NCBI RefSeq assembly: GCF_014133895.1
Contig: NC_050732.1
Coordinates: 682,001-746,000 of the forward strand
Source of the DNA: Torulaspora globosa
Lineage: Eukaryota > Ascomycota > Saccharomycetes > Saccharomycetales > Saccharomycetaceae
Reading direction: 5' to 3'
Length of the DNA stretch: 64,000 nt
Under the pieces are notes generated by a model that searched no databases, was not told where the DNA came from, and saw nothing but the letters and a program-made list of their open reading frames with translations. Shown here piece after piece: positions 1-64,000 of this stretch (positions are counted from its first letter, which is position 1; each line of letters begins with the position of its first letter). The translations under genes were made by a program, and so were the position numbers.

Positions 1-1964
1 GCTCTATTCCACGAACCGGAGTTGATAGCCTGCTCAACGAGCATGTAGGGATCCGATGTTCCGTCATCGCCGTTAACACCATCGAGCTCTAGTTGAGAAG
101 TTAGCTCGTATAAAGCTGGGAAAATGATAGGAAGAATAACCTCCGCGTTCTCGATGCATAGATTTAGGAAATATTCGTTATTCCAATAACTTAGTACTTT
201 TTCAGCCACTTGGAAATGAGGTGATGAGATGCATTTGGCTAGCTGAACAAACAGAGGTACTTCCACTTTTATGAATTCTAATGGTTCGATAACCTCAAAG
301 ATATCTTCGATCTCGTTCAAAAACATGATTTCTTTCGTCGAGTTGATCTTGGGCCAATAACGGAGTAAACCCATAGTCACTTCTTCTGTAAGCAGCGGCT
401 CCTTCTCCAGAAATTGGACGATACAATATGCTAGCTGTGGGTGATACAACGATAGGCAGCGAACTTTATGCAATGGAATTAGCACTCTAACCAGGAAAAC
501 CTTGTGTTCCTCCTTTAAGGGTAATGCGAATCCGTTTATGATTGATCCGAGGATCTCTAGGAGTTCTGCCACACCGTTAAACCGTTCAGTCTCGTAGACG
601 AACTGTAGAAAAATGTTATTGATGGAACGACGGATGAAACTTCTCAGGCTCAAGAACTTGCCATATATCCTATGCAGTGTTGTCTTCAAGCAATCTCTCT
701 CCCTAACATCTTCGCTATCAAAAAGTTCCAGAAGCTTCAATATGAAATCTTGATCGATGTATTGTTTCGCGATCTGATGATTGAAATCCGGACTCTCAAC
801 GAACCTCAGGAAAAACTCGTAAACCAATTGCATATGGGGCCAGGCCAGCTCGTTAACGGGCTCATCCTCGTCGGGGTCATAAATATCTCCGATGGGATTC
901 ACTGGTGGTGGGATGGGTCTGAATAAATTAATCTTGAACATCGCAACAACATGCGAGTACATCTCATGAGTGTAAGTGAATCTGTTGGTCACTATGAATT
1001 CGATAAGCTCCTGCAAAGTGATCCGTTTAATTTCTTTACCCTGTATATCGAAGCTGGGATCATTGAAATCAAACATTGTATTGCACTGATCTACTTTCGC
1101 AATAAACAACGGGATCGTTTCTTCCGGCGACACGTCATCGAAGCTGGCAAGTTTTGTCAACTGTGCGTATCTCGAGGGCTCAAACCTTGAAGATGAATGG
1201 CGCTGTGGGATCTTTATCATATCTAGTTCTGTATCAGCATTCAGTTTCGTTGGAGTAGGCAGTTTCTCAAAAGAGTGCGATAACCTGGGTATATCTATCC
1301 CGGATGGAGAGATGGGGCTACCGTGGGGCGAACTATCGCTCTGTGTATTAGCTGAAACGGACGTCGAGCTACGTGTAGCCACGGAATAATCCTGAGCCGA
1401 TTCAACATTGATCCCTAGATTTGGCGAAGTCGGTGGCACCGCAGCCGCAGCCCCAATCAGTGTAGGCTGCGATCTACTGTGTGGGTGATCGTCCACGCGT
1501 TGCAGCGAGTCTAAAGACGACCCGTCCTTAGTCACCATCACCGCCGGCGTGCCTGCCGCATTATTTGCCATGCCTGATCCGCTATCGCTTCTGTTCTGAT
1601 CCGTTGCCACATATCCTGCAGTCGGCGTCGCGTTTCTCACGCTCTTTGCGCTTTCGCCATGACTGCCACTGCTACTCCTGGATTTCGACGATGAAGAAAT
1701 CTTACCGCTCTTTCCCGAAGACCCGCTGTGGTGTTTGCTCGCCCCAGAAGGAGCACTACCATTTCTCCCCTTCTCTAACGAGCTCCTGCTGCTTCCACCC
1801 CCGTTCCCGGAAGACGATCCTATCGTGCTTCCGCCCGCGACTGCCGCGGTCCCGCTCTTCTTATGATCTACAGCACCCTCCTTCTCTTTTTCCTTCCTCT
1901 TCCCATTAGCTGATGAAGAGCTACTAGCTTTCTTCATCAGCTTCTGCTTAAAGCCACGCATCAT
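1..1964 (-). CDS. RTS1: PP2A regulatory subunit B' (B56 family), Rts1-like; 3' end cut off by the window
   Basis: B56-type regulatory subunit of protein phosphatase 2A. It directs the Tpd3-catalytic core to substrates in the stress response, the cell cycle and the kinetochore region. The start at 1962-1964 gives MMRGFKQKL, the same opening as S. cerevisiae Rts1. Residues 1 to about 230 are Ser/Gly/Lys-rich low-complexity sequence. From about residue 260 the conserved B56 repeat domain follows, with the motifs [35 protein letters not shown] and [14 protein letters not shown]. The frame stays open to base 1, where it reads SGSWNR; 654 residues are visible and roughly 100 more of the family's usual length lie outside. 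The scaffold partner TPD3 is also in this window. Family assignment is very secure. Confidence 0.97.
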
Positions 1965-2632
1965 CTTTCCGGCCTCTTGGATGCAACCACACTTCTAAAC
2001 CGATCCTCACGCTCCAAAAAAGTCCAATCGAATTAATCTCCCAAAACCTGACAAGCCAATTTAACCGTCTTAAGCTCAGGACCGCCTCAAATGTCCTCGA
2101 CCGCTAGCAACCTCCAATCTTCATCGATATAAACATTGGTCCCCGTCTTCTTATGTGGGAAACTAGACGTTTTTATCAGAAAGGGGTTGTTTGCTTAAGG
2201 AGCCGGGTAACAGAACTTTTTTTTCACTATATAAGCAGCTTAAGTATCGAAGGCGACTTGAATCTCTCGCCGCAATTCCTCTTATTCTAACAGGCTTAGG
2301 TAGCTGGGAGCTCAGTACAGTACTTAGTAACTCTATGATGAAACGCCGAACATGGGAGAGCCATTTCGCGGGCTCCATGCGGTTGAGATGAAGCTCGGCT
2401 GCTTAAAGCAGTTACACACCCTACAACGATGCGACATGATTGCCATAGACCACCTCTTATTTATCTCCAGTGGGAGTAAAGCGGGATGGTCAATGGAGCC
2501 GAGGATCGAAGATATGATGAAAAAATGGTCAGTTTCCAAGCTGCAGAGTCACAACCGTGATTGAGACAACAAGATTATACCATTTCAGAACCGCTACACT
2601 GATTATTCTCTTCGATTTCCAGGCAAAGTATG
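1965..2632. other. Intergenic region: RTS1 promoter and SPO7 3' flank
   Basis: 668 bases between the RTS1 start and the SPO7 stop, both genes on the minus strand. Several open frames of 66-76 codons overlap here on both strands (2163-2564), but they overlap one another, show no recognisable domain and look like chance. I see no tRNA or repeat. Confidence 0.6.
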
Positions 2633-3490
2633 TCACGTCTTGGAGGGCACTTGCACGCGCCTTCTTGCGCCTTCTCTAGCCCAGAATTCGTCTCTGTAAA
2701 TTTCCCAGCCTTCTCTGACCTCTGCACTGAACGATCTTGGGTTCAGTACCAGTTTCACGTCTACAGCGCCGATTCGTGGCTGCGATCGTACCGTGACGCT
2801 GGTCCAAAAGGTGACCAGAGCATTCGAGTCGCTCAGCCTGCAAACACCAGTGAGCACTGAGATGTTGAGACGTGCAACGTTCCTACTGGTGAATCTCACA
2901 AAATCGGTGAATCTTTCGTTCCAGGTCGAATGCACTTTCACCAGTTTGAGATTGAACTGACGAATACCCTTGTTTGTAGAGGTGAAGAACTTCCTTGGGA
3001 TGACAATCGTTCGTCTATACTCCCCTCCAAGATGGAACAATGCCACGGTGACGCCGATGAACAGTAGCACAAACTGCAAGGCATACCTGTGTAGACCTTT
3101 CACGGATTCGCCGGTAAAGTACAGCTCGTAAAACGCAAACCCGGCGACCCCCATCAGACACGATAAGAAGATAGTAAACTGCCACCTCAGTACTTTCTGT
3201 TTATGCGCTTGATTTCGCAGGTCATCCTCTAAGATCAGCAGATTCCGAAAGATCTTGGACGCAGAAGATATATCGTTGGAGCTCTTCACGTTTCTGCCAC
3301 TCGACGTGCGACTGTTGGATCTCTTCCTCTCCACCATACCTGTACCACCGTTCGCATATGAGCTTCTGCTTGTGGAAGTCCGAGGCCCATCCAACGCCTC
3401 GCCAGTCTCCAGCTTCATACTCGGTACTTCCGTCTCCGTCATTGCTGCCACTCGCTGCCTGGTTCCATCACTGGTGATCTCAGAAATCAT
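2633..3490 (-). CDS. SPO7: Spo7-like regulatory subunit of the Nem1-Spo7 phosphatase
   Basis: Regulatory subunit of the nuclear-envelope/ER phosphatase complex that dephosphorylates the lipin Pah1 and so controls phospholipid synthesis and nuclear membrane growth. The first ATG of the frame is at 3488-3490, giving 285 residues; the frame extends 17 codons further to a TTG, which I do not use. The N-terminal ~75 residues are Ser/Arg-rich and divergent. Then comes the conserved segment SKIFRNLLILEDDLRNQAHK, two membrane segments (about 104-126 and 136-155), and a highly conserved cytosolic part with EYRRTIVIPRKFFTSTNKG and QPRIGAVDVKLVLNPRSFS near the C-terminus. Length is slightly above the S. 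cerevisiae protein. It is divergent with MDM10, as in S. cerevisiae, where these two genes are also neighbours. Confidence 0.95.
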   Translation of the reverse strand: MISEITSDGTRQRVAAMTETEVPSMKLETGEALDGPRTSTSRSSYANGGTGMVERKRSNSRTSSGRNVKSSNDISSASKIFRNLLILEDDLRNQAHKQKVLRWQFTIFLSCLMGVAGFAFYELYFTGESVKGLHRYALQFVLLFIGVTVALFHLGGEYRRTIVIPRKFFTSTNKGIRQFNLKLVKVHSTWNERFTDFVRFTSRNVARLNISVLTGVCRLSDSNALVTFWTSVTVRSQPRIGAVDVKLVLNPRSFSAEVREGWEIYRDEFWAREGARRRVQVPSKT

Positions 3491-4070
3491 TAGCTGATGT
3501 AGCTTTTGGAACTTCTCAGTTACTTGATGATGATCGGTCAAGGAAACAAACGAGTGTTTAACGAGTCCTACAAAGAACGTCTTGAAAATACAACGTCACT
3601 GGGATTTAGGAATCCGGCCTACTCATATCCGTAGGGTTCTTGAGGGAAGCAAGTCGTTGTGAGTCTCTTTCTACTGTCCAAAGTCAGTTGGGACGTCCGG
3701 GAAGAGTGGCTTCACGACAACAGTTACATACATCATATTCTTGCTGCCATTGAGCTGGCAAGCCCCTGCTACACATCTTGCTATACCGAATATTCTATGG
3801 TCGGCTCGTTAATTCTTGGTTACGGCCAATTGCAGACCCTGGTCAAGTGTGTGATTCCCTGCAGCCAATGGAGACGTACTAAGAAGCACATCTGGCATTG
3901 ATACCATGCCTCGAGCCCACCTTTGCTATGCCTATGAGGGAGGCCAGCGAACTGTTACCTCACAGAGCGATAATCCATTACTGAAATTTGGCAACATATC
4001 TTTCGACAAGGAGCTGGAAGGTTATTGATGGAACTGACAGCCGAATTTTAAGGCCTGCTGCTGTGTCAGA
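3491..4070. promoter_or_regulatory. Divergent promoter region, SPO7 / MDM10
   Basis: 580 bases between two divergent start codons. An open frame of 80 codons at 3659-3901 shows no conserved feature and is probably chance. No factor site was identified with confidence. Confidence 0.5.
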
Positions 4071-5402
4071 ATGCTGGACTACATGGAATCAGTCTCCCGA
4101 GCATTCGAACAGAGCACCGGCTGGAGCCGTGATAACAGCTATGCCAACATAACAGCGACTTCCAAGGCCCTGCTGGACTTTAAGATCCCAACAGCGTTCG
4201 AGTTTCAAGTATCCAATGCTACTACCCCCTACACGTTCAATACCACGAGAGTCTCTACGAGGAATATCTTCAATGGCTCGTTGACTTATCTATACAGTGA
4301 TGCCGATAATTTAAAGGATATGGTTCGAGGCTCTGGAGCTGTCAGTTTGCAACAAGTGACGGAAACATACAGATATTTCCAGCCATTTTACAACCACAAG
4401 TCGGCGCCGTCAAATGGTGATAGACTCGTACGGAAATCTCTCTACTATGGGAGGATGTACTATCCAACCTCCAATTTGGAGGCAATGATGATAAAAAGGC
4501 TCACACCGTATACACAGGTGAAACTGAAGTGTCTGAGTACCTTCAATGAGTTTAACATACTGACTTGTCACTGGCAGCGCGATACAGGTAGAAACTGCCA
4601 GGAATTGATATTCTCTACCAATGACTTGCTGTGTGGCTATAGATTTTTACACAATTTCCTTGGGACTCCCTCCAAAATGAAGACGTCATTGTACAACAAT
4701 TCTTCTCTATCTCTGGGCACTGAACTGTGGTTGGGGCTTATTACATTGAGTCCCGGTTGTTCGACGACTTTGCGATACTGTACACACGCACCGAACACTG
4801 GAAGACCACTGACTTTGACTTTGTCGTGGAACCCATTCTTCGGCAACCTCTCTTCGTCGTATTCGGCTAAGACGAGTACAAGCACAACGTTTTGTGCCAA
4901 GTACGATTTCAATCTGTATTCGATAGATTCCAACTTATCATTTGGTGTTGAGGTTTGGAGGCGTGGTAGTACGAATCAACAGCATGAACCGCCCACCTCA
5001 CAATCGATCAACAAAACCGATAATTTAATGTACCACCATCTGCTACCGACGCTGTCCCAAAGTTCATCGCACGGGCATGGACAGACAAAGATGGAGCATG
5101 AGCAGCAATTGCTGCAAGATTTAACCACCGCATTCTCTACTTCCTTGAAGAGGATAGACAGGGAAAAATTCGAGATAGAGAATTTTCAGAATGACTATAG
5201 CTGTGCCAACTTCACCAGCGTTTGGAAGCTTTCGACTTCTCTGCGTGATAAAAACCTGAAAGTTCTTTGGGAAGGCAAGTTTAAGGGTTTTCTGGTATCG
5301 GCGGGTGGTGAGTTCTTCAAATCAAGCCCATTATTAGATAATCGGTCCAGAACTCCTCTATATCCGGCCAGATTTGGCGTTCAATTACAGTACTCTACGT
5401 AA
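4071..5402 (+). CDS. MDM10: Mitochondrial outer-membrane beta-barrel, ERMES and SAM subunit
   Basis: Mdm10 is a beta-barrel of the mitochondrial outer membrane. It anchors the ER-mitochondria encounter structure (with Mmm1, Mdm12 and Mdm34) and also works in the SAM complex during Tom40 assembly. The 443-residue product opens MLDY and has the family signatures RKSLYYGRMYYPTSNLEAMM, SLYNNSSLSLGTELWLGL, SPGCSTTLRY, NTGRPLTLTLSWNPFFG and SVWKLSTSLRDKNLKVLWEG. It ends FGVQLQYST, the aromatic/hydrophobic barrel terminus expected of a SAM substrate. It is about 50 residues shorter than the S. cerevisiae protein, mainly in a variable loop before the last strands. Its stop lies 11 bases from the SWC3 stop on the other strand, so the two transcripts must overlap at their 3' ends. 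Confidence 0.96.
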   Translation: MLDYMESVSRAFEQSTGWSRDNSYANITATSKALLDFKIPTAFEFQVSNATTPYTFNTTRVSTRNIFNGSLTYLYSDADNLKDMVRGSGAVSLQQVTETYRYFQPFYNHKSAPSNGDRLVRKSLYYGRMYYPTSNLEAMMIKRLTPYTQVKLKCLSTFNEFNILTCHWQRDTGRNCQELIFSTNDLLCGYRFLHNFLGTPSKMKTSLYNNSSLSLGTELWLGLITLSPGCSTTLRYCTHAPNTGRPLTLTLSWNPFFGNLSSSYSAKTSTSTTFCAKYDFNLYSIDSNLSFGVEVWRRGSTNQQHEPPTSQSINKTDNLMYHHLLPTLSQSSSHGHGQTKMEHEQQLLQDLTTAFSTSLKRIDREKFEIENFQNDYSCANFTSVWKLSTSLRDKNLKVLWEGKFKGFLVSAGGEFFKSSPLLDNRSRTPLYPARFGVQLQYST

Positions 5403-5413
5403 AGTCCGAGGAA

Positions 5414-7234
5414 CTATTGCCTGTGTTTTCTACCTTTAGATTCTTCCTCATGCTCATTGAGTTTAACTCTCAATTTCTCGGCCAGATCCTTATCGTCATA
5501 TGCATCCAGCTGGTACCAAAGATTGTAGCCTGATAATCGTGTGCCGATCTCCATTATAGTAGTCATTGCCTTTCGTACCTTTTCTGCTGGGTCAACACTG
5601 TTTAGGAGGATACGAGCAAATTTGGGATGAATACCTGTAAATTTCACTGTCATTGGGCTATATAAGGGCGTCGGGCAACCTCTCTCAGAGTAAACATCAT
5701 AATTTTTCGCTAATTCTTCTTTCTCCTCTTCAGACTTCAAACTTTTCGACAGCTCCCTTATCCTCTTCGATCGATGTCGCTTTATATCTGCATCATTATG
5801 AACAATAATCCATGACAAAAGAAAACTACCATCATCTTCAACAAACTCTATGATTGCATTCTTCGGCAGTAGGTACCTGGGGGTAGTGTACTCCGTGTAT
5901 TCTAGGATAATCTGGGCTCCGTGAACGTATTTCTGCTGGAAAGCAGTCAAGTGCATTGATTTCTCATCCGAATTGTTTCCAGCCTGTTGAATCGAATTAT
6001 CACCCTTTTTTCTTCTCGAGTTTGCTTCTTTCTTGATGGCCGTCCCCTCACTGTGCTTAAATTCCCCTTTGACGGTCGGCTTAATATCCTCCTCATCTGC
6101 GCGCTCCTTCTCAGGATCTTTGCTTAATATCGTAGCCGCTTCATCTTTGTTGGACGATCTGTCTTCAACATTACTAGCGCTTGGATGCGCGTCCTTCCGC
6201 TCCGTTTGTTGTACAGCTTGCGGCGGTGGGGTCCATCCAGGCGGAGGAGGCATATTCTTGGCGATTTCGATGAATTTCTTGAACTCCTCAACCTGTTCCA
6301 AAGTAGCATCACCGTTAGCCACAATACCCATCAAAGTATTAAGCTTACGGTCTTTTTGGGCCATCAGATTCAGGTTCGCAATCATTTTAGGGTTCGTTAC
6401 TGACTGTGAACTGGGCGCCGGGGACCTCCTGGTCGAAGAATTGGATACTATAGATCCTGCTCGCTTCAGGTTTTGGTGCTCGTTCTGTTTCTTAACGTCA
6501 TTTTTCCGTCGCTGCTTGACGACTTCTTGTTCCACTCTGCCCTTCGCCTTGTTCTCCTTCCGCAATTGGAGTAGCTTTTCCCTTTCCTGCTTCTTCTTCT
6601 GCTGCATTTCTTTCTTCATCTCGGCAAGCCTCTGCTTCTCCTCCTTGACTTTCCTTCTTGCCTCCTCTCTCTCTTTCTTCCTCATATCCTGCTCATCGTG
6701 CCACTTCTTTTCCATCTCTTCATCCTTCAGGATGAAAAGTCTAACGGGAAACGTGTGAGGCCCTCCCAACATGGTGCAATCGCATAGCTTCTGCATCTTA
6801 TCTCGCATCTGGATTGTCGCGGCCTGGGCTGGTGCTTCCGTCGCACCGGCCGAATCCTTTACCGGTTTGGCTGCCTTGGTGAAGTAAAGCTCGAACATTT
6901 CCCCGCGAACCCATGTTTTTCTGGAGTTCACCAGTGAATAGTACAACACCGCTGAATCCTTGACACTCAATGGGTGCGTTAGCGTTGAGCTATATTCTGG
7001 CACTCCTAAGCTACTCGGAACACCACCAACCATCTCAAAGGGTCGACTATTTCCCACCGGCCCATGTGAATGTTCTAAATACCCATCAGACCCAGATATC
7101 TCGCCATTCTCACTATCAGTCGAATTCCGCTTTCTCCTCTTGATCCTCCGACCAAATGCTTTTGGCGAGCTAGACTTCGGCTCTGTCTCTCCCTCATCTT
7201 CTGCCTTAATCCTCGAACGAAGTACAGCGGGCAT
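5414..7234 (-). CDS. SWC3: Swc3-like subunit of the SWR1 chromatin-remodelling complex
   Basis: Subunit of SWR1, which swaps H2A for the variant H2A.Z in promoter nucleosomes. The start at 7232-7234 (MPAVLRSRIKAEDE) gives 606 residues. It has a basic N-terminus (FGRRIKRRKRN), a conserved block around YYSLVNSRKTWVRGEMFELYF, and a long Lys/Glu-rich probable coiled coil at about residues 180-250. A conserved C-terminal part includes YVHGAQIILEYTEYTTPRYLLP, and the tail is charged. The order MDM10-SWC3 matches S. cerevisiae chromosome I. The assignment rests on family resemblance and synteny; Swc3 has no catalytic motif to check. Confidence 0.9.
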   Translation of the reverse strand: MPAVLRSRIKAEDEGETEPKSSSPKAFGRRIKRRKRNSTDSENGEISGSDGYLEHSHGPVGNSRPFEMVGGVPSSLGVPEYSSTLTHPLSVKDSAVLYYSLVNSRKTWVRGEMFELYFTKAAKPVKDSAGATEAPAQAATIQMRDKMQKLCDCTMLGGPHTFPVRLFILKDEEMEKKWHDEQDMRKKEREEARRKVKEEKQRLAEMKKEMQQKKKQEREKLLQLRKENKAKGRVEQEVVKQRRKNDVKKQNEHQNLKRAGSIVSNSSTRRSPAPSSQSVTNPKMIANLNLMAQKDRKLNTLMGIVANGDATLEQVEEFKKFIEIAKNMPPPPGWTPPPQAVQQTERKDAHPSASNVEDRSSNKDEAATILSKDPEKERADEEDIKPTVKGEFKHSEGTAIKKEANSRRKKGDNSIQQAGNNSDEKSMHLTAFQQKYVHGAQIILEYTEYTTPRYLLPKNAIIEFVEDDGSFLLSWIIVHNDADIKRHRSKRIRELSKSLKSEEEKEELAKNYDVYSERGCPTPLYSPMTVKFTGIHPKFARILLNSVDPAEKVRKAMTTIMEIGTRLSGYNLWYQLDAYDDKDLAEKLRVKLNEHEEESKGRKHRQ

Positions 7235-7630
7235 TCAGTTTCTCAACTCTACCAACCACTCCCCAGATATCTCAAGTAGTGTTGAAGTTCGCTTCTGAAG
7301 CATCTAATGTTGCCAAGACCTCCAGCAAGCTGCCTTTCGATACACGTGACGCCTCTATACGCTTAACCAACGCCTGAAATCTCTGATGGACGCCACTTCA
7401 GTGGATTCAGTACCTGATTAGAGCTGGAATTCGTTCGCCTCGCTTCAATCGAGGTCTTTCTGTTGGTTTGGCCATCTCTTTAAGGTATTTCATCGTTTCC
7501 GAGATGACGTACAAGCTACATGGAAATTCAAGCGTCCCATCGAGTAATCTAATTTCTGAAGAAAGCTGACTATTGGAAGGGTGTAGGCCATCGTGGCGGG
7601 TCGTAGACAGGTTCTATTGGTCGAATTGAC
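7235..7630. promoter_or_regulatory. Divergent promoter region, SWC3 / SMC5
   Basis: 396 bases between two divergent start codons. A CACGTG core occurs near 7340, a possible Cbf1-type E-box. I found no MCB (ACGCGT) element, although SMC genes are often S-phase genes. Confidence 0.45.
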
Positions 7631-10600
7631 ATGACGGTTGCTTCGAGCTCTTTGGGTGTGGCTAAGAGACGTGATGAGGACTTTGACAGATACCCAGTGG
7701 GCAAAAAATTGAGATTTAATAGTGTCAGATACGAGGATTTCAAACCTGGAGCTTTAATCAAGATGAGATTGGTGAATTTTGTCACTTATAAGTTGACGGA
7801 ATTCGATCTCTCGCCCTCTTTGAACATGATCATAGGTCCAAATGGATCGGGAAAGTCGACTTTTGTATGTGCAGTATGCCTTGGGTTGGCAGGCAAGACG
7901 GAGCTCCTTGGCAGAAGTAAAAAGGTTACGGATTTCATCAAAAATGGGGAAGATAGCGGGCTTATCGAAATCACTCTGAAGAACTCTGGGAAATTGCAGG
8001 ACATTCCGCATGTAAATGCTGAGGACCAGATAATAAAGATCACTCGGCGGATAACGAGGCTTAAGACGAGGACTGAATACTTTATTAATGATCGAGAAGT
8101 TACAGAGCATGTGGTCAGAGCACTTGTCGCCGGATTGAACATTCAGTTGGATAACCTGTGTCAATTCCTATCGCAGGAGCGTGTTGCCAGCTTCGCGGGA
8201 CTGAAATCTGACAAGTTGTTGGTGGAGACGCTCCGATCTATTGATCTGGGTTTATGTGAGATGCTAGCAAGCCTCAAGACTCATCAATCAGAGGAGAACG
8301 ACTTTCAGAAGCAGTTGAACTCAAAGCAGAAAAGGCTTGATGAGCTGCTCAAGAAACGCAACGAGCTACAAGGATCTGTGGAGCAGCTACGACACTACCA
8401 GGAGAAGAGGAAAAGAATAGATATCCACAGGAAACTGATACCCTATGTGCGTATCAAAGCTGTCGCAGCGGAACGGCGGCTTCGGAGAGCGGAGTTAAAT
8501 CAAGCTGTGAGGAACCTAAAGGAGTTCTTGAAGGAGAAATCACCGTTAGTCGAATTAGACAGTCAGATCAAGGAAAAGGTGGCCTCTGCTGCCGAGGAGC
8601 TGAAGACTACAGAGGAGCTATTCGAAAAGTTGAAGGCAGCCTGCACAGAAAGGGCAGAAAAACTGTGTGATATCAGAAGTCGGATTGGAAGAAAGAAGTT
8701 GAACGCCGAATCATGCCAGAAGAGAAGAAGCCGATTACGGGCTGAGATAGCCCACAAAAGGCAGGAACTGGATCAAGAGCGGGCTGCGTTGAGAACCGGA
8801 CAGATGCCCGACCCTGCGCTCTTCTCGCAGCTTGAAGCCCGGCAAAATGATCTGATCCGGCACGAAAGTGAAATCAAAAGGGCGATAAGAGAAGCAGAGT
8901 CGAATATAACAAACAAAAATTACGAGATAAGTGATCTAAAGAGAAGGATCATAACAAAGGAAGCCTTGCTGAGTAAAGATGATAGAATCGGAGTCCTGGA
9001 TAACCTTGCATCGACCGATAGGGCCGGTGGTAATATATTTAGGACTGTTAAGGATGCTGTGGGATACGTAAGGGACAGGCCTGAGATGCGCCTATCCGTG
9101 CTTGAACCTCCAGTAATTGCGGTGTCAGTAAGCAGCCCGAAGTATGCAGCGTATTTGGCGCAATGCGTGGACTTTAATACCAGAATAGCCTTCACTCTAG
9201 TGGGTTCCGAGGCATATGACCGATTTGCCAATGAGCTCTTGGATAACTTCAGAGTTAATACAAGGGAATTAAGTGCCGCAGAAATGAAGCCCCCTTTACC
9301 AAGAGAACAACTGAAGCGACTGGGTTTTGATTTCTATCTGTCCGATATTGTTACTGGTGATGCCCGAGTCATCAAAATGCTGTGCCAGAACTGTAATATT
9401 CACTCGATACCCATTTCTCTACGCGAGTTGGCCCCACAGCAGATAACGAAATTAATGGAACCAAGAAGCAATGGCAAATTACTTTTCACAAAATTCATTC
9501 ATGGTTATAAGGTGGTAGACATGGGAATAGGTGCGTATAGTCGTCAGGTATGGACAAAAGATTACGAATGTGCCAAGAAAACCGACTTCTTTCAGATTTC
9601 AGTTATGTCAGATGAAAAGAAATCGAGCATCAGAGCTGAAATTTCGCAAGTACAAGCTAAAATCGACGATATCTCAAAGAGTATTGAAGATTTAGAGAGC
9701 GCAAAGAAGGAGTCGAGAAACAATTTATCTAAGAGCTCTAAAGAAAATGAGCGAATTTCCAGAGAACTCCAGGAGCTAAATGACATTCGCAAGAAATGGT
9801 CTTTAGCTGGTGCGACAATTCAACGTTTGACATCGGAAATTGAAAAGTTAACTGATGAGATCGAAAGGGGTCTACCTTCGCAAATCAAGCAGATTGATGA
9901 CGAAATCTCCACGATAAAAACATCACAAACTACTGTCCTGAGAGAGTTGGCTGCGACCATCAAAAGACTCAAAGAGTGCCAAAAGGAGCTCGCTCTCTCT
10001 AACGTGAGAAACTTTGAGGCCAAGAATCTGGATATCTCCATGAGCGACGTTATTCAGTCTATCAATCGAAAAGAAGAGGAATTGAATAACGAATGCAATA
10101 GCAGAAAAAAAAGGCTTGAAGAGGCAAAGAATGTCAATGTTCAAGAGCTTAAAAAGGAGATTAAGTCTTACACCGAGGAAACGCAGCAACAACTGCATGC
10201 CTATGTTGAGAAATATGACAATGAAGGAACATTTAATTTAGAGCACATAGAAGGGATAATCGACAAACTAGAGTCCGAAGTCGCAACGTTGAATAATGAC
10301 GAATCTGCCATCAGTATTCTTGATGGAGTTGAGAAAGAAGTAAGGGACCTGGAAAAAGATTTACCCCAGATTGCGAGTAAATTGAAAGAGGTACAGGGCC
10401 TCATAAGGGAAAAGCGGAAGGAGTTCGAGCCAAAAGTGGATGACCTCGTTAAGAAGATATCAGATAAATTCTCTGAGCTTTTCAAACAGATTGGGAGTAA
10501 AGGTTATGTTGGCTTGAGCAAGCCTACCTCGTTCGCAGAATGGAAGATTGAAATAAAAGTGGCATTCAGAGACAGTGCAGAACTGACGAGGCTAGATGCA

Positions 10601-10930
10601 CAAAAGCAATCTGGTGGAGAACGAGCTGTGTCAACGGTACTGTACATGATAGCGCTGCAGCCTTTCACTACAGCGCCTTTCAGAGTTGTGGATGAAATAA
10701 ACCAAGGTATGGATGCTCGTAACGAAAGAATTGTTCACAAATTCATGGTCACAAATGCATGCGTCGACAACACTTCGCAATACTTTCTTATCACTCCCAA
10801 GCTTTTGACAGATCTATACTACGATGAGAGGATGATGATTCACACCGTGATGGCAGGGCCATGGGTTCCAAACCCCAGTGAACGCCCAGAAATGGCCTGT
10901 TTGGGCAAAACATCGAAGTACATTATTTAA
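7631..10930 (+). CDS. SMC5: SMC5 subunit of the Smc5-Smc6 complex
   Basis: ATPase of the Smc5/6 complex, which acts in recombinational repair, replication-fork stability and rDNA maintenance and carries the SUMO ligase Mms21 on its arm. The 1099-residue product has the N-terminal head with Walker A GPNGSGKS at residues 69-76 and a first coiled coil from about 220 to 440. A hinge follows at roughly 450-650, then a second coiled coil. The C-terminal head has the ABC signature SGGERAV at 994-1000 and Walker B FRVVDEIN near 1017-1024. SMC5-type hallmarks are the substitution-rich signature helix (TVLYMIALQ) and NQGMD after Walker B. It is followed in tandem by MSE1, as in S. cerevisiae (YOL034W-YOL033W). 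Confidence 0.97.
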   Translation: MTVASSSLGVAKRRDEDFDRYPVGKKLRFNSVRYEDFKPGALIKMRLVNFVTYKLTEFDLSPSLNMIIGPNGSGKSTFVCAVCLGLAGKTELLGRSKKVTDFIKNGEDSGLIEITLKNSGKLQDIPHVNAEDQIIKITRRITRLKTRTEYFINDREVTEHVVRALVAGLNIQLDNLCQFLSQERVASFAGLKSDKLLVETLRSIDLGLCEMLASLKTHQSEENDFQKQLNSKQKRLDELLKKRNELQGSVEQLRHYQEKRKRIDIHRKLIPYVRIKAVAAERRLRRAELNQAVRNLKEFLKEKSPLVELDSQIKEKVASAAEELKTTEELFEKLKAACTERAEKLCDIRSRIGRKKLNAESCQKRRSRLRAEIAHKRQELDQERAALRTGQMPDPALFSQLEARQNDLIRHESEIKRAIREAESNITNKNYEISDLKRRIITKEALLSKDDRIGVLDNLASTDRAGGNIFRTVKDAVGYVRDRPEMRLSVLEPPVIAVSVSSPKYAAYLAQCVDFNTRIAFTLVGSEAYDRFANELLDNFRVNTRELSAAEMKPPLPREQLKRLGFDFYLSDIVTGDARVIKMLCQNCNIHSIPISLRELAPQQITKLMEPRSNGKLLFTKFIHGYKVVDMGIGAYSRQVWTKDYECAKKTDFFQISVMSDEKKSSIRAEISQVQAKIDDISKSIEDLESAKKESRNNLSKSSKENERISRELQELNDIRKKWSLAGATIQRLTSEIEKLTDEIERGLPSQIKQIDDEISTIKTSQTTVLRELAATIKRLKECQKELALSNVRNFEAKNLDISMSDVIQSINRKEEELNNECNSRKKRLEEAKNVNVQELKKEIKSYTEETQQQLHAYVEKYDNEGTFNLEHIEGIIDKLESEVATLNNDESAISILDGVEKEVRDLEKDLPQIASKLKEVQGLIREKRKEFEPKVDDLVKKISDKFSELFKQIGSKGYVGLSKPTSFAEWKIEIKVAFRDSAELTRLDAQKQSGGERAVSTVLYMIALQPFTTAPFRVVDEINQGMDARNERIVHKFMVTNACVDNTSQYFLITPKLLTDLYYDERMMIHTVMAGPWVPNPSERPEMACLGKTSKYII

Positions 10931-11101
10931 ATAGCCTTTCAGCGATTATTTAATACCGATAATAAGCCCTTCTGGTTGCCTTGCCTTTCTGTAATAAGTC
11001 TTCAACAGCACCGATGAAGACACATTTAAGAGCTCTTTATAAGCTAAACAATTCTATCAAAGTTTGAACGTAAAGGCAGGTACAAGGTGACCGGTGGGCT
11101 G

Positions 11102-12721
11102 ATGAGGGCAATAGCAAGCAGGCTATACAGTGGTTTAAGAAAGAAGGAACCGGGCGATCTATTCTCTAGTAGGTCCATACTCTCGAAGAAGCCTGTGAAG
11201 GATGTCCATCCCAAAGCACCGGTTCGTACCAGGTTTGCACCTTCTCCTACAGGATTACTGCATATCGGTTCATTGAGGACTGCTCTGTACAACTACTTAC
11301 TGGCCAGGAACACTGGGGGACAGTTTTTACTGAGACTGGAAGATACGGATCAGAAGAGGTTAGTACCAGGAGCAGAACAGAACATCTACGACAGTCTCAA
11401 GTGGTGTGGAATCGATTATGATGAGGGTCCAAATGTCAATGATATGAAGTGCGGGCCTTTCAGGCAGAGTGAGAGAACCTCGATCTATCAGAAGTATGTC
11501 GATGGGCTGCTCGAGTCAGGCCATGCCTACCGTTGCTTTTGCTCAAAAGAGAGGTTAGATGGGCTCAGAGAATCCGCAAAACGATTGAAACCACCAACAA
11601 CGACAAGTTATGATCGAGCGTGTGCTGACTTAAGCCAGAAAGAGATAGATGATAATCTGGCCAAGCGAACTCCTTTCACAATCAGAATGAGGGCTCCCGA
11701 TCGATATCCCCCTTTCAAAGATCTTCTACATGGTGTTGTTGATATACAGCCGCAGGTTAATATTAATGATCGCAGATATGACGACCCTATTTTAGTCAAA
11801 TCTGACAACCTACCCACTTATCATTTTGCTAATGTTATTGATGATCATTTAATGAAGATCACCCACGTAATTCGGGGTGAGGAATGGCTTCCATCTACCC
11901 AAAAGCATATTGCTCTCTATCAGGCCTTTGGATGGGAACCGCCATCGTTCATCCACATCCCATTATTGACCAGTGCAAACGACAAGAAATTGAGCAAGCG
12001 GAAGGGCGACGCCTCTGTGTTAAACATGAAGGAAAACGGTATTTTGCCAGAAGCTCTAGTGAACTTTTGTGTACTATTTGGCTGGTCACCGCCAAGGAAG
12101 CTTGCCACTGCGAATCACGAATGTTTTACATTAAAAGAGTTCGAACGGATTTTTAATCTGAACTACCTAACGAAAGGCAACGCTAAAGTTGATGATAAGA
12201 AGCTGTGGTTTTTCAATAAACATTACCTACAGAGCCGATTAGCGGATCCCTCGCAGTTTGAAATAATCGCACAAGAAGTTTGCAGCAACATAAGGCCTGT
12301 ATTCGGAGATGCGGTAACATTAGATAAAATCAAAGTGATTCTAAAGAAATGCGGAACAGCTCTCACAACGTTAAATGAGTTCAAAGATACGTTTTCCTAC
12401 TTTTTCCAGAGGCCAACATACACAAATTCGAAGGCAGCTAGTGAATTTCTAGAAACACACAACAAGGAAGACACTTTGAGGGTCTTGGAGCACTTCCAAG
12501 ACGCCATTAGTCAATCAAACATTGAAGAGCTCATTAGAGAACTAGCCTCTCAGGCCTCGATATCCAAGAAAGCCATCTTCGAGTCATTGAGATTCGCGCT
12601 GGCGGAATCACATCCTGGAACGAAGATACCAGTACTCATCGAACTCCTGGGCCCTGAAGAAGCGAATGTCAGGATCTCCCGAGCCATTGGCCGGATCCAA
12701 GCACCAACTAGTAGGCTATAG
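11102..12721 (+). CDS. MSE1: Mitochondrial glutamyl-tRNA synthetase
   Basis: Class I aminoacyl-tRNA synthetase that charges mitochondrial tRNA with glutamate. The ATG at 11102 is chosen; the frame extends five codons upstream only to a GTG. The first ~25 residues (MRAIASRLYSGLRKK) are basic and hydroxylated, as in a mitochondrial targeting sequence. The catalytic Rossmann core carries APSPTGLLHIGS (HIGH signature at about residues 54-57), and the second signature KLSKR lies near 296-300. The anticodon-binding C-terminal half follows. The 539-residue length is normal for the family. Confidence 0.96.
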   Translation: MRAIASRLYSGLRKKEPGDLFSSRSILSKKPVKDVHPKAPVRTRFAPSPTGLLHIGSLRTALYNYLLARNTGGQFLLRLEDTDQKRLVPGAEQNIYDSLKWCGIDYDEGPNVNDMKCGPFRQSERTSIYQKYVDGLLESGHAYRCFCSKERLDGLRESAKRLKPPTTTSYDRACADLSQKEIDDNLAKRTPFTIRMRAPDRYPPFKDLLHGVVDIQPQVNINDRRYDDPILVKSDNLPTYHFANVIDDHLMKITHVIRGEEWLPSTQKHIALYQAFGWEPPSFIHIPLLTSANDKKLSKRKGDASVLNMKENGILPEALVNFCVLFGWSPPRKLATANHECFTLKEFERIFNLNYLTKGNAKVDDKKLWFFNKHYLQSRLADPSQFEIIAQEVCSNIRPVFGDAVTLDKIKVILKKCGTALTTLNEFKDTFSYFFQRPTYTNSKAASEFLETHNKEDTLRVLEHFQDAISQSNIEELIRELASQASISKKAIFESLRFALAESHPGTKIPVLIELLGPEEANVRISRAIGRIQAPTSRL

Positions 12722-12738
12722 ACTTGTAAATATGGTTA

Positions 12739-12746
12739 TCACGTGA
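12739..12746. promoter_or_regulatory. E-box TCACGTGA upstream of OPI10
   Basis: Perfect palindrome TCACGTGA about 130 bases before the OPI10 start. With the preceding A it fits the Cbf1 consensus RTCACRTG. Ino2/Ino4 also bind related CANNTG elements, so which factor would use it is open. Confidence 0.4.
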
Positions 12747-12876
12747 ATGTCTTGAACTTAGAAGAAGATTCCAGATATAATAGACAACCCAAAGGATAAA
12801 GGTTAGCTATAAGGACCATCGGAGTCGCTTGTAAGAAACCAAAAATCTCAGAATTTATTTCTAGAGACGTTGCGAG

Positions 12877-13596
12877 ATGTTTGCTGCAATTGCATCGGGG
12901 AATCCGCTACAATTATCCACAGAGGTGCCCAATTCAAATGGATTACAACATACAATAGTACTGTCGTCAACGAAACCGAAGTCATATTCCCATATTACCT
13001 TATTCATTTTACCAAATGTGACATTTCCAGATAATTTCATTGCGACGGTTTACTTCAAGCTAAGTCCAAACGAAGATTTTAAGATCTTTGGGTATCTAGG
13101 GAATGAGAAACCAAGTGCTATCTTCAAGGTGAAGCTGCCAAGTGCGGCTTCATTAGGGCAGCCTCCATCCGGTTATGGCGACGGCTTGGGCGAGATAGAC
13201 ATGGATGACAACATTGGTGGTATGGGAGACAGTAGCAATCATAATATATCAGAACTGATTATTGGCATATCAATAGAACCTAGGGATCAAGGAATGATGA
13301 AAATAAACGAATGGAAGGCTGAGCAACAGGCTTCGAAGAGTAGCAGTTCATCGCTTGTACTGTCTCGTCCAGGGATGCAGGGCAATGTTCTCACTGTTGG
13401 CCAGCTGGCGACAGCATATCCCAAGCTCACACAGGAACTGGCGGCCAAGATAGTGCAACATGCATATAACTACCTCTCTGGATTCCTGGATGCTGCTGGG
13501 AACGTTTCAATCAAGAGATTCGATACGTGGTGGGATAAATTCAAGACCAGGCTGGCGAACGACGGGACTTTTCTAGATGAGGTAACCAGTAGTTGA
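12877..13596 (+). CDS. OPI10: Opi10/Hikeshi-family protein
   Basis: Member of the Hikeshi family; the human protein carries Hsp70 into the nucleus after heat stress. In S. cerevisiae, loss of Opi10 causes inositol overproduction, and its molecular role is less clear. The 239-residue product begins MFAAIASGNPLQLSTEV and keeps the core NVTFPDNFIATVYFKLSP and FKIFGYLGNEKPSAIFKV. After a Gly/Asp-rich linker it ends with an alpha-helical segment (LTQELAAKIVQHAYNYLSGF). No signal peptide or membrane segment is seen. It is convergent with SIL1, stops 26 bases apart, as in S. cerevisiae (YOL032W/YOL031C). Confidence 0.95.
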   Translation: MFAAIASGNPLQLSTEVPNSNGLQHTIVLSSTKPKSYSHITLFILPNVTFPDNFIATVYFKLSPNEDFKIFGYLGNEKPSAIFKVKLPSAASLGQPPSGYGDGLGEIDMDDNIGGMGDSSNHNISELIIGISIEPRDQGMMKINEWKAEQQASKSSSSSLVLSRPGMQGNVLTVGQLATAYPKLTQELAAKIVQHAYNYLSGFLDAAGNVSIKRFDTWWDKFKTRLANDGTFLDEVTSS

Positions 13597-13622
13597 TATT
13601 TAATTCGTATACAAGAAAACCG

Positions 13623-14834
13623 TCACAGCTCATCGTTCCAATTCTTTATCTTGTGTGCCATAGGGTTTCCGAATACCAGGTGTCTGCTCTCTATCATTTT
13701 CTTGTCGAACGAATCCTGCTCCAAGTCTCTTTCTTTGATGCCACTATCAAGCTGCTTCTTCCTTTCATCGACTTGCCTTGACAGCCAACTGAGAAACGAC
13801 GCTTCGATTTTAACATCACTGAAATCCTGTTTTATGGCGTATAAACTATCGAAGAATTTGCGGGTATGCAATTCGTCAATTTCGTCATCCTGAATCAATT
13901 CTTGGATATTGTTTGCCCACATTTGTGCGAATGGCACAGGATCTGTTAGGCCTCTTTTCCGCAATTCACTATCATCGCTACCAGGAACTGTGAAAAGCTT
14001 GGAGATCAGCTCAAGTACTTCAATTCTGATCTGCTTGTCAGGAATTTGCCAGGCCTTATCCAAGGCGTCTAATTCAAATTGGGTAAACTCATAGGACTCG
14101 GTCGTTAGCTCATCCAACAGGGACAAATACCTCTTCAGTAATTTGATATGTGGATCTGAACGGTTTTCATTCGTGATAAGCGTACCAATCCTTTGATATA
14201 CTTGATCAATGAAATCAGGATACCATTTGTTGATGTATTCTACAACCCTAGGGTTGTTTCTTGTGCAACTAGTGATCATTATAGTACTGATATCTCTTAG
14301 TGCCAAGGGCATTTGTTCATCACAGCTTATCCTTTTCAGCAAATCGAATTCATGGGCGACAATATCGTAGCCATGCTTGTAATCATGAGCAAACTCCATC
14401 AAGTCCTCTAGCTTTGCACTGACACTTTCCAAATTCGACTCAGGATCGGAGTCAATCAGCTTTCTAATTACGTCGAAATCTTGCGTAAACTCATGCATAC
14501 TGGTCTCAGGAATGGAATCGCTCTCTGGAATGGCCACTGGGATGTTTGGAATGGCGTTGTGCTCATCATCACATAATTTTGCTTCCCTCACTCCGGTTTC
14601 GAGATTCATCCTCACGTCCAAACCACCAGGTAGATGTTGTCCAGGCTTTATCTCTTGCCAAAGACTGCTTGCCTCGAACACTTTCGGGTAGCATTCAAAC
14701 TCGTTACATATTTGGCTATCACCAATGTGAAGTTGTGTCGATTCCTTGTCGTCTTGATGCTTCGACAACGTCGTGGTAGACAGGGCTAGACCAGCTAGAA
14801 GACCAATTAACAGCGATGATCTGAGTCTCGCCAT
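13623..14834 (-). CDS. SIL1: ER-lumenal nucleotide exchange factor for Kar2 (BiP)
   Basis: Sil1 releases ADP from the ER Hsp70 Kar2 and so helps protein translocation and folding in the ER lumen. The start at 14832-14834 gives MARLRSSLLIGLLAGLALS, a clear signal peptide of about 24 residues. The mature protein keeps the conserved region around ICNEFECYPKVFEASSLWQEI and PGQHLPGGLDVRMNLETG, followed by armadillo-like helices. The C-terminus is NDEL, a variant of the HDEL/KDEL retrieval signal, which fits ER residence. An unfolded-protein-response element lies in its short promoter, matching control by Hac1. 403 residues, normal length. Confidence 0.95.
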   Translation of the reverse strand: MARLRSSLLIGLLAGLALSTTTLSKHQDDKESTQLHIGDSQICNEFECYPKVFEASSLWQEIKPGQHLPGGLDVRMNLETGVREAKLCDDEHNAIPNIPVAIPESDSIPETSMHEFTQDFDVIRKLIDSDPESNLESVSAKLEDLMEFAHDYKHGYDIVAHEFDLLKRISCDEQMPLALRDISTIMITSCTRNNPRVVEYINKWYPDFIDQVYQRIGTLITNENRSDPHIKLLKRYLSLLDELTTESYEFTQFELDALDKAWQIPDKQIRIEVLELISKLFTVPGSDDSELRKRGLTDPVPFAQMWANNIQELIQDDEIDELHTRKFFDSLYAIKQDFSDVKIEASFLSWLSRQVDERKKQLDSGIKERDLEQDSFDKKMIESRHLVFGNPMAHKIKNWNDEL

Positions 14835-14902
14835 TGTCTCCTTAACCTGGTATTAGAAATCTATCGGTTTCCAGAGACTTTACCTCTTAAATACCACTCA
14901 AA

Positions 14903-14913
14903 GGACAGCGTGT
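14903..14913. promoter_or_regulatory. Unfolded protein response element (UPRE) in the SIL1 promoter
   Basis: The 11 bases GGACAGCGTGT match the core of the KAR2 UPRE (consensus CAGCGTG, bound by Hac1). The site is about 70-80 bases upstream of the SIL1 start, in the 166-base interval between the SIL1 start and the CYS3 stop. Since CYS3 ends here, SIL1 is the only promoter served. Confidence 0.75.
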
Positions 14914-15000
14914 ATGTTGCACAACAAGATAAAGGCAAAAAGTTGAGCACTACGTGTGCTAAAATGATATATAATTCGGTCATCTATAAACTAGAATAAT

Positions 15001-16176
15001 CTATTGACTTGAAGCAGCAAGGGCTTTCTTGACGTCGTCTAGCAAATCGTCAGAGTCTTCGATACCGATAGATAATCTGATTAGATCGTCAAAAACTCCG
15101 CTTGCTTCTCTTTGCTCCTTTGGAATGCCACCGTGGGTCATCACAGCTGGCACTTCGAGCAAGGATTCGATGCCACCGAGCGACTCAGCGAGGGTGAACA
15201 ACCTGGTAGAGGTGGTGAACTTAGCCGCAGCGTCAGCACCGCCTTTGATTCTGAACGAGATCATACCGCCACCTAGACCATCGCGGTGTTGCTTCTTCAC
15301 AACGTCTCTGTTTGGGTGGCTGTCCAAACCTGGATAATTAACGGCGATGACTCTGTCGTCCTGAGCCAAGAACTCAGCAATCTTGGTGGCACTCAATGCG
15401 GCTTGTCTGACACGCAGATGCAAGGTCTTCAAACCTCTGTGGGTCAACCAGGAATCGAATGGGGATGGGATGGCACCGATAGCGTTCTGCAAGAACTGCA
15501 ACCTCTCGTAAATGGCTTTGTCATTGGTAGCCAAGACACCTAGAACCACGTCAGAGTGACCGTTGATGTATTTGGTGGCAGAATGGACTACAATATCGAC
15601 GCCGAAGTTCAATGGGTTGGAAAGGTATGGCGATAAGAACGTGTTGTCGACGACAACCAAGATCTCCTTGTTGATCTTCTTGACGATGTCCACCACAAGG
15701 GCGATGTCCGTGACCTTCAAAGTTGGGTTTGTGGGAGATTCGATCCAAACCAGCTTGGTGTTGTCCTTAACCAAGTTTGGCAAGTCCTTGATCAAGTCGT
15801 TGGTGAAGCTGGTCTCCACACCGTGAGCGTTAGCCACCTTGGTGAAATATCTATGGGTACCACCGTAGACGTCTCCGATGGAAACAGCGTGAGAGCCCTG
15901 TGGCAAGGATTGCAAGATGACAGCGGTAGTAGCAGAACCAGATGAGAATGCCAACCCGTACTTACCGTTCTCCAAGGAAGCGATAGCGTCCTCCAGGTTC
16001 TTTCTGTTTGGGTTTTGCGATCTCGAGTATTCATATTCACCTAGAGGAGCAGCAGGCGACGATTGTTTGAAAGTTGTAGACAACGAGATTGGCTCGATGA
16101 CAGATCCGTGGATGTCGATGTGGGCACCAGCGTGGATCGCCTTAGTGGCGAATTTATCAGTGTCTTTCAATCCCAT
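15001..16176 (-). CDS. CYS3: Cystathionine gamma-lyase
   Basis: PLP enzyme that splits cystathionine to cysteine, ammonia and 2-oxobutyrate, the last step of reverse transsulfuration in the cytosol. I start at the ATG 16174-16176 (MGLKDTDKFATKAIHAGAH), which matches the S. cerevisiae start; the frame continues 17 codons upstream only to a GTG. Family marks are GSATTAVILQSLPQGSH, YGGTHRYF, VDNTFLSPY, and the Schiff-base lysine at K202 in HSATKYINGHSD. The C-terminal ESLGGIESLLEVPAVMTHG is the signature of the Cys/Met metabolism family. 391 residues, full length, very conserved. Its codons are strongly biased, as in a highly expressed gene. A Met4-type composite site lies in its promoter. Confidence 0.97.
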   Translation of the reverse strand: MGLKDTDKFATKAIHAGAHIDIHGSVIEPISLSTTFKQSSPAAPLGEYEYSRSQNPNRKNLEDAIASLENGKYGLAFSSGSATTAVILQSLPQGSHAVSIGDVYGGTHRYFTKVANAHGVETSFTNDLIKDLPNLVKDNTKLVWIESPTNPTLKVTDIALVVDIVKKINKEILVVVDNTFLSPYLSNPLNFGVDIVVHSATKYINGHSDVVLGVLATNDKAIYERLQFLQNAIGAIPSPFDSWLTHRGLKTLHLRVRQAALSATKIAEFLAQDDRVIAVNYPGLDSHPNRDVVKKQHRDGLGGGMISFRIKGGADAAAKFTTSTRLFTLAESLGGIESLLEVPAVMTHGGIPKEQREASGVFDDLIRLSIGIEDSDDLLDDVKKALAASSQ

Positions 16177-16298
16177 TCTGTCCCAATTCTCGAGCAATTG
16201 ACGATTGGCCTTCGACACAGACAGCACAAACAGTACAACTCATCCAATCTCCTTATGTATTTTTATACCGTTGCACCTTGTCCAGACAGCGACTTCCA

Positions 16299-16306
16299 GG
16301 TGTGGC
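16299..16306. promoter_or_regulatory. Possible Met31/Met32 site upstream of CYS3
   Basis: Contains TGTGGC, the core of the Met31/Met32 element (full consensus AAACTGTGGC; only the core is met). It lies about 125 bases upstream of the CYS3 start and about 30 bases from the stronger Cbf1 site, an arrangement typical of sulfur genes. Confidence 0.45.
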
Positions 16307-16336
16307 ATACAAGCACCAGCATGGACTCGCCAGCCA

Positions 16337-16349
16337 ACAATCCCACGTG
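16337..16349 (+). promoter_or_regulatory. Composite Cbf1-Met28-Met4 site RYAAT-NN-CACGTG upstream of CYS3
   Basis: ACAATCCCACGTG fits the RYAATNNCACGTG rule for sites that recruit Met4 and Met28 with Cbf1, rather than Cbf1 alone. It lies about 160 bases upstream of the CYS3 start and beyond the RPP2A stop, so CYS3 is the likely target. It predicts induction on sulfur amino acid limitation. Confidence 0.75.
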
Positions 16350-16431
16350 AAGCTGCACCACGCTTACTTATTATTAAGAGTACATAGTATGAAGTGGGAA
16401 ATGATTACTAAACAACCTAGTTCATGGCTCC

Positions 16432-16755
16432 TTAGTCAAATAGGCCGAAACCCATGTCGTCGTCGGATTCTTCCTTCTCTTCCTCGGCAGCCTCTTCAGC
16501 AGCACCCTCGGCAGCGGATCCGGATGCAGCAGCACCGGCACCAGCAGCTGGACCAGCAGTTGGGACAGCAGCCAATTTCTCGTTACCTTCAGCGATCAAT
16601 TCATCGACGTTCTTACCTTCCAAGGAGGACAAAAGGGTGGAGATCTTGTCTTCTTCGATTTCGATGCCAACAGACTCCAAGACGGCCTTGACGTTGTCAG
16701 AGTTTGGGGTGGAACCAGCAGCGTTCAACAATAGGTAAGCAGCCAAGTATTTCAT
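16432..16755 (-). CDS. RPP2A: Ribosomal stalk protein P2 (P2-alpha type)
   Basis: Acidic stalk protein of the 60S subunit that forms P1/P2 dimers on P0 and recruits elongation factors. The true start is the ATG at 16753-16755 ([14 protein letters not shown]), giving 107 residues; a longer upstream frame is not conserved. The N-terminal dimerisation helices are followed by an Ala/Gly-rich hinge and the invariant acidic tail [12 protein letters not shown]. No intron is seen. It is divergent with RPS15 across a shared ribosomal-protein promoter, the same pairing as S. cerevisiae YOL039W/YOL040C. Confidence 0.97.
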
Positions 16756-16944
16756 CTTTATTCGACTGTTGTGAATGTAGCGAACAGTGCCCACCGTACA
16801 AGAACTATTAGAGCTTAAATTGCAGTTAGAGTGGGACTCTTGCTGGAGTATCGGTGGCTATCCAGATGGATTCTCGCTGGAAGCTTAGAGCTGATATCGT
16901 GAATGACGGCAGACCCACAGAAAGCCCCGTAGAAACTCGGCTTT

Positions 16945-16956
16945 GGTGCATGGGTT
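16945..16956 (-). promoter_or_regulatory. Rap1 site 1
   Basis: GGTGCATGGGTT on the plus strand is the complement of the Rap1 consensus RMACCCANNCAYY, with one edge mismatch. Confidence 0.7.
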
Positions 16957-16974
16957 AAGAACAGACAGTCTTCT

Positions 16975-16987
16975 GATGAATGGGTTT
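16975..16987 (-). promoter_or_regulatory. Rap1 site 2
   Basis: GATGAATGGGTTT matches the complement of RMACCCANNCAYY at every position. It is 30 bases from site 1 in the same orientation, the tandem spacing common in ribosomal protein promoters. Confidence 0.8.
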
Positions 16988-17025
16988 TTTTCAAGCATGA
17001 AAAGCTCCATTTTTTTGAAATTTTT

Positions 17026-17033
17026 TTTGCGTC
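17026..17033 (-). promoter_or_regulatory. Fhl1-type site GACGCAAA
   Basis: TTTGCGTC on the plus strand is GACGCAAA on the minus strand, the forkhead-like Fhl1 motif found beside Rap1 sites in ribosomal protein promoters. It follows a T-rich tract about 40 bases from Rap1 site 2. Confidence 0.6.
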
Positions 17034-17350
17034 GCTTGGGTCAGTGGCTCCAGCACGCTGGAGCAGAGCGCTACCACGGGCAGATGAAGTTCCAGACGGA
17101 GACCGGTCAGGAGGCTTCCCGGCCGGCGGTCCTGGTTCCAGCCTGTGAGAGCTCGGGAAGAGATCGTTGGGCGGAGCGCAGTAAGACAGTCTCTTAGTAG
17201 CTAGGCTGGACAGTGTCTCGCATCGCCTGCAGACTATGGAATCACCATTCAACGCAAGGTATAGGTAATAGGTCTTTAACGAGTAGATAGGTAGGTTGCG
17301 CTGCATAGTGATCTGGATCGAATAGTGTAAGAGGAATAAGCCAAAGCATC

Positions 17351-17776
17351 ATGTCCACTGCTCCAGCAAAGAAGAGAACTTTCAAGACTTACTCTTACAG
17401 AGGTGTCGATTTGGAACAACTGTTGGGTATGTCCAATGAGGAATTCGTCAAGTTGGCCCCAGCAAGAATCAGAAGAAGATTTGCTCGTGGTTTGGGTCAC
17501 AAGCCAGCTGGTTTCATGAAGAAATTGAGAGCCGCTAAGTTGGCTGCTCCAGAGAACGAAAAGCCAGCTGTTGTCAGAACCCACATGAGAAACATGATTA
17601 TCTTCCCAGAAATGATCGGTTCCGTGGTTGGTGTCTACAACGGTAAGGCGTTCAACCAGGTTGAAATCAGACCTGAAATGGTTGGCCACTACTTGGGTGA
17701 ATTTTCGATCACCTACACTCCAGTCAGACACGGTAGAGCTGGTGCCACCACTTCCCGTTTCATGCCATTGAAATAA
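17351..17776 (+). CDS. RPS15: 40S ribosomal protein uS19 (Rps15)
   Basis: Small-subunit head protein at the decoding side, needed for nuclear export of pre-40S particles. The 141-residue product opens [20 protein letters not shown] and carries the uS19 signature around [21 protein letters not shown] and [21 protein letters not shown]. It has no intron, and codon use is very biased (GGT, TTG, AGA), as expected for high expression. Confidence 0.98.
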
Positions 17777-17863
17777 GTTTAATCCATTTTTACAGATATG
17801 TGTAGTAGTAATACAGTGTCTTCATCGTTGCGCTAGCGTGATTCAAAGGAGCCTATTTAAGAA

Positions 17864-18674
17864 CTATGAAAGATTAAGGTCTTGTAGGTCGTCGAATATC
17901 TCGGAGTCTCTGAGACCGTTCAGGTTGGGAGCGCCTGGGAAAGCGTTGAAATACTTTTTCAGCCCTTCTAGATCACTTAGTTCGTTATTGAGTCTCATTC
18001 TGTTCACGATCACCTCTAACTTGTCAACCGCGTTGGATCGGTAGCGGAAAGTTATATTCTCGCACTCCAGGTCCTCGCTCAGCGATTCGCCGGGGTATCT
18101 CTGTTGGGCCGCCCCGGCATACCCCGTGATGCAGCTCAGAGTCTTTCCAGCGATCTTTATGGGGACGTGATAGCTTACCTCCGGTACGCAGTTATCCATG
18201 TCGCGCCTTTCTTTGTTTATGTCGTACCATTTCTGGGTGGTTTCTGTCAGTAGATGATTCCTGATATCGCTAACCTGGCGGTAAAAATCCTGGTGAATGA
18301 ACGTCCTAGTCGCGCGCGTCTCTTTGTCAATGCAATTCAGTTCGTACTTCTGCCGCTGGTAGGCCCTTCTGAGCTTGTACTCACGTATAGATGCAATTTT
18401 TTGGTAATACGTCTGTAGCTCCGGATGGGAGCCCTCCAGACACATCTGCAGCTCTGTCTGTAGTCTCAGCAGCTTGTTCTCGTACAGCTGTTGGCGCAGC
18501 TCTGCAAATTTGTACTCGATCTCTGTGATCTCCGCCAGAGCATCCATTCTTTTCTTCTCCATTTCGATCGGCGGCGGCATAGAAGACAACGTGCCGTCTC
18601 CTTTGGCGGATTCGCTGTCATCCGCAAGAGGTTTCTCTACATCCTTCTCCTCCGCCATCTGATCCTCTTCGACC

Positions 18675-18706
<32 letters not shown>

Positions 18707-19192
18707 GTCTCCCTCGACTTTTGCCGATACATTGTCCTCCATTTTTACAGACTGCGTCGGTATCTCAACTGCACTTTTGACCGTTTCTTTGTCTGCCTCA
18801 GGATCCAACTCGTCGTTTTCTTCGCCATCACCTTCATCACCGGCCTCGTTCTCATCGTCGTCATGGTGCGGTGGCTCCTCTTCCCCGACTTTCAGTCTCT
18901 TATGATCAGATTCCTCGTCACTTTTCTCCCGGCCTCGTTTGCTGGTCCCCGAGCTCGTCTCCTGGCCTTCTACCAGATCTGATATGTGCGGCCGTAGTCC
19001 ATCCAAGTCCTGAATGCTGTCTTCCCCCATTTTCTCTGTCTCGGCATCACTCGACACACAATACTGCGACAAGTCCAAATTCCTGGCTTCACTTTCCCGC
19101 TGATTCGAATCAACAACACTCAAAGAACTTTCCTCGTCCTCTTCTTTGCTCCTTCTGTCTGCTTCCTTACTCCTCGTTGCAACTTCATCCAT
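17864..19192 (-). CDS. DEP1: Dep1-like subunit of the Rpd3L histone deacetylase complex
   Basis: Component of the large Rpd3 deacetylase complex (with Sds3, Sin3 and Pho23), acting in repression and activation, including phospholipid genes. Start is the ATG at 19190-19192 (MDEVATRSKEADRR); a TTG two codons upstream is ignored. Residues 1 to about 195 are acidic and disordered, with a long Glu run. From about 205 comes the Sds3-like coiled-coil domain (ITEIEYKFAELRQQLYENKL, IREYKLRRAYQRQKYELN), then a conserved C-terminal part. 442 residues; convergent with RPS15 and divergent with NOP12. Confidence 0.92.
18673..18706. repeat. CTC/CTT trinucleotide repeat inside DEP1
   Basis: Near-pure (CTC)n with CTT interruptions on the plus strand, encoding the Glu run of Dep1. 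It is likely length-variable between strains. Confidence 0.75.
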
Positions 19193-19551
19193 TTGCAACA
19201 GTTCGCCAATGAAATCCCGGAACGGCTAACAGAAACAACTGCCACCAATGCTCCTACAGCTACCTAGGATCAAAATAACCGCCGCCTCAGGACTAAGTGG
19301 TTATTAAACCTCTATTTACTGACTTTGCTAGTGTTTATTAGTCTTATCATATATGAGACGCCATCTACACGTGAAAAGACCGAGAGAGAGCCAACAGCTA
19401 TTAAATGGTCAAAGAGAAGAGAGAAAGCTGCTTATAGGTGATCAACCGCTCAATTGGGATCCGACTGAGCAATTGAACTGATTGGAGTAGTGGATAATAC
19501 CATTTCCGTGTGAAGCCCACCTGACTGTTTTGCATAGTTCAGTTAATAGCT

Positions 19552-19562
19552 GGAAAATTTTC
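19552..19562. promoter_or_regulatory. RRPE-like element upstream of NOP12
   Basis: GGAAAATTTTC contains GAAAATTTT, the core of the ribosomal RNA processing element bound by Stb3. It is 86-96 bases before the NOP12 start and about 10 bases from the first PAC. Confidence 0.65.
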
Positions 19563-19570
19563 AGTTTAAG

Positions 19571-19593
19571 CTCATCGCATCGCATCTCATCGC
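19571..19593 (-). promoter_or_regulatory. Two PAC elements upstream of NOP12
   Basis: CTCATCGC occurs twice, at 19571-19578 and 19586-19593. The complement GCGATGAG is the PAC motif bound by Dot6/Tod6. Two PACs next to an RRPE mark the ribosome-biogenesis regulon, which fits the nucleolar product of NOP12. Confidence 0.75.
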
Positions 19594-19647
19594 ATCGATA
19601 TAGAAGGTAGCAAGCCAATTGAGGTCTGTTTCTGTTTTGGTTTTGCC

Positions 19648-20919
19648 ATGTCATCGTCTATCGATAGCCTTTTCGGAGCTGTTGCTCCGCAGGAGGTCGA
19701 CTCCAGCGTGAGTAAGCTGTTTGGTTCGTCGAGCGGTCCCGTTGACTCTATACTGGTCAAAAACAAGAAGAGGACCGTAGTTGTTCAAGTCGAAGCTGCC
19801 GAGGAGGCTGAAGAGCAGCCTGATGGTGGTGTGGGAGAAGTAAGTGCTGCTGAGGAGCCATTGAAGAAAAAACCCAGAAGGAAACGGGATGACAATACCG
19901 AACTGGAGGACCGTTACTTTGCTAAGCTGGCAGAAGTGCCCGAGGAAACCCAGGAAACGCCAGATAGTGATAAGGAGGAAGATGCCGTGGAGAAAGCGGA
20001 GGTAGGCCAGCAGGCCAAGACTATCGACCTCAAAGAGGACGAACTGGAGAAGGCGGAGCGGACAGTGTTCGTGGGTAATCTAAGCAACGAGGCGATTACG
20101 TCGAAGAAAGTGTTCAAGGAGTTTAAGAAGCTGTTTAGCTCCGATCTGGAGGAGAACGAGCAGTCGAGTCTGTTCTCTATCGAAAACGTCAGGTTCAGGT
20201 CCATATCGTTCGACGAAGCACTGCCCAGGAAAGTGGCTTTCGTACAGCAGAAACTGCACAAGGCCAGAGGTTTCGTTAACGCTTACATTGTCTACAAGAA
20301 AAAACAGGCTGTCAACAAGGTCTGCTCGCGTTTGAACGGCCAGCTCTTCAGACTCCGCCACCTGAGAGTCGACTCAGTGGCGCATCCTGCCCCTCACGAG
20401 AACAAGAGGTCGGTGTTTGTTGGTAATCTGGACTTCGAGGAGGACGACGAGAGCTTATGGGCACATTTCCGAAGCTGCGGCGATATCGAGTACGTTCGTG
20501 TGGTGAGGGACTCGAGGACTAACATGGGAAAGGGATTCGCTTATATCCAGTTCAAAGACTTCCAAAGTGTCAATAAAGCCCTTCTATTGGATGGCAAGAC
20601 TATGCAATCAGTTAAGGAACACGGAAGCAAGAGAAAGCTTCGTGTCAGTAGATGCAAGAATATCAAGAAGAACAGCCCCAGCAGCTTGGAGAATTCCAAA
20701 CTGAACGAGTCGCACAAGACAAAATTTGGAAGAGCCAAGAAGGTCCTGGGTAAGGCTGATAGAGCTACAGTTGGACGCGAACTGACCGTGGAAGGGTTGA
20801 GAGCCACCAAGGGACAAGGCCATGCGGCTTCCCATTTGAAGAAGAGGAAGCAGAGATCGAAGACAGGAAGGGTGACCAAACGTTCGCTGGCATTCAAGAA
20901 AAAACAAGCATCATCATAA
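19648..20919 (+). CDS. NOP12: Nucleolar RNA-binding protein Nop12
   Basis: Nucleolar protein with two RNA recognition motifs, needed for pre-25S rRNA processing. The 423-residue product opens [15 protein letters not shown] and has an acidic/basic low-complexity region to about residue 130. RRM1 begins at [12 protein letters not shown] (about 137), and RRM2 begins at [14 protein letters not shown] (about 253), with the RNP1-like KGFAYIQF. A strongly basic tail ([16 protein letters not shown]) follows. Promoter elements agree with a ribosome biogenesis role. Confidence 0.95.
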
Positions 20920-21243
20920 TGTAATTATATACTGTACTGTACAATCTCGCTAATGGCCAAAGGCCGCGTTTGAGCCCGCCGCTTGCTGCTCTTGGAAACT
21001 ATAGTCAAGAGTCGCTAACTCGACTGATCGAGCGGCCACCATGGCCGTCCCAGAGGCAGATCATATATATCTGAAGCAAGCTTAGATTTGGGCTTATTAG
21101 CTTCGAGCAGTCGTACTTAGTTATTATTATAAGAGTAAGTTATAGCACCTCTTAAGATGGCCTAAGCCTTGCTAGATAGCCATTTAACCAGGCTGCAGAA
21201 TGGCTTCTGTCGATTGAGTGCGGTATTCCGAGGTTGGCTAGAG
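20920..21243. other. Intergenic region between NOP12 and SYN8
   Basis: 324 bases between two plus-strand genes. I see only short AT-rich tracts near 21062-21070 and 21120-21135, and no confident regulatory site. Confidence 0.5.
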
Positions 21244-22053
21244 ATGGATAATTTGAAGCTGTTGTATGAGCTGGGCAGATTAGAAGATCTTGTGGAAGAA
21301 AGAGTAAGGCTAACATCAGTACTTAAGATACGACCTTCGTCCAAGGATAATTTAAATCTAAAACGGCAGTTGGATAAGGCCTTGGACCTGCTACATGAAA
21401 CTGCAAACAATAATGAAGAAAATTTGGAAAAGTATTCTAAGCGGTATTCTGAGATTTTGCTTGAAATTCCAGACAAAGTGATTGATTTGGCCTTATATGA
21501 GTTCGAGCTACCAGTCAAAGGCCAGTCACCCGATGATGATACCAGTGATGCACTTGGTTCCCGAGATTTGCCCAAGAAAGTTCGGTTCAAGGACGAAAAT
21601 CTGGTCAGCTACAATGAATCTGAACAATTTGAACCATACCACGACGAGCCACAACCAGTTCCTAAGATAGACGCTAAGGTTGAGGATGATAGGATGAAAC
21701 TTTTAAACCGGGCTGAACCATCACAGGCTGCGGTGACTGCACCCGCCTTATCGAACCAAGGGCTGTTCATACAGCAGCAGCAGCAGTTGCTGGAGCAGGA
21801 TACGTACTTGGATGCCTTGGGTGAGTCTGTTCGAAAATCGCACGATTTTGCAATGGATATAAATGACGAAGTGACAGAGCAGAATAATCAAGTCCTGCAC
21901 GATCTGGAAAGTCTTGTTGATAACAGTGGGAGAAACCTTGATCGCGCCAAGAGGAGGCTACAGGTTTTTGAAAGTACGGCAAGAGAGAACGGACCATGTT
22001 TCATTATCCTACTGCTTATACTGATATTACTACTCTTATTGATAATGCTGTGA
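21244..22053 (+). CDS. SYN8: Endosomal SNARE Syn8
   Basis: Qc-type SNARE of the endosome/late Golgi. I choose the ATG at 21244 (MDNLKLLYELGRLEDLVEER), which aligns with S. cerevisiae Syn8; the frame extends 25 codons upstream with unconserved sequence. The order is an N-terminal helical region, a linker with KKVRFKDEN, then LFIQQQQQLLEQDTYLDALGES. That last piece begins the SNARE helix (about 180-240). The tail anchor is an almost pure Ile/Leu segment at the very C-terminus (CFIILLLILILLLLLIML). 269 residues, normal size. Confidence 0.94.
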   Translation: MDNLKLLYELGRLEDLVEERVRLTSVLKIRPSSKDNLNLKRQLDKALDLLHETANNNEENLEKYSKRYSEILLEIPDKVIDLALYEFELPVKGQSPDDDTSDALGSRDLPKKVRFKDENLVSYNESEQFEPYHDEPQPVPKIDAKVEDDRMKLLNRAEPSQAAVTAPALSNQGLFIQQQQQLLEQDTYLDALGESVRKSHDFAMDINDEVTEQNNQVLHDLESLVDNSGRNLDRAKRRLQVFESTARENGPCFIILLLILILLLLLIML

Positions 22054-22782
22054 CACGACCCTTGAGACAGGCACTTCCAATTCAATGCGAAGTACGCCAT
22101 CTTTCGACCCGCCAGCTAGGCATATTGTGGGTTAGGCTGCATTTGTTCCCGACGAGGCCAAGAAGACAAGTGATAGCTTACGAATTTACAGAGAAAGCAC
22201 TCAGTCTTTTGAGTGCTTTCCTGGTCGGTTGGTCAGGGAAGACCGGGACTCATATAGTGGAAGCAAAATGTTTTCTAAGTAGCGAGTAGTTTTTATTGAA
22301 TATCAGCAAGTTTCATTGCAGTTTGGAAAGATATGCTATTGAAGGATGAATTGAGATGCGATCCGTTAGCTATACGCCTCGTACAGCTTAGCGTGTATCA
22401 CCCAAGTGATACTGCTCCCTGCGTAAAGATCCGAAACCATGTCGCCTGTTCAAGTATCTGGTTGTTTCCCGCAGTAGATCGTTCAGCAACACGGAGAGCG
22501 GAGGTATCTTCAGCCGCTATATGATTTAGCATAAGTTTCGCTACTGAGTGAGCCAACCGTGGTTGACAGTATTTCCAAGTTATTTCGTAATTCGTCACTT
22601 TCCTACGTTTGAGGGAAACTCATCAAGATCTCTTGCCGGCGGCGCCGAAACACAACATTCACCGCCTAGCGATGATCAATTTTAATGGGATTCTGATCTT
22701 TCCCTCGCCTTGGCTGAACTGTAAAGGCAATCTGATGTACCAAGGATTAAGCGCACGGAGGAACAAACAAAAAGTGTTTTCC
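22054..22782. other. Long convergent intergenic region, SYN8 / NGL1
   Basis: 729 bases between two convergent stop codons, long for this compact genome. Short open frames here (63-97 codons) show no recognisable feature. It contains a perfect hairpin at 22193-22220. No tRNA was seen. Confidence 0.55.
22193..22220. repeat. Perfect inverted repeat with an 11-bp stem
   Basis: GAAAGCACTCA (22193-22203) and TGAGTGCTTTC (22210-22220) are exact complements around a six-base loop GTCTTT. It lies about 140 bases past the SYN8 stop. It could be part of a 3' UTR structure or a non-coding RNA. Confidence 0.7.
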
Positions 22783-23886
22783 TCACAGGATTTTGAACTC
22801 CCCAAGAACTGGAATGTGATCGCTGGGGTGGTTCTTATTTGGCAGCCCAAACTCATTAGAGTTCCGCAGCTCTTTTGAGACATCTGCTCCGCTGAGGATT
22901 TTAGTCAGTTCAAAGTCCTTGTTATGGTACCATATATAGTCGAATATGCCCTTCAACTTCCCGGAGTAGCATGTGTGCTCAAATAAATCGGCAGAGACAT
23001 CTTCGAAAACGCAGCGATTGAGATATGGCCTCAATGGGTTCGCGATATCCAAGTTGTCATACTTGACTATTTCGCCTCTCAAGAACTTCACCACTGAAGA
23101 ATCTCTGGGCGAATTCAAGTCTCCTGCGAATAGTACTTTCATCTTGCTGTAAGTGGTGTCATGTTCACCAACCAATAAAGTATTGATGATCTTTGCCAGC
23201 CTTCTCATTATGATGATGCATTGTGTCAATTTCACTTCATCATATTTCCAGTAGAGATGCGTGTTCACCACTACGAAAATCGTGCCGGTGTCTTTATGCT
23301 TTAGTGAAACGAAAAGCCCTACCTGATTTCGATTTCTCAGAACTTCCAACAACGCCTGTTCACCGGTTGGATTTCCCGCACCATCTGTCAGCTTAACCAT
23401 CTTGGATTTCAGGTAGGACAACTCGTTAAGATCAAAGCTCCCTATGAGATCATTCAAGTAGACGCTGGATGACGAGATATAGTCGAATTTGTTCAAATTA
23501 TAAAAAATTCCAACCCCATCCATGTCGCTCGGCTCCCGTTTCCAGTATTGTGGTGGGGGCTTTGCAATGTACTTCGAACCGTAGTTGAAGTCTCTATCAA
23601 TCACTGGTTCCCAGTACTGATAGTAGTCCGTCGCCGTCAATTCCTGAAGACACATGATATCAGCCCTGTAACGGCTCAGAAGCTCATTTTCCAGTAATCT
23701 GTGTCTATACTTCCAGTCCTTATATTCATCCGGAACATACGTGTACACCTGCGGCCACATATAGTATGGAGAAAGCAGATTGTAAGTCAACAGCGTAAAT
23801 TTATCATCTATCAATGTCTTGGAACTATTCCTGCGTAAATTGCTAGCAATCTTCTTGATTGGCAGTAATCTCCGACCAAAAAGCAT
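22783..23886 (-). CDS. NGL1: Ngl1-like EEP-family exo/endonuclease
   Basis: CCR4-related protein of the exonuclease-endonuclease-phosphatase family, mitochondrial in S. cerevisiae. I start at the ATG 23884-23886 (MLFGRRLLPIKKIASNLRRNS), a basic, hydroxylated leader typical of mitochondrial import; the frame runs 28 codons upstream only to a TTG. The EEP fold is shown by FTLLTYNLLSPYYM, the catalytic Glu in CLQEL (about residue 82), the VNTHLYW strand, GDLNS near 256, and HPSDHIPVLGEF near the C-terminus. 367 residues, the size of S. cerevisiae Ngl1. It lacks the leucine-rich repeats of Ccr4. Confidence 0.93.
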   Translation of the reverse strand: MLFGRRLLPIKKIASNLRRNSSKTLIDDKFTLLTYNLLSPYYMWPQVYTYVPDEYKDWKYRHRLLENELLSRYRADIMCLQELTATDYYQYWEPVIDRDFNYGSKYIAKPPPQYWKREPSDMDGVGIFYNLNKFDYISSSSVYLNDLIGSFDLNELSYLKSKMVKLTDGAGNPTGEQALLEVLRNRNQVGLFVSLKHKDTGTIFVVVNTHLYWKYDEVKLTQCIIIMRRLAKIINTLLVGEHDTTYSKMKVLFAGDLNSPRDSSVVKFLRGEIVKYDNLDIANPLRPYLNRCVFEDVSADLFEHTCYSGKLKGIFDYIWYHNKDFELTKILSGADVSKELRNSNEFGLPNKNHPSDHIPVLGEFKIL

Positions 23887-25002
23887 CGAGGTCGGCGATA
23901 TAGTAGCTGATCTTACCGAGGAAAGCTGACCGATAAGTATCAGCACCAACCAGATCACGTACGGCAGCAACGTAGCACTTGAACGAGCACACTGACGCTC
24001 ACAACAGCTCTGTCAGCTTGATTGAGACAGCTTGTAACGTTTTGCAGCACTAGACGTGTCAACTAAAGGCTTATTCGCCTTGGTCACGTGATTCCACATA
24101 CTTGAACCGAAGCTTCATCAATGGCCTTCGATCATTCAGGGTGTCTGATCTTGGCCGTCTTGGTCCCTTTCTCTTTGATTTTGCACTTCCTTTTGTGTCT
24201 TGTTTGGTCCTGTCTTGTTGAAGGCGGCTCTCCAAACCAACAGGCGCCATGGTCAAATAGCAGCCTCCTCTGGCTCTAAGCGATGGCGATCCCTGTATCT
24301 GGATGTGTAGATGCCCCGCGTATGGAGTAGCTTTAGTACTTTAGCAGTCATTGCTTACTTCCTCTTTAGCCATACGGATGTTCTTCGGCTCACAACGAGC
24401 AGCGTTAAGGCCATGAACCCTAGATTACCACTGAAATACGACCAATTCAGTCTTGGATATTCAGCTTTTGAACTAGTGGTGTAAACGCTATCACCAAGTC
24501 AGCAGAGTCACCTCGGCGGCAAAAGACTGTTAGTACCGGCTTTAATGGGTCTTTGCTATTACCACTCATGTGGCTCCAGAATGTTAACAGTGAGTTGAGT
24601 CGCAAAAGTGCCGCCTTTATCGACAAGTAGTCGTGAAAACTACTTTGATTCTTCAGCTCCTTGATCTCTTTCCAACTGGTAGCCATAGTGTGGCAACGTG
24701 GAACTAAACCATTAGAACAAGGACTTTACTGTGTTAGCCAAGATCCGCGCAGAAGTTGGACGAGAGTTGTGAAAATAAGATCTTAACGACAAGGTTGATC
24801 GGGCGTTCCCCTTCTCTAATGCTCCTATTGTTTCTCGAAAAGCGAGATATTTGCGGTTGCTGTTATTCAAAAGAGCCGGAGCGGAGACGCTACCTCGAGT
24901 TGCATCAAGCTTATGGGTTTACGTTGCTTGTGGCCGATATTCTGCTTCCATCACACTTAAGGCTTTACATAGCACCCGAATTCACTGAGCAGATCGCCTG
25001 GT
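23887..25002. other. Divergent intergenic region, NGL1 / NTG
   Basis: 1116 bases between divergent starts. A CACGTG E-box lies near 24085 (GTCACGTGAT). A possible small minus-strand gene lies at 24447-24686 (separate entry). A basic 59-codon frame near 24071-24250 on the minus strand looks like chance. Confidence 0.5.
24447..24686 (-). CDS. Possible small protein of unknown function
   Basis: A 79-codon frame with ATG at 24684-24686, opening MATSWKEIKELKNQSSFHDY. It has no family I recognise. It reads like real protein in its first 50 residues (balanced composition, amphipathic helix with LSIKAALLRLNSLLTFW). Just past its stop, another minus-strand frame is open from about 24497 down to 24359 and encodes a short hydrophobic stretch (GNLGFMALTLLVV) followed by basic residues, as in a tail anchor. 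A frameshift or an unrecognised splice could join the two, but nothing seen here proves it. It may equally be spurious. Confidence 0.3.
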   Translation of the reverse strand: MATSWKEIKELKNQSSFHDYLSIKAALLRLNSLLTFWSHMSGNSKDPLKPVLTVFCRRGDSADLVIAFTPLVQKLNIQD

Positions 25003-26217
25003 ATGGCGAGACTAAGGGCCAGAAAGCGGAACCATGTCGACATCAGTATTGAGGATGACGGCAGGGAAGTGAAATCCAAGTATTTCAAGAGTGAAACAAT
25101 AGTCAAGGAATCTGATGACGGAACAGAATCAGTCTCCGCCGAAGATACCGTCGATATTGAGTGGATAAAATCGCTGAACTCTGAAGAGTACTTCGAGTGG
25201 GTGTCTAAGGTCACCGATGATCGGCCTGAGAGATGGAATAAACCATTGGATCCCGACATCTTTTTGAACCGACCTGAGGGGGCACCTCCATTGCCAGAGA
25301 ACTTCATTCCAATATACACCAGAGTGCGACTTATGAGGTCAAAGATCAGGACGCCTGTGGATTCTGTGGGTTGCGCAGCTATACCTATCACAGTTAATTC
25401 GCAGTTCAACATTTCGCAGAATCAAATCAAACCTAAGAACTACAGATTACAACTTTTAGTCGCCCTGATGTTGTCAGCTCAAACTAAAGATGAGCTCAAT
25501 GCCGAAGCCATGTCAAATCTGATACGGTATTCAATAGACGAACTCGATATCCCGGAGGGCCTCACCCTGGAAGCATTACTGCGAATTGATGAAAAGGTTC
25601 TCGTCGATCTGGTGAAGATGGTGGGATTCCACAATAGGAAGGCACACTATGTGAAGCAAACAGCAGAGATCCTAGCGAAACAGTTCGACTCTGACATTCC
25701 GGCTGATTTGGTCGGGATCCTCTCGCTTCCGGGAGTTGGGCCTAAGATGGGGCTCCTGGCTTTGCAGAAGGCCTGGGGAAAGATGAGCGGCATTGGTGTA
25801 GACGTTCATGTACACAGACTTTGCAAGATGTGGGGCTGGGTAGACGCAAAGAAATGCAAGACTGCAGACCATACAAGGAGGGAGTTGGAATCGTGGTTGC
25901 CAAAGGCTCTGTGGTATGAGATTAATCCTTTGCTGGTCGGCTTTGGTCAAGTTATTTGCATGTCAAGGGGCAAGAGATGCGATATATGCCTTGCAAACGA
26001 CGTGTGTAATGCAGTCGACAAGAAACTACTAAAGACGAAGGATGCAAAGAAAGGCTCCCATAAAATGCCTCTCAAGAGTAACAGAGGTGATTTCTCACTG
26101 TGGCTGGAGTATCTCGCCGAAAAAGACAGCTCTTTTAAAATAATAGATGAAAAGGAAGTAGTCCAGCCAATGGACGAAGGGTTTGCATTCATAAAGAAGG
26201 ATCCTGATGAAGTCTGA
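25003..26217 (+). CDS. NTG2: Endonuclease III-type DNA glycosylase / AP lyase (Ntg family)
   Basis: Bifunctional base excision repair enzyme that removes oxidised pyrimidines and formamidopyrimidines and nicks abasic sites. It begins MARLRARKRNHVDIS, a basic nuclear-signal-like N-terminus. The helix-hairpin-helix is LPGVGPKMGLLALQ with catalytic lysine K248, and the catalytic aspartate is D267 in GVDVHVHR. The 4Fe-4S loop is complete, C-X6-C-X2-C-X5-C at C319, C326, C329 and C335. S. cerevisiae has two copies: Ntg2 keeps the cluster and Ntg1 lost it, so this single copy resembles Ntg2 in that respect. 404 residues. The symbol is given for the cluster-bearing form; strictly it is the common ancestor type of NTG1 and NTG2. 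Confidence 0.93.
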   Translation: MARLRARKRNHVDISIEDDGREVKSKYFKSETIVKESDDGTESVSAEDTVDIEWIKSLNSEEYFEWVSKVTDDRPERWNKPLDPDIFLNRPEGAPPLPENFIPIYTRVRLMRSKIRTPVDSVGCAAIPITVNSQFNISQNQIKPKNYRLQLLVALMLSAQTKDELNAEAMSNLIRYSIDELDIPEGLTLEALLRIDEKVLVDLVKMVGFHNRKAHYVKQTAEILAKQFDSDIPADLVGILSLPGVGPKMGLLALQKAWGKMSGIGVDVHVHRLCKMWGWVDAKKCKTADHTRRELESWLPKALWYEINPLLVGFGQVICMSRGKRCDICLANDVCNAVDKKLLKTKDAKKGSHKMPLKSNRGDFSLWLEYLAEKDSSFKIIDEKEVVQPMDEGFAFIKKDPDEV

Positions 26218-26350
26218 TCCCAGTAGGGACCTGCCAAATTACTATATATGAAACTATTCTTTGTGTGTACAGTAAATTTCACGAGATGGGCGGGCATTAA
26301 ATTGGTGACAAACCTGCTGTGCTTGGTGCTGATTCGAGCTATGTAAGCTA

Positions 26351-28180
26351 TTATTTCAGTAATTTGTTGCACTGTTCCAGACTTTGCTTGGCGAAGTACT
26401 TTACATCAAAATCATCATCTTGAAGCAACTTCTTCAAGGATGACAATATAGTCCCCTCAATTGTATCATTGTAGCGTGCTCTATCTTTGATTAGATTTTC
26501 GACGATGATTGCGTAGGACTTGGCCACATTGAATCTTATATTTGGTACTGCGTCGTCGGCTAGATGAGACACAAAGGGTAGTATTTGATTGGCAACGACG
26601 TCTAATTCAACAACAGGGACAAGTTCTGTCAGGGCAGAAAGTAGAGTAAATCTGTAAACAAAGTTTTCCAAAAGCTGCGAGTCAAACTTTAGCAATTTGG
26701 CAATAACCCCATCACGGCACCAATCAGATCCAAAGATCTCGGTAAGTTTCTTTAAGTTATTCACTGCAGCCTCTCTGATAGAAAATACAGTGTCCCATAA
26801 CCAAGAGAGACAGAGATCGCTCAATTGTTGGTCAAAAAACTGCACGCCTAGCTGTTCGGCTAGGATAGGAATGTATTCAATGATGGCCATTCTAACTCTC
26901 CAATTAACATCTTTAGCAAGCTCGGTAATCGCAGGAAGAAGTGATTCTGATAGGAGGTCAACCCCTATAACGTCATTAACAACCTTTAAATTAGCGATAA
27001 TGTTCAGACGAACGTCTGGAAACTCGTCCTTCAGCATGTTCAGCAGAATGGGGAGAAGATGATCGATGGCCTCATCCTTTGACGTAAGTGTCACTAAGTT
27101 CGTGATGGTTAAAGCTAGTGAAGCTCTGACAGCCTCACTTTCATCCATGCTTAAACTTTGGACTGCAGGTAAAATCTTCGTCAAAACAATCGAGGGATCG
27201 TTGAGCAGTTTGGCGAAGCCTGATATCTGCTTCGCAATGGCTTTTCTAACATCACTCTCGTTGTCCTCACACAGGTTCAAGAACGGTTGGATCAATTCTG
27301 CGATGTAGCCTCCATCTCCTGCAAACTGGGCCGCCAATTCCTCAAATTTGTCTGCAGCCATATACCGCACTCTCCAAGCTTCGTCAGCTATAAGCTTCGT
27401 CGCTGAATCCAAAAGATCTTTCCTATGCGAATAATCACCCTTTGTGTTGAAAAACTTGAGTATCGAAATTAAGCAATTAACCGTCAAGAATTTCACAGAA
27501 TCTTGGTTATCATTAATTATCTTTTGAAACATATTTGAGATGTAATCCCAGTCTTCATTTGTGGAGAGATCTGGATTTTGAGTCAGTAAATCAATTAACG
27601 TGGGTAAGTTCCTTGCTGCCGTTCTTCTCACCATAGGAGTGTCATCCTGAACCAATTGTAAATATAGTGCTAATAAATCTTTCCTGAAGGTGTTATCCTT
27701 TACTCTCACAATGACTGATTTAAACAGACCACAGGAGGAGACCTTAGAGGAGAACCAATCGGCCGTGGCCAAATGTTCAATCAATGGTATAAAATCATGG
27801 AAAAGTTGATCTTGCGACAGTTCACCGGCTATCTCATTCAATGATTCTACCGCTTTGTCCCTGACCAATGTCTCTTCCGTAGAAGCTAGGATCTCCAAGA
27901 TTGGCAGTAATAAAGTCGCATATTCTGGACCTCCGATAAAGGGCACAAATTTACCTAGCTCCTCAGCTAATACAGCAAAGACTTCGTCTTCATCATCTTG
28001 TGCAACTTCCATAAGGAATGGAATCAATTCATCTCTGCTCCTTTGAGGTCCTAACGCTGTTGCAATTGTGTCCAATTTTTTCATCGCTTCGACTCTATTT
28101 GAAATGTCGTCATGTTTCAACTCATCCATCAGTAGAGCTAAGGGATAGAGGTCTTTGCCCTCCACACTCTCGTTTGCCAT
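26351..28180 (-). CDS. TPD3: PP2A scaffold (A) subunit
   Basis: HEAT-repeat scaffold of protein phosphatase 2A that holds the catalytic subunit and a B-type subunit. I start at the ATG 28178-28180 (MANESVEGKDLYPLALLMDEL); four more codons upstream reach only a GTG. About fifteen HEAT repeats fill the 609 residues, with typical motifs such as VRRTAARNLPTL, EAWRVRYMAADKF, DVRKAIAKQI and VNWRVRMAIIEYIPILAEQLG. It is convergent with the NTG gene. The B' subunit RTS1 is at the left end of the window. Confidence 0.97.
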   Translation of the reverse strand: MANESVEGKDLYPLALLMDELKHDDISNRVEAMKKLDTIATALGPQRSRDELIPFLMEVAQDDEDEVFAVLAEELGKFVPFIGGPEYATLLLPILEILASTEETLVRDKAVESLNEIAGELSQDQLFHDFIPLIEHLATADWFSSKVSSCGLFKSVIVRVKDNTFRKDLLALYLQLVQDDTPMVRRTAARNLPTLIDLLTQNPDLSTNEDWDYISNMFQKIINDNQDSVKFLTVNCLISILKFFNTKGDYSHRKDLLDSATKLIADEAWRVRYMAADKFEELAAQFAGDGGYIAELIQPFLNLCEDNESDVRKAIAKQISGFAKLLNDPSIVLTKILPAVQSLSMDESEAVRASLALTITNLVTLTSKDEAIDHLLPILLNMLKDEFPDVRLNIIANLKVVNDVIGVDLLSESLLPAITELAKDVNWRVRMAIIEYIPILAEQLGVQFFDQQLSDLCLSWLWDTVFSIREAAVNNLKKLTEIFGSDWCRDGVIAKLLKFDSQLLENFVYRFTLLSALTELVPVVELDVVANQILPFVSHLADDAVPNIRFNVAKSYAIIVENLIKDRARYNDTIEGTILSSLKKLLQDDDFDVKYFAKQSLEQCNKLLK

Positions 28181-28465
28181 CTCGAGTTCCACTTTTTTAT
28201 CACGTCAAAACACCAGCTAAGAGAAATTATTTTCTTCAAACGCGCTCCACAAGATTCCCTGTTAATTGGAGAGTTGGCCACTGCTCGTCGCAACCTTGAA
28301 TCTGATACTGCCTTTCAATTTACGTCCAAGTCCATTCAAGGATCTCTATTGTATATGATTCAGCCAAGGTGAGTTCGCCTATCCCTCGACCGGGTAACCT
28401 CTTCCGTTAAAAGATATTCCCAAGACTTGAAAGCACCAAGGCAGATAGGACCTCCAAAGCATCAG

Positions 28466-29530
28466 TTATATGGTCGACAATAGTCTCAGTAGATTCTTGA
28501 GGTGTGGTGCCAGGTTTCTCAAGAAACTTGTGAAAAATCGAGGAATTTTGGCCAGTTTCTTGATACTTTGAAATGATGCTAAAAAGAGGAACAGTATTAA
28601 CAGTAAATTTGATCTCGACAGGTAGACCTTGCTGAAAAATTTAGGCCAAAGTGATCTCCATTTGGGTATGACCTGGACTGTATTAGTTTCGCGGGTTTTT
28701 TTAAGCGGAGGTTTGCTGGTTGGACCGACTGCCTTATTATCTGTAACTGGCTTGGAGTGTTGCCGGGGCTGCTTCTTGATCTTCACAGGCTTCGTTTCGA
28801 GCCTGCTCAGGATATCCTCCTCGACCGTCTTGCCCTTGTGGATACTGCGTAAAGAAGAAAGCCGGCTTCCCAAATTGGGGACATGATAGCACAGCTGCTT
28901 GTACAAAGCTGTCGACGGAGTTTTTTGTAGAACTTCAATTTGAATGCCGAAAATATAGGTATCAACAAGCTTCTCTAGTTCTGCTGCTTCATCTGGACCA
29001 CTGGTTTCTTTGGCCAGGCTGGAAATCACCCTGCGAGCACCGTTTTCAAGGTTTATGGATGCCTGTTGACCTCTCAATTGGTTCATCAAAGCAGCTCTCA
29101 CGCAGCAGCTGTAATATTTGCTCCACATTGATGCTTGGGAATTTTTAGGAGCCCCTTTCAAATGATATTGAACAGTTTGAGGGTCACCGGTAAAAGTTTG
29201 GTGAACAACTTCTTGCAGCCTAAAGCCTAGGCTCCGAAAGCTGCTCACAGAATAGCAAGCCTCCAGGAATAAATTAAAATATTTGTAGGTGGTGTGCAGT
29301 GACGTTTGCGTCAGAAAGCCATACTCGTACATTTTCTGTATCGTATCTTCACAGTCACCTCTGATGAACACTGCAAGACAGTCCTGGAAATGTCTCTGTT
29401 CTTCATTCCCCACGATATTGAAGTTCGAAGGACACCCTAATGATTCATCGTTCAGCAAGTCTTCTAGCGTCGTATCAGCCGACTGAATTCCATTTGGAAG
29501 GCTAGGTCCGTCAACTTCGATATCGCTCAT
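28466..29530 (-). CDS. PEX15: Pex15-like tail-anchored peroxisomal membrane protein
   Basis: Pex15 is a peroxisomal tail-anchored protein that recruits the Pex1-Pex6 AAA ATPases, which recycle the import receptor Pex5. This family is very divergent. The 354-residue product opens MSDIEVDGPSLPNG, has a helical cytosolic domain, and has a basic linker rich in Lys and Pro at about 250-290. A single hydrophobic segment near the C-terminus (about 308-321, LLLILFLFLASF) is followed by a basic tail (FFTSFLRNLAPHLKN). That layout and the position next to TPD3 and the PAS kinase gene (PEX15-PSK2 in S. cerevisiae) support the call more than sequence similarity does. Confidence 0.8.
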   Translation of the reverse strand: MSDIEVDGPSLPNGIQSADTTLEDLLNDESLGCPSNFNIVGNEEQRHFQDCLAVFIRGDCEDTIQKMYEYGFLTQTSLHTTYKYFNLFLEACYSVSSFRSLGFRLQEVVHQTFTGDPQTVQYHLKGAPKNSQASMWSKYYSCCVRAALMNQLRGQQASINLENGARRVISSLAKETSGPDEAAELEKLVDTYIFGIQIEVLQKTPSTALYKQLCYHVPNLGSRLSSLRSIHKGKTVEEDILSRLETKPVKIKKQPRQHSKPVTDNKAVGPTSKPPLKKTRETNTVQVIPKWRSLWPKFFSKVYLSRSNLLLILFLFLASFQSIKKLAKIPRFFTSFLRNLAPHLKNLLRLLSTI

Positions 29531-29930
29531 TTCTTAACCTTGAGTATCAGGTTCCTCTGTAACGAAGTGCGGTCTTAGAAATTCAATAACAGCAACGTCC
29601 TAGTGACACAGAGGTTGCACATCTCATTGACCCCTTCTTACTGATTGAAGTCTGCTTTTTCTTCCTAGTTAAAGCTGTTCATTTGAACCTTTTGAAAAGT
29701 GAATTCGACCTTTCGGTCTCAAAATATTAAATTCATCAACAACTAAGCTGACTTATGTAGTATTACAAAGTATTCACACTCACGAAACTTAATTAACAAA
29801 AATACTAGGAATACAAAAGGTGTTGGATAAGCGACTTGCTATCCAAATGCAAAATAAGGTAGGTGCGGAACTCAGTGACTTGAACTGATGCAGGGAAACC
29901 AAACTGAAAAGTCGTAAGTATGCTCCGATC
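29531..29930. other. Intergenic region between PEX15 and the PAS kinase gene
   Basis: 400 bases holding the PEX15 promoter and the PAS kinase 3' flank (both on the minus strand). AT-rich near 29720-29760; nothing else seen. Confidence 0.5.
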
Positions 29931-32900
29931 TCAAATATGCATCCATTCATCGTCGTATATCTCCTGGATAGTGGGCCTTTTCGGCGCACTCTTGTTAAGA
30001 ATTTTCTTAATCAGGTTGATACACGCATCACTCACCTCTGCACCACTGCTGAACTTTAAAGTACCCTCCATTATCTCGTCGATGTTGTAAAATGGGTTCT
30101 CCTTGAACACAATCGTGTACAATAAAATGCCGATAGCCCAGATATCTTGGGGCTTACCTTCGTAGGGTTCTCCTCCCAGTACTTCGGGTGCTGCGTAATC
30201 GATAGTACCTACAAACACATCGAAAGGCCCGCTCTTGACGTAGGCGGCAGAGCCGAAATCTATGAGCTTGACAAAACCTTTTGAGTCAACAATCACGTTT
30301 TCATCCTTGATGTCCCTGTGAACTATGCCCTGCTCGTGTAGATGTTTGATACCGGAGACCACCTGCTTGAATATCAACTTAGCTTCGAACTCTGTCATAT
30401 TAGTCTTCAGCTCTATCAGATCAAATAAATCGACGCAACCAGTCTCGCCGTGTACCGGAGTTTCAATGTAATAATACTCATCATCCTCAAAAAAGTCCAA
30501 CAGCCTTAGTATGTTTTCGTGAGGTTGCTTGTTAAGGGCTGCCATGATCTGAATTTCCGAAGGAATAGTTCCCAGTTTTCTATCCCTTACCCATGTATCA
30601 ACTAAAATTCTTTCTTTGAAAATCATCTTGATGACTACAATATACCTCTCCTTTTTATGAAGACATAAATTCACTTTTCCATATGCCCCTTCGCCCATTT
30701 TCTGTAGGATAGTGAAATCAGAAAACTTCTTGATATGTTTCTGAGCGCCAATGTTAGGCTCCGGTGTCTTCAGAAAGATGGGTTCGATTTCATGCCTGCC
30801 TGCGGTAGATGCTGCAGTTGCTTCTTCATCACTCTGCATATTGTCTAGAGACAGATTGGACCGAGTGCTATGAGGAGTTGACGTAATGCTTTTAATAAGG
30901 TCTTCATCCAGCTTGAAATTGCCTTCCTTCACGAACTGGGCCTTGTCCTTGGCGTAAATCTTCGTAAGATTGAGCTCCAGTTTCTTTTGGAACTCAGAGT
31001 CCTGAATGTCCAGGCGAGAATCCTCATTACCGCTTACCAATAGAGAAGCCACTCGAGGTGACTCTGGCTTGACTTCCGTCAGACTGGTAGATCTCAGGCT
31101 TGATCCGAGTAAACTTACATCATTCGACCTGCTAGTTCCATGCTCAGACAGATCCTTTAAGCGGTCAATCGATATTTTACTTGACGATCTTTTTGAGGAC
31201 GCTTCAGAACTGTTATCACTGCTGTAATATGCGGGTTCATGGTCTTTAAGCATATGCAGTTGTGACGGTGTGCTTGTATAATCTTTGAAAACAACGTCTC
31301 GGGAATGTGTAACCCACAGAAGGATAACGCTAGGATTCATAACTCTCAATTGAAAATCAACCTTGATCAAACGACCATCTCTGTGACGAGCATCAATACC
31401 AACCGAGGTATAAAATCCTTCAGGATCGTTATTCATCTCCGCTTTTATCTTTCGAAAAAAATGCTCTGTTAATACCAAACCTCTGTTTCTCGCAAGAGTG
31501 ATTTTTAATGCGCTGTACTTTACATTGATGAAGTCAATGAGGTCGCCAAAAGAAGGAATTATCTCCGTTAGTGGCCTCCCAACTAGCTCCGCAAAATGGA
31601 AACCAAAAATGTTCTTCAAAATTGACTTATTGGAGCTAATGAGTCTAAGACTTTGAGAATCAACGACGAAAAGACCCGCCTGATAAGGTAAGCTGTGAAT
31701 TTTAAGTTTCAGCTTATCTTCGAGCATCGAGGAGGATACCGCGCACGGTATGTTGTATGAGAGATGATTCAAGGTAAAGTAACGTGTGGTATTAATATGA
31801 TTAGCAACTCTGATTGGAATTGGTAAAAGATCATCATCCTCCGAGAATATCTTGCCATCAATGACATCTTTGATGAGTCGAGAAAGAGAATGACTCAACT
31901 GGTCAACATTCTGAATTTGATCAGCAAACTTCACTGATTTCCTTGTTTTTATTTTCCTCTCATTCTTATTCTCTCTGTTTAAGATTGAAGCTGGTATTAT
32001 TTTTATATCAGCACTGTCTTCATCGTCATCATCTTCATCACCACTTTCATCAAAGCCCAGTTCGAATTTAGGCGCATTTGATATTGTAGACATTTCGGAG
32101 CGATCTTCGCTAGGTCGATTCCAGAAAAGACCACCGCCATTAGAGACACTGCTCACTGAATAATCCCGTAAATCCAAAATCACGTCAACGTAGTCACATG
32201 GGACTTTTTGGAAAACACAAACTAGCATATCGTTCTTCCTCTTAGCCCAGAATGATGCCCAAATCAGGTCCGAGCTCTTATCACTAGAGCCGGGCTGTAT
32301 GATTGCCACAATCTCACCGGTGAATACTAACTCTTGGCCTTCTGTCGACAAAATTTTATTTAGCACAAAGTTTCTGCTGTCAGTATGAATCAAGTCTAGC
32401 AACGTCAGGGCCTTCAAGACTGTTTTGGAGATGCCAAAAGTTAGACAAGCCAAATCATTAGCAGCTTTAAACTGCCATGGATGCTGCTGAGAGCATGTAA
32501 AGATCGCCTGAGGGGCTCTGTTCTTACCTGAGGTAAAAGTATGCAGTATACGACCGTAATCCTGCTGAGGCCGTATACTTTCAATGGGCAATTGGCTGTC
32601 GCTCTTTAAATCTGCTCCCAAAACATTGCTAATCTCCTGTCGCAGTTCAATTTCTTCCTCGTTGATCTCATCTTCAGGCAATGTGTAATGCTCAAAAAAA
32701 GGCTCTGCTAAGCTGTTTAGTAGAGTTTTTTTCAAGTGCAACGTCCTTAACTGGGATTGCGATGTGGAATGATTGTGCTCACTGTTGCCTAATATAAGCT
32801 TATTGATGTTCAAAAGAGAAATCATATGCAGATCTGTTGCCTTTGCGGAAGTATTGTTTTCCAAAGTTTCGTTGAGCAAATCTAGAAGGCTCTCTAGATC

Positions 32901-33710
32901 AGTCCTTTGAGCATCAATTAGTTCAGTAGAGGTGCTAGCTGTCCCTATGCTGTTGTAGACAATATTGTCTTTACCTGCTTGCAGATCACCGCGATAGGGA
33001 AATTCGGGCAGAAATGCTATGGAAGATGCTCTCTCAAGACGAGACGATGGTATGGCATGCGAAGATAGAGCCAAAGAAGTTTTTCCCCTTGAAGGTGCAG
33101 GGGACTGAACGCCGCTAGATGTTAGACTGGCGTTAGTACTAGAAACGAAAGCGTCTAAAGCAGCCGAATGAGCGGTCCGCTTAACTTGCTTATCTTCTCT
33201 CCTGCCGGACATCACTCCACTCCAGTTCCTTTGATGATTCGAATCCATCAACATCTGGGGGTTTCCTATCAAAATCTCCAACGTTCTTTTCAAAATGCTC
33301 AACCTGACAGCTAAGGAATTAGGAGACAAAGGATTATACGAGTAAGCATGCGTTGACTCATTCGGCAGTGTTAATAGCTCTGCGGCTTCCGGCTCTGTGG
33401 CTGAGGTGGCTATCGAATCGACGGACTGTGCTCTGCGAGATCTCAGTCTCGAAAGGTCAGTGCCATCTACCTCGTTCTTCAAATGCTTTGCCTTTCCTCT
33501 ACTACATGGCGGCACATCCTCTAAACTGCTACTATGACTGGTCGTATCTGCCGTGGACGAACATGCTCGAGTATCTGAAACTTCAATCAAAGACGATACC
33601 GTACTCCCTGCTGAGCTATCTACTTGCAAAACTGAACGATTCATTGAGTGCTTTTCTTTGAAGCTCCTGAAAGACGACTGAGAGACGTTAGAGGCACCGA
33701 TATACGGCAT
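29931..33710 (-). CDS. PSK1: PAS-domain protein kinase (Psk1/Psk2)
   Basis: Nutrient-sensing Ser/Thr kinase. In S. cerevisiae the two paralogues phosphorylate Ugp1, glycogen synthase and translation factors, and steer glucose toward cell-wall glucans. 1259 residues. The long N-terminal part is Ser/Thr-rich. A PAS-type region lies at about 395-480 (AIFTCSQQHPWQFKAANDLA) and a second one at about 650-760 (GLFVVDSQSLRLISSNKS). The kinase domain runs from about 998 to the C-terminus: glycine loop GEGAYGKVNL, catalytic HRDIKDEN, DFGSAAYV, and APEVLGGEPYEGKPQDIWAIGIL. This single gene stands for both PSK1 and PSK2; the symbol choice is arbitrary between them. Confidence 0.95.
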   Translation of the reverse strand: MPYIGASNVSQSSFRSFKEKHSMNRSVLQVDSSAGSTVSSLIEVSDTRACSSTADTTSHSSSLEDVPPCSRGKAKHLKNEVDGTDLSRLRSRRAQSVDSIATSATEPEAAELLTLPNESTHAYSYNPLSPNSLAVRLSILKRTLEILIGNPQMLMDSNHQRNWSGVMSGRREDKQVKRTAHSAALDAFVSSTNASLTSSGVQSPAPSRGKTSLALSSHAIPSSRLERASSIAFLPEFPYRGDLQAGKDNIVYNSIGTASTSTELIDAQRTDLESLLDLLNETLENNTSAKATDLHMISLLNINKLILGNSEHNHSTSQSQLRTLHLKKTLLNSLAEPFFEHYTLPEDEINEEEIELRQEISNVLGADLKSDSQLPIESIRPQQDYGRILHTFTSGKNRAPQAIFTCSQQHPWQFKAANDLACLTFGISKTVLKALTLLDLIHTDSRNFVLNKILSTEGQELVFTGEIVAIIQPGSSDKSSDLIWASFWAKRKNDMLVCVFQKVPCDYVDVILDLRDYSVSSVSNGGGLFWNRPSEDRSEMSTISNAPKFELGFDESGDEDDDDEDSADIKIIPASILNRENKNERKIKTRKSVKFADQIQNVDQLSHSLSRLIKDVIDGKIFSEDDDLLPIPIRVANHINTTRYFTLNHLSYNIPCAVSSSMLEDKLKLKIHSLPYQAGLFVVDSQSLRLISSNKSILKNIFGFHFAELVGRPLTEIIPSFGDLIDFINVKYSALKITLARNRGLVLTEHFFRKIKAEMNNDPEGFYTSVGIDARHRDGRLIKVDFQLRVMNPSVILLWVTHSRDVVFKDYTSTPSQLHMLKDHEPAYYSSDNSSEASSKRSSSKISIDRLKDLSEHGTSRSNDVSLLGSSLRSTSLTEVKPESPRVASLLVSGNEDSRLDIQDSEFQKKLELNLTKIYAKDKAQFVKEGNFKLDEDLIKSITSTPHSTRSNLSLDNMQSDEEATAASTAGRHEIEPIFLKTPEPNIGAQKHIKKFSDFTILQKMGEGAYGKVNLCLHKKERYIVVIKMIFKERILVDTWVRDRKLGTIPSEIQIMAALNKQPHENILRLLDFFEDDEYYYIETPVHGETGCVDLFDLIELKTNMTEFEAKLIFKQVVSGIKHLHEQGIVHRDIKDENVIVDSKGFVKLIDFGSAAYVKSGPFDVFVGTIDYAAPEVLGGEPYEGKPQDIWAIGILLYTIVFKENPFYNIDEIMEGTLKFSSGAEVSDACINLIKKILNKSAPKRPTIQEIYDDEWMHI

Positions 33711-34529
33711 CCTAAGTGTACCTTGTCTGTTACTCCCAAAACGTATCCTAGGGAAACTACTCTTTCCTGCTTCTTATTCTCACTTAGCCCACAAAACAAA
33801 GTGATTATGTTAACACTTAACTCAGTATCTTGTTTCCTTACAACCACTTTCTGGCCATTTCCAACTGCTGAAATGATTGATATTGTAGAGAAGTGAGAAG
33901 GGTTCTTTTTCACTTCGCGATGAGCCACCCAAACACCCAGGGGCTCTGAGCTATCAAGTTCGCATGCAACAGCTATTTGACGGATCAGTGAACGACGTTT
34001 GTTCTAGTACTGCTATCGAATGCCACGGGACTTATTAGTTAATTTCTGTTTCCAAACAATGTGTATATAGTCATATCATGTATCGTTTTGATTACTGCTC
34101 GAGATGTGCTTGACATTTTGCATTGCGAGGAAATCCGACTAGCAAGGTATTCTCGGAGTCTTTCAATCATCTCTTTCCTTATAGTTTGAAATGACGCATT
34201 ATACCTTTCCAGACATTGCGGACGCTCTTGAACCGATCCTATCGCACTGTCAGTGTAAATTAGAGCTGGAAATCACGGTTAACCGTGGATAATGTTGCGC
34301 TGAACGAAGGACGCTAACAACACCAAATGCTGCTTAAGAGCTCCGTGGAATTTTTTTGGTTTGTGGTTTTTCTTCACCATGACTTATGCCGAAGCCTTGC
34401 TACCACCAGTCCAGTCCGGTACGTGGACCCTTATTCCTGCCTTTGAGAACCTCCATACACTGCATTTCACCGCGTTCAATTTTCTTAGCAGCTGAGCGTG
34501 AAAGGAACTAAGAGGTAGCTCTTTCAGTT

Positions 34530-34539
34530 TCGGCGGCTA
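34530..34539 (-). promoter_or_regulatory. URS1 (Ume6) site
   Basis: TCGGCGGCTA on the plus strand is TAGCCGCCGA on the minus strand, a full ten-base match to the URS1 core bound by Ume6, the repressor/activator of early meiotic genes. It is about 520 bases from the LDS1-like start and 820 from the PAS kinase start, so its target is uncertain. Confidence 0.7.
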
Positions 34540-34926
34540 AAATCAATGTCTGAATAAGTCGCCCAAACGGAGAACGAGGTAAAATAAATTCCTGATATAA
34601 TCAACAGTCTCATCCAGCAGAAAAGCACTTGAACCAGCCATGAAGAATTGAAATAATGATTTCTATTGCTCAATCTACGAATTTTTGCGTCTCTTAGCCG
34701 CTCAGCAATCTTTCCTGCAAGCTCGATAAATAAACATCAACTAGCTGAGAAGGTAGATGTGATTTAGATTCGAACGTTGAATAGGTCTCCAAAGTTGTTC
34801 AAGCTGCTGGATCTGAAGTTAGTACTTGGGACTTTTAAATGCAATTTAGGCTAGTTAGTCTATTATTTGTCCGGAAGCCTGAATCAAGTATCCCGGAGAC
34901 CGGACAAAACGCGTCGCCGAGTTTGT

Positions 34927-34935
34927 GTCACAAAT
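34927..34935 (+). promoter_or_regulatory. Ndt80 middle sporulation element (MSE) for the LDS1-like gene
   Basis: GTCACAAAT fits gNCRCAAAW at all nine positions. It overlaps a second, near-perfect copy on the other strand (GTTTGTGTC at 34921-34929). It is 122-130 bases before the start codon. Confidence 0.75.
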
Positions 34936-35056
34936 AAAATTATATAAAACTGCTGAAGACTGATAGAGTTAATCCTTTATCTCATTGTATCACATATCTT
35001 TTAGATTCTGAACTTTTCCGTGGGAACAAAGAGAGCTGAAATTAAATTTATTAGCA

Positions 35057-35950
35057 ATGAGCTTTGCCGGATCACTTCTCTTAACAGGAGTTGGTGCCCT
35101 TGTTTACAGATACGATCGCAGTCAGATCTTGAGGAAAAGCCCTGAGTCTCAGTTCGGTACCAAATACTATAAGAAAAAATATGATTCGTCCGCCACAAGA
35201 GCTTATAGTGTGGTTGGTAATTTTTTGAATGAGTTTTTCAATGGTTCATCGTTCTTATACCCGCTAAAGGGTGTCAGATTTTTTTTCAATAACACAAAGG
35301 AATTATGTGTTCCCATATTAGGAGTTTTCTCGTTATATCTCCTGATGTATTTCGTGGTCAGCGTAGTCTACTGGTCTACTATCACACCTGTCTATACTGC
35401 GTTATTTGCGATCTTTGGCCCTCCAGGGTTATTGTTAGCGTGGACTCACGCTATTTTACAAACAAATTTACTAACCATGATGTTTATGAGACTCTGTCAC
35501 TTTAACAATGAGCTCACATTTATCACTTTGCAAGCTTCTGGGTTTAAGAAAGGTTTTAACAAGAAACCGATAAAATATTACGTTCCAATCAATTCTGTAT
35601 ATTTTTGGACTTTCCACCTTCCTTGGAAATCATTAAAGTATTTCATGGGGTTTGTTAGTCTGGTTCTCCTCTTAGTCGTTTCTTCCATTCCATTGATCGG
35701 TCCTCTCATTTTTACGTTTCTCATTTCACCATTTATCGCTAAAATTTACTTCTCGAAGATACTGAGATTAAATGGGTTGAGCAATATACAAAGAAATGAC
35801 GAATTTTTCGATCATTATGGGCAGTATTGTGCTTTTGGAATAGTCGCAGGTTTTCTAGAGAATTTCCCAATCCTAGCTGGCTTCGCATTGTGCACAAATA
35901 CTATTGGTGGCGCACTATGGGGCATTGATAGAGATTTATATCGTGAATAA
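35057..35950 (+). CDS. LDS1: Lds1/Lds2/Rrt8-family membrane protein, first of three
   Basis: Family of polytopic lipid-droplet proteins that in S. cerevisiae act together in making the dityrosine layer of the spore wall. 297 residues beginning MSFAGSLLLTGVGALVYRYD. There are several hydrophobic segments: near 87-110 (VPILGVFSLYLLMYFVVSVVYW), 115-140, 195-225 (FMGFVSLVLLLVVSSIPLIGPLIF) and 255-280. The family motif F(G/A)xxxGFLExxPIxxGxxxxTNTxGxALW is near the C-terminus. Its place beside the PAS kinase gene matches YAL018C next to PSK1. An Ndt80 site in the promoter supports sporulation control. Confidence 0.85.
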   Translation: MSFAGSLLLTGVGALVYRYDRSQILRKSPESQFGTKYYKKKYDSSATRAYSVVGNFLNEFFNGSSFLYPLKGVRFFFNNTKELCVPILGVFSLYLLMYFVVSVVYWSTITPVYTALFAIFGPPGLLLAWTHAILQTNLLTMMFMRLCHFNNELTFITLQASGFKKGFNKKPIKYYVPINSVYFWTFHLPWKSLKYFMGFVSLVLLLVVSSIPLIGPLIFTFLISPFIAKIYFSKILRLNGLSNIQRNDEFFDHYGQYCAFGIVAGFLENFPILAGFALCTNTIGGALWGIDRDLYRE

Positions 35951-36019
35951 ACTAAATACAAAAGACTCGAACAATTACTCTTATATAAAGTCGCCTTTCT
36001 CTCATTGTTTTCTCGCGGT

Positions 36020-36028
36020 GACACAAAC
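36020..36028 (+). promoter_or_regulatory. Probable Ndt80 MSE for the LDS2-like gene
   Basis: GACACAAAC fits the MSE consensus gNCRCAAAW at eight of nine positions (last base differs). It is about 33 bases before the start codon, in the 110-base gap after the LDS1-like gene. Confidence 0.5.
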
Positions 36029-36060
36029 CCTCAATAACAATACAATAGCCATAAAATCGA

Positions 36061-36912
36061 ATGTCAGGAGAAATTTCGAAGTACTGCCGAGAGAAATTGG
36101 AGGAATTGAAGTGTTTCATTTCAATAGCTTCATCTAATTTGTTCGTTGAACCCTCAATCAGCTTGGAAATCATTGCCAGTCCTTTCCTTGGAATCAAAGA
36201 ATGTTTCAGCACGACAAAATATGGATATTTGATGTTTAATATCTTCCTCAACTACATGGTCAGTTATATCACCAGCTGTATTTTCTACTTTTACTGCATT
36301 TTCCCTTTAACATGTCTCATCTACTCCATAATCTTCGGACCTGCAGGCTTTTTATTTGCCATAGGACATGGTGCATTGTTTTGCAATATCGTCGCATGCC
36401 ATGAGACTAGGATCAGTTCAGGGCACTTTATGGACTTGTTCTTCACAATGGTAGTCACAACAAGTAAGATATTGGAGAAGCCAAAAGTCGGCAGAATACT
36501 CCCGGTGAAGGAAAGCAAAGATCCCATTTCCTGGAGAATAATTTTTATTGCACAGGTTGTGCGATGGATGGTGGTCATGTCTAAACTACTCATGTGGTTT
36601 GTAATTTCTTTGATACCAGTTTTAGGCATTATTCTACTGAAGCTGCAGTCCAGTGCCTCTCGTGGGTTCACATATTTTATTCCATATCTTGAAGGTACCA
36701 AAAGAATGGATAAACGCTGTATGAAGGAGGCCTACTACAAATCATTTGGAAAGTGGCTACTTTTTGGCTTGACCACTGGTTTCACCGAGAGCATCCCAAT
36801 TCTAGCAGGAATCAGCATAAGTACAAACACTTGTGGTTGTGCCCTCTGGGAAGTTGACCACGCTATAAATGTCGAAAATCCTGAATTGAAGCATCTCCAA
36901 GGCCAGACTTAA
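36061..36912 (+). CDS. LDS2: Lds1/Lds2/Rrt8-family membrane protein, second of three
   Basis: Second member of the tandem family, 283 residues starting MSGEISKYCREKLEELKC. It shares with its neighbours the SPFLGIKECF entry into the first membrane segment, the IIFGPAGFLFAIGHGALFCNI loop, a central ISLIPVLGIILLKLQ segment, and the C-terminal TGFTESIPILAGISISTNTCGCALWEVD. Only 110 bases separate it from the first member. By position it corresponds to YOL047C. The S. cerevisiae gene is reported to have an intron; here I see one uninterrupted frame and no need for one. Confidence 0.85.
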   Translation: MSGEISKYCREKLEELKCFISIASSNLFVEPSISLEIIASPFLGIKECFSTTKYGYLMFNIFLNYMVSYITSCIFYFYCIFPLTCLIYSIIFGPAGFLFAIGHGALFCNIVACHETRISSGHFMDLFFTMVVTTSKILEKPKVGRILPVKESKDPISWRIIFIAQVVRWMVVMSKLLMWFVISLIPVLGIILLKLQSSASRGFTYFIPYLEGTKRMDKRCMKEAYYKSFGKWLLFGLTTGFTESIPILAGISISTNTCGCALWEVDHAINVENPELKHLQGQT

Positions 36913-37157
36913 GTTTTGATAAAGGACGGTTGCCGACTAGAAGGCGGTTAACGGCTACTAAAAGGGATAGATAGATAGTGTCTATAATACGCTCTCGCTT
37001 ACTGAATATTGATTTTGCTTCGTCATCAAGGCTCGGTAGCTCGGTTCCGCAGCTTGATTATTTTTGCAAACTACAGAGAGCTGCTAATTGCATAGCAATA
37101 GAAACATCGATTCATTGATTTTACTAGCGTTTCTCATCTCTTAGATATGAAAGGACT

Positions 37158-38330
37158 ATGACTGAGGAGAAGATATCAACCTTGATTGATCTTTACGAGG
37201 AACTGATACCGAAATCAACGGAGGTTCAGTCATTTCTTCTAGAGGTTTTGGTAGCCTGCGATGGCTCTCTGGAGGATGCTAACAAAATGCTTAATGATAC
37301 ATTAGGTGTGGTTCGACATTTACCCGTTGGCAACAATCGGAAGCATGCAATAGATCAAGACCAAGAAGACAGGCGGCGTCACAAAGTCCAAAGAAGTTTG
37401 AATTACTTTATTGCAGATGAAGATAAGAAGATCAAGCCAGTTGCGGTGGATACAAGAGCCAAAGTATCCAAAAACGCAATTGAGTTACACAGTAAGGAAG
37501 ATATCGAAGGTAATATCAAGTACATAACATTCCATGAGAAAATTCTTCCAGGAGACCTTTCCAATGACTTGTTGAGACAGTTGCTGAATGATAAAGAAGG
37601 TTTCACCCAAAATGAGTTTCACTTGTTTGGCAATAAGTGCGCTTCGAGCCATACTTCCAAGAAATTCACATCTGCTTCCTTTATACTTGATGGAAAGGCC
37701 AGCCTTCAATACAACAACCGACGAGGACCGGTTTATGAGTATAACGATATCTTGAAAGTGGTCCAGTTATTGGTAGAAGGTGTTGTCAATGAGACAATAC
37801 AAAAATTTGAACCGTTGCCTTTTCAAGTAAGATCTCCCAACTGGAAAGGTGACGTTGTGCTGGTCAACAGATATGAAAAGGCAGAGTACCTTTTATGGCA
37901 CTCTGATAGGTTAACGTCACTCGGGCCACAAGCGATTGTTGCATCATTGAGCCTTGGATGTGCGAGAGAATTTCGAGTAAGGAGGGCTTATCCCTCTGAT
38001 TCACAGGTTTACATCATCAGGCCTCCACATAATTCACTTATTATTATGCATGCGGGCTTCCAAGAGGAATACAAACATTGCATTTATCAGCAGACAAATA
38101 ATCAGACTACCAACCTGCACCCCATATCTAAAGATGTCAGGTTCAATTTAACGTACAGAAATTATCTTAGGAAGTATATGGAAGATCCGCCTAGATGTCC
38201 GAGATGCAATGCTGCTATGGATTTGAGAAGATCTTTTAAAGACTGCCGATATCGAGGGCAGTACTTATGGCAGTGTGCCGGACATTATACCGGAAGAGAC
38301 TGCAAAGGAATGCGACTTGCAGCTCGTTGA
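37158..38330 (+). CDS. AlkB-type 2-oxoglutarate/Fe(II) dioxygenase with CUE-like and GRF zinc-finger domains
   Basis: Predicted oxidative DNA/RNA demethylase of the ALKBH2/3 kind, which removes methyl groups from N1-methyladenine and N3-methylcytosine. 390 residues. Residues 1-50 look like a CUE/UBA ubiquitin-binding fold. At 78-85 QRSLNYFI resembles a PCNA-interacting box. The catalytic core (about 120-335) has NRYEKAEYLLWHSD with iron ligands H248 and D250, LGPQAIVASLSLGCAREFRVRR, distal ligand H307 in EEYKHCIYQQ, and RFNLTYR carrying the 2-oxoglutarate arginines R328 and R334. The C-terminus (347-385) is a GRF-type zinc finger with C347, C350, C373 and C382. All key residues are present, so it should be active. 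S. cerevisiae has no such gene. It sits inside the LDS2/RRT8 spore-gene cluster but has no Ndt80 site of its own. Confidence 0.88.
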   Translation: MTEEKISTLIDLYEELIPKSTEVQSFLLEVLVACDGSLEDANKMLNDTLGVVRHLPVGNNRKHAIDQDQEDRRRHKVQRSLNYFIADEDKKIKPVAVDTRAKVSKNAIELHSKEDIEGNIKYITFHEKILPGDLSNDLLRQLLNDKEGFTQNEFHLFGNKCASSHTSKKFTSASFILDGKASLQYNNRRGPVYEYNDILKVVQLLVEGVVNETIQKFEPLPFQVRSPNWKGDVVLVNRYEKAEYLLWHSDRLTSLGPQAIVASLSLGCAREFRVRRAYPSDSQVYIIRPPHNSLIIMHAGFQEEYKHCIYQQTNNQTTNLHPISKDVRFNLTYRNYLRKYMEDPPRCPRCNAAMDLRRSFKDCRYRGQYLWQCAGHYTGRDCKGMRLAAR

Positions 38331-38781
38331 CTGTGGAGACCAAGTCGGGACGCGGTTCAAGATGGCTAGCATCTGACGATATTGAAGCTAAAAAACAGCA
38401 AGAACAACAAAAACTTTCTCAGAATTCGATGTTAATGGACACAGGGGACTTTACGTAGAGTGCGCGAATCATTTCAAGAATGTAATTTGAACTGAACTCG
38501 ATTAAAATGGTGATCAAAACTAGATACAGAATTTTGTCTTGATATGCTAGAGCTTTTTGTTGGCCCGAGCCTCTCACATTGCAACTACAATTAAGGTAGT
38601 GTCCAGCCAGTCTTTTCAGCGACTACGTTATCGAGAATTTATAAGTGAAAATCGCATCGTCTTAGGATCCGAAAGTGTCCATTAGCCGACTTAAAAGTGA
38701 TGCTTTTGACCTACCAATTTTTCGTTTTGGTTTGATTTTTTTTGTGTCACTACAACGACAGAAGGCCAGCTTCAAAATGTC
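38331..38781. other. Intergenic region between the AlkB gene and RRT8
   Basis: 451 bases. It holds the RRT8 promoter with an Ndt80 site at 38740; otherwise nothing distinct. Confidence 0.5.
38740..38748 (-). promoter_or_regulatory. Ndt80 MSE for the RRT8-like gene
   Basis: TTTTGTGTC on the plus strand is GACACAAAA on the minus strand, a full match to gNCRCAAAW. It is 34-42 bases upstream of the start codon. Confidence 0.65.
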
Positions 38782-39874
38782 ATGTTCAGAAAGTGTGTCG
38801 TCTTCTATAATTTATTCAAGCAAGGGATTCCAATGGATGGAACTATCGATATCATCAGCTACACGAACTACCGTGATGGAAATGGGTTGGCCACCCCTCA
38901 TTCTCTAGTCAGAACGGGCATTTCATCTACAAGCAATCATAGTAAAGAACGGATCAGTGCATTTAACTATATCAAGGTTCCCGCATTTCTCGAAAAGCCC
39001 TTCCAGCAAGAGGCAACCATAGTTAGTCGGAGATTCAATTACATGAGACAGAACCTTTTACGAGATTTTTTCTTGGGCCATGCGTTTGTTTATCCATTCA
39101 CGGTTTGTATATGGTTCACTTTAAGTTCACATTCGAGTCAATACTAACAAGCCGTTTTTCCAGGGACTTTTCGAGCTACTAGTGCACAATGTTTACTGGG
39201 GTCCTCTACTGATTTTTGCTGCATGTTACATATCAATATTTGTAATGGTTGCTGTCATCTATTATGTTACTGTTATCCCTTTAGTCGTAGCTTGGGCGAT
39301 GATCTCGTTAGGACCTCTTGGGATCCTTCTAGCTCATATCCAATGGGTACTGCAAACCAATGCCATTACAACTATGATCTGTCGCAACATTGTGCTTTCT
39401 CATATGGACAACCAAATCTTTGACATTACTCTTTACTTGAATGGCCAAAAGGAATTCCTGAGAAAAGCTAAATTCATCAAAGTTACAGAAAAGCCACATC
39501 CGACGCACGGCTTTTTTAGCGGCTCTTGGCAGATGACCTTTCCCCTGCTGGTCGTCCATCTTATCAGAAAAGGCTTGATTTTGATCATCTTGGCTCTCCT
39601 ATCTTTGATACCTATCTTTGGTCCTCCAATCACCAATCAAGTGCTAAGCGGAAGGAGAGGTTTCTCATACATGAGGCGGTACTTCGCCTTGAAGGGCCAA
39701 AGCGCAGCAGAAGCCAAAGATTTCCAATATGAGCACTTGGGATTATTTTTCAGTTTTGGGATGGCAGCGGGAATCCTGGAATTCATACCATTATTCTCTA
39801 TCATTACAATTACAAGCAACACAATCGGAGCGGCAAAGTGGAGCGTGGATTTGATTAAGAAATCTCAAAAGTAG
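38782..39874 (+). CDS. RRT8: Rrt8-like membrane protein, third of the LDS family, with one intron
   Basis: Two exons, 38782-39102 and 39164-39874, give a 343-residue protein, very near the length of S. cerevisiae Rrt8 (whose gene also has an intron). Exon 1 opens MFRKCVVFYNLF, with a second ATG at 38833. The junction reads VYPFT-GLFELL, which aligns with YPLKGVRFFF of the first family member and SPFLGIKECF of the second; this supports the splice. Exon 2 carries the membrane segments (LLIFAACYISIFVMVAVIYYV, VAWAMISLGPLGILLAHI, ILALLSLIPIFGPPI) and the family C-terminal motif FGMAAGILEFIPLFSIITITSNTIGAAKW. A promoter Ndt80 site fits a role in spore wall formation. Confidence 0.85.
39103..39163 (+). 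other. Spliceosomal intron of RRT8 with an unusual donor
   Basis: 61-base intron, phase 0. Donor GTTTGT (rather than the yeast consensus GTATGT), perfect branch site TACTAAC at 39142-39148, acceptor CAG ending at 39163. Without removal the frame stops shortly after exon 1. The alternative donor GTATAT at 39107 would put the exons out of frame. Confidence 0.8.
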
Positions 39875-39906
39875 TTGACAAGAATTTAGCTCAACACTTA
39901 AGACAT

Positions 39907-41355
39907 CTAGTACAGCATCACGCTGTCTACACATCCAAATCCTGCAGCCACCCCACCTTCGTTAGAGCCGCTAAATTTCGATCTCAACAACCAACCGGAA
40001 TATTCATTGAGATGCACATCGGTATCATCGAAAAGAATGCAGCCAAAGATGCCAAGCTCACTGATGATAGGTTCTCTGAAAAAACTATTTCCGCGAACCA
40101 CAACGTTTTCTGTTGTTTCATTAGGTTCAATGAGTTCCATCAAGATATATGCGCTCCAATCCTTTTCGTCAAGTTTTTCCAAGAACAATGGAATGTCCTG
40201 CTTGTAAACGTTATTACCTCCTCCTTCTCTTTGAGGCTTCAGAACGAATTTTGAGGGCGATTTAAAGGCTAACTTCTTGCCTTCTTGTCCCAGTGCAGAA
40301 TCATCAAGAGGATAAATCTTCACAAATGTCGAAAGCATTTGCTTTCTGACAATGACATCTGGAATAAATTTAGCTAGAATATCTTCATCCGTCAAAAGCT
40401 GCTGGATTTTTTTAGTCCCCGAAAGGTGTGTTAAAATATCGGGTGCCTTAATAGCATAGCTCGTCTCTAGAAGTAATCTATTTTCCCAATCCCTTTCACT
40501 TTTGTATTCTGACGGAGAGTATCCTGCTCTGAAGTAAACCACAGCAATCTCCTCACCAGTTTTCTTGACAAAGAGCCTCTTGCTCTCGGGGTCTAAGGTA
40601 GTGCGGTTGTGCAAATCGCCCAGAGTTATTCTAACTGATTTAATGCAGTGGGCCTTCAAAAGTTGGAACTCAATAGTCCTCTGGTCGAAAGCATTTCGTT
40701 CATTATCCTGGACGATGAAAGCCACTACTTTTCTCTCACTCAAACCCTGATAACTTTCAGCAGCTATTGCCAGACCTTTTGCTAGCAGGGGAGTAGAGTC
40801 AGATACGGGAATCTCAGACTGGTAAAAGCGATCGCCAGAATTTGCCGAATACTTTCCCGCTTTGTTTAAAAAGTCATGCAATTCGCCAACTTTAGTAGAG
40901 GAAGCACCAAACGAAACTGAGATGGTGTTAAACTCCACCTGTTTAGCTTCATTAGTCCTTTTGTCTATCAAATAATCGGACCTGAATATTCCAAGCCGCA
41001 ATTTCTGCGCTATCCCCTGCTTCTTAGCCTTCAAATACAGCTCCCAAAGCTTGCCAGTAAATTCATTGTCATATTTTGCCAATTTGATTGACTCTTGAGT
41101 CAGCCAGCCTCCGGAAGAGTCCCGCGATATATCAGCATATAGCTTGTTATAAGTCTTCTGTAGAGAGACAACCTTCTCGAAACTTGATCTTGGCAAATAC
41201 GTCGGATACAGAGTAGTAGGCACAATGGTTGCTTGTTCAGAGCTGAAAGCAGGAGGATACATCACCAGCCCATTGGCCAATGCCCACTGGTGCACTTCCG
41301 ACAAAATCTCTTCTTTTATCTCTGTCTCCGACAGATTAGGATATGATAGATCCAT
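39907..41355 (-). CDS. GSH2: Glutathione synthetase
   Basis: ATP-grasp enzyme joining gamma-glutamylcysteine to glycine, the second step of glutathione synthesis. 482 residues, starting MDLSYPNLSETEIKEEIL. Eukaryotic-type signatures are present: YPTYLPRSSFEKV and QVEFNTISVSFG in the substrate region, VVYFRAGYSPSEY, the glycine-rich ATP lid KPQREGGGNNVY, and the C-terminal SGSNEGGVAAGFGCVDSVMLY. Tail to tail with RRT8, stops only 32 bases apart. With CYS3 in the same window, two steps of the cystathionine-to-glutathione route are present. I found no clear Yap1 site upstream. Confidence 0.97.
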   Translation of the reverse strand: MDLSYPNLSETEIKEEILSEVHQWALANGLVMYPPAFSSEQATIVPTTLYPTYLPRSSFEKVVSLQKTYNKLYADISRDSSGGWLTQESIKLAKYDNEFTGKLWELYLKAKKQGIAQKLRLGIFRSDYLIDKRTNEAKQVEFNTISVSFGASSTKVGELHDFLNKAGKYSANSGDRFYQSEIPVSDSTPLLAKGLAIAAESYQGLSERKVVAFIVQDNERNAFDQRTIEFQLLKAHCIKSVRITLGDLHNRTTLDPESKRLFVKKTGEEIAVVYFRAGYSPSEYKSERDWENRLLLETSYAIKAPDILTHLSGTKKIQQLLTDEDILAKFIPDVIVRKQMLSTFVKIYPLDDSALGQEGKKLAFKSPSKFVLKPQREGGGNNVYKQDIPLFLEKLDEKDWSAYILMELIEPNETTENVVVRGNSFFREPIISELGIFGCILFDDTDVHLNEYSGWLLRSKFSGSNEGGVAAGFGCVDSVMLY

Positions 41356-42129
41356 AGTGGCACTCCTGTTGTCAAAGATTCTTGATTTGGCTTCTCAGGA
41401 CCTCTTTAAGCGTACTGGCCTTTTCAACTAACGACAGCTTGGGTCTGTATTGTATCCGGGAAAGTTGTCGCTGACAAATCGAATAACAGGCACTGCGGTT
41501 TGAGATTAGCAAGTGTAGACCAGCAATATCAACAAGCGAGTTGTAGACGTAGTTCCCGAATCCTTTTGCAAGGCTCGAAGTTCGTTATCAGGATCACTAT
41601 CTTGCATGATATAAGAGGCCTGCCGCGAACAGCACCAATAACTGCCATGGCTCGAGCACAAGAGGTGATGTACTCTCATTCGAGAGGCTCGAAGACGAGG
41701 ATAAGCGAAGATCAGCTCGCTGGTATGAATTAGCCGATAAGAAAGGTTTATCTGCTATATATGCATACAGGCTACATGTCGATAACCTGCGCCAGTTTTA
41801 GGCGGCCAATTGAGGCTTAATCTCTTGTTCGTTTATCAAAGGCCATAACCCAGGGTCCACTAGCTGTATTTACTTACTGCTCCATCTCTTTGCTAGTAAC
41901 TGAGTTTGATATAATAGTATGTTCAATTACTCGTGATAATACGTACATTACATAAGACTGGCCAAGATTTTGGCTAAATCGATACTGATGGTGATGGACT
42001 TCTAACAATGGCTACCACAAACTATTTTATCTTTCCATGTTTCTTTATGAATAGACAACACCTGCAGTACGTAGGTCAATCGCAGGGCGAGATTTGGCGA
42101 TTAGCAAACGAATAGCGCAGTCGGTTATT
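41356..42129. other. Intergenic region: GSH2 promoter and GAL11 3' flank
   Basis: 774 bases. I looked for Yap1 elements (TTACTAA, TTACGTAA) and found none. No gene or RNA was recognised. Confidence 0.5.
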
Positions 42130-43405
42130 TCAGTCCAAGCTCGCCCAGTAGTTCCAATTCCAGATATTGCTGAGTCCGTCCTGCATAGACCTTTGTAGTT
42201 TGCCGTCGTCTTTCCCAACAAACAAATCCTCGGGCGAGTCAACCTTAAGTCTTTTGGACTCACTCATCAATGATGAAGAGGGCGAGGTGTTGGAGTTAGC
42301 GGGACTGTTTTCCAGATCTTGCAATTTCCTCTTAGTCTTACTGGGGGCCTCGTTGCATGCGTCGCTGTTAGGTGTGCTATCGTTTAAATTCATTTCATTA
42401 ACATCTGCCATTTTAGAAACGTTCTTGAAGACGGAAGCGAGGGCTCTAGGACGAATACGATATGAACGGGTTGTTGGTGAAGCTTTGCTCTCCATGATGA
42501 GTCGGTTGTTCTTTATAGACAAAGACACCACATCTTGGTCCCTGGCTCTTTGTGCCGCCTTTGTAAGCTTCTTCTTGCCTGTGCCGTTGACCTGGTCAAC
42601 CAGAGACTGCGAAATATTCATCACTATATCAACTTGATCGTCTTTAACGCCAATACAGTCTGCCAAAGTGGATAGAAACATATCAATGGCAGAGCTACTA
42701 AAGATTTCTTGCCGATGTTTGAAGCGGGAGATGATCTCAGCCTTCCTGATATTCAAGTTTCTGAGGTTCTCCTCCTCCTCTTTGAATGGCCTATTTTCAG
42801 CCACAGTAGCGGGTTGCGATGCTGATGGAACGGTCAATGGAGATGGGGTTTTCTGATACGCTCCACCGTTTTTGGCCCCGCCCAAAGGCGAACCTGCCAT
42901 GCCCATTACTGCAGGCGTTACCGATCTGCTGTGCATTGCACCCTGCGGTACAACGGTAGGAGAGTTAATATTCGATTGGCCTGGATTGAGCGGAGACACC
43001 TTCTTGATGTTGGATTTTACCCTGTTATGGTTGCCTGTTTGAGGCGATACACCTTGACTCGAAGTCGGTTTTGCGCCATCAGCGGACATGTAACCAAGAG
43101 CAATATTGCCGTTCAACGGATCGAACTCGCTTGAGTTTGGAACAGACCCTATGTTCCCATCTGGCATTGTCTGCTGAAAGTTAGATGTCATATAGTTATT
43201 TCCATTAGACATGGCAGAGGCAGCTGCAAGCGCGGCAGGATTTGGTGCATTCATCGTGTTTCCGCTAGTGCTGCTTGGCATAGACCTTTGCTGTTGACGC
43301 TGTTTCTGCTGCATCTGCTGCTGAATCTGTTGCAGAGATCCCTGCACTCTCTGCTGCTGTTGGGAGATGTTTGGGCCAGACTGGTCATTGTTAGCAGGGT
43401 GTTGC

Positions 43406-43439
<34 letters not shown>

Positions 43440-45156
43440 GCTGCTGCTGTTGCTGGATTAGTTGTTGCCTTCTCAACAACTGAATCTTCATGCTTTCCCA
43501 GTACTTTTGATATTTGAGGATCAATTTATCCACAGTATCGAGCCTAACAACAAATATTCCCTTTGTGCACTTTTCCAAGATTTCTTTTGCAAATATTCGC
43601 AACTGCAAGACCTCTTTCAGGAAGTTCTCGCTTTTCGTCAGCACGTACACTTGTGGAGCATAGTTGCTGACCTGAGCGAATAGCTGTTGATTGAGCTGCA
43701 ACTTTCGCTTAATTTCTTCCTTTTCCTGTGGCGACAAAGTATTCGTGAGGTCAGATAACCTTAACGGCGTTCTGGCTGCTTCAGCTGATATCCTCTTAAC
43801 AGTCTCGACATCTTGAGGTGTAGGCGCAAACGCTTGTAGAACGCTGGGTCGTGGTTGTTGCACCGATGTCTGCTGTGGCTGTTGTGATCCCCTGTCCAAG
43901 TGCTGATGCTGCATAGATTGCGGCATGCTATTTTGAAGACCATTAGCACCGTTCGTTTGCCCATTGTTGGCCATTAATCCAGCACTTGGGTTTCTTGAAT
44001 GCAGTTGAGTCTGCGGTTGAGTCTGTGGCTGAACCTGCTGTCTCTGCTGTGGTTGCTGCGGTTGCTGGCCACCTTGAGCTGCCATCTGTGCCAGCCGCAT
44101 ATTTTGAATTTTCTTAAGAGCCTTCTGGTTGATGTATTTCCGGATGAAGTTTTGTCTATTAGAGTCTGTCATATTCTTACCAAATTGGGTCATCTGGAAG
44201 TTCTTACAGGCTTCCATAGCCTCCTGTAAAAGCGACCTTTGCTCTTCCGGAGTGAAGATTTGATTAATTTGGCTTAAAACGTTTGGTATTTCACCTGGTT
44301 TCAATTGCCTCTGCTGTGGCTGCTGTTGCTGAGCTTGCTGAGCTTGCTGAGATTGTTGCTGCTGTTGTGGCAGATGGCCGTTACTCGATACCCTTTGACC
44401 TTGCAAAGGCTGGGGTTGCGATTGGGGTTGCGGTGTCTGTTGCTGCATAACCATTCTGTTATTAGCGTTCTGCTGCTGCTGTATCTTAGTTTTGTACAAT
44501 AGCTGCTGATGTAATTTGTAAATCTCCTTTGCCACTTGCATATCTTGCGCCGTAAGCCTCTTCTGCTGCGCCAGCTCAGTGATCTGCTGCCATGTATTGA
44601 CTCCAGGTGGTATGTTTGGTATTCTCTGCAAAAGTTCTCTAGGGATGATGGCGACTTTCATCTGGTTGATTAACTGCTGCTGCTGGGGCGTCAACTGCGG
44701 CCTTCGCTGATTTCTCATCTGTTGAGCAGCCTGCTGCCTCACCTGCGCCTGCTGATTCAAAAATGTCTGTGAATTCATGTTAAGCGTATTAGGTACATAA
44801 CTGCCGTTCATCATCACATTCCCTTGCCTCTGCTGCTGACTCTGTTGCTGGTTGGGATGTCCAGAATACCCTCCAGCCATCCCCTGGTTGGTGGCAGAAA
44901 CAGCTGCCTTCTTCCTCGTATCTCTAGTGTTCCGCATCGCATTAACCTTCTCCCTCATACTGTCCATATATTCTTTCTTCGATGAGCTTTTGGCATACAA
45001 AGCTGCCTCGAAGTTCTTGGCATGCAGCTTCATTTTCTCCGCTGTATCACTATTGCCACCATTGATCTCATTGATATCCATCAACACTAGTAGCAGATCA
45101 TTGACATTCTTGGATCGCTCATCCAAGCTCAACGACTCCTTACCACCAGAATTCAT
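42130..45156 (-). CDS. GAL11: Mediator tail subunit Med15 / Gal11
   Basis: Mediator tail subunit that contacts activators such as Gal4, Gcn4 and Pdr1. The real start is the ATG at 45154-45156 (MNSGGKESLSLDERSKNVNDLL), since the N-terminus from here matches the KIX domain of S. cerevisiae Gal11 (about residues 8-90, with LLLVLMDINEINGG and KNFEAALYAKSSSKKEYMDSM). The 20 codons upstream begin with GTG. The middle is Gln-rich with several conserved activator-binding patches (TPQQQQLINQMKVA, IPNIPPGVNTWQQI, FTPEEQRSLLQEA, NFIRKYINQKALKKI), plus a long pure Gln run near 567-586. The C-terminal Mediator-association domain is conserved (NRPFKEEEENLRNLNIRKAE). 1008 residues. Confidence 0.96.
43401..43455. 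repeat. Trinucleotide (TTG/CTG)n repeat encoding poly-Gln in GAL11
   Basis: About 18 units, mostly TTG on the plus strand (CAA on the coding strand), flanked by CTG. Encodes an uninterrupted Gln tract in Gal11 and is likely length-variable. Confidence 0.85.
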
Positions 45157-45876
45157 ATCCAACAGATTCAACCTTGGATGCAAACAAACTTCAGAAAAGC
45201 AACGGTCGAAAGCCACTCACACCGCGATGATTCCTTTATAGCCAAAGCAATTCAATCAACCAATATCCAGCACCTTGTTGAACGATGCTTTCTTTCTCTT
45301 TAGGTCCTAGTTTTCAATGCCTATCTCCCACGTGACTGTGCGGTTGACACTACTATTTCTCGCGGGTAGGTTAAATCTCCGAACAAGGCGTAAAGGCAGG
45401 AATATATCCAACTTCCACAGCGTAAATACCTTTTGTACTCGCCTCTGTAGCTTCAATTGCCGTGTGATGAGCAGCACCCTTTGATCGTTCTTTTTTCCTT
45501 TGACCTTTTTCCCCCCACCACCTTCGCAACTGAACCGATCCACAATGTCAATATACCGCTAGCGATCGTACCGCCTTCGCCCGTTCACAAAGCCGCGGGT
45601 CAGATAGTAATGGTTGTGAGCCAGGACTGAATGTTTTTTGTGTTGGGTTCGAATCATAAAGTTACACAAACTCTACATCAACTCGACCCTTGATCCTTTG
45701 ATCTGCCGCGCGCCCCATCACTTCCCTTTAAACGCATGATAAAAATGGGTCACATGATCATATGCAGTTAGCGGGTCAATCGAGAAGTACATCGATTAAT
45801 TTACATTGGAGGACTCTATATGTTATATTATGCTGTAGAGGTTGTTAGCGACAGCAGGTGCCAAATTTCGGTTACA
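45157..45876. other. Intergenic region: GAL11 promoter and FUN30 3' flank
   Basis: 720 bases. A CACGTGA E-box lies near 45330. A GGTTCGAATC sequence near 45655 resembles a tRNA B box, but no cloverleaf folds around it. In S. cerevisiae SPE2 follows GAL11; it is absent here, and FUN30 follows directly. Confidence 0.5.
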
Positions 45877-48800
45877 CTAGGCAGTGGTGTTCTCATCGTA
45901 GATGATGTCTTCTAGGATGTCACTAACTTTATTCTCTAGCGTCTCCTGTGATTTTTTGTCGTCTTCGCTGATATGAGTGTCAAGATCGAGCTTGTTCTTG
46001 GCAAGCTGGAAGATCTTCTCTTCGATAGAGTCCTTGGTGATTAGGGTTGTGATTGTAACTTCTTTCGTCTGTCCGACACGGTGAGAGCGGTCGGCGGCCT
46101 GTCTGTCATCGTGCGGGTTAAAACTCTGGTCGAAAATGATGACGTTGTTGGCGGCGACCAGGTTGATACCGAAACCACCGGCTTTCGTTGAGAGAATGAA
46201 AACAGGGATGGTGTCGTCTTCGTAAAACTTGTCTATTAATGATTGTCTGTCGTTGACCTGAGTAGAGCCGTCCAGTCTCAGGAACTTGTAATTCAAGCTC
46301 GACAGCACTAGCTCCAGAATGTCCAGCATTTGAGTGAAAAGGGAGAAAATCAGCACTTTCTCCTTTTTGTCAACGATGATGTGCTTGAGGATTTCTGTCA
46401 ATTTGTCTATCTTGCCTGATTGTAGCCATTCCTTGTTGCGCAGCTGGAACTTTTCAAGAGTGTTAGGGAAGCTACAGCACAACCTGTGTAGTTCGAAGTC
46501 ATTCATATAACTCATGTCCTCCATAATGTACTGTCGATTACCATTTTCTGCATAATCTGGTTCGTCTAGAATGGCATCACTCATCTTCGCGATGATCTTA
46601 TCGTTGTACAGCGTCCGGAAGAGTAGCGGATGCATAGAGGCCTTTCTCAGAGCCATTATTAGATTCTTCGACGATGATGATTGTATCTTTGATCTTTCCT
46701 TTGGATCGCTTGGCAACGTTCCATCTTGGATCATCCTTTTGTGTTCCATAACAAGTTTGATCTCCTCGTTGTATATTTTCCGTTGAGCTGCATTCATCTC
46801 GCAATGCTCTATAACTCTATGCTTTGCTGGTAAGTGTTTGAGTACTTGATCCTTTCGTCTTCTCAAGATGAAGGGTCTCATCATCATCTTAGCTCTGTTG
46901 ATCGCCTCTTGAGCCAATAGCGGATTGAAATTTTTGTTGTCATCGCTTGTTCTGGCTCGTTGCTTGAAGATCGAAGCGAGATATTCTTTTTTCGATTCGA
47001 ATAGTGACGGCATAATGAACTCCAATAGAGACATCAACTCCTTTAAATTATTTTGTAGCGGGGTACCAGTCAAAAGAAGACGGAAATTTCCTTGGATTCT
47101 CATCAATTTCGTGAATCTCTCAGATAGCGAGTTTTTAAGCATATGCCCTTCATCATAAACGACAACGTTAAAACGGCAGTTTCTCAAAAACGAAATGTCA
47201 TATTTGTTGCCGGCTGCCAAATTGTAAGTGGTCACTATCACATCATATTGGCCGGCAGTTCTTTCCAGAATCTCCCTCAAACCAGCTCTTTCTTGTTGCG
47301 AGCCGTAATAAGGCTCGATCTTTAGGCTAGGACAGAACTTCTGGAACTCTCTGAGCCAGTTTTCCAATGTGGATGATGGCACTACGACAAGGTGTGGGCC
47401 TGGCTCATTGATTTGCTTCAAGTAGGCTAGAAATGATATCACTTGACATGTCTTACCCAGTCCCATATCATCAGCTAATATACAGGACATGTGATTATGA
47501 TAAAGCAGGTTTAACCAATTTATACCTGTCTGTTGGTAGTCTTTCAGCTGAACCTCGGGACCTAGTAGTTTGGGTCTTCCCTTGAAGAACTTGACCAGTC
47601 GTTTTTGAGGCCTTCCCCTCCGTCCCGGAATCGTGGTCCTCCTTGTTTGTCCATAGTCTTCATCTTCGCTGTTCTCAAATTCAGCATCTTCCTCTACTTC
47701 TTCTTCCTCTTCCTCCGCTTCATTATCACTTGAGTTTTTAGTTCTAGTTTTGCTAACGTTATTGGAACTGATACTCCCCGGTGCAGGCGTTGGTGTGGCA
47801 CTAATCTCGGACTCGTCAAATTCCTCAACAACTGCAGCGTCATCATCATCCGAATCGATATTGGTGAAGTCCAGCTCACCGCCATTCTGCGAATGTTCCA
47901 AATCAATACCCCATCTTCTCATTTGACCGGATATCAATTTACCATAGGACGAACATCTTTTGATCAAGGAATCGATGGCATTGTAACCTCTGATGCTTTG
48001 ATTGATCTTTTCCAATACTTTTTCGCTTTCCTTCTTCTGGTTTCCGCCCTTCCTAACTTTTTTCTGCATTTTTTTGGATTCATCTTCGGTGGATAGATCT
48101 AGCTGAGTGAATGCATACAAACTCGAGAATGGTCTCCTCGATATGATAGTATTGGCCTTCGAAACCGAAGTCTCTCCTAGATCGGCAAGGTCACTTGCTT
48201 CTGCCGTATTCAAGAATTGAAGAACCTGATCATCAATATTGATTTCGGGCGTTCTTTCCTCGTACTCTTCTCCGCTCATCTCTTCTTCTCCGCTCATCTC
48301 TTCCTCCGCCGTCTCGTCGTCGTCCGACATCCCACGTTTCTTGAGCTTTTCCTTCAGCAGATTTTCCTTGGCTTTCTCTAGATGAGTAGCTTTCCTGTCT
48401 CCATCGAGATTATCAGCTCTTACAAGCCTTCTTCTCTTGTTCCCCGCACCACCGAGTTTCGCTAAGGACTCTTCATCAACAACTAAGGACTCGGTCATAA
48501 CCGGGCGTGCTCTTTGATTCATCACATTGGAATAACGGTCAAAAATCGAAGTCCTTTGCTTCTCAAGAACAATCTTCGACGAGGGATCGCCTTGCTTTAT
48601 GGAATTTAGTCGATTCGTTGAACTCGATCTACTGACAGGTGGAGCTGGCGCCTTCTTGGGCCCTTTAGAGTTAACAGACCAGTTCTGCCTTTGATTCTTG
48701 ATTCTCGTTAGCCTTTCCCGTGCCAAATTCACATCAAAAGAGTTCGATTTGAATACTGCCTGAACCAAAGTAGGCGAAAAGTCCGGGAATTCCTCCGCTA

Positions 48801-48990
48801 ACCGTACTAGCTGTACATCTAGTTGCTTCTCCGTGCCATTCCCAGTCATTGCCGGACCGTTATGAGCAAGATTTCCAGGAGTAAAACTGAACTTATCCCG
48901 CAGAAGCGATGCTGCAGAATCACCTTGTGCTTGTCTTAACGGCGAGGAAGATTCGGGCACTTGGACCTCGTCACTAGGGGAATCTGCCAT
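45877..48990 (-). CDS. FUN30: Snf2-family chromatin remodeller Fun30
   Basis: ATP-dependent remodeller (SMARCAD1 type) that supports heterochromatin silencing and long-range DNA-end resection. Start is the ATG at 48988-48990 (MADSPSDEVQVPESSSPL); a TTG two codons upstream is not used. A CUE-like ubiquitin-binding motif is at about 58-98 (VRLAEEFPDFSPTLVQAVFKS), acidic stretches at about 225-245 and 380-430, and a basic patch GRRGRPQKRLVKFF near 450. The Snf2 motor has Walker A LADDMGLGKTCQ near 507, DEGH in motif II, and C-terminal motifs DGSTQVNDRQSLIDKF, STKAGGFGINL and ADRSHRVGQTKEV. 1037 residues, complete. Confidence 0.96.
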   Translation of the reverse strand: MADSPSDEVQVPESSSPLRQAQGDSAASLLRDKFSFTPGNLAHNGPAMTGNGTEKQLDVQLVRLAEEFPDFSPTLVQAVFKSNSFDVNLARERLTRIKNQRQNWSVNSKGPKKAPAPPVSRSSSTNRLNSIKQGDPSSKIVLEKQRTSIFDRYSNVMNQRARPVMTESLVVDEESLAKLGGAGNKRRRLVRADNLDGDRKATHLEKAKENLLKEKLKKRGMSDDDETAEEEMSGEEEMSGEEYEERTPEINIDDQVLQFLNTAEASDLADLGETSVSKANTIISRRPFSSLYAFTQLDLSTEDESKKMQKKVRKGGNQKKESEKVLEKINQSIRGYNAIDSLIKRCSSYGKLISGQMRRWGIDLEHSQNGGELDFTNIDSDDDDAAVVEEFDESEISATPTPAPGSISSNNVSKTRTKNSSDNEAEEEEEEVEEDAEFENSEDEDYGQTRRTTIPGRRGRPQKRLVKFFKGRPKLLGPEVQLKDYQQTGINWLNLLYHNHMSCILADDMGLGKTCQVISFLAYLKQINEPGPHLVVVPSSTLENWLREFQKFCPSLKIEPYYGSQQERAGLREILERTAGQYDVIVTTYNLAAGNKYDISFLRNCRFNVVVYDEGHMLKNSLSERFTKLMRIQGNFRLLLTGTPLQNNLKELMSLLEFIMPSLFESKKEYLASIFKQRARTSDDNKNFNPLLAQEAINRAKMMMRPFILRRRKDQVLKHLPAKHRVIEHCEMNAAQRKIYNEEIKLVMEHKRMIQDGTLPSDPKERSKIQSSSSKNLIMALRKASMHPLLFRTLYNDKIIAKMSDAILDEPDYAENGNRQYIMEDMSYMNDFELHRLCCSFPNTLEKFQLRNKEWLQSGKIDKLTEILKHIIVDKKEKVLIFSLFTQMLDILELVLSSLNYKFLRLDGSTQVNDRQSLIDKFYEDDTIPVFILSTKAGGFGINLVAANNVIIFDQSFNPHDDRQAADRSHRVGQTKEVTITTLITKDSIEEKIFQLAKNKLDLDTHISEDDKKSQETLENKVSDILEDIIYDENTTA

Positions 48991-49168
48991 GGTCAATCTA
49001 CAGTCGATAATCCATAGACCTACTGCTGATCCTTGGTGATTCTTGTAATGTTAAAGTGTAGTTATGAAAATTTTTTAGATGAGCTAGCTCTGCGAACGCG
49101 TTAGATTTTAATATACATATGGCAACACGAAAGGACATGAAGTAAGTTGGGACCCTGAAGCTCTATCC

Positions 49169-50234
49169 ATGAGTAGTGAAGTGTACAGTCTTGGCTCTAA
49201 TAGCCACTGTCAACTTAGGCCTATCTCACAGTGAAGACGTTATCGTTCCTCAGTTGTCATTCGTGGAGACCCAAGGGCTCGATGTGCAAAGGATTGCGTG
49301 TGGTGGGAATCACACAGTAATGCTGCTAAGTGATGGTTCTGCCTATGGTTGCGGTGACAATTCAAACGGACAGATATGCGATTCCCCGGAAAAAGGTGAC
49401 TGCGCCTCTTGGACCCGATTGGATCAACGTTTCCAGGACGTAGCATGCGGCTGGGACTTTACGGTGGGAATCAACAAAGATAATGAGGTGATAAGCCGAG
49501 GAGCTGGCCATAAAGGTGAGTTGGGAATAGAAGGATTGAGTCAAGCGGGTCATTTTACCAAGGTCATGAAGGTAAATAAGGGATCGAGAGTGTTTTCGTC
49601 TCTCCAAAACTGTGTAGTCGTGGAACCCTTGGGCGATACAGGTGGTTCCAGGGTATATGGATGGGGCAGCAACACGAAATGCCAATTAAAGCAGCCCAAG
49701 AGTCGTGTTGTGGCTGCTCCCGTGGTGATATTCGAGAGCAACAACACGATGGTCAAATACGCAGCCTTGGGTAAGGATTTTACAGTGCTTGTGGACGTCT
49801 CAGGTCGTATAGTACACGCTTGCGGTAACTTGCCTTCAGGATTCGATATTTATCAGTGGGGAAACAAATCTGGCTTACAAGTGCATTGTATGTGGACTTC
49901 GCTCCATATTTTGACGTCTCGGGGTGGTATCTACTCGTACGGGAACGGGCGTCATGGCCAACTCTTTAACCGTGAGCAATGGGCTCACTCTGACGACCTC
50001 AAGCAGGCAGCTGTGGGCAGCGAACATGGCGTGCTTCTATCGAACTTAAATACTGTTGCATGTTGGGGCTGGGGTGAACACGGAAACTGTGGCAGACTCA
50101 CTGACGATAGAACTATTAATAATGACTATTCAAACGTAGTGAGCCCCCTCAACCGTCTACCAATACCAAACGGCGTCATCATTACAAAAGTATTTGCTGG
50201 TTGTGCAACTACTTGGCTGGTCGCAAAGCGTTAG
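49169..50234 (+). CDS. ATS1: Ats1/Kti13 RCC1-like protein, apparently requiring a +1 frameshift
   Basis: RCC1-type beta-propeller that partners Kti11/Dph3 in diphthamide synthesis and in Elongator-dependent tRNA wobble modification. The only plausible start is the ATG at 49169: MSSEVYSLGSNSHCQL, clearly the family N-terminus, but this frame stops at 49232. The rest of the protein (GLSHSEDVIVPQLSF through AGCATTWLVAKR) is in the +1 frame, open from 49176 to the stop at 50234, and has no ATG before codon 49-50 of that frame. S. cerevisiae Ats1 reads QLGLGHDED across this point, so the break sits exactly between QL and GL. The bases there are CTTAGGC (49214-49220). With a +1 shift the protein has 354 residues. 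RCC1 repeats (CGGNHTVML, GWGSNTKCQL, GWGEHGNCG) are intact. The alternatives are a sequencing insertion or a young pseudogene. Confidence 0.9.
49214..49220 (+). promoter_or_regulatory. Candidate programmed +1 ribosomal frameshift site CTTAGGC in ATS1
   Basis: In the zero frame the codons are CTT (Leu) and AGG (Arg); slipping by one base gives CTT then GGC (Gly). This is the exact heptamer of Ty1 and ABP140/TRM140, where peptidyl-tRNA-Leu slips from CUU to UUA while the rare AGG codon waits for its tRNA. The zero-frame stop follows five codons later, at 49232. Confidence 0.75.
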
Positions 50235-51480
50235 AAACAGCTCCTGCCGTAAGAATCGCAAGTCTCCTCCATGAATCAGGTGTAATCTTCATGGTAAAAA
50301 AATCAAGAGTTGTTTCACAGTTTCAATGCTTGGCGCTTTCTTTTCAGCCTGGGCGCTAGCCCTGTCATACCCAGTGAGAAGTATTACGCAATGAGACGGC
50401 CTATGCTTTTGCGACTATTGCAATGACTGGCAATGGGACTACGCTGGTGGGACATCCAAGACGATTAATCATTGTGGAGATGTATTCCATTAAGTCTCCG
50501 TGTTGGATGACGTAGATCACTTCTCTTAATTGATTTCTTGGCATAATGGAAATGCTTGGCCAAGCGATTAGATTATATTAAATCATAGTGGCCTCTGAAA
50601 ACCCAGTCCATTCAACGAGGCCTCTTCAGGCTTGTATGGGATATTAGAAGGATATACTAGAGATGCAAAATGAGAAATGACTACACTCACTTTTTTCCGA
50701 GAGATTGTAAAGGCGTTCCCTGTTTTTGCTGAGGAGCAGGTAGATCTATATCCCCTACTGGCATTGCGACAGGATGCCTGAGCTACTTGTCTTAGCTTCA
50801 CGACGAAATGGCTCAAGATTGGTGAATATGTTCAACACTGTCCTCAATCGTGACCTGAGAAAAGAATACGCTTGGATTCAGCAACCCGCTGGATATCGGG
50901 AGACTAAACCGAGAGATGAATGATATACTATAGGCTTCATTTCCTTCTAAAGACACCTAAGTAAAGCCTACTCTATTGCAAAGCTGCGTACTTGGCGGCA
51001 CATATGCCAATCCATGCCATTTCTTCTGTAGGGGACTGAAAATGATATCGGGCTAGCTGCCTACACGCTATATGATCAGTAAAACTCTGGCTTTCCTGGT
51101 GTGACTTTAAATGATAGCTAAGTGAGCACTCTTCGAGAAGAAACAGGACTCTCTAGCGGTGAGCCAAAGTCTAGAGCTTATGGCAAAATAAGCAAGTACT
51201 ACAGCTACGCTGTAATGACATTGATCTCGAGCTGATGAAAAAAACGTGGTAATAATGCTCTTTGCAACATGACTCCAGGAAATATCCTAAGATAAACTCC
51301 TGTGTCTCTGCTCGCCTGATGGTAACCTTGCATGCAATCGCAATCAGAGGCTTTGTCAAGCGCTAGGACTCTTGCTGAATGCAATTCCCACCAGACAGAA
51401 GGAAGTTGATTTCTCTCGACAAGCTTTCTTTCAAAAGCGCTACTGTTTATCGGTAGCCGAGGATCTTACTGATTTCAAGA

Positions 51481-51538
51481 TGCAATATGTGAAAGCGATT
51501 CGCAGCACGTCGCATCGTGCTGCGTTTGCTTAATTGCA
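51481..51538. repeat. Long imperfect inverted repeat (19 paired bases)
   Basis: Nested complementary blocks: TGCAAT/ATTGCA outermost, AAGC/GCTT in the middle, and the exact nine-base stem CGCAGCACG/CGTGCTGCG inside, with a six-base loop TCGCAT and small internal loops. Confidence 0.7.
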
Positions 51539-51545
51539 GAATGTT

Positions 51546-51609
51546 AAGAAGCACCTTTCCCGCACTCATTGACCGCTAGGCTCGTACGGGAAATATGTAA
51601 AGACTTCTT
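51546..51609. repeat. Second hairpin adjoining the first
   Basis: AAGAAG pairs with CTTCTT at the ends, and TTTCCCG (51556-51562) pairs with CGGGAAA (51587-51593) inside. Two hairpins joined by a short hinge resemble an H/ACA snoRNA outline, but I find no proper H box or ACA box, so no RNA class is claimed. Confidence 0.5.
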
Positions 51610-52175
51610 GATTATTTCTCTAGGAACGGTAGTATCATGAAAGGAGTGTAAAATTCAAGCCCTCCCTCACTTCTTTACGCAACCCTGTCGAAGACAACGG
51701 TTGCTATCATCCCATCATACACATAAGAAACAGAGGCGGACTAAAACTTTAATTCTGCCAGCCTTTCTCAATTGGTGTACGGATATATTGATGGATCTAT
51801 AAGCTCGCCGCTTGGAGACAGTCCATACTGTTTAAATATTGTTAAATTTTGCAATTTTTGATATGTTACCCGAATCTGAATCGGAACTGATCAGTGCGGA
51901 AAGCTTTAGGAAGTTTAATCCTCTATGGATCCGCCTAATTGAATGCCTGGCATGCAATTCAGTGCTTCACAACTTCTACAATATATGTTTCCTGTGATGA
52001 TGTGTTAAAGTCTGTTGGGTTTTTATATCTTTCTATTTCACGCTTACCCGCACAATAACGTGGAAGGTGACATTGTTGATTGACAATCGAGCAAAGTTGC
52101 TTGCTGGATAAGATGGAACGAGCTGAAGGAGGGTGGAAATGGTAAACAGACGGAGCTTGGAGGGTGCCAGGGACC

Positions 52176-54587
52176 ATGAACAATCCTTCTATATTGAGTT
52201 ATCCAAGCCTTGGTCCACAACACCAACCGAACATTATACCCGGTATGCAGGCGGGTACTCCGACAGGGATTCATCAGCAGTTACAGGGGAACCCACTACT
52301 AGGCGGCACAAGCGGAGGCGGAGGTACAATGCCACCTCCTGGAATGATGAAACCTAATATCGGTGGTGCAAATGACGGTGCTGCTTTGCAGTTGTTGAAC
52401 CATCTTGGCACCGGTAGTGGTAAGGTAGCTGGGACGAACAGTGGCACTGTGACGGGATCTGTCAATGGAAACGAGAAAAATCCGCTTTATCATCTACATT
52501 TGGAAGAACCTGGGCTTTTGAACAATCCTATATGGAAATTACAGTTGCAGCTGGCAGCGGTTTCCGCACAATCGATGGGACAACCGAACGTTTACGCCAG
52601 ACAGAATGCGATGAAAAAATATTTAGTCAATCAGCAGCAGCAACAGCAATCGTTGGATCACCAGCGACAGCCGGGTCTGCTTCAGCAGGTCTCTGGATCG
52701 CAGACACAATTGCAAACCACAGAGCAACAGCCGCAGAATCCGCAGATGGCCGTCGCGTCTGTTTCTTTAGTGGATAAGACTAAACAGCTTTTGATGGAAA
52801 TGGCTGCAGATATAAAAGACACTGCAGCAAGCAGCAATAACGGCATTAGCAACCCGCCAGGTTCTGCGAATACTTCGGCTACGGCCAACACAAGCGGCTC
52901 TGCCTCGTCTCCTTCTACCCCCAAGACTGAGTTACATAACTTAAGGGACCAGAATACAGGAACGCCTGTATTACTTCTACAGCATAAGAAACTATCACAA
53001 TTCAATATAGATGAAGACGATGAGCTAGAACATCGAATGGCGGGACCCAAGAATACCAAATTTGATGACCAGCTGTGGCATGCGATCGATTTTTCCAACT
53101 TACAAATTTTCAACATTAGTGCCAATCTATTCAAGTACACTTTTTTGACAAGGTTATACTTGAACGGTAATAGTTTGACTTCTATCCCGCCAGCAATAAA
53201 GTCATTGGTTAATCTACGTGTGTTGGATTTGTCTCACAACAAGCTGACCAGTTTGCCGAAAGAAATGGGACACTGTTACCAACTGAAGTATCTTTATGTC
53301 TTTGACAACATGATTACAACTTTGCCTTGGGAGTTTGGTAGTCTCTTCAATCTGCAATTTCTGGGTTGCGAAGGCAATCCTCTGGACAAACAATTATTAA
53401 AAATCCTAACAGAGAAATCGGTGACAGGCTTAATATTTTATCTTCGTGATAATAGACCGGAAGTACCCATGACCAAGGATCGGGACTTTATAGAGATCAA
53501 CGCTGATGGCGATCCTGTGGAGAAATACAAATCACTGCAGGAGGCCGATGAACATTTAAGTCGAGATTTGGCCAAGAGAAGTTTCACTGTGCTATCCTAC
53601 AACACACTGTGCCAACATTACGCGACTCCAAAGATGTATCGTTACACGCCATCATGGGCTCTGAGTTGGGATTATAGACGTGAAAAACTGACGGAACAAA
53701 TTTTGTCTTACATGAGTGATGTTATCTGTTTGCAAGAAGTGGAAGCTAAAACTTTTGAGGATTATTGGGCGCCTTTGATGCAGAAACACGGCTACTCAGG
53801 CTTGTTCCATGCCAAGACGAGGGCAAAAACTATGCACTCGAAGGATTCGAAAAAGGTAGACGGTTGTTGTGTTTTCTACAAGAAATCGGAGTTTAGAGTC
53901 ATTTTCAAGGACGCAGTTGATTTCAGTGGAGTTTGGATGAAACATAAGAAATTTCAACGTACTGAAGATTATTTGAATCGCGCAATGAACAAAGATAATG
54001 TTGCGATTTACCTGAAGTTGGAACACATCGAAAGTGGCGAGCACGTCTGGCTCGTCACGACGCATTTGCACTGGGATCCTCAATTTAATGATGTGAAAAC
54101 GTTCCAAGTAGGTGTCCTGATGGATCACATGGAAGACCTTCTCAGGGAACAGAGCAATGCCCAATCCAAGCAGGAAATTAAGAAGTGCTCGGTGATCCTA
54201 TGTGGTGACTTGAACTCAGAGATAGACTCAGCAGTCTATGAGCTTCTAAGCACTGGCCGTGTGCAAACACATGATGACGTTAAAGGAAGAGATTTTGGTT
54301 ACATGACGCAGAAGAATTTCGCCCATAACTTGTCTATGAAATCAAGTTATAGCCACATTGGCGAACTACCTCTAACAAATTTTACGCCTTCGTTCACCAG
54401 CGTGATTGACTATATATGGTTTTCAACTCAGTCACTCCGGGTTCGCGGACTGCTCGGCCCAATAGATTCAGATTACATATCCGAATTCATCGGGTTCCCC
54501 AACGCTAAATTTCCAAGTGATCACATTCCCATATTGGCGAGGTTCGAATTCGTAAAAGGAGGAGCCGGCTCCAGCAGAAAGATATGA
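52176..54587 (+). CDS. CCR4: Ccr4 deadenylase, catalytic subunit of Ccr4-Not
   Basis: Main cytoplasmic mRNA deadenylase. The ATG at 52176 ([17 protein letters not shown]) is chosen; four codons upstream reach only a GTG. The N-terminal third is Gly/Gln/Asn/Ser-rich, with the conserved island [19 protein letters not shown]. Leucine-rich repeats (about 300-410, e.g. [18 protein letters not shown] and [15 protein letters not shown]) bind Caf1/Pop2. The EEP nuclease domain (about 470-795) has [20 protein letters not shown], catalytic Glu in [38 protein letters not shown] and [14 protein letters not shown]. 803 residues, full length. Confidence 0.97.
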
Positions 54588-54834
54588 ATAAATCTATAAA
54601 TTCCATCCAATATTATGGGCCCCGTTTAGACTCCATTCTAGGCATTTAGATATACAGAGGTAGCGCATTAAAGTGTAATATAGAGAGTTTGATGACGCTT
54701 AGTCAAGTAACATTTTTCTTGTTAGTTCACATATTCTTACTTAAGTTCATTGACTTGTAACTTATCTTGAAGATAAGAACAGGAACAAACACTGAGAAGC
54801 AAATCAAGAAAGGGGCAAAGGTGCATCATATCTG

Positions 54835-56109
54835 ATGGATTCTAATGAGCTCATATTAGACTCAGAGCTTGATAGAACCTCAGAGGCAAGAGGGAGTTCG
54901 CTTGAACAGGAGTCTCTATGGACCAAACTGCATAATCATGCTTACCTAACGTTTATGTTCATAGGTATCGGACTTCTATGGCCTTGGAACTGTATACTGA
55001 GTGCTTCAGTTTACTTTAAGCATGATGTCTTTCATGATACTACACTTTGGGCCAAGATATTCACTAGTTCGATGATGACCGTTTCAACCCTATCGTCAAT
55101 GCTCTTCAACATATGGCTGTCGAGAAGACAGCATAGTTATTCACAGAGAGTTACAAGAGGTTTGTTTTGGGAAATTGTTGTCTTCTTCGCATTGGGAGTC
55201 GTCACATTGATGCACACGCTAGTTCCCCTGTGGTTAACCTTTGCGTTCGTGTTAACGTTGGTCGCCGTCAGCTCCGTGGCCACCGCTATGACGCAAAATG
55301 GCGCCATGGCCATTGCCAACGTCTACGGTTCCGAGTATAGCCAGGCGGTTATGGTAGGACAAGCAATTGCGGGCGTCTTACCTTCAATAGTGTTGCTTGT
55401 CATATCATTCTTCAGTGATCCTTCCAAGCAAAGTGTCAGTGGAATCCTAATGTACTTCCTAACAACAGCCATTGTTGCCATAATCGCAGTGATTCTTTAC
55501 CGGGTTAATAAGATAGATGCAAGATTGAACAGCACAAAATCCACAGCGCTCGTGACGCATACGATCCCGTTCAGCACTTTGTTCAGGAAACTAAAGTATC
55601 TAGTACTGTCCATTTTCACTACCTTCGTAGTGACTTTGATATTTCCCGTCTTTGCAGCTAACATCCCGGTCAAGGGCCTGCCGCTATCGGACTCACAATT
55701 CTCGCCGCTTATATTCTCTGTTTGGAATCTAGGTGATTTGCATGGTAGAGTTCTAGCCGACTGGCCCATGTTCAGGAGTCGCCGCTTTAGCCCCTTCAAG
55801 ACGTTCGTTTACTCGCTATGCCGCTTGCTGTTCGTTCCTATATTCTTCTATTTCAGCATGAATACTAGTTCCGCAGCTTTGCTTGCCATCCTACAGGATT
55901 TGGGGTATGCTTTATTACAATACGGCTTCGGACTCACCAATGGACATGTCATATCCATCAGTTTCATGAAGGTGCCAGAACAGTTGGCCAGCGACGACGA
56001 AAGAGAGGCTGCTGGTGGATTTACAAACATTTTCGTCTCGACAGGTCTGACTCTCGGAAGCGTTGTCAGCTATCTCTTCGTCTTCGCCATCGGCTCGTTT
56101 AAGAAATGA
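54835..56109 (+). CDS. FUN26: Equilibrative nucleoside transporter Fun26
   Basis: ENT-family transporter; in S. cerevisiae it sits in the vacuole membrane and exports nucleosides and nicotinamide riboside. 424 residues beginning MDSNELILDSELDRTSEARG, about 90 shorter than the S. cerevisiae protein, mostly at the N-terminus. About eleven membrane segments are expected; the first follows HAYLTFMFIGIGLLWPWN, the hallmark PWN of TM1. Other ENT marks are TMTQNGAMAIANVYGSEYSQAVM-type TM4 residues, LGDLHGRVLADW, and FGLTNGHVISISFM in TM10. Confidence 0.94.
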   Translation: MDSNELILDSELDRTSEARGSSLEQESLWTKLHNHAYLTFMFIGIGLLWPWNCILSASVYFKHDVFHDTTLWAKIFTSSMMTVSTLSSMLFNIWLSRRQHSYSQRVTRGLFWEIVVFFALGVVTLMHTLVPLWLTFAFVLTLVAVSSVATAMTQNGAMAIANVYGSEYSQAVMVGQAIAGVLPSIVLLVISFFSDPSKQSVSGILMYFLTTAIVAIIAVILYRVNKIDARLNSTKSTALVTHTIPFSTLFRKLKYLVLSIFTTFVVTLIFPVFAANIPVKGLPLSDSQFSPLIFSVWNLGDLHGRVLADWPMFRSRRFSPFKTFVYSLCRLLFVPIFFYFSMNTSSAALLAILQDLGYALLQYGFGLTNGHVISISFMKVPEQLASDDEREAAGGFTNIFVSTGLTLGSVVSYLFVFAIGSFKK

Positions 56110-56248
56110 ATATCGACCAGCAAAGAACGCCATTGACGGTCCATCGCCGCCAGGAATCTGTCTTAAACCTCGTCTGTTCTTAGTTGATAGTCAGGCTCGT
56201 TCTCGATGATTGATATTTTCCGAACACGTTAAAGGTATAAGAGAAAAA

Positions 56249-58579
56249 ATGAACGTAGATTCAGGTTCCGTCAATGAAAGTACACTTAAACAAGCAATTG
56301 AAGGACCAATCGAGGCGCAATTGCAGTCTAGGATGTCGTCTGCCACTGGTTTCGATGGCAGCTTGAGGGATGATTCCAAAAGTGTTAGACGGAGGAAAAA
56401 TGAGGAAGTATTGGAGGCTGATTCTCCGATGGAACAAGAAGATCTGTCCAAGCTGAAGAATGAGAAAATATGCGCGTTTACTAGGTTGGAATCCATTGTT
56501 ATGCCAATCGTGTTTACTGCTTTGGCATTTTTCCTGCGGATGTATAAGATTGGCATCAATGATCACGTTGTATGGGACGAGGCTCACTTTGGTAAATTTG
56601 GTTCTTACTACTTGAGACACGAGTTTTATCACGATGTCCATCCTCCTTTGGGGAAGATGCTTGTGGGACTCTCTGGCTACCTCGCTGGCTACAATGGCTC
56701 GTATGACTTCAACTCGGGAGAACTGTATCCCGAATATGTGGACTACGTCAAGATGAGATTGTTCAATGCAGCTTTCTCTGCACTTTGCGTTCCTTTGGCG
56801 TACTATACGGCCAAGAATATTGGGTTCTCGCTCCCAACCGTGTGGCTTTTCACTATTCTAGTCCTTTTCGAGAATTCATTCACAACGCTGGGTAAATTCA
56901 TCCTTCTGGATTCCATGCTTTTATTCTTCACAGTGGCATCTTTCTTCTGTTTCGTTACATTCTACCAGCAGAGGTCGAAGCCTTTCAGCAGGAAGTGGTG
57001 GAAGTGGATGTTATTGACGGGTATCAGTATGGGATGCGCAATTTCGGTGAAAATGGTAGGTCTGTTTGTCATCACAGTTGTTGGAATCTACACTGTCGGC
57101 GAGCTGTGGAATTTCCTCTCGGACAAGAAGATGACATGGAAGACGTATACTATGCACTGGGTCGCCAGAGTCATTTGCCTGATTATTGTTCCATTCGTCG
57201 TGTTTATGCTGTGCTTCAAGATTCACTTTGATCTCTTATACCGCTCAGGAACTGGTGACGCTAATATGCCGTCGTTATTTCAGGCTAACCTCGTTGGTAC
57301 CGAAGTTGGTGAAGGTCCACGTGATGTTGCTATAGGGTCCTCGTTAATCTCTATCAAGAATCAGGCTTTGGGTGGTTCGCTGTTACATTCACACGTTCAG
57401 ACTTACCCTGAGGGTTCATCTCAACAGCAGATTACTGGTTATGGCTTTAAAGATGGCAACAATTTGTGGTTTTTTGACAGACCCAGAGGATCACCTCACT
57501 ATAGTGAGAACGAAACTGACGTTGAATATGCTCAAGCTGGCATGACTTACAGATTAGTTCACCAAAAAACTGGTAGAAATTTGCATACGCACCACATTCC
57601 TGCTCCAATCTCCAAGTCCGCCTGGGAAGTTTCTGGCTACGGTGATCATTTGATCGGAGACGAAAAAGACCACTGGATCGTTGAAGTTGTTGCGCAGAAT
57701 GGCAATGAAGATAAGTCAAGATTACATCCATTGACCACTTCATTCCGTTTGAGAAGTGCTGCTCTGGATTGTTACCTGGCTCAGACTGGGCATCATCTAC
57801 CAGAGTGGGGATTCAGACAATCGGAAATGGCTTGCTTGAAAAACCCTTTCAAAAGAGATAAGAGAACATGGTGGAATATCGAGAGCCATGAAAACGAGGT
57901 TTTGCCCGCCAGGCCCGATGACTTCAAGTATCCAAAGACGAATTTTTTCAAGGATTTCATCCATCTAAACCTGGCGATGATGGCTACAAACAATGCTTTG
58001 ATCCCAGAGTCAGATAAGCTGGATAGCTTGGCGTCTTCTGCTTGGCAGTGGCCAACTTTGAATTTGGGTTTAAGACTATGTGGCTGGGGCGATGACAACA
58101 TCAGATATTTCTTGCTTGGTACGCCCCTAACCACTTGGTCCTCTAGTGTGGCAGTGGTCCTATTTGCCATCTTTGTTGCCGTTTTGATTCTTAGATGGCA
58201 AAGACAATATACCGACCTTTCGAATTCAGAAGATGCCAGTGTCTTCTTGATTGGAGGTCTTTTCCCCATGCTTGCCTGGGGCTTGCACTTCATGCCATTT
58301 GTCATAATGTCAAGAGTCACGTATGTTCACCACTATCTACCAGCACTTTACTTTGCCTTGCTAGTGATGTCGTATCTTTTCGAAGTCGGCACTAAACGTT
58401 GGATCAAGTCAAAATGCGGGAAGGTAATGAGAATTTGCATCTATGCCGCTTACTGTACCGCCGTCATAGCGTGCTTCTTCTACTTTTCTCCAATCTCCTT
58501 CGGAATGGAAGGACCTGTCTCTGATTTCGAGTATCTCGACTGGTTGCCAGGCTGGTTCATCTCTAATAAGAACAAATGA
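56249..58579 (+). CDS. PMT2: Protein O-mannosyltransferase (Pmt2/Pmt3)
   Basis: ER membrane glycosyltransferase (GT39) that moves mannose from dolichol-phosphate-mannose to Ser/Thr of secretory proteins, usually as a Pmt1-Pmt2 dimer. The ATG at 56249 ([19 protein letters not shown]) is chosen; 13 further codons upstream reach only a TTG. The catalytic loop has [15 protein letters not shown] (D110, E111) and [21 protein letters not shown]. Then come several membrane segments and a lumenal MIR-repeat region at about 340-530 ([35 protein letters not shown]). The C-terminal membrane bundle contains [15 protein letters not shown]. 776 residues. It stands for both PMT2 and PMT3; in S. cerevisiae PMT3 lies beside LDB19, as here. 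Confidence 0.96.
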
Positions 58580-58767
58580 TAAAACGAATTCACGGGAGCT
58601 TCCCAGCATCCTCCTTTCCATAACGCAATCTAAACTTCCATGTACAATACCAACAGAAAATTGGCTTAAATAAAACTATATCGGCATGATATAATGACAA
58701 AGAAGGCGATATACTCCTTCAATGAAGATACTGTCTAGACATGTAATTGGTGTTTAATTAATTAGAT

Positions 58768-61035
58768 TTACTGTGTTATCCTATCACTGTCCAAGCGCTC
58801 CGAGATGTTTTGCAATGGTATATCCCTGGTGGCATGCGGCGTCAATAGATGGTCGTTGAAGGGGTTGTTACCTTGAATACTGATCACAGATTCCAGCTGC
58901 GGTGATTGAACAGAGGAAAGAGCTCTGAGGGAAGATGAAGAATTATGGTGATGAGCTATTGGTGGAGGAGCTATCGACTGAGCTAATAATGGGTCCCCAC
59001 GCGTCTCTGACGGGGAGGGCAAATCACACATCGATGGTAGGGACTGAGAAGTAGAGCTCTTCGAAATAGTATTCTCATAGCTCGGAGGCGAGAGCAACCC
59101 AACATCTTGATATATTGGGGGAACCTCTTCATCCCAAGAAATGCCCAAACCGGATCTCTCGGTAACGTTAAGTCGAAACTGCATACGCAGTACACGAGCT
59201 GCACCAGTTGGCACACTAATAATCCTAGAGCCTGTGGAGTTGCCCCCGTTTCCTTTGCCACTATGGGTTGACTTAGTACTGCTTCCAGACTTGGTAGGAG
59301 TTAAAGAATCTGTCTCGACAGGTCTCGCTTTTACATTATTCCTGTTAGCAAACATGGGAGAAAGTTCGGCTAGCCTCTGATCAGGGTCATTGAGATTCGG
59401 CTTAGATGACGAGACGGACGTAGAAGATTTTCTTATCGGCTGTCCGTTCGCATATTGGAGTGTTTCTTCAGCCACGACAATCTCGACAGCCAAAACGTGC
59501 GACACATTAATACCCAGAGTCGGGTCCTGTATGTCACAAGAAACATTGGTGTCCTGCTTCACAGGCTCGACAAACGGCTTGGCAGTCGAGACGTGAGTTA
59601 TTGGATTCGTAACGCCTGAAGTAAGAGCCGTACAATCTATATCGGTGATCACATCGACTTGTCCATTATTATCGAAATCCGTCTTCCAGCCACTTTTCAT
59701 TTCACCTCGGGCAACAGTTCGCGTTTCTTCTGTGTATATTTGGATATCGTTCTTGAGCTCCTCTTGAACCTGCTGCTCTCTTGCGCGTTGCTGCTGCTGT
59801 AGCACTTGTTGTCGCAAGGCATCATCATTAGGGTGGATGAAATCATTGTTAGGTCCCTCTTCATCACGGTCCTCATCTTGGGGGCCTTCGTTGCCTGCTT
59901 GAGGCCCTCCTAGCGACGAGTTACGCCGCAAAGCTTGTGACGCAGGATCTTGGGTGGGACCAACGGTCAGCCTCACTTGTGGTCCTGCATCGTATTTTTT
60001 AATCGCTGAGCTTGGTTTCTTATTCGATTCTTTCTCTATGACACATTTTTCGAGCTGTTTTAATTCATGCTTATGTATATCGCAGGCGTTGCACCGTACT
60101 CGTGAGATTTCTTCAATTCTCCAGGCCAATTTACGCATCCTCCATCTGCGATCTGACGAAGATATACCATTCAGTTTCATCTCCAAAGGAAACGTAGATT
60201 TCGGATACACAACACTGGGTAGGACGGCCGTTGCGGTCAATTCTGTCGGAGGGAAAACCCTCAAAGAATTCTTGTCTGGCCCGCGCGGTATGCTTCTTGT
60301 GACGGAAATTGGCATCGCGAGTTGCAGCAACTGTTGCTTAGACTGCGAGTTCAGGCCCCGCTTAGGGTCCTTGTACGTCACCACGGCTATCAGCTCGTAT
60401 CTTATTCTAGTCCCCGAGTTAAGACCCAGAAACGACTTGGCGGGGACGGAGCCTGGGATCAAGTAGGAGAAAGGAAACGAATGCCTGCCAACCGGCATGT
60501 CCTGGGCGCTTGTTTGGATTTCCCACGTCTTCATATTGGTAGTTTTCGTTTTACAGTTCATGCACGAGTGGAAGGATTGGCCATCTGGCAAAAATGGCTT
60601 ATGGATTTGAACTTTCTGCACAAGGGTAAGAGTAACGGATGTTATACACACTTTAGTGTACCCAGACATGATCTTCAGGTTTGCCAACGACCCTACCGGT
60701 GACATGTTCGGGGAAGATAGAGAAAGATGCGACAGTGTGGAAGAAAGCGAAGATCCCAAAGCACCCTTATGCTTCCCATCTCGACTGCTAACGGGACTGA
60801 CCAACTCAGAATGGGGCTCACTATCGTATGGATCCTTGATATCTAAGGTCAACAGCCCACTTAAAAGCGCTCCTGAAGATTCGGTCGCTGAGCCGTACAG
60901 AACACATGGCGGAGATTCGATATCGATCGAAAGTTCCAACGGACGCTCCTTATGAGAATGAGTTAAATCCCTTAATTTTGAATGCGATTTGCCTCCGGAA
61001 GATGAGTGGTATGGCACAAGCTTTGAAAATCCCAT
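58768..61035 (-). CDS. LDB19: Alpha-arrestin Ldb19 / Art1
   Basis: Arrestin-related adaptor that brings the ubiquitin ligase Rsp5 to plasma-membrane transporters such as Can1 and Mup1 for endocytosis. 755 residues opening MGFSKLVPYHSSSGGKSHSK. The arrestin core is split. Its N-terminal part has LSIDIESPPCVLYGSATESSG, SGYTKVCITSVTLTLVQKVQ, and a probable zinc-binding pair CMNCK (later CNAC). It continues with PFSYLIPGSVP, SIPRGPDKNSLRVFPP and MRKLAWRIEEISRV. After a disordered acidic insert come VACDIQDP-like strands and GLGISWDEEVPP. Rsp5-type PY motifs are represented by PPIYQD and PPSYEN near the C-terminus. Confidence 0.96.
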   Translation of the reverse strand: MGFSKLVPYHSSSGGKSHSKLRDLTHSHKERPLELSIDIESPPCVLYGSATESSGALLSGLLTLDIKDPYDSEPHSELVSPVSSRDGKHKGALGSSLSSTLSHLSLSSPNMSPVGSLANLKIMSGYTKVCITSVTLTLVQKVQIHKPFLPDGQSFHSCMNCKTKTTNMKTWEIQTSAQDMPVGRHSFPFSYLIPGSVPAKSFLGLNSGTRIRYELIAVVTYKDPKRGLNSQSKQQLLQLAMPISVTRSIPRGPDKNSLRVFPPTELTATAVLPSVVYPKSTFPLEMKLNGISSSDRRWRMRKLAWRIEEISRVRCNACDIHKHELKQLEKCVIEKESNKKPSSAIKKYDAGPQVRLTVGPTQDPASQALRRNSSLGGPQAGNEGPQDEDRDEEGPNNDFIHPNDDALRQQVLQQQQRAREQQVQEELKNDIQIYTEETRTVARGEMKSGWKTDFDNNGQVDVITDIDCTALTSGVTNPITHVSTAKPFVEPVKQDTNVSCDIQDPTLGINVSHVLAVEIVVAEETLQYANGQPIRKSSTSVSSSKPNLNDPDQRLAELSPMFANRNNVKARPVETDSLTPTKSGSSTKSTHSGKGNGGNSTGSRIISVPTGAARVLRMQFRLNVTERSGLGISWDEEVPPIYQDVGLLSPPSYENTISKSSTSQSLPSMCDLPSPSETRGDPLLAQSIAPPPIAHHHNSSSSLRALSSVQSPQLESVISIQGNNPFNDHLLTPHATRDIPLQNISERLDSDRITQ

Positions 61036-61746
61036 ACTCCTAAAAGCTGTTGAGTGAGAACTTCACAAAACTCCCCGGCCAGAGAAGACAATCCAATACA
61101 CTCACCAGGACAACAGAGCCACGAGAACCGGTCGCTAACATTATGCTAAGAGGCCTTACAAGTCGCATTTGCTCGATCAGCTCTGCTTATCTGGTAGGAG
61201 CCTGAAAAATTCAATATTCCGGGTAACACTCTCTTTATCGATGGTCTGAATCTTAGATAACCAAGTTGATTCATGAGTCCGCGGACGCTGTGAAGCTAGA
61301 TCCTGCTGCTATTAATCCGCCTTCCAGGCTCCGGATGGTGAGATCGGTCGGCTTCGAGAAATGGCGTCGGCTCGGGCAGTCCCAGTTTTGCACGCATTGA
61401 CGCGCTCACAGCAGCGGGAGCCCCGCAATCTTTACCAGAAACGGGTCCCATAATCCCAGGATGGTTTCAGTGGACATCGGACGCCTCTCAGCGCTCATCT
61501 TGATCGTCTTTGGGCTTGCGAGCCTTGGAGTTGTAGTGTCGTGAGATATGACGTCTTTTTTTCGACATCCCGCCTTAAGAAGGCTCGATGGGTTCGAGCT
61601 TACTACTAGTTAAACAGGCCGCAAGTGGTCAGTCTGGTGTTGGTTGGTGATTCCAGGGAGCTCTACAGCTAGTAATCGGAAGGTGTGTAAGCGTGGGATT
61701 TGGTTTCGGAGAGATTTCTCGCAGTTTCGGCAGTTCTTTGGAAAAT
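61036..61746. promoter_or_regulatory. Divergent promoter region, LDB19 / LTE1
   Basis: 711 bases between divergent starts. GC-rich patches near 61310-61450. A GGTTCGAGC sequence at about 61580 is not part of a tRNA. No regulatory site was assigned. Confidence 0.45.
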
Positions 61747-64000
61747 ATGAAGCAAATGGATTGTTTTAATAAGCCGGAGTACTATCCTGTGCCGTCGGAG
61801 ACTGTGATTTCATACGCCAGAGGGGATGGAAATAGTGGTGGTAGAAAACAGGTTTTGAAAGCGGATCTTTTAGCGCTGATAGTGTTCCTTACGTCTCCGG
61901 AGGATGCCGTTGATTATACCGCGATTTCAGATTTCTTCCTGATCTACAGGAACTTCATCTCGCCAATGGAGTTGTCAGATCTGCTGATCCTGAGACTCCG
62001 CTGGTGTATGAGTGAGAGCAGCTCGCCGAACGGGGAAAGGCGAAAGATCGGTAAGATTACGCTGGTGCGAACGTTTGTGTTGTTGAGGCACTGGATATTG
62101 AATTATTATGTTCAAAATTTCCTTCCTGATGTGAATCTGCGGCTTCGTGTAATCAAATTCTTGAACGAACCGTGCGAGTCATATCCTAGCATTGTTAAGA
62201 GCATAATTGTTAATCTCAAGAAAGCGTGGGTCCGTTGCTCAAGGCGAGTATGGACAAATCTGGCCCTTGATGAACCTGCTTCCGTGGGACAGGACGACAG
62301 GTGGGCATTATATGAGATAAAGGATTATACACAGTTGGAAGAACTGCGAAAGAGGGGCAGTCGGCTGAGCACTTACGCCAAAAATGGAAGCTCGAGCCCG
62401 AACTTCCGCAATCAGAGCGTGCTTTCGCTTTTCAAGGAATCGGATGTCTTTAAGATTCCAGACTCTGTCGGAGCAACTTCACGAACAGCTTCCATGGTAC
62501 TTTTTCCGTGCGACAACTCTAACGTCAAGACAGGGTTTTGCTTGGAGGGTGAGGATAAATTCGGCAATGAGCAGAATAACGCCAAAGCTACTCACTCTGA
62601 GCATAAACGTATGGTAAGCAATCTTTCGAAGATGACCAATGTGTCGGGGATGCTCAGAGACGTTAAGGAATCTGTATCACCTAACCTGGACCAGCTAATA
62701 CCGCCAACTCCCGCAAAGAAGGTCGAACTTATCCTCAAATTGCCTGAAGATATAGGCTCCGACAGCGAGGGAAAGGAGATCAAAAGGAATGGCGGCAAAG
62801 TCCCAGCGGTAGAAAACTCTTCTATTGAGAAACATCGTGGACCAATGGCATTGCTATCAAAATGGAAAAATAATCACTCAAGAACAGCGAAGTTGCGAGC
62901 TGGTGCGGCATCCTCAGTTTCCAACAGTTTTGCGAAACCGGAAATGGATAATTTTGTGAAGTATGTCATCTCCATCACCTCTTTGGAAACGAAGGCCCAA
63001 GAGCTTGAGGATCCCCAAAGTCTTGTCAGCTCTAAATTCGACATCTTGAGTGCTAGAACGATAGAGGAAGTTGAATTCCTGGTTTCGCTGGAAAATGATC
63101 TCATTTCCCAGGTGCGCGGTTCAGTTGAGCCGCATGCCGATGCACCAGCTAATGATTTGGTCAAGATTGATGACGAAGAGTCCGTGGAAACTCAGGGTTT
63201 TAGTGCCGTGGATAACTTGAACTTGTATCAAACCGTTAGCTCCATTGCAAACTCTGTCGTTTCGTTGTCGAACAACCTAAATCGACCTTCCAAAGTGCCT
63301 AACGGAGCTGTTTCTCCGTCTTCTGCTGCGTTAGAAAGACGAAAGGTTCAGAGTTCAATGGCAGCCATTTTACGCTCAAACTCTAAATTCAGTTTTGTGA
63401 GTAGAAATAATAGCATGAAAGAATCATCAAACGAGCCAACGGATGGACCGCAGAGATTAGTGTTTCATGATTCCGAATCGGTAGACCGAGGAAAGGGTGA
63501 TAATGAGACCTCTTCTGAGGCGGCCCCTCAGCTGACTATGTTGAAAAAGAGGTACTCACAGTCACCGACTCGGACCTCACCGCTGCGCAATAACTTGCCT
63601 AGTTTAGCAGAGGATCACTTGACTAGTAGTATGCATGGCGGCATGACTAGAGGTTCAAGCTATTCTTCCATAACATATGATTCAGATTTGTCTATGTCGT
63701 CTCGGGCTTCTCCAGGTGACAGACACATTGAGAATGACAATCAAAGTATAAATGCACTAAAACGGAAGGGAGCTCGAAATAACTTACGTGAGTTTACATT
63801 TGAAAGCCAAAAAAGGAAGTCGATGCAAGATATAGAATCTGCTTCGTCTTTCGTAACCACGAGAGAGTCTATCGATGGAGCAACTCCTCTCAGTCAAAAA
63901 CCGCCGGACAAGGTAGCACGGCCTGCAAGCGGGCGTATAAGCATAATGAGGAAACCCACTATAGCCAAAAGTCCACTTCGAAGCATTCAACAATCCCAGA
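61747..64000 (+). CDS. LTE1: Lte1-like mitotic-exit regulator with Ras-GEF N domain; 3' end cut off by the window
   Basis: Bud-cortex protein that promotes mitotic exit by keeping the Bfa1-Bub2 pathway in check; it looks like a Ras GEF, but in S. cerevisiae GEF activity on Tem1 is not needed. The start at 61747 gives MKQMDCFNKPEYYPVPSETV, with an alternative ATG three codons on. The RasGEF-N domain (about 30-150) includes DYTAISDFFLIYRNFISPMEL, LVRTFVLLRHWILNYYVQNFL and RGSRLSTYAKNGSSSPNFRNQ. The middle is Ser/Asn-rich with conserved islands (IPPTPAKKVELIL, FDILSARTIEEVEFL, SPLRNNLPSL). 751 residues are visible; the C-terminal catalytic-like GEF domain lies beyond the window. Confidence 0.95.
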   Translation, partial: MKQMDCFNKPEYYPVPSETVISYARGDGNSGGRKQVLKADLLALIVFLTSPEDAVDYTAISDFFLIYRNFISPMELSDLLILRLRWCMSESSSPNGERRKIGKITLVRTFVLLRHWILNYYVQNFLPDVNLRLRVIKFLNEPCESYPSIVKSIIVNLKKAWVRCSRRVWTNLALDEPASVGQDDRWALYEIKDYTQLEELRKRGSRLSTYAKNGSSSPNFRNQSVLSLFKESDVFKIPDSVGATSRTASMVLFPCDNSNVKTGFCLEGEDKFGNEQNNAKATHSEHKRMVSNLSKMTNVSGMLRDVKESVSPNLDQLIPPTPAKKVELILKLPEDIGSDSEGKEIKRNGGKVPAVENSSIEKHRGPMALLSKWKNNHSRTAKLRAGAASSVSNSFAKPEMDNFVKYVISITSLETKAQELEDPQSLVSSKFDILSARTIEEVEFLVSLENDLISQVRGSVEPHADAPANDLVKIDDEESVETQGFSAVDNLNLYQTVSSIANSVVSLSNNLNRPSKVPNGAVSPSSAALERRKVQSSMAAILRSNSKFSFVSRNNSMKESSNEPTDGPQRLVFHDSESVDRGKGDNETSSEAAPQLTMLKKRYSQSPTRTSPLRNNLPSLAEDHLTSSMHGGMTRGSSYSSITYDSDLSMSSRASPGDRHIENDNQSINALKRKGARNNLREFTFESQKRKSMQDIESASSFVTTRESIDGATPLSQKPPDKVARPASGRISIMRKPTIAKSPLRSIQQSQ

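Follow-up and report, generated by a model that had tools for sequence, protein, structure and literature searches.

A probable programmed +1 frameshift at a CTTAGGC heptamer in the ATS1/KTI13 gene of a Torulaspora yeast

Results and Discussion

The sequence of the ATS1/KTI13 gene of Torulaspora globosa suggests, with a probability that we put at about 0.9, that the gene is expressed by programmed +1 ribosomal frameshifting, in which case full-length Ats1 would probably be made only when the ribosome skips one base. In the window, which is the whole stretch of 64,000 nucleotides that was analysed, ATS1 is split by a single base at CTTAGGC, as the initial annotation had claimed, and the heptamer lies exactly at the change of frame that homology defines. 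The odds are carried by the evidence at this junction and by the EST3 and OAZ1 genes of the same genome. The features of the locus are as follows.

49169–49234, plus strand: ORF1 in the 0 frame, ATG, 21 codons and TGA; the start of Ats1 through Leu16, from sequence and homology (weak for this peptide alone)
49214–49220, plus strand: CTT-AGG-C, candidate +1 frameshift heptamer in the 0 frame; A 49217 would be the skipped base and GGC 49218–49220 the first +1 codon
49218–50234, plus strand: ORF2 in the +1 frame, Ats1/Kti13 residues 17–354 (338 codons, RCC1-like repeats) and a stop codon; from homology and Pfam RCC1
49119–49145, plus strand: upstream ORF of 8 codons, ATG to TAA, read from the sequence; relevant if the mRNA starts above it
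49182–49212, plus strand: weak hairpin directly 5' of the heptamer, -9.0 kcal/mol; 60 of 200 shuffled sequences were equally good
45877–48990, minus strand: neighbouring gene for a FUN30-like SNF2 ATPase, by homology
52176–54587, plus strand: neighbouring gene for a CCR4-like deadenylase, by homology

The ATS1 locus and the proposed shift

From the ATG at 49169–49171 the 0 frame encodes MSSEVYSLGSNSHCQLRPISQ and ends at the TGA at 49232–49234, while the +1 frame is free of stop codons from 49173 to the stop that ends at 50234. The sequence thus confirms that the ATG frame closes at 49232 and that the rest of Ats1 is open in the +1 frame. If CTTA is counted as a single Leu step the two frames give one protein of 354 amino acids with no further stops or shifts. 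The extra base at the junction is a single A, flanked by TT and GG and outside any homopolymer. The first ATG of the +1 frame is at 49320 and opens an ORF of 304 codons. ATS1 shows two features that are expected of genes of the CUU-AGG-C class, namely a 0-frame CTTAGGC where homology changes frame, and an early 0-frame stop together with a long +1 ORF that lacks an upstream ATG of its own.

In the mechanism that we propose, ribosomes would initiate at 49169 and pause after 16 codons, with CUU occupied by peptidyl-tRNA-Leu and the slow AGG codon in the A site. The tRNA-Leu would then slip onto UUA, GGC would enter, and the 354 amino acid protein would be completed in the +1 frame, while ribosomes that failed to slip would read five further codons to the TGA and yield a peptide of 21 amino acids. 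The slippage itself, its efficiency and the tRNAs used at ATS1 are assigned by analogy with published work on CUU-AGG-C. According to the available text of these reports, about 40% of the ribosomes of S. cerevisiae shift frame at the heptamer (PMC12661321), the shift takes place when peptidyl-tRNA-Leu slips with AGG still to be decoded (PMC12661321, PMC12719033), and reading of CUU by the slippery tRNA-Leu(UAG), without tRNA-Leu(AAG), correlates with shifting (PMC12719033).

Four stretches were folded in the search for a stimulatory RNA structure and none of them beat its shuffled versions (z from -0.40 to 0.78); because the upstream hairpin is no better than shuffles, it is not claimed as a stimulator. 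An Rfam scan of 48900–50600 gave no match at the gathering score. The 8-codon upstream ORF ends 23 bases 5' of the ATS1 ATG, and the base at -3 of that ATG is T, which is a weak initiation context. Given these two features, initiation at ATS1 may also be regulated.

Identity of the gene and position of the frame change

The +1 part alone, taken from GGC at 49218, scores 234 bits against a PDB sequence of S. cerevisiae Ats1 (4x33_B, E 2.8e-68), and its alignment begins at chain residue 16 of 4x33_B and at residue 18 of 4d4q_A. When the 0-frame N-terminus is joined to the +1 part the score rises to about 250 bits over query residues 3–351 (E 4.2e-73, 4d4q_A), whereas joining the upstream residues of the +1 frame instead gives only about 237 bits. 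On this difference, the 0-frame peptide is likely the true N-terminus of Ats1 and the junction likely falls at QL/GL. The changeover that had been predicted, QL and then GL on CTT-AGG-C, is thus borne out by the alignments of both N-terminal versions with the PDB sequences of Ats1. The 21-residue 0-frame peptide by itself gave three matches where up to ten could be reported, all three to Ats1 but weak (E 0.08–0.2), and its best-matching stretch was the internal repeat VYGWGSNTKCQL, with the N-terminal VYAFGSNGQRQL scoring lower.

The homology to S. cerevisiae Ats1 extends over the full length of the joined protein, and Pfam places RCC1 repeats in the +1 part. The neighbouring genes agree with this identity, as FUN30-like and CCR4-like genes lie on either side, in the same order as in S. 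cerevisiae, where ATS1 is flanked by FUN30 and CCR4. Unlike the gene described here, the S. cerevisiae gene is unbroken and requires no frameshift; the PDB sequence of its product carries QLGL within one chain.

Other +1 recoded genes in the same genome

The genome (9.28 Mb in 8 contigs) was searched for further recoded genes. EST3 and OAZ1, which were picked by Pfam family (PF10341 and PF02100, respectively) and hence without selection on a shift signal, retain their known +1 sites, CTTAGTT after 97 codons in EST3 and GCGTGAC after 72 codons in OAZ1. A search with the methyltransferase family PF08242 gave 16 matches, 15 of which were examined as loci, and one of these (L038), whose sequence we take to be that of Abp140, has CTTAGGC after 203 codons; this gene was recognized among the 15 partly by its CTTAGGC, so its signal is subject to selection. 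A YFS1-like gene (L002, 789–1524, minus strand) begins ATG-CCT-AGA-TGT-CTT-A-GGC, with the shift site after 4 codons. The pattern that found it contained the heptamer, so that the signal is present by construction, and a backward control pattern also gave two matches; its support comes from a +1 body of 240 codons that has a Pfam match to T5orf172. Pfam fits the +1 body in all four genes (TPP1/Est3, ODC antizyme, methyltransferase and T5orf172). The YFS1-like locus has a G+C content of 0.56, as against 0.45 for the window. Another locus richer in G+C than the window (0.57; L049, G000:C2 near 565817) has a methyltransferase match below the cut-off.

Comparison with known systems

ABP140/TRM140 of S. 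cerevisiae and Ty1 use the same heptamer as ATS1 here, in the same +1 direction and with an early 0-frame stop, and the ABP140-like gene of this genome shares CTTAGGC with them. ATS1 differs from both in that no significant 5' stem-loop was found at its site, and it differs from S. cerevisiae ABP140 in the position of the shift, which comes after 16 codons rather than at codons 277–279 (PMC5009743). The S. cerevisiae genes YFS1/YPL034W and LLP1 are described as carrying the same heptamer very close to the start of the coding sequence, ahead of a body in the +1 frame, although they encode different proteins (PMC12719033, PMC12661321).

The closest precedent is in Ashbya gossypii, for which a 2013 paper lists eight genes as apparently translated across frameshifts, seven of them +1, with ACR287W (ATS1) among them (PMC3737163). 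This is the same gene with the same direction of shift, but in the available text the listing gives no heptamer, position or evidence. Zygosaccharomyces parabailii adds BIR1 and YJR112W-A as frameshift genes (PMC5433688). The initial annotation held that ATS1 is not on the short list of yeast +1 frameshift genes. That is so for the S. cerevisiae genes named in two 2025 papers, ABP140, EST3, OAZ1, YFS1 and LLP1 (PMC12661321, PMC12719033), but the novelty that it implied does not stand, as the Ashbya gene had been listed in 2013. ATS1 does not occur in the available text of PMC12661321, PMC12719033, PMC5433688 or PMC5009743, and the Ashbya listing was the only item found for ATS1, KTI13 or YAL020C together with frameshifting in a literature that included few subscription papers and no supplements. 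ATS1 as a +1 gene is thus not wholly new; what is new is the sequence evidence in this genome.

Chance, error and splicing as alternatives

In order to judge how easily the heptamer could arise by accident, all 177,456 one-base insertions were counted in the 28 non-overlapping window ORFs with 200 codons or more, among them the +1 part of ATS1. Only 3 of them (1.7e-5) made an exact CTT-A-GGC, and 12 (about 7e-5) fell anywhere within an in-frame CTTAGGC; an estimate from codon pairs for the exact case, over 287.5 kb, was about 2.5e-5. With 12 in 177,456 and no second lesion in 354 codons, the view that a random insertion is unlikely to have landed in this heptamer without other damage holds up.

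It is very improbable that the extra A is an assembly or sequencing error and that ATS1 is a single-frame gene as in S. cerevisiae. Such an error would explain everything with one base in a gene that is otherwise intact, but the base in question is a lone A outside a homopolymer, it completes a known heptamer exactly (the 12 in 177,456 above), and Ashbya ATS1 is likewise reported as +1 (PMC3737163). We give still less credence to a real inactivating insertion, which would leave either a recent pseudogene or only a truncated protein of 304 amino acids from the ATG at 49320. That internal ATG does sit in the +1 frame and does give a long ORF, but initiation there would leave out the first 50 residues of Ats1, which can be aligned to the start of the S. 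cerevisiae protein, and both the intact remainder of the gene and the coincidence with the heptamer argue against decay. Equally improbable is a 90 nt intron from GTAAGT at 49142 to CAG at 49231 that would connect the +1 frame to an ATG at 49137. Both splice sites are present, the joined frame is open (ATG-AAT-GAA-GAC), and CTAAT at 49197 weakly resembles a branch site. Against this intron, none of seven TACTAAC-type branch motifs tried was found in 48950–49330, and splicing would remove the N-terminal peptide, which contributes about 16 bits of homology when read in the 0 frame; nor can the one-base gap between Leu16 and Gly17 be filled by any intron.

To look for avoidance of the heptamer, its in-frame occurrences were compared with expectation in a sample of 94 records (93 loci and the window), reduced to 73 after removal of overlaps, with 287,506 bases, 155 ORFs and 60,311 codons. 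This sample is non-random, its loci having been selected because of tRNAs, methyltransferases or pattern matches. In-frame CTTAGGC was expected 1.9 times and observed twice, one of the two being ABP140, which had itself been sought, so that the count lends no support to avoidance. An ordinary gene, ATG5 (L038, 2161–3042, minus strand), next to the ABP140-like gene, likewise contains CTT-AGG-C in frame, at codon 30 of its 294 codons, so that the heptamer is not strictly excluded in this genome. As an efficient heptamer would be expected to divert ribosomes within ATG5, either this gene can withstand such shifts or the heptamer works less efficiently in this genome.

tRNA-Arg genes that read AGG

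Pattern searches found seven genes for tRNA-Arg(UCU). A pattern that permitted an intron gave seven matches, one of them like the 3' half of S. cerevisiae tRNA-Arg(CCU); among the seven, folding covered this CCU candidate only, and the patterns do not amount to a census. The candidate (L094, 59–157; 201 bases at G000:C7:784560-784760) folds as one tRNA cloverleaf with a 26-nt intron and scores 55.9 bits against the Rfam tRNA model. ARAGORN puts the intron after base 35 and reports the candidate as Trp(CCA); with the intron placed after base 37 its anticodon is CCU, and this assignment is preferred because eukaryotic tRNA introns usually lie there. The S. cerevisiae tRNA-Arg(CCU) gene, by contrast, is not known to have an intron. 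One candidate intron-bearing tRNA-Arg(CCU) against seven tRNA-Arg(UCU) genes points to an imbalance, with the CCU identity hanging on where the intron is placed; in S. cerevisiae the corresponding numbers are 1 and 11 (PMC4627075).

An earlier reading, that tRNA-Arg(CCU) was absent, was dropped once the intron-permitting pattern had given its candidate. The S. cerevisiae CCU gene used as a query had returned no candidate, a blank that shows nothing. Of four earlier patterns for a CCU gene, two had no matches, and a third matched 13 loci, at which ARAGORN detected no tRNA. A fourth CCU pattern gave 38 matches, none with an intact pair of CTCCTAA and GGTTCGA when inspected by eye; as a built-in control, this pattern recovered all seven UCU genes at one mismatch. 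A Ty1-type programmed +1 shift in ATS1, as initially put forward, is supported by the position of the heptamer, by homology and by the other recoded genes, and with reservations by the tRNA genes.

A possible feedback on Kti13

The product of ATS1 helps to make a tRNA mark on which the reading of AGG partly depends. Kti13 (Ats1) and Kti11 regulate both the tRNA modification by Elongator and the diphthamide of EF2, and kti13 deletions are reported to retain about 15% of Elongator activity (PMC10468694). Kti13 together with Kti11 supports Elongator, whose mcm5U34 mark helps the abundant tRNA-Arg(UCU) to read AGG. A feedback loop can readily be derived from this: if Kti13 ran low, AGG would be read more slowly, ribosomes would slip more often on the ATS1 heptamer, which contains this codon, and more Kti13 would be made. 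We consider it unlikely that the shift site acts as such a feedback sensor.

The published reporter data that bear on this loop, as far as the available text of the papers goes, are mixed. In elp3 mutants tRNA-Arg(CCU) becomes essential, so that mcm5 on tRNA-Arg(UCU) is needed for good reading of AGG, and luciferase reporters shifted more at the A- and G-ending codons of tRNA-Arg(UCU) when the mark was missing (PMC4627075). A Ty1 reporter, however, showed no rise in elp3, with ratios of 0.80 for CUU-AGA-C and 0.74 for AAA-AGG-C, in a table of six rows that does not include CUU-AGG-C. Loss of diphthamide is linked to -1, not +1, errors (PMC6193676).

Conclusions

Automatic annotation may well begin Ats1 of this yeast at 49320 and so drop its first 50 residues. 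Because of the role of Ats1 in making the mark that aids AGG reading, the question of feedback is directly testable with standard yeast reporters, and if the loop were true, tRNA modification would be governed by a recoding switch that regulates itself, with a logic like that of antizyme and polyamines. The locus described here adds evidence at the level of sequence to a one-line Ashbya listing and suggests that in these yeasts the recoding of ATS1 either goes far back or has arisen repeatedly, whereas S. cerevisiae Ats1 is encoded in a single frame.
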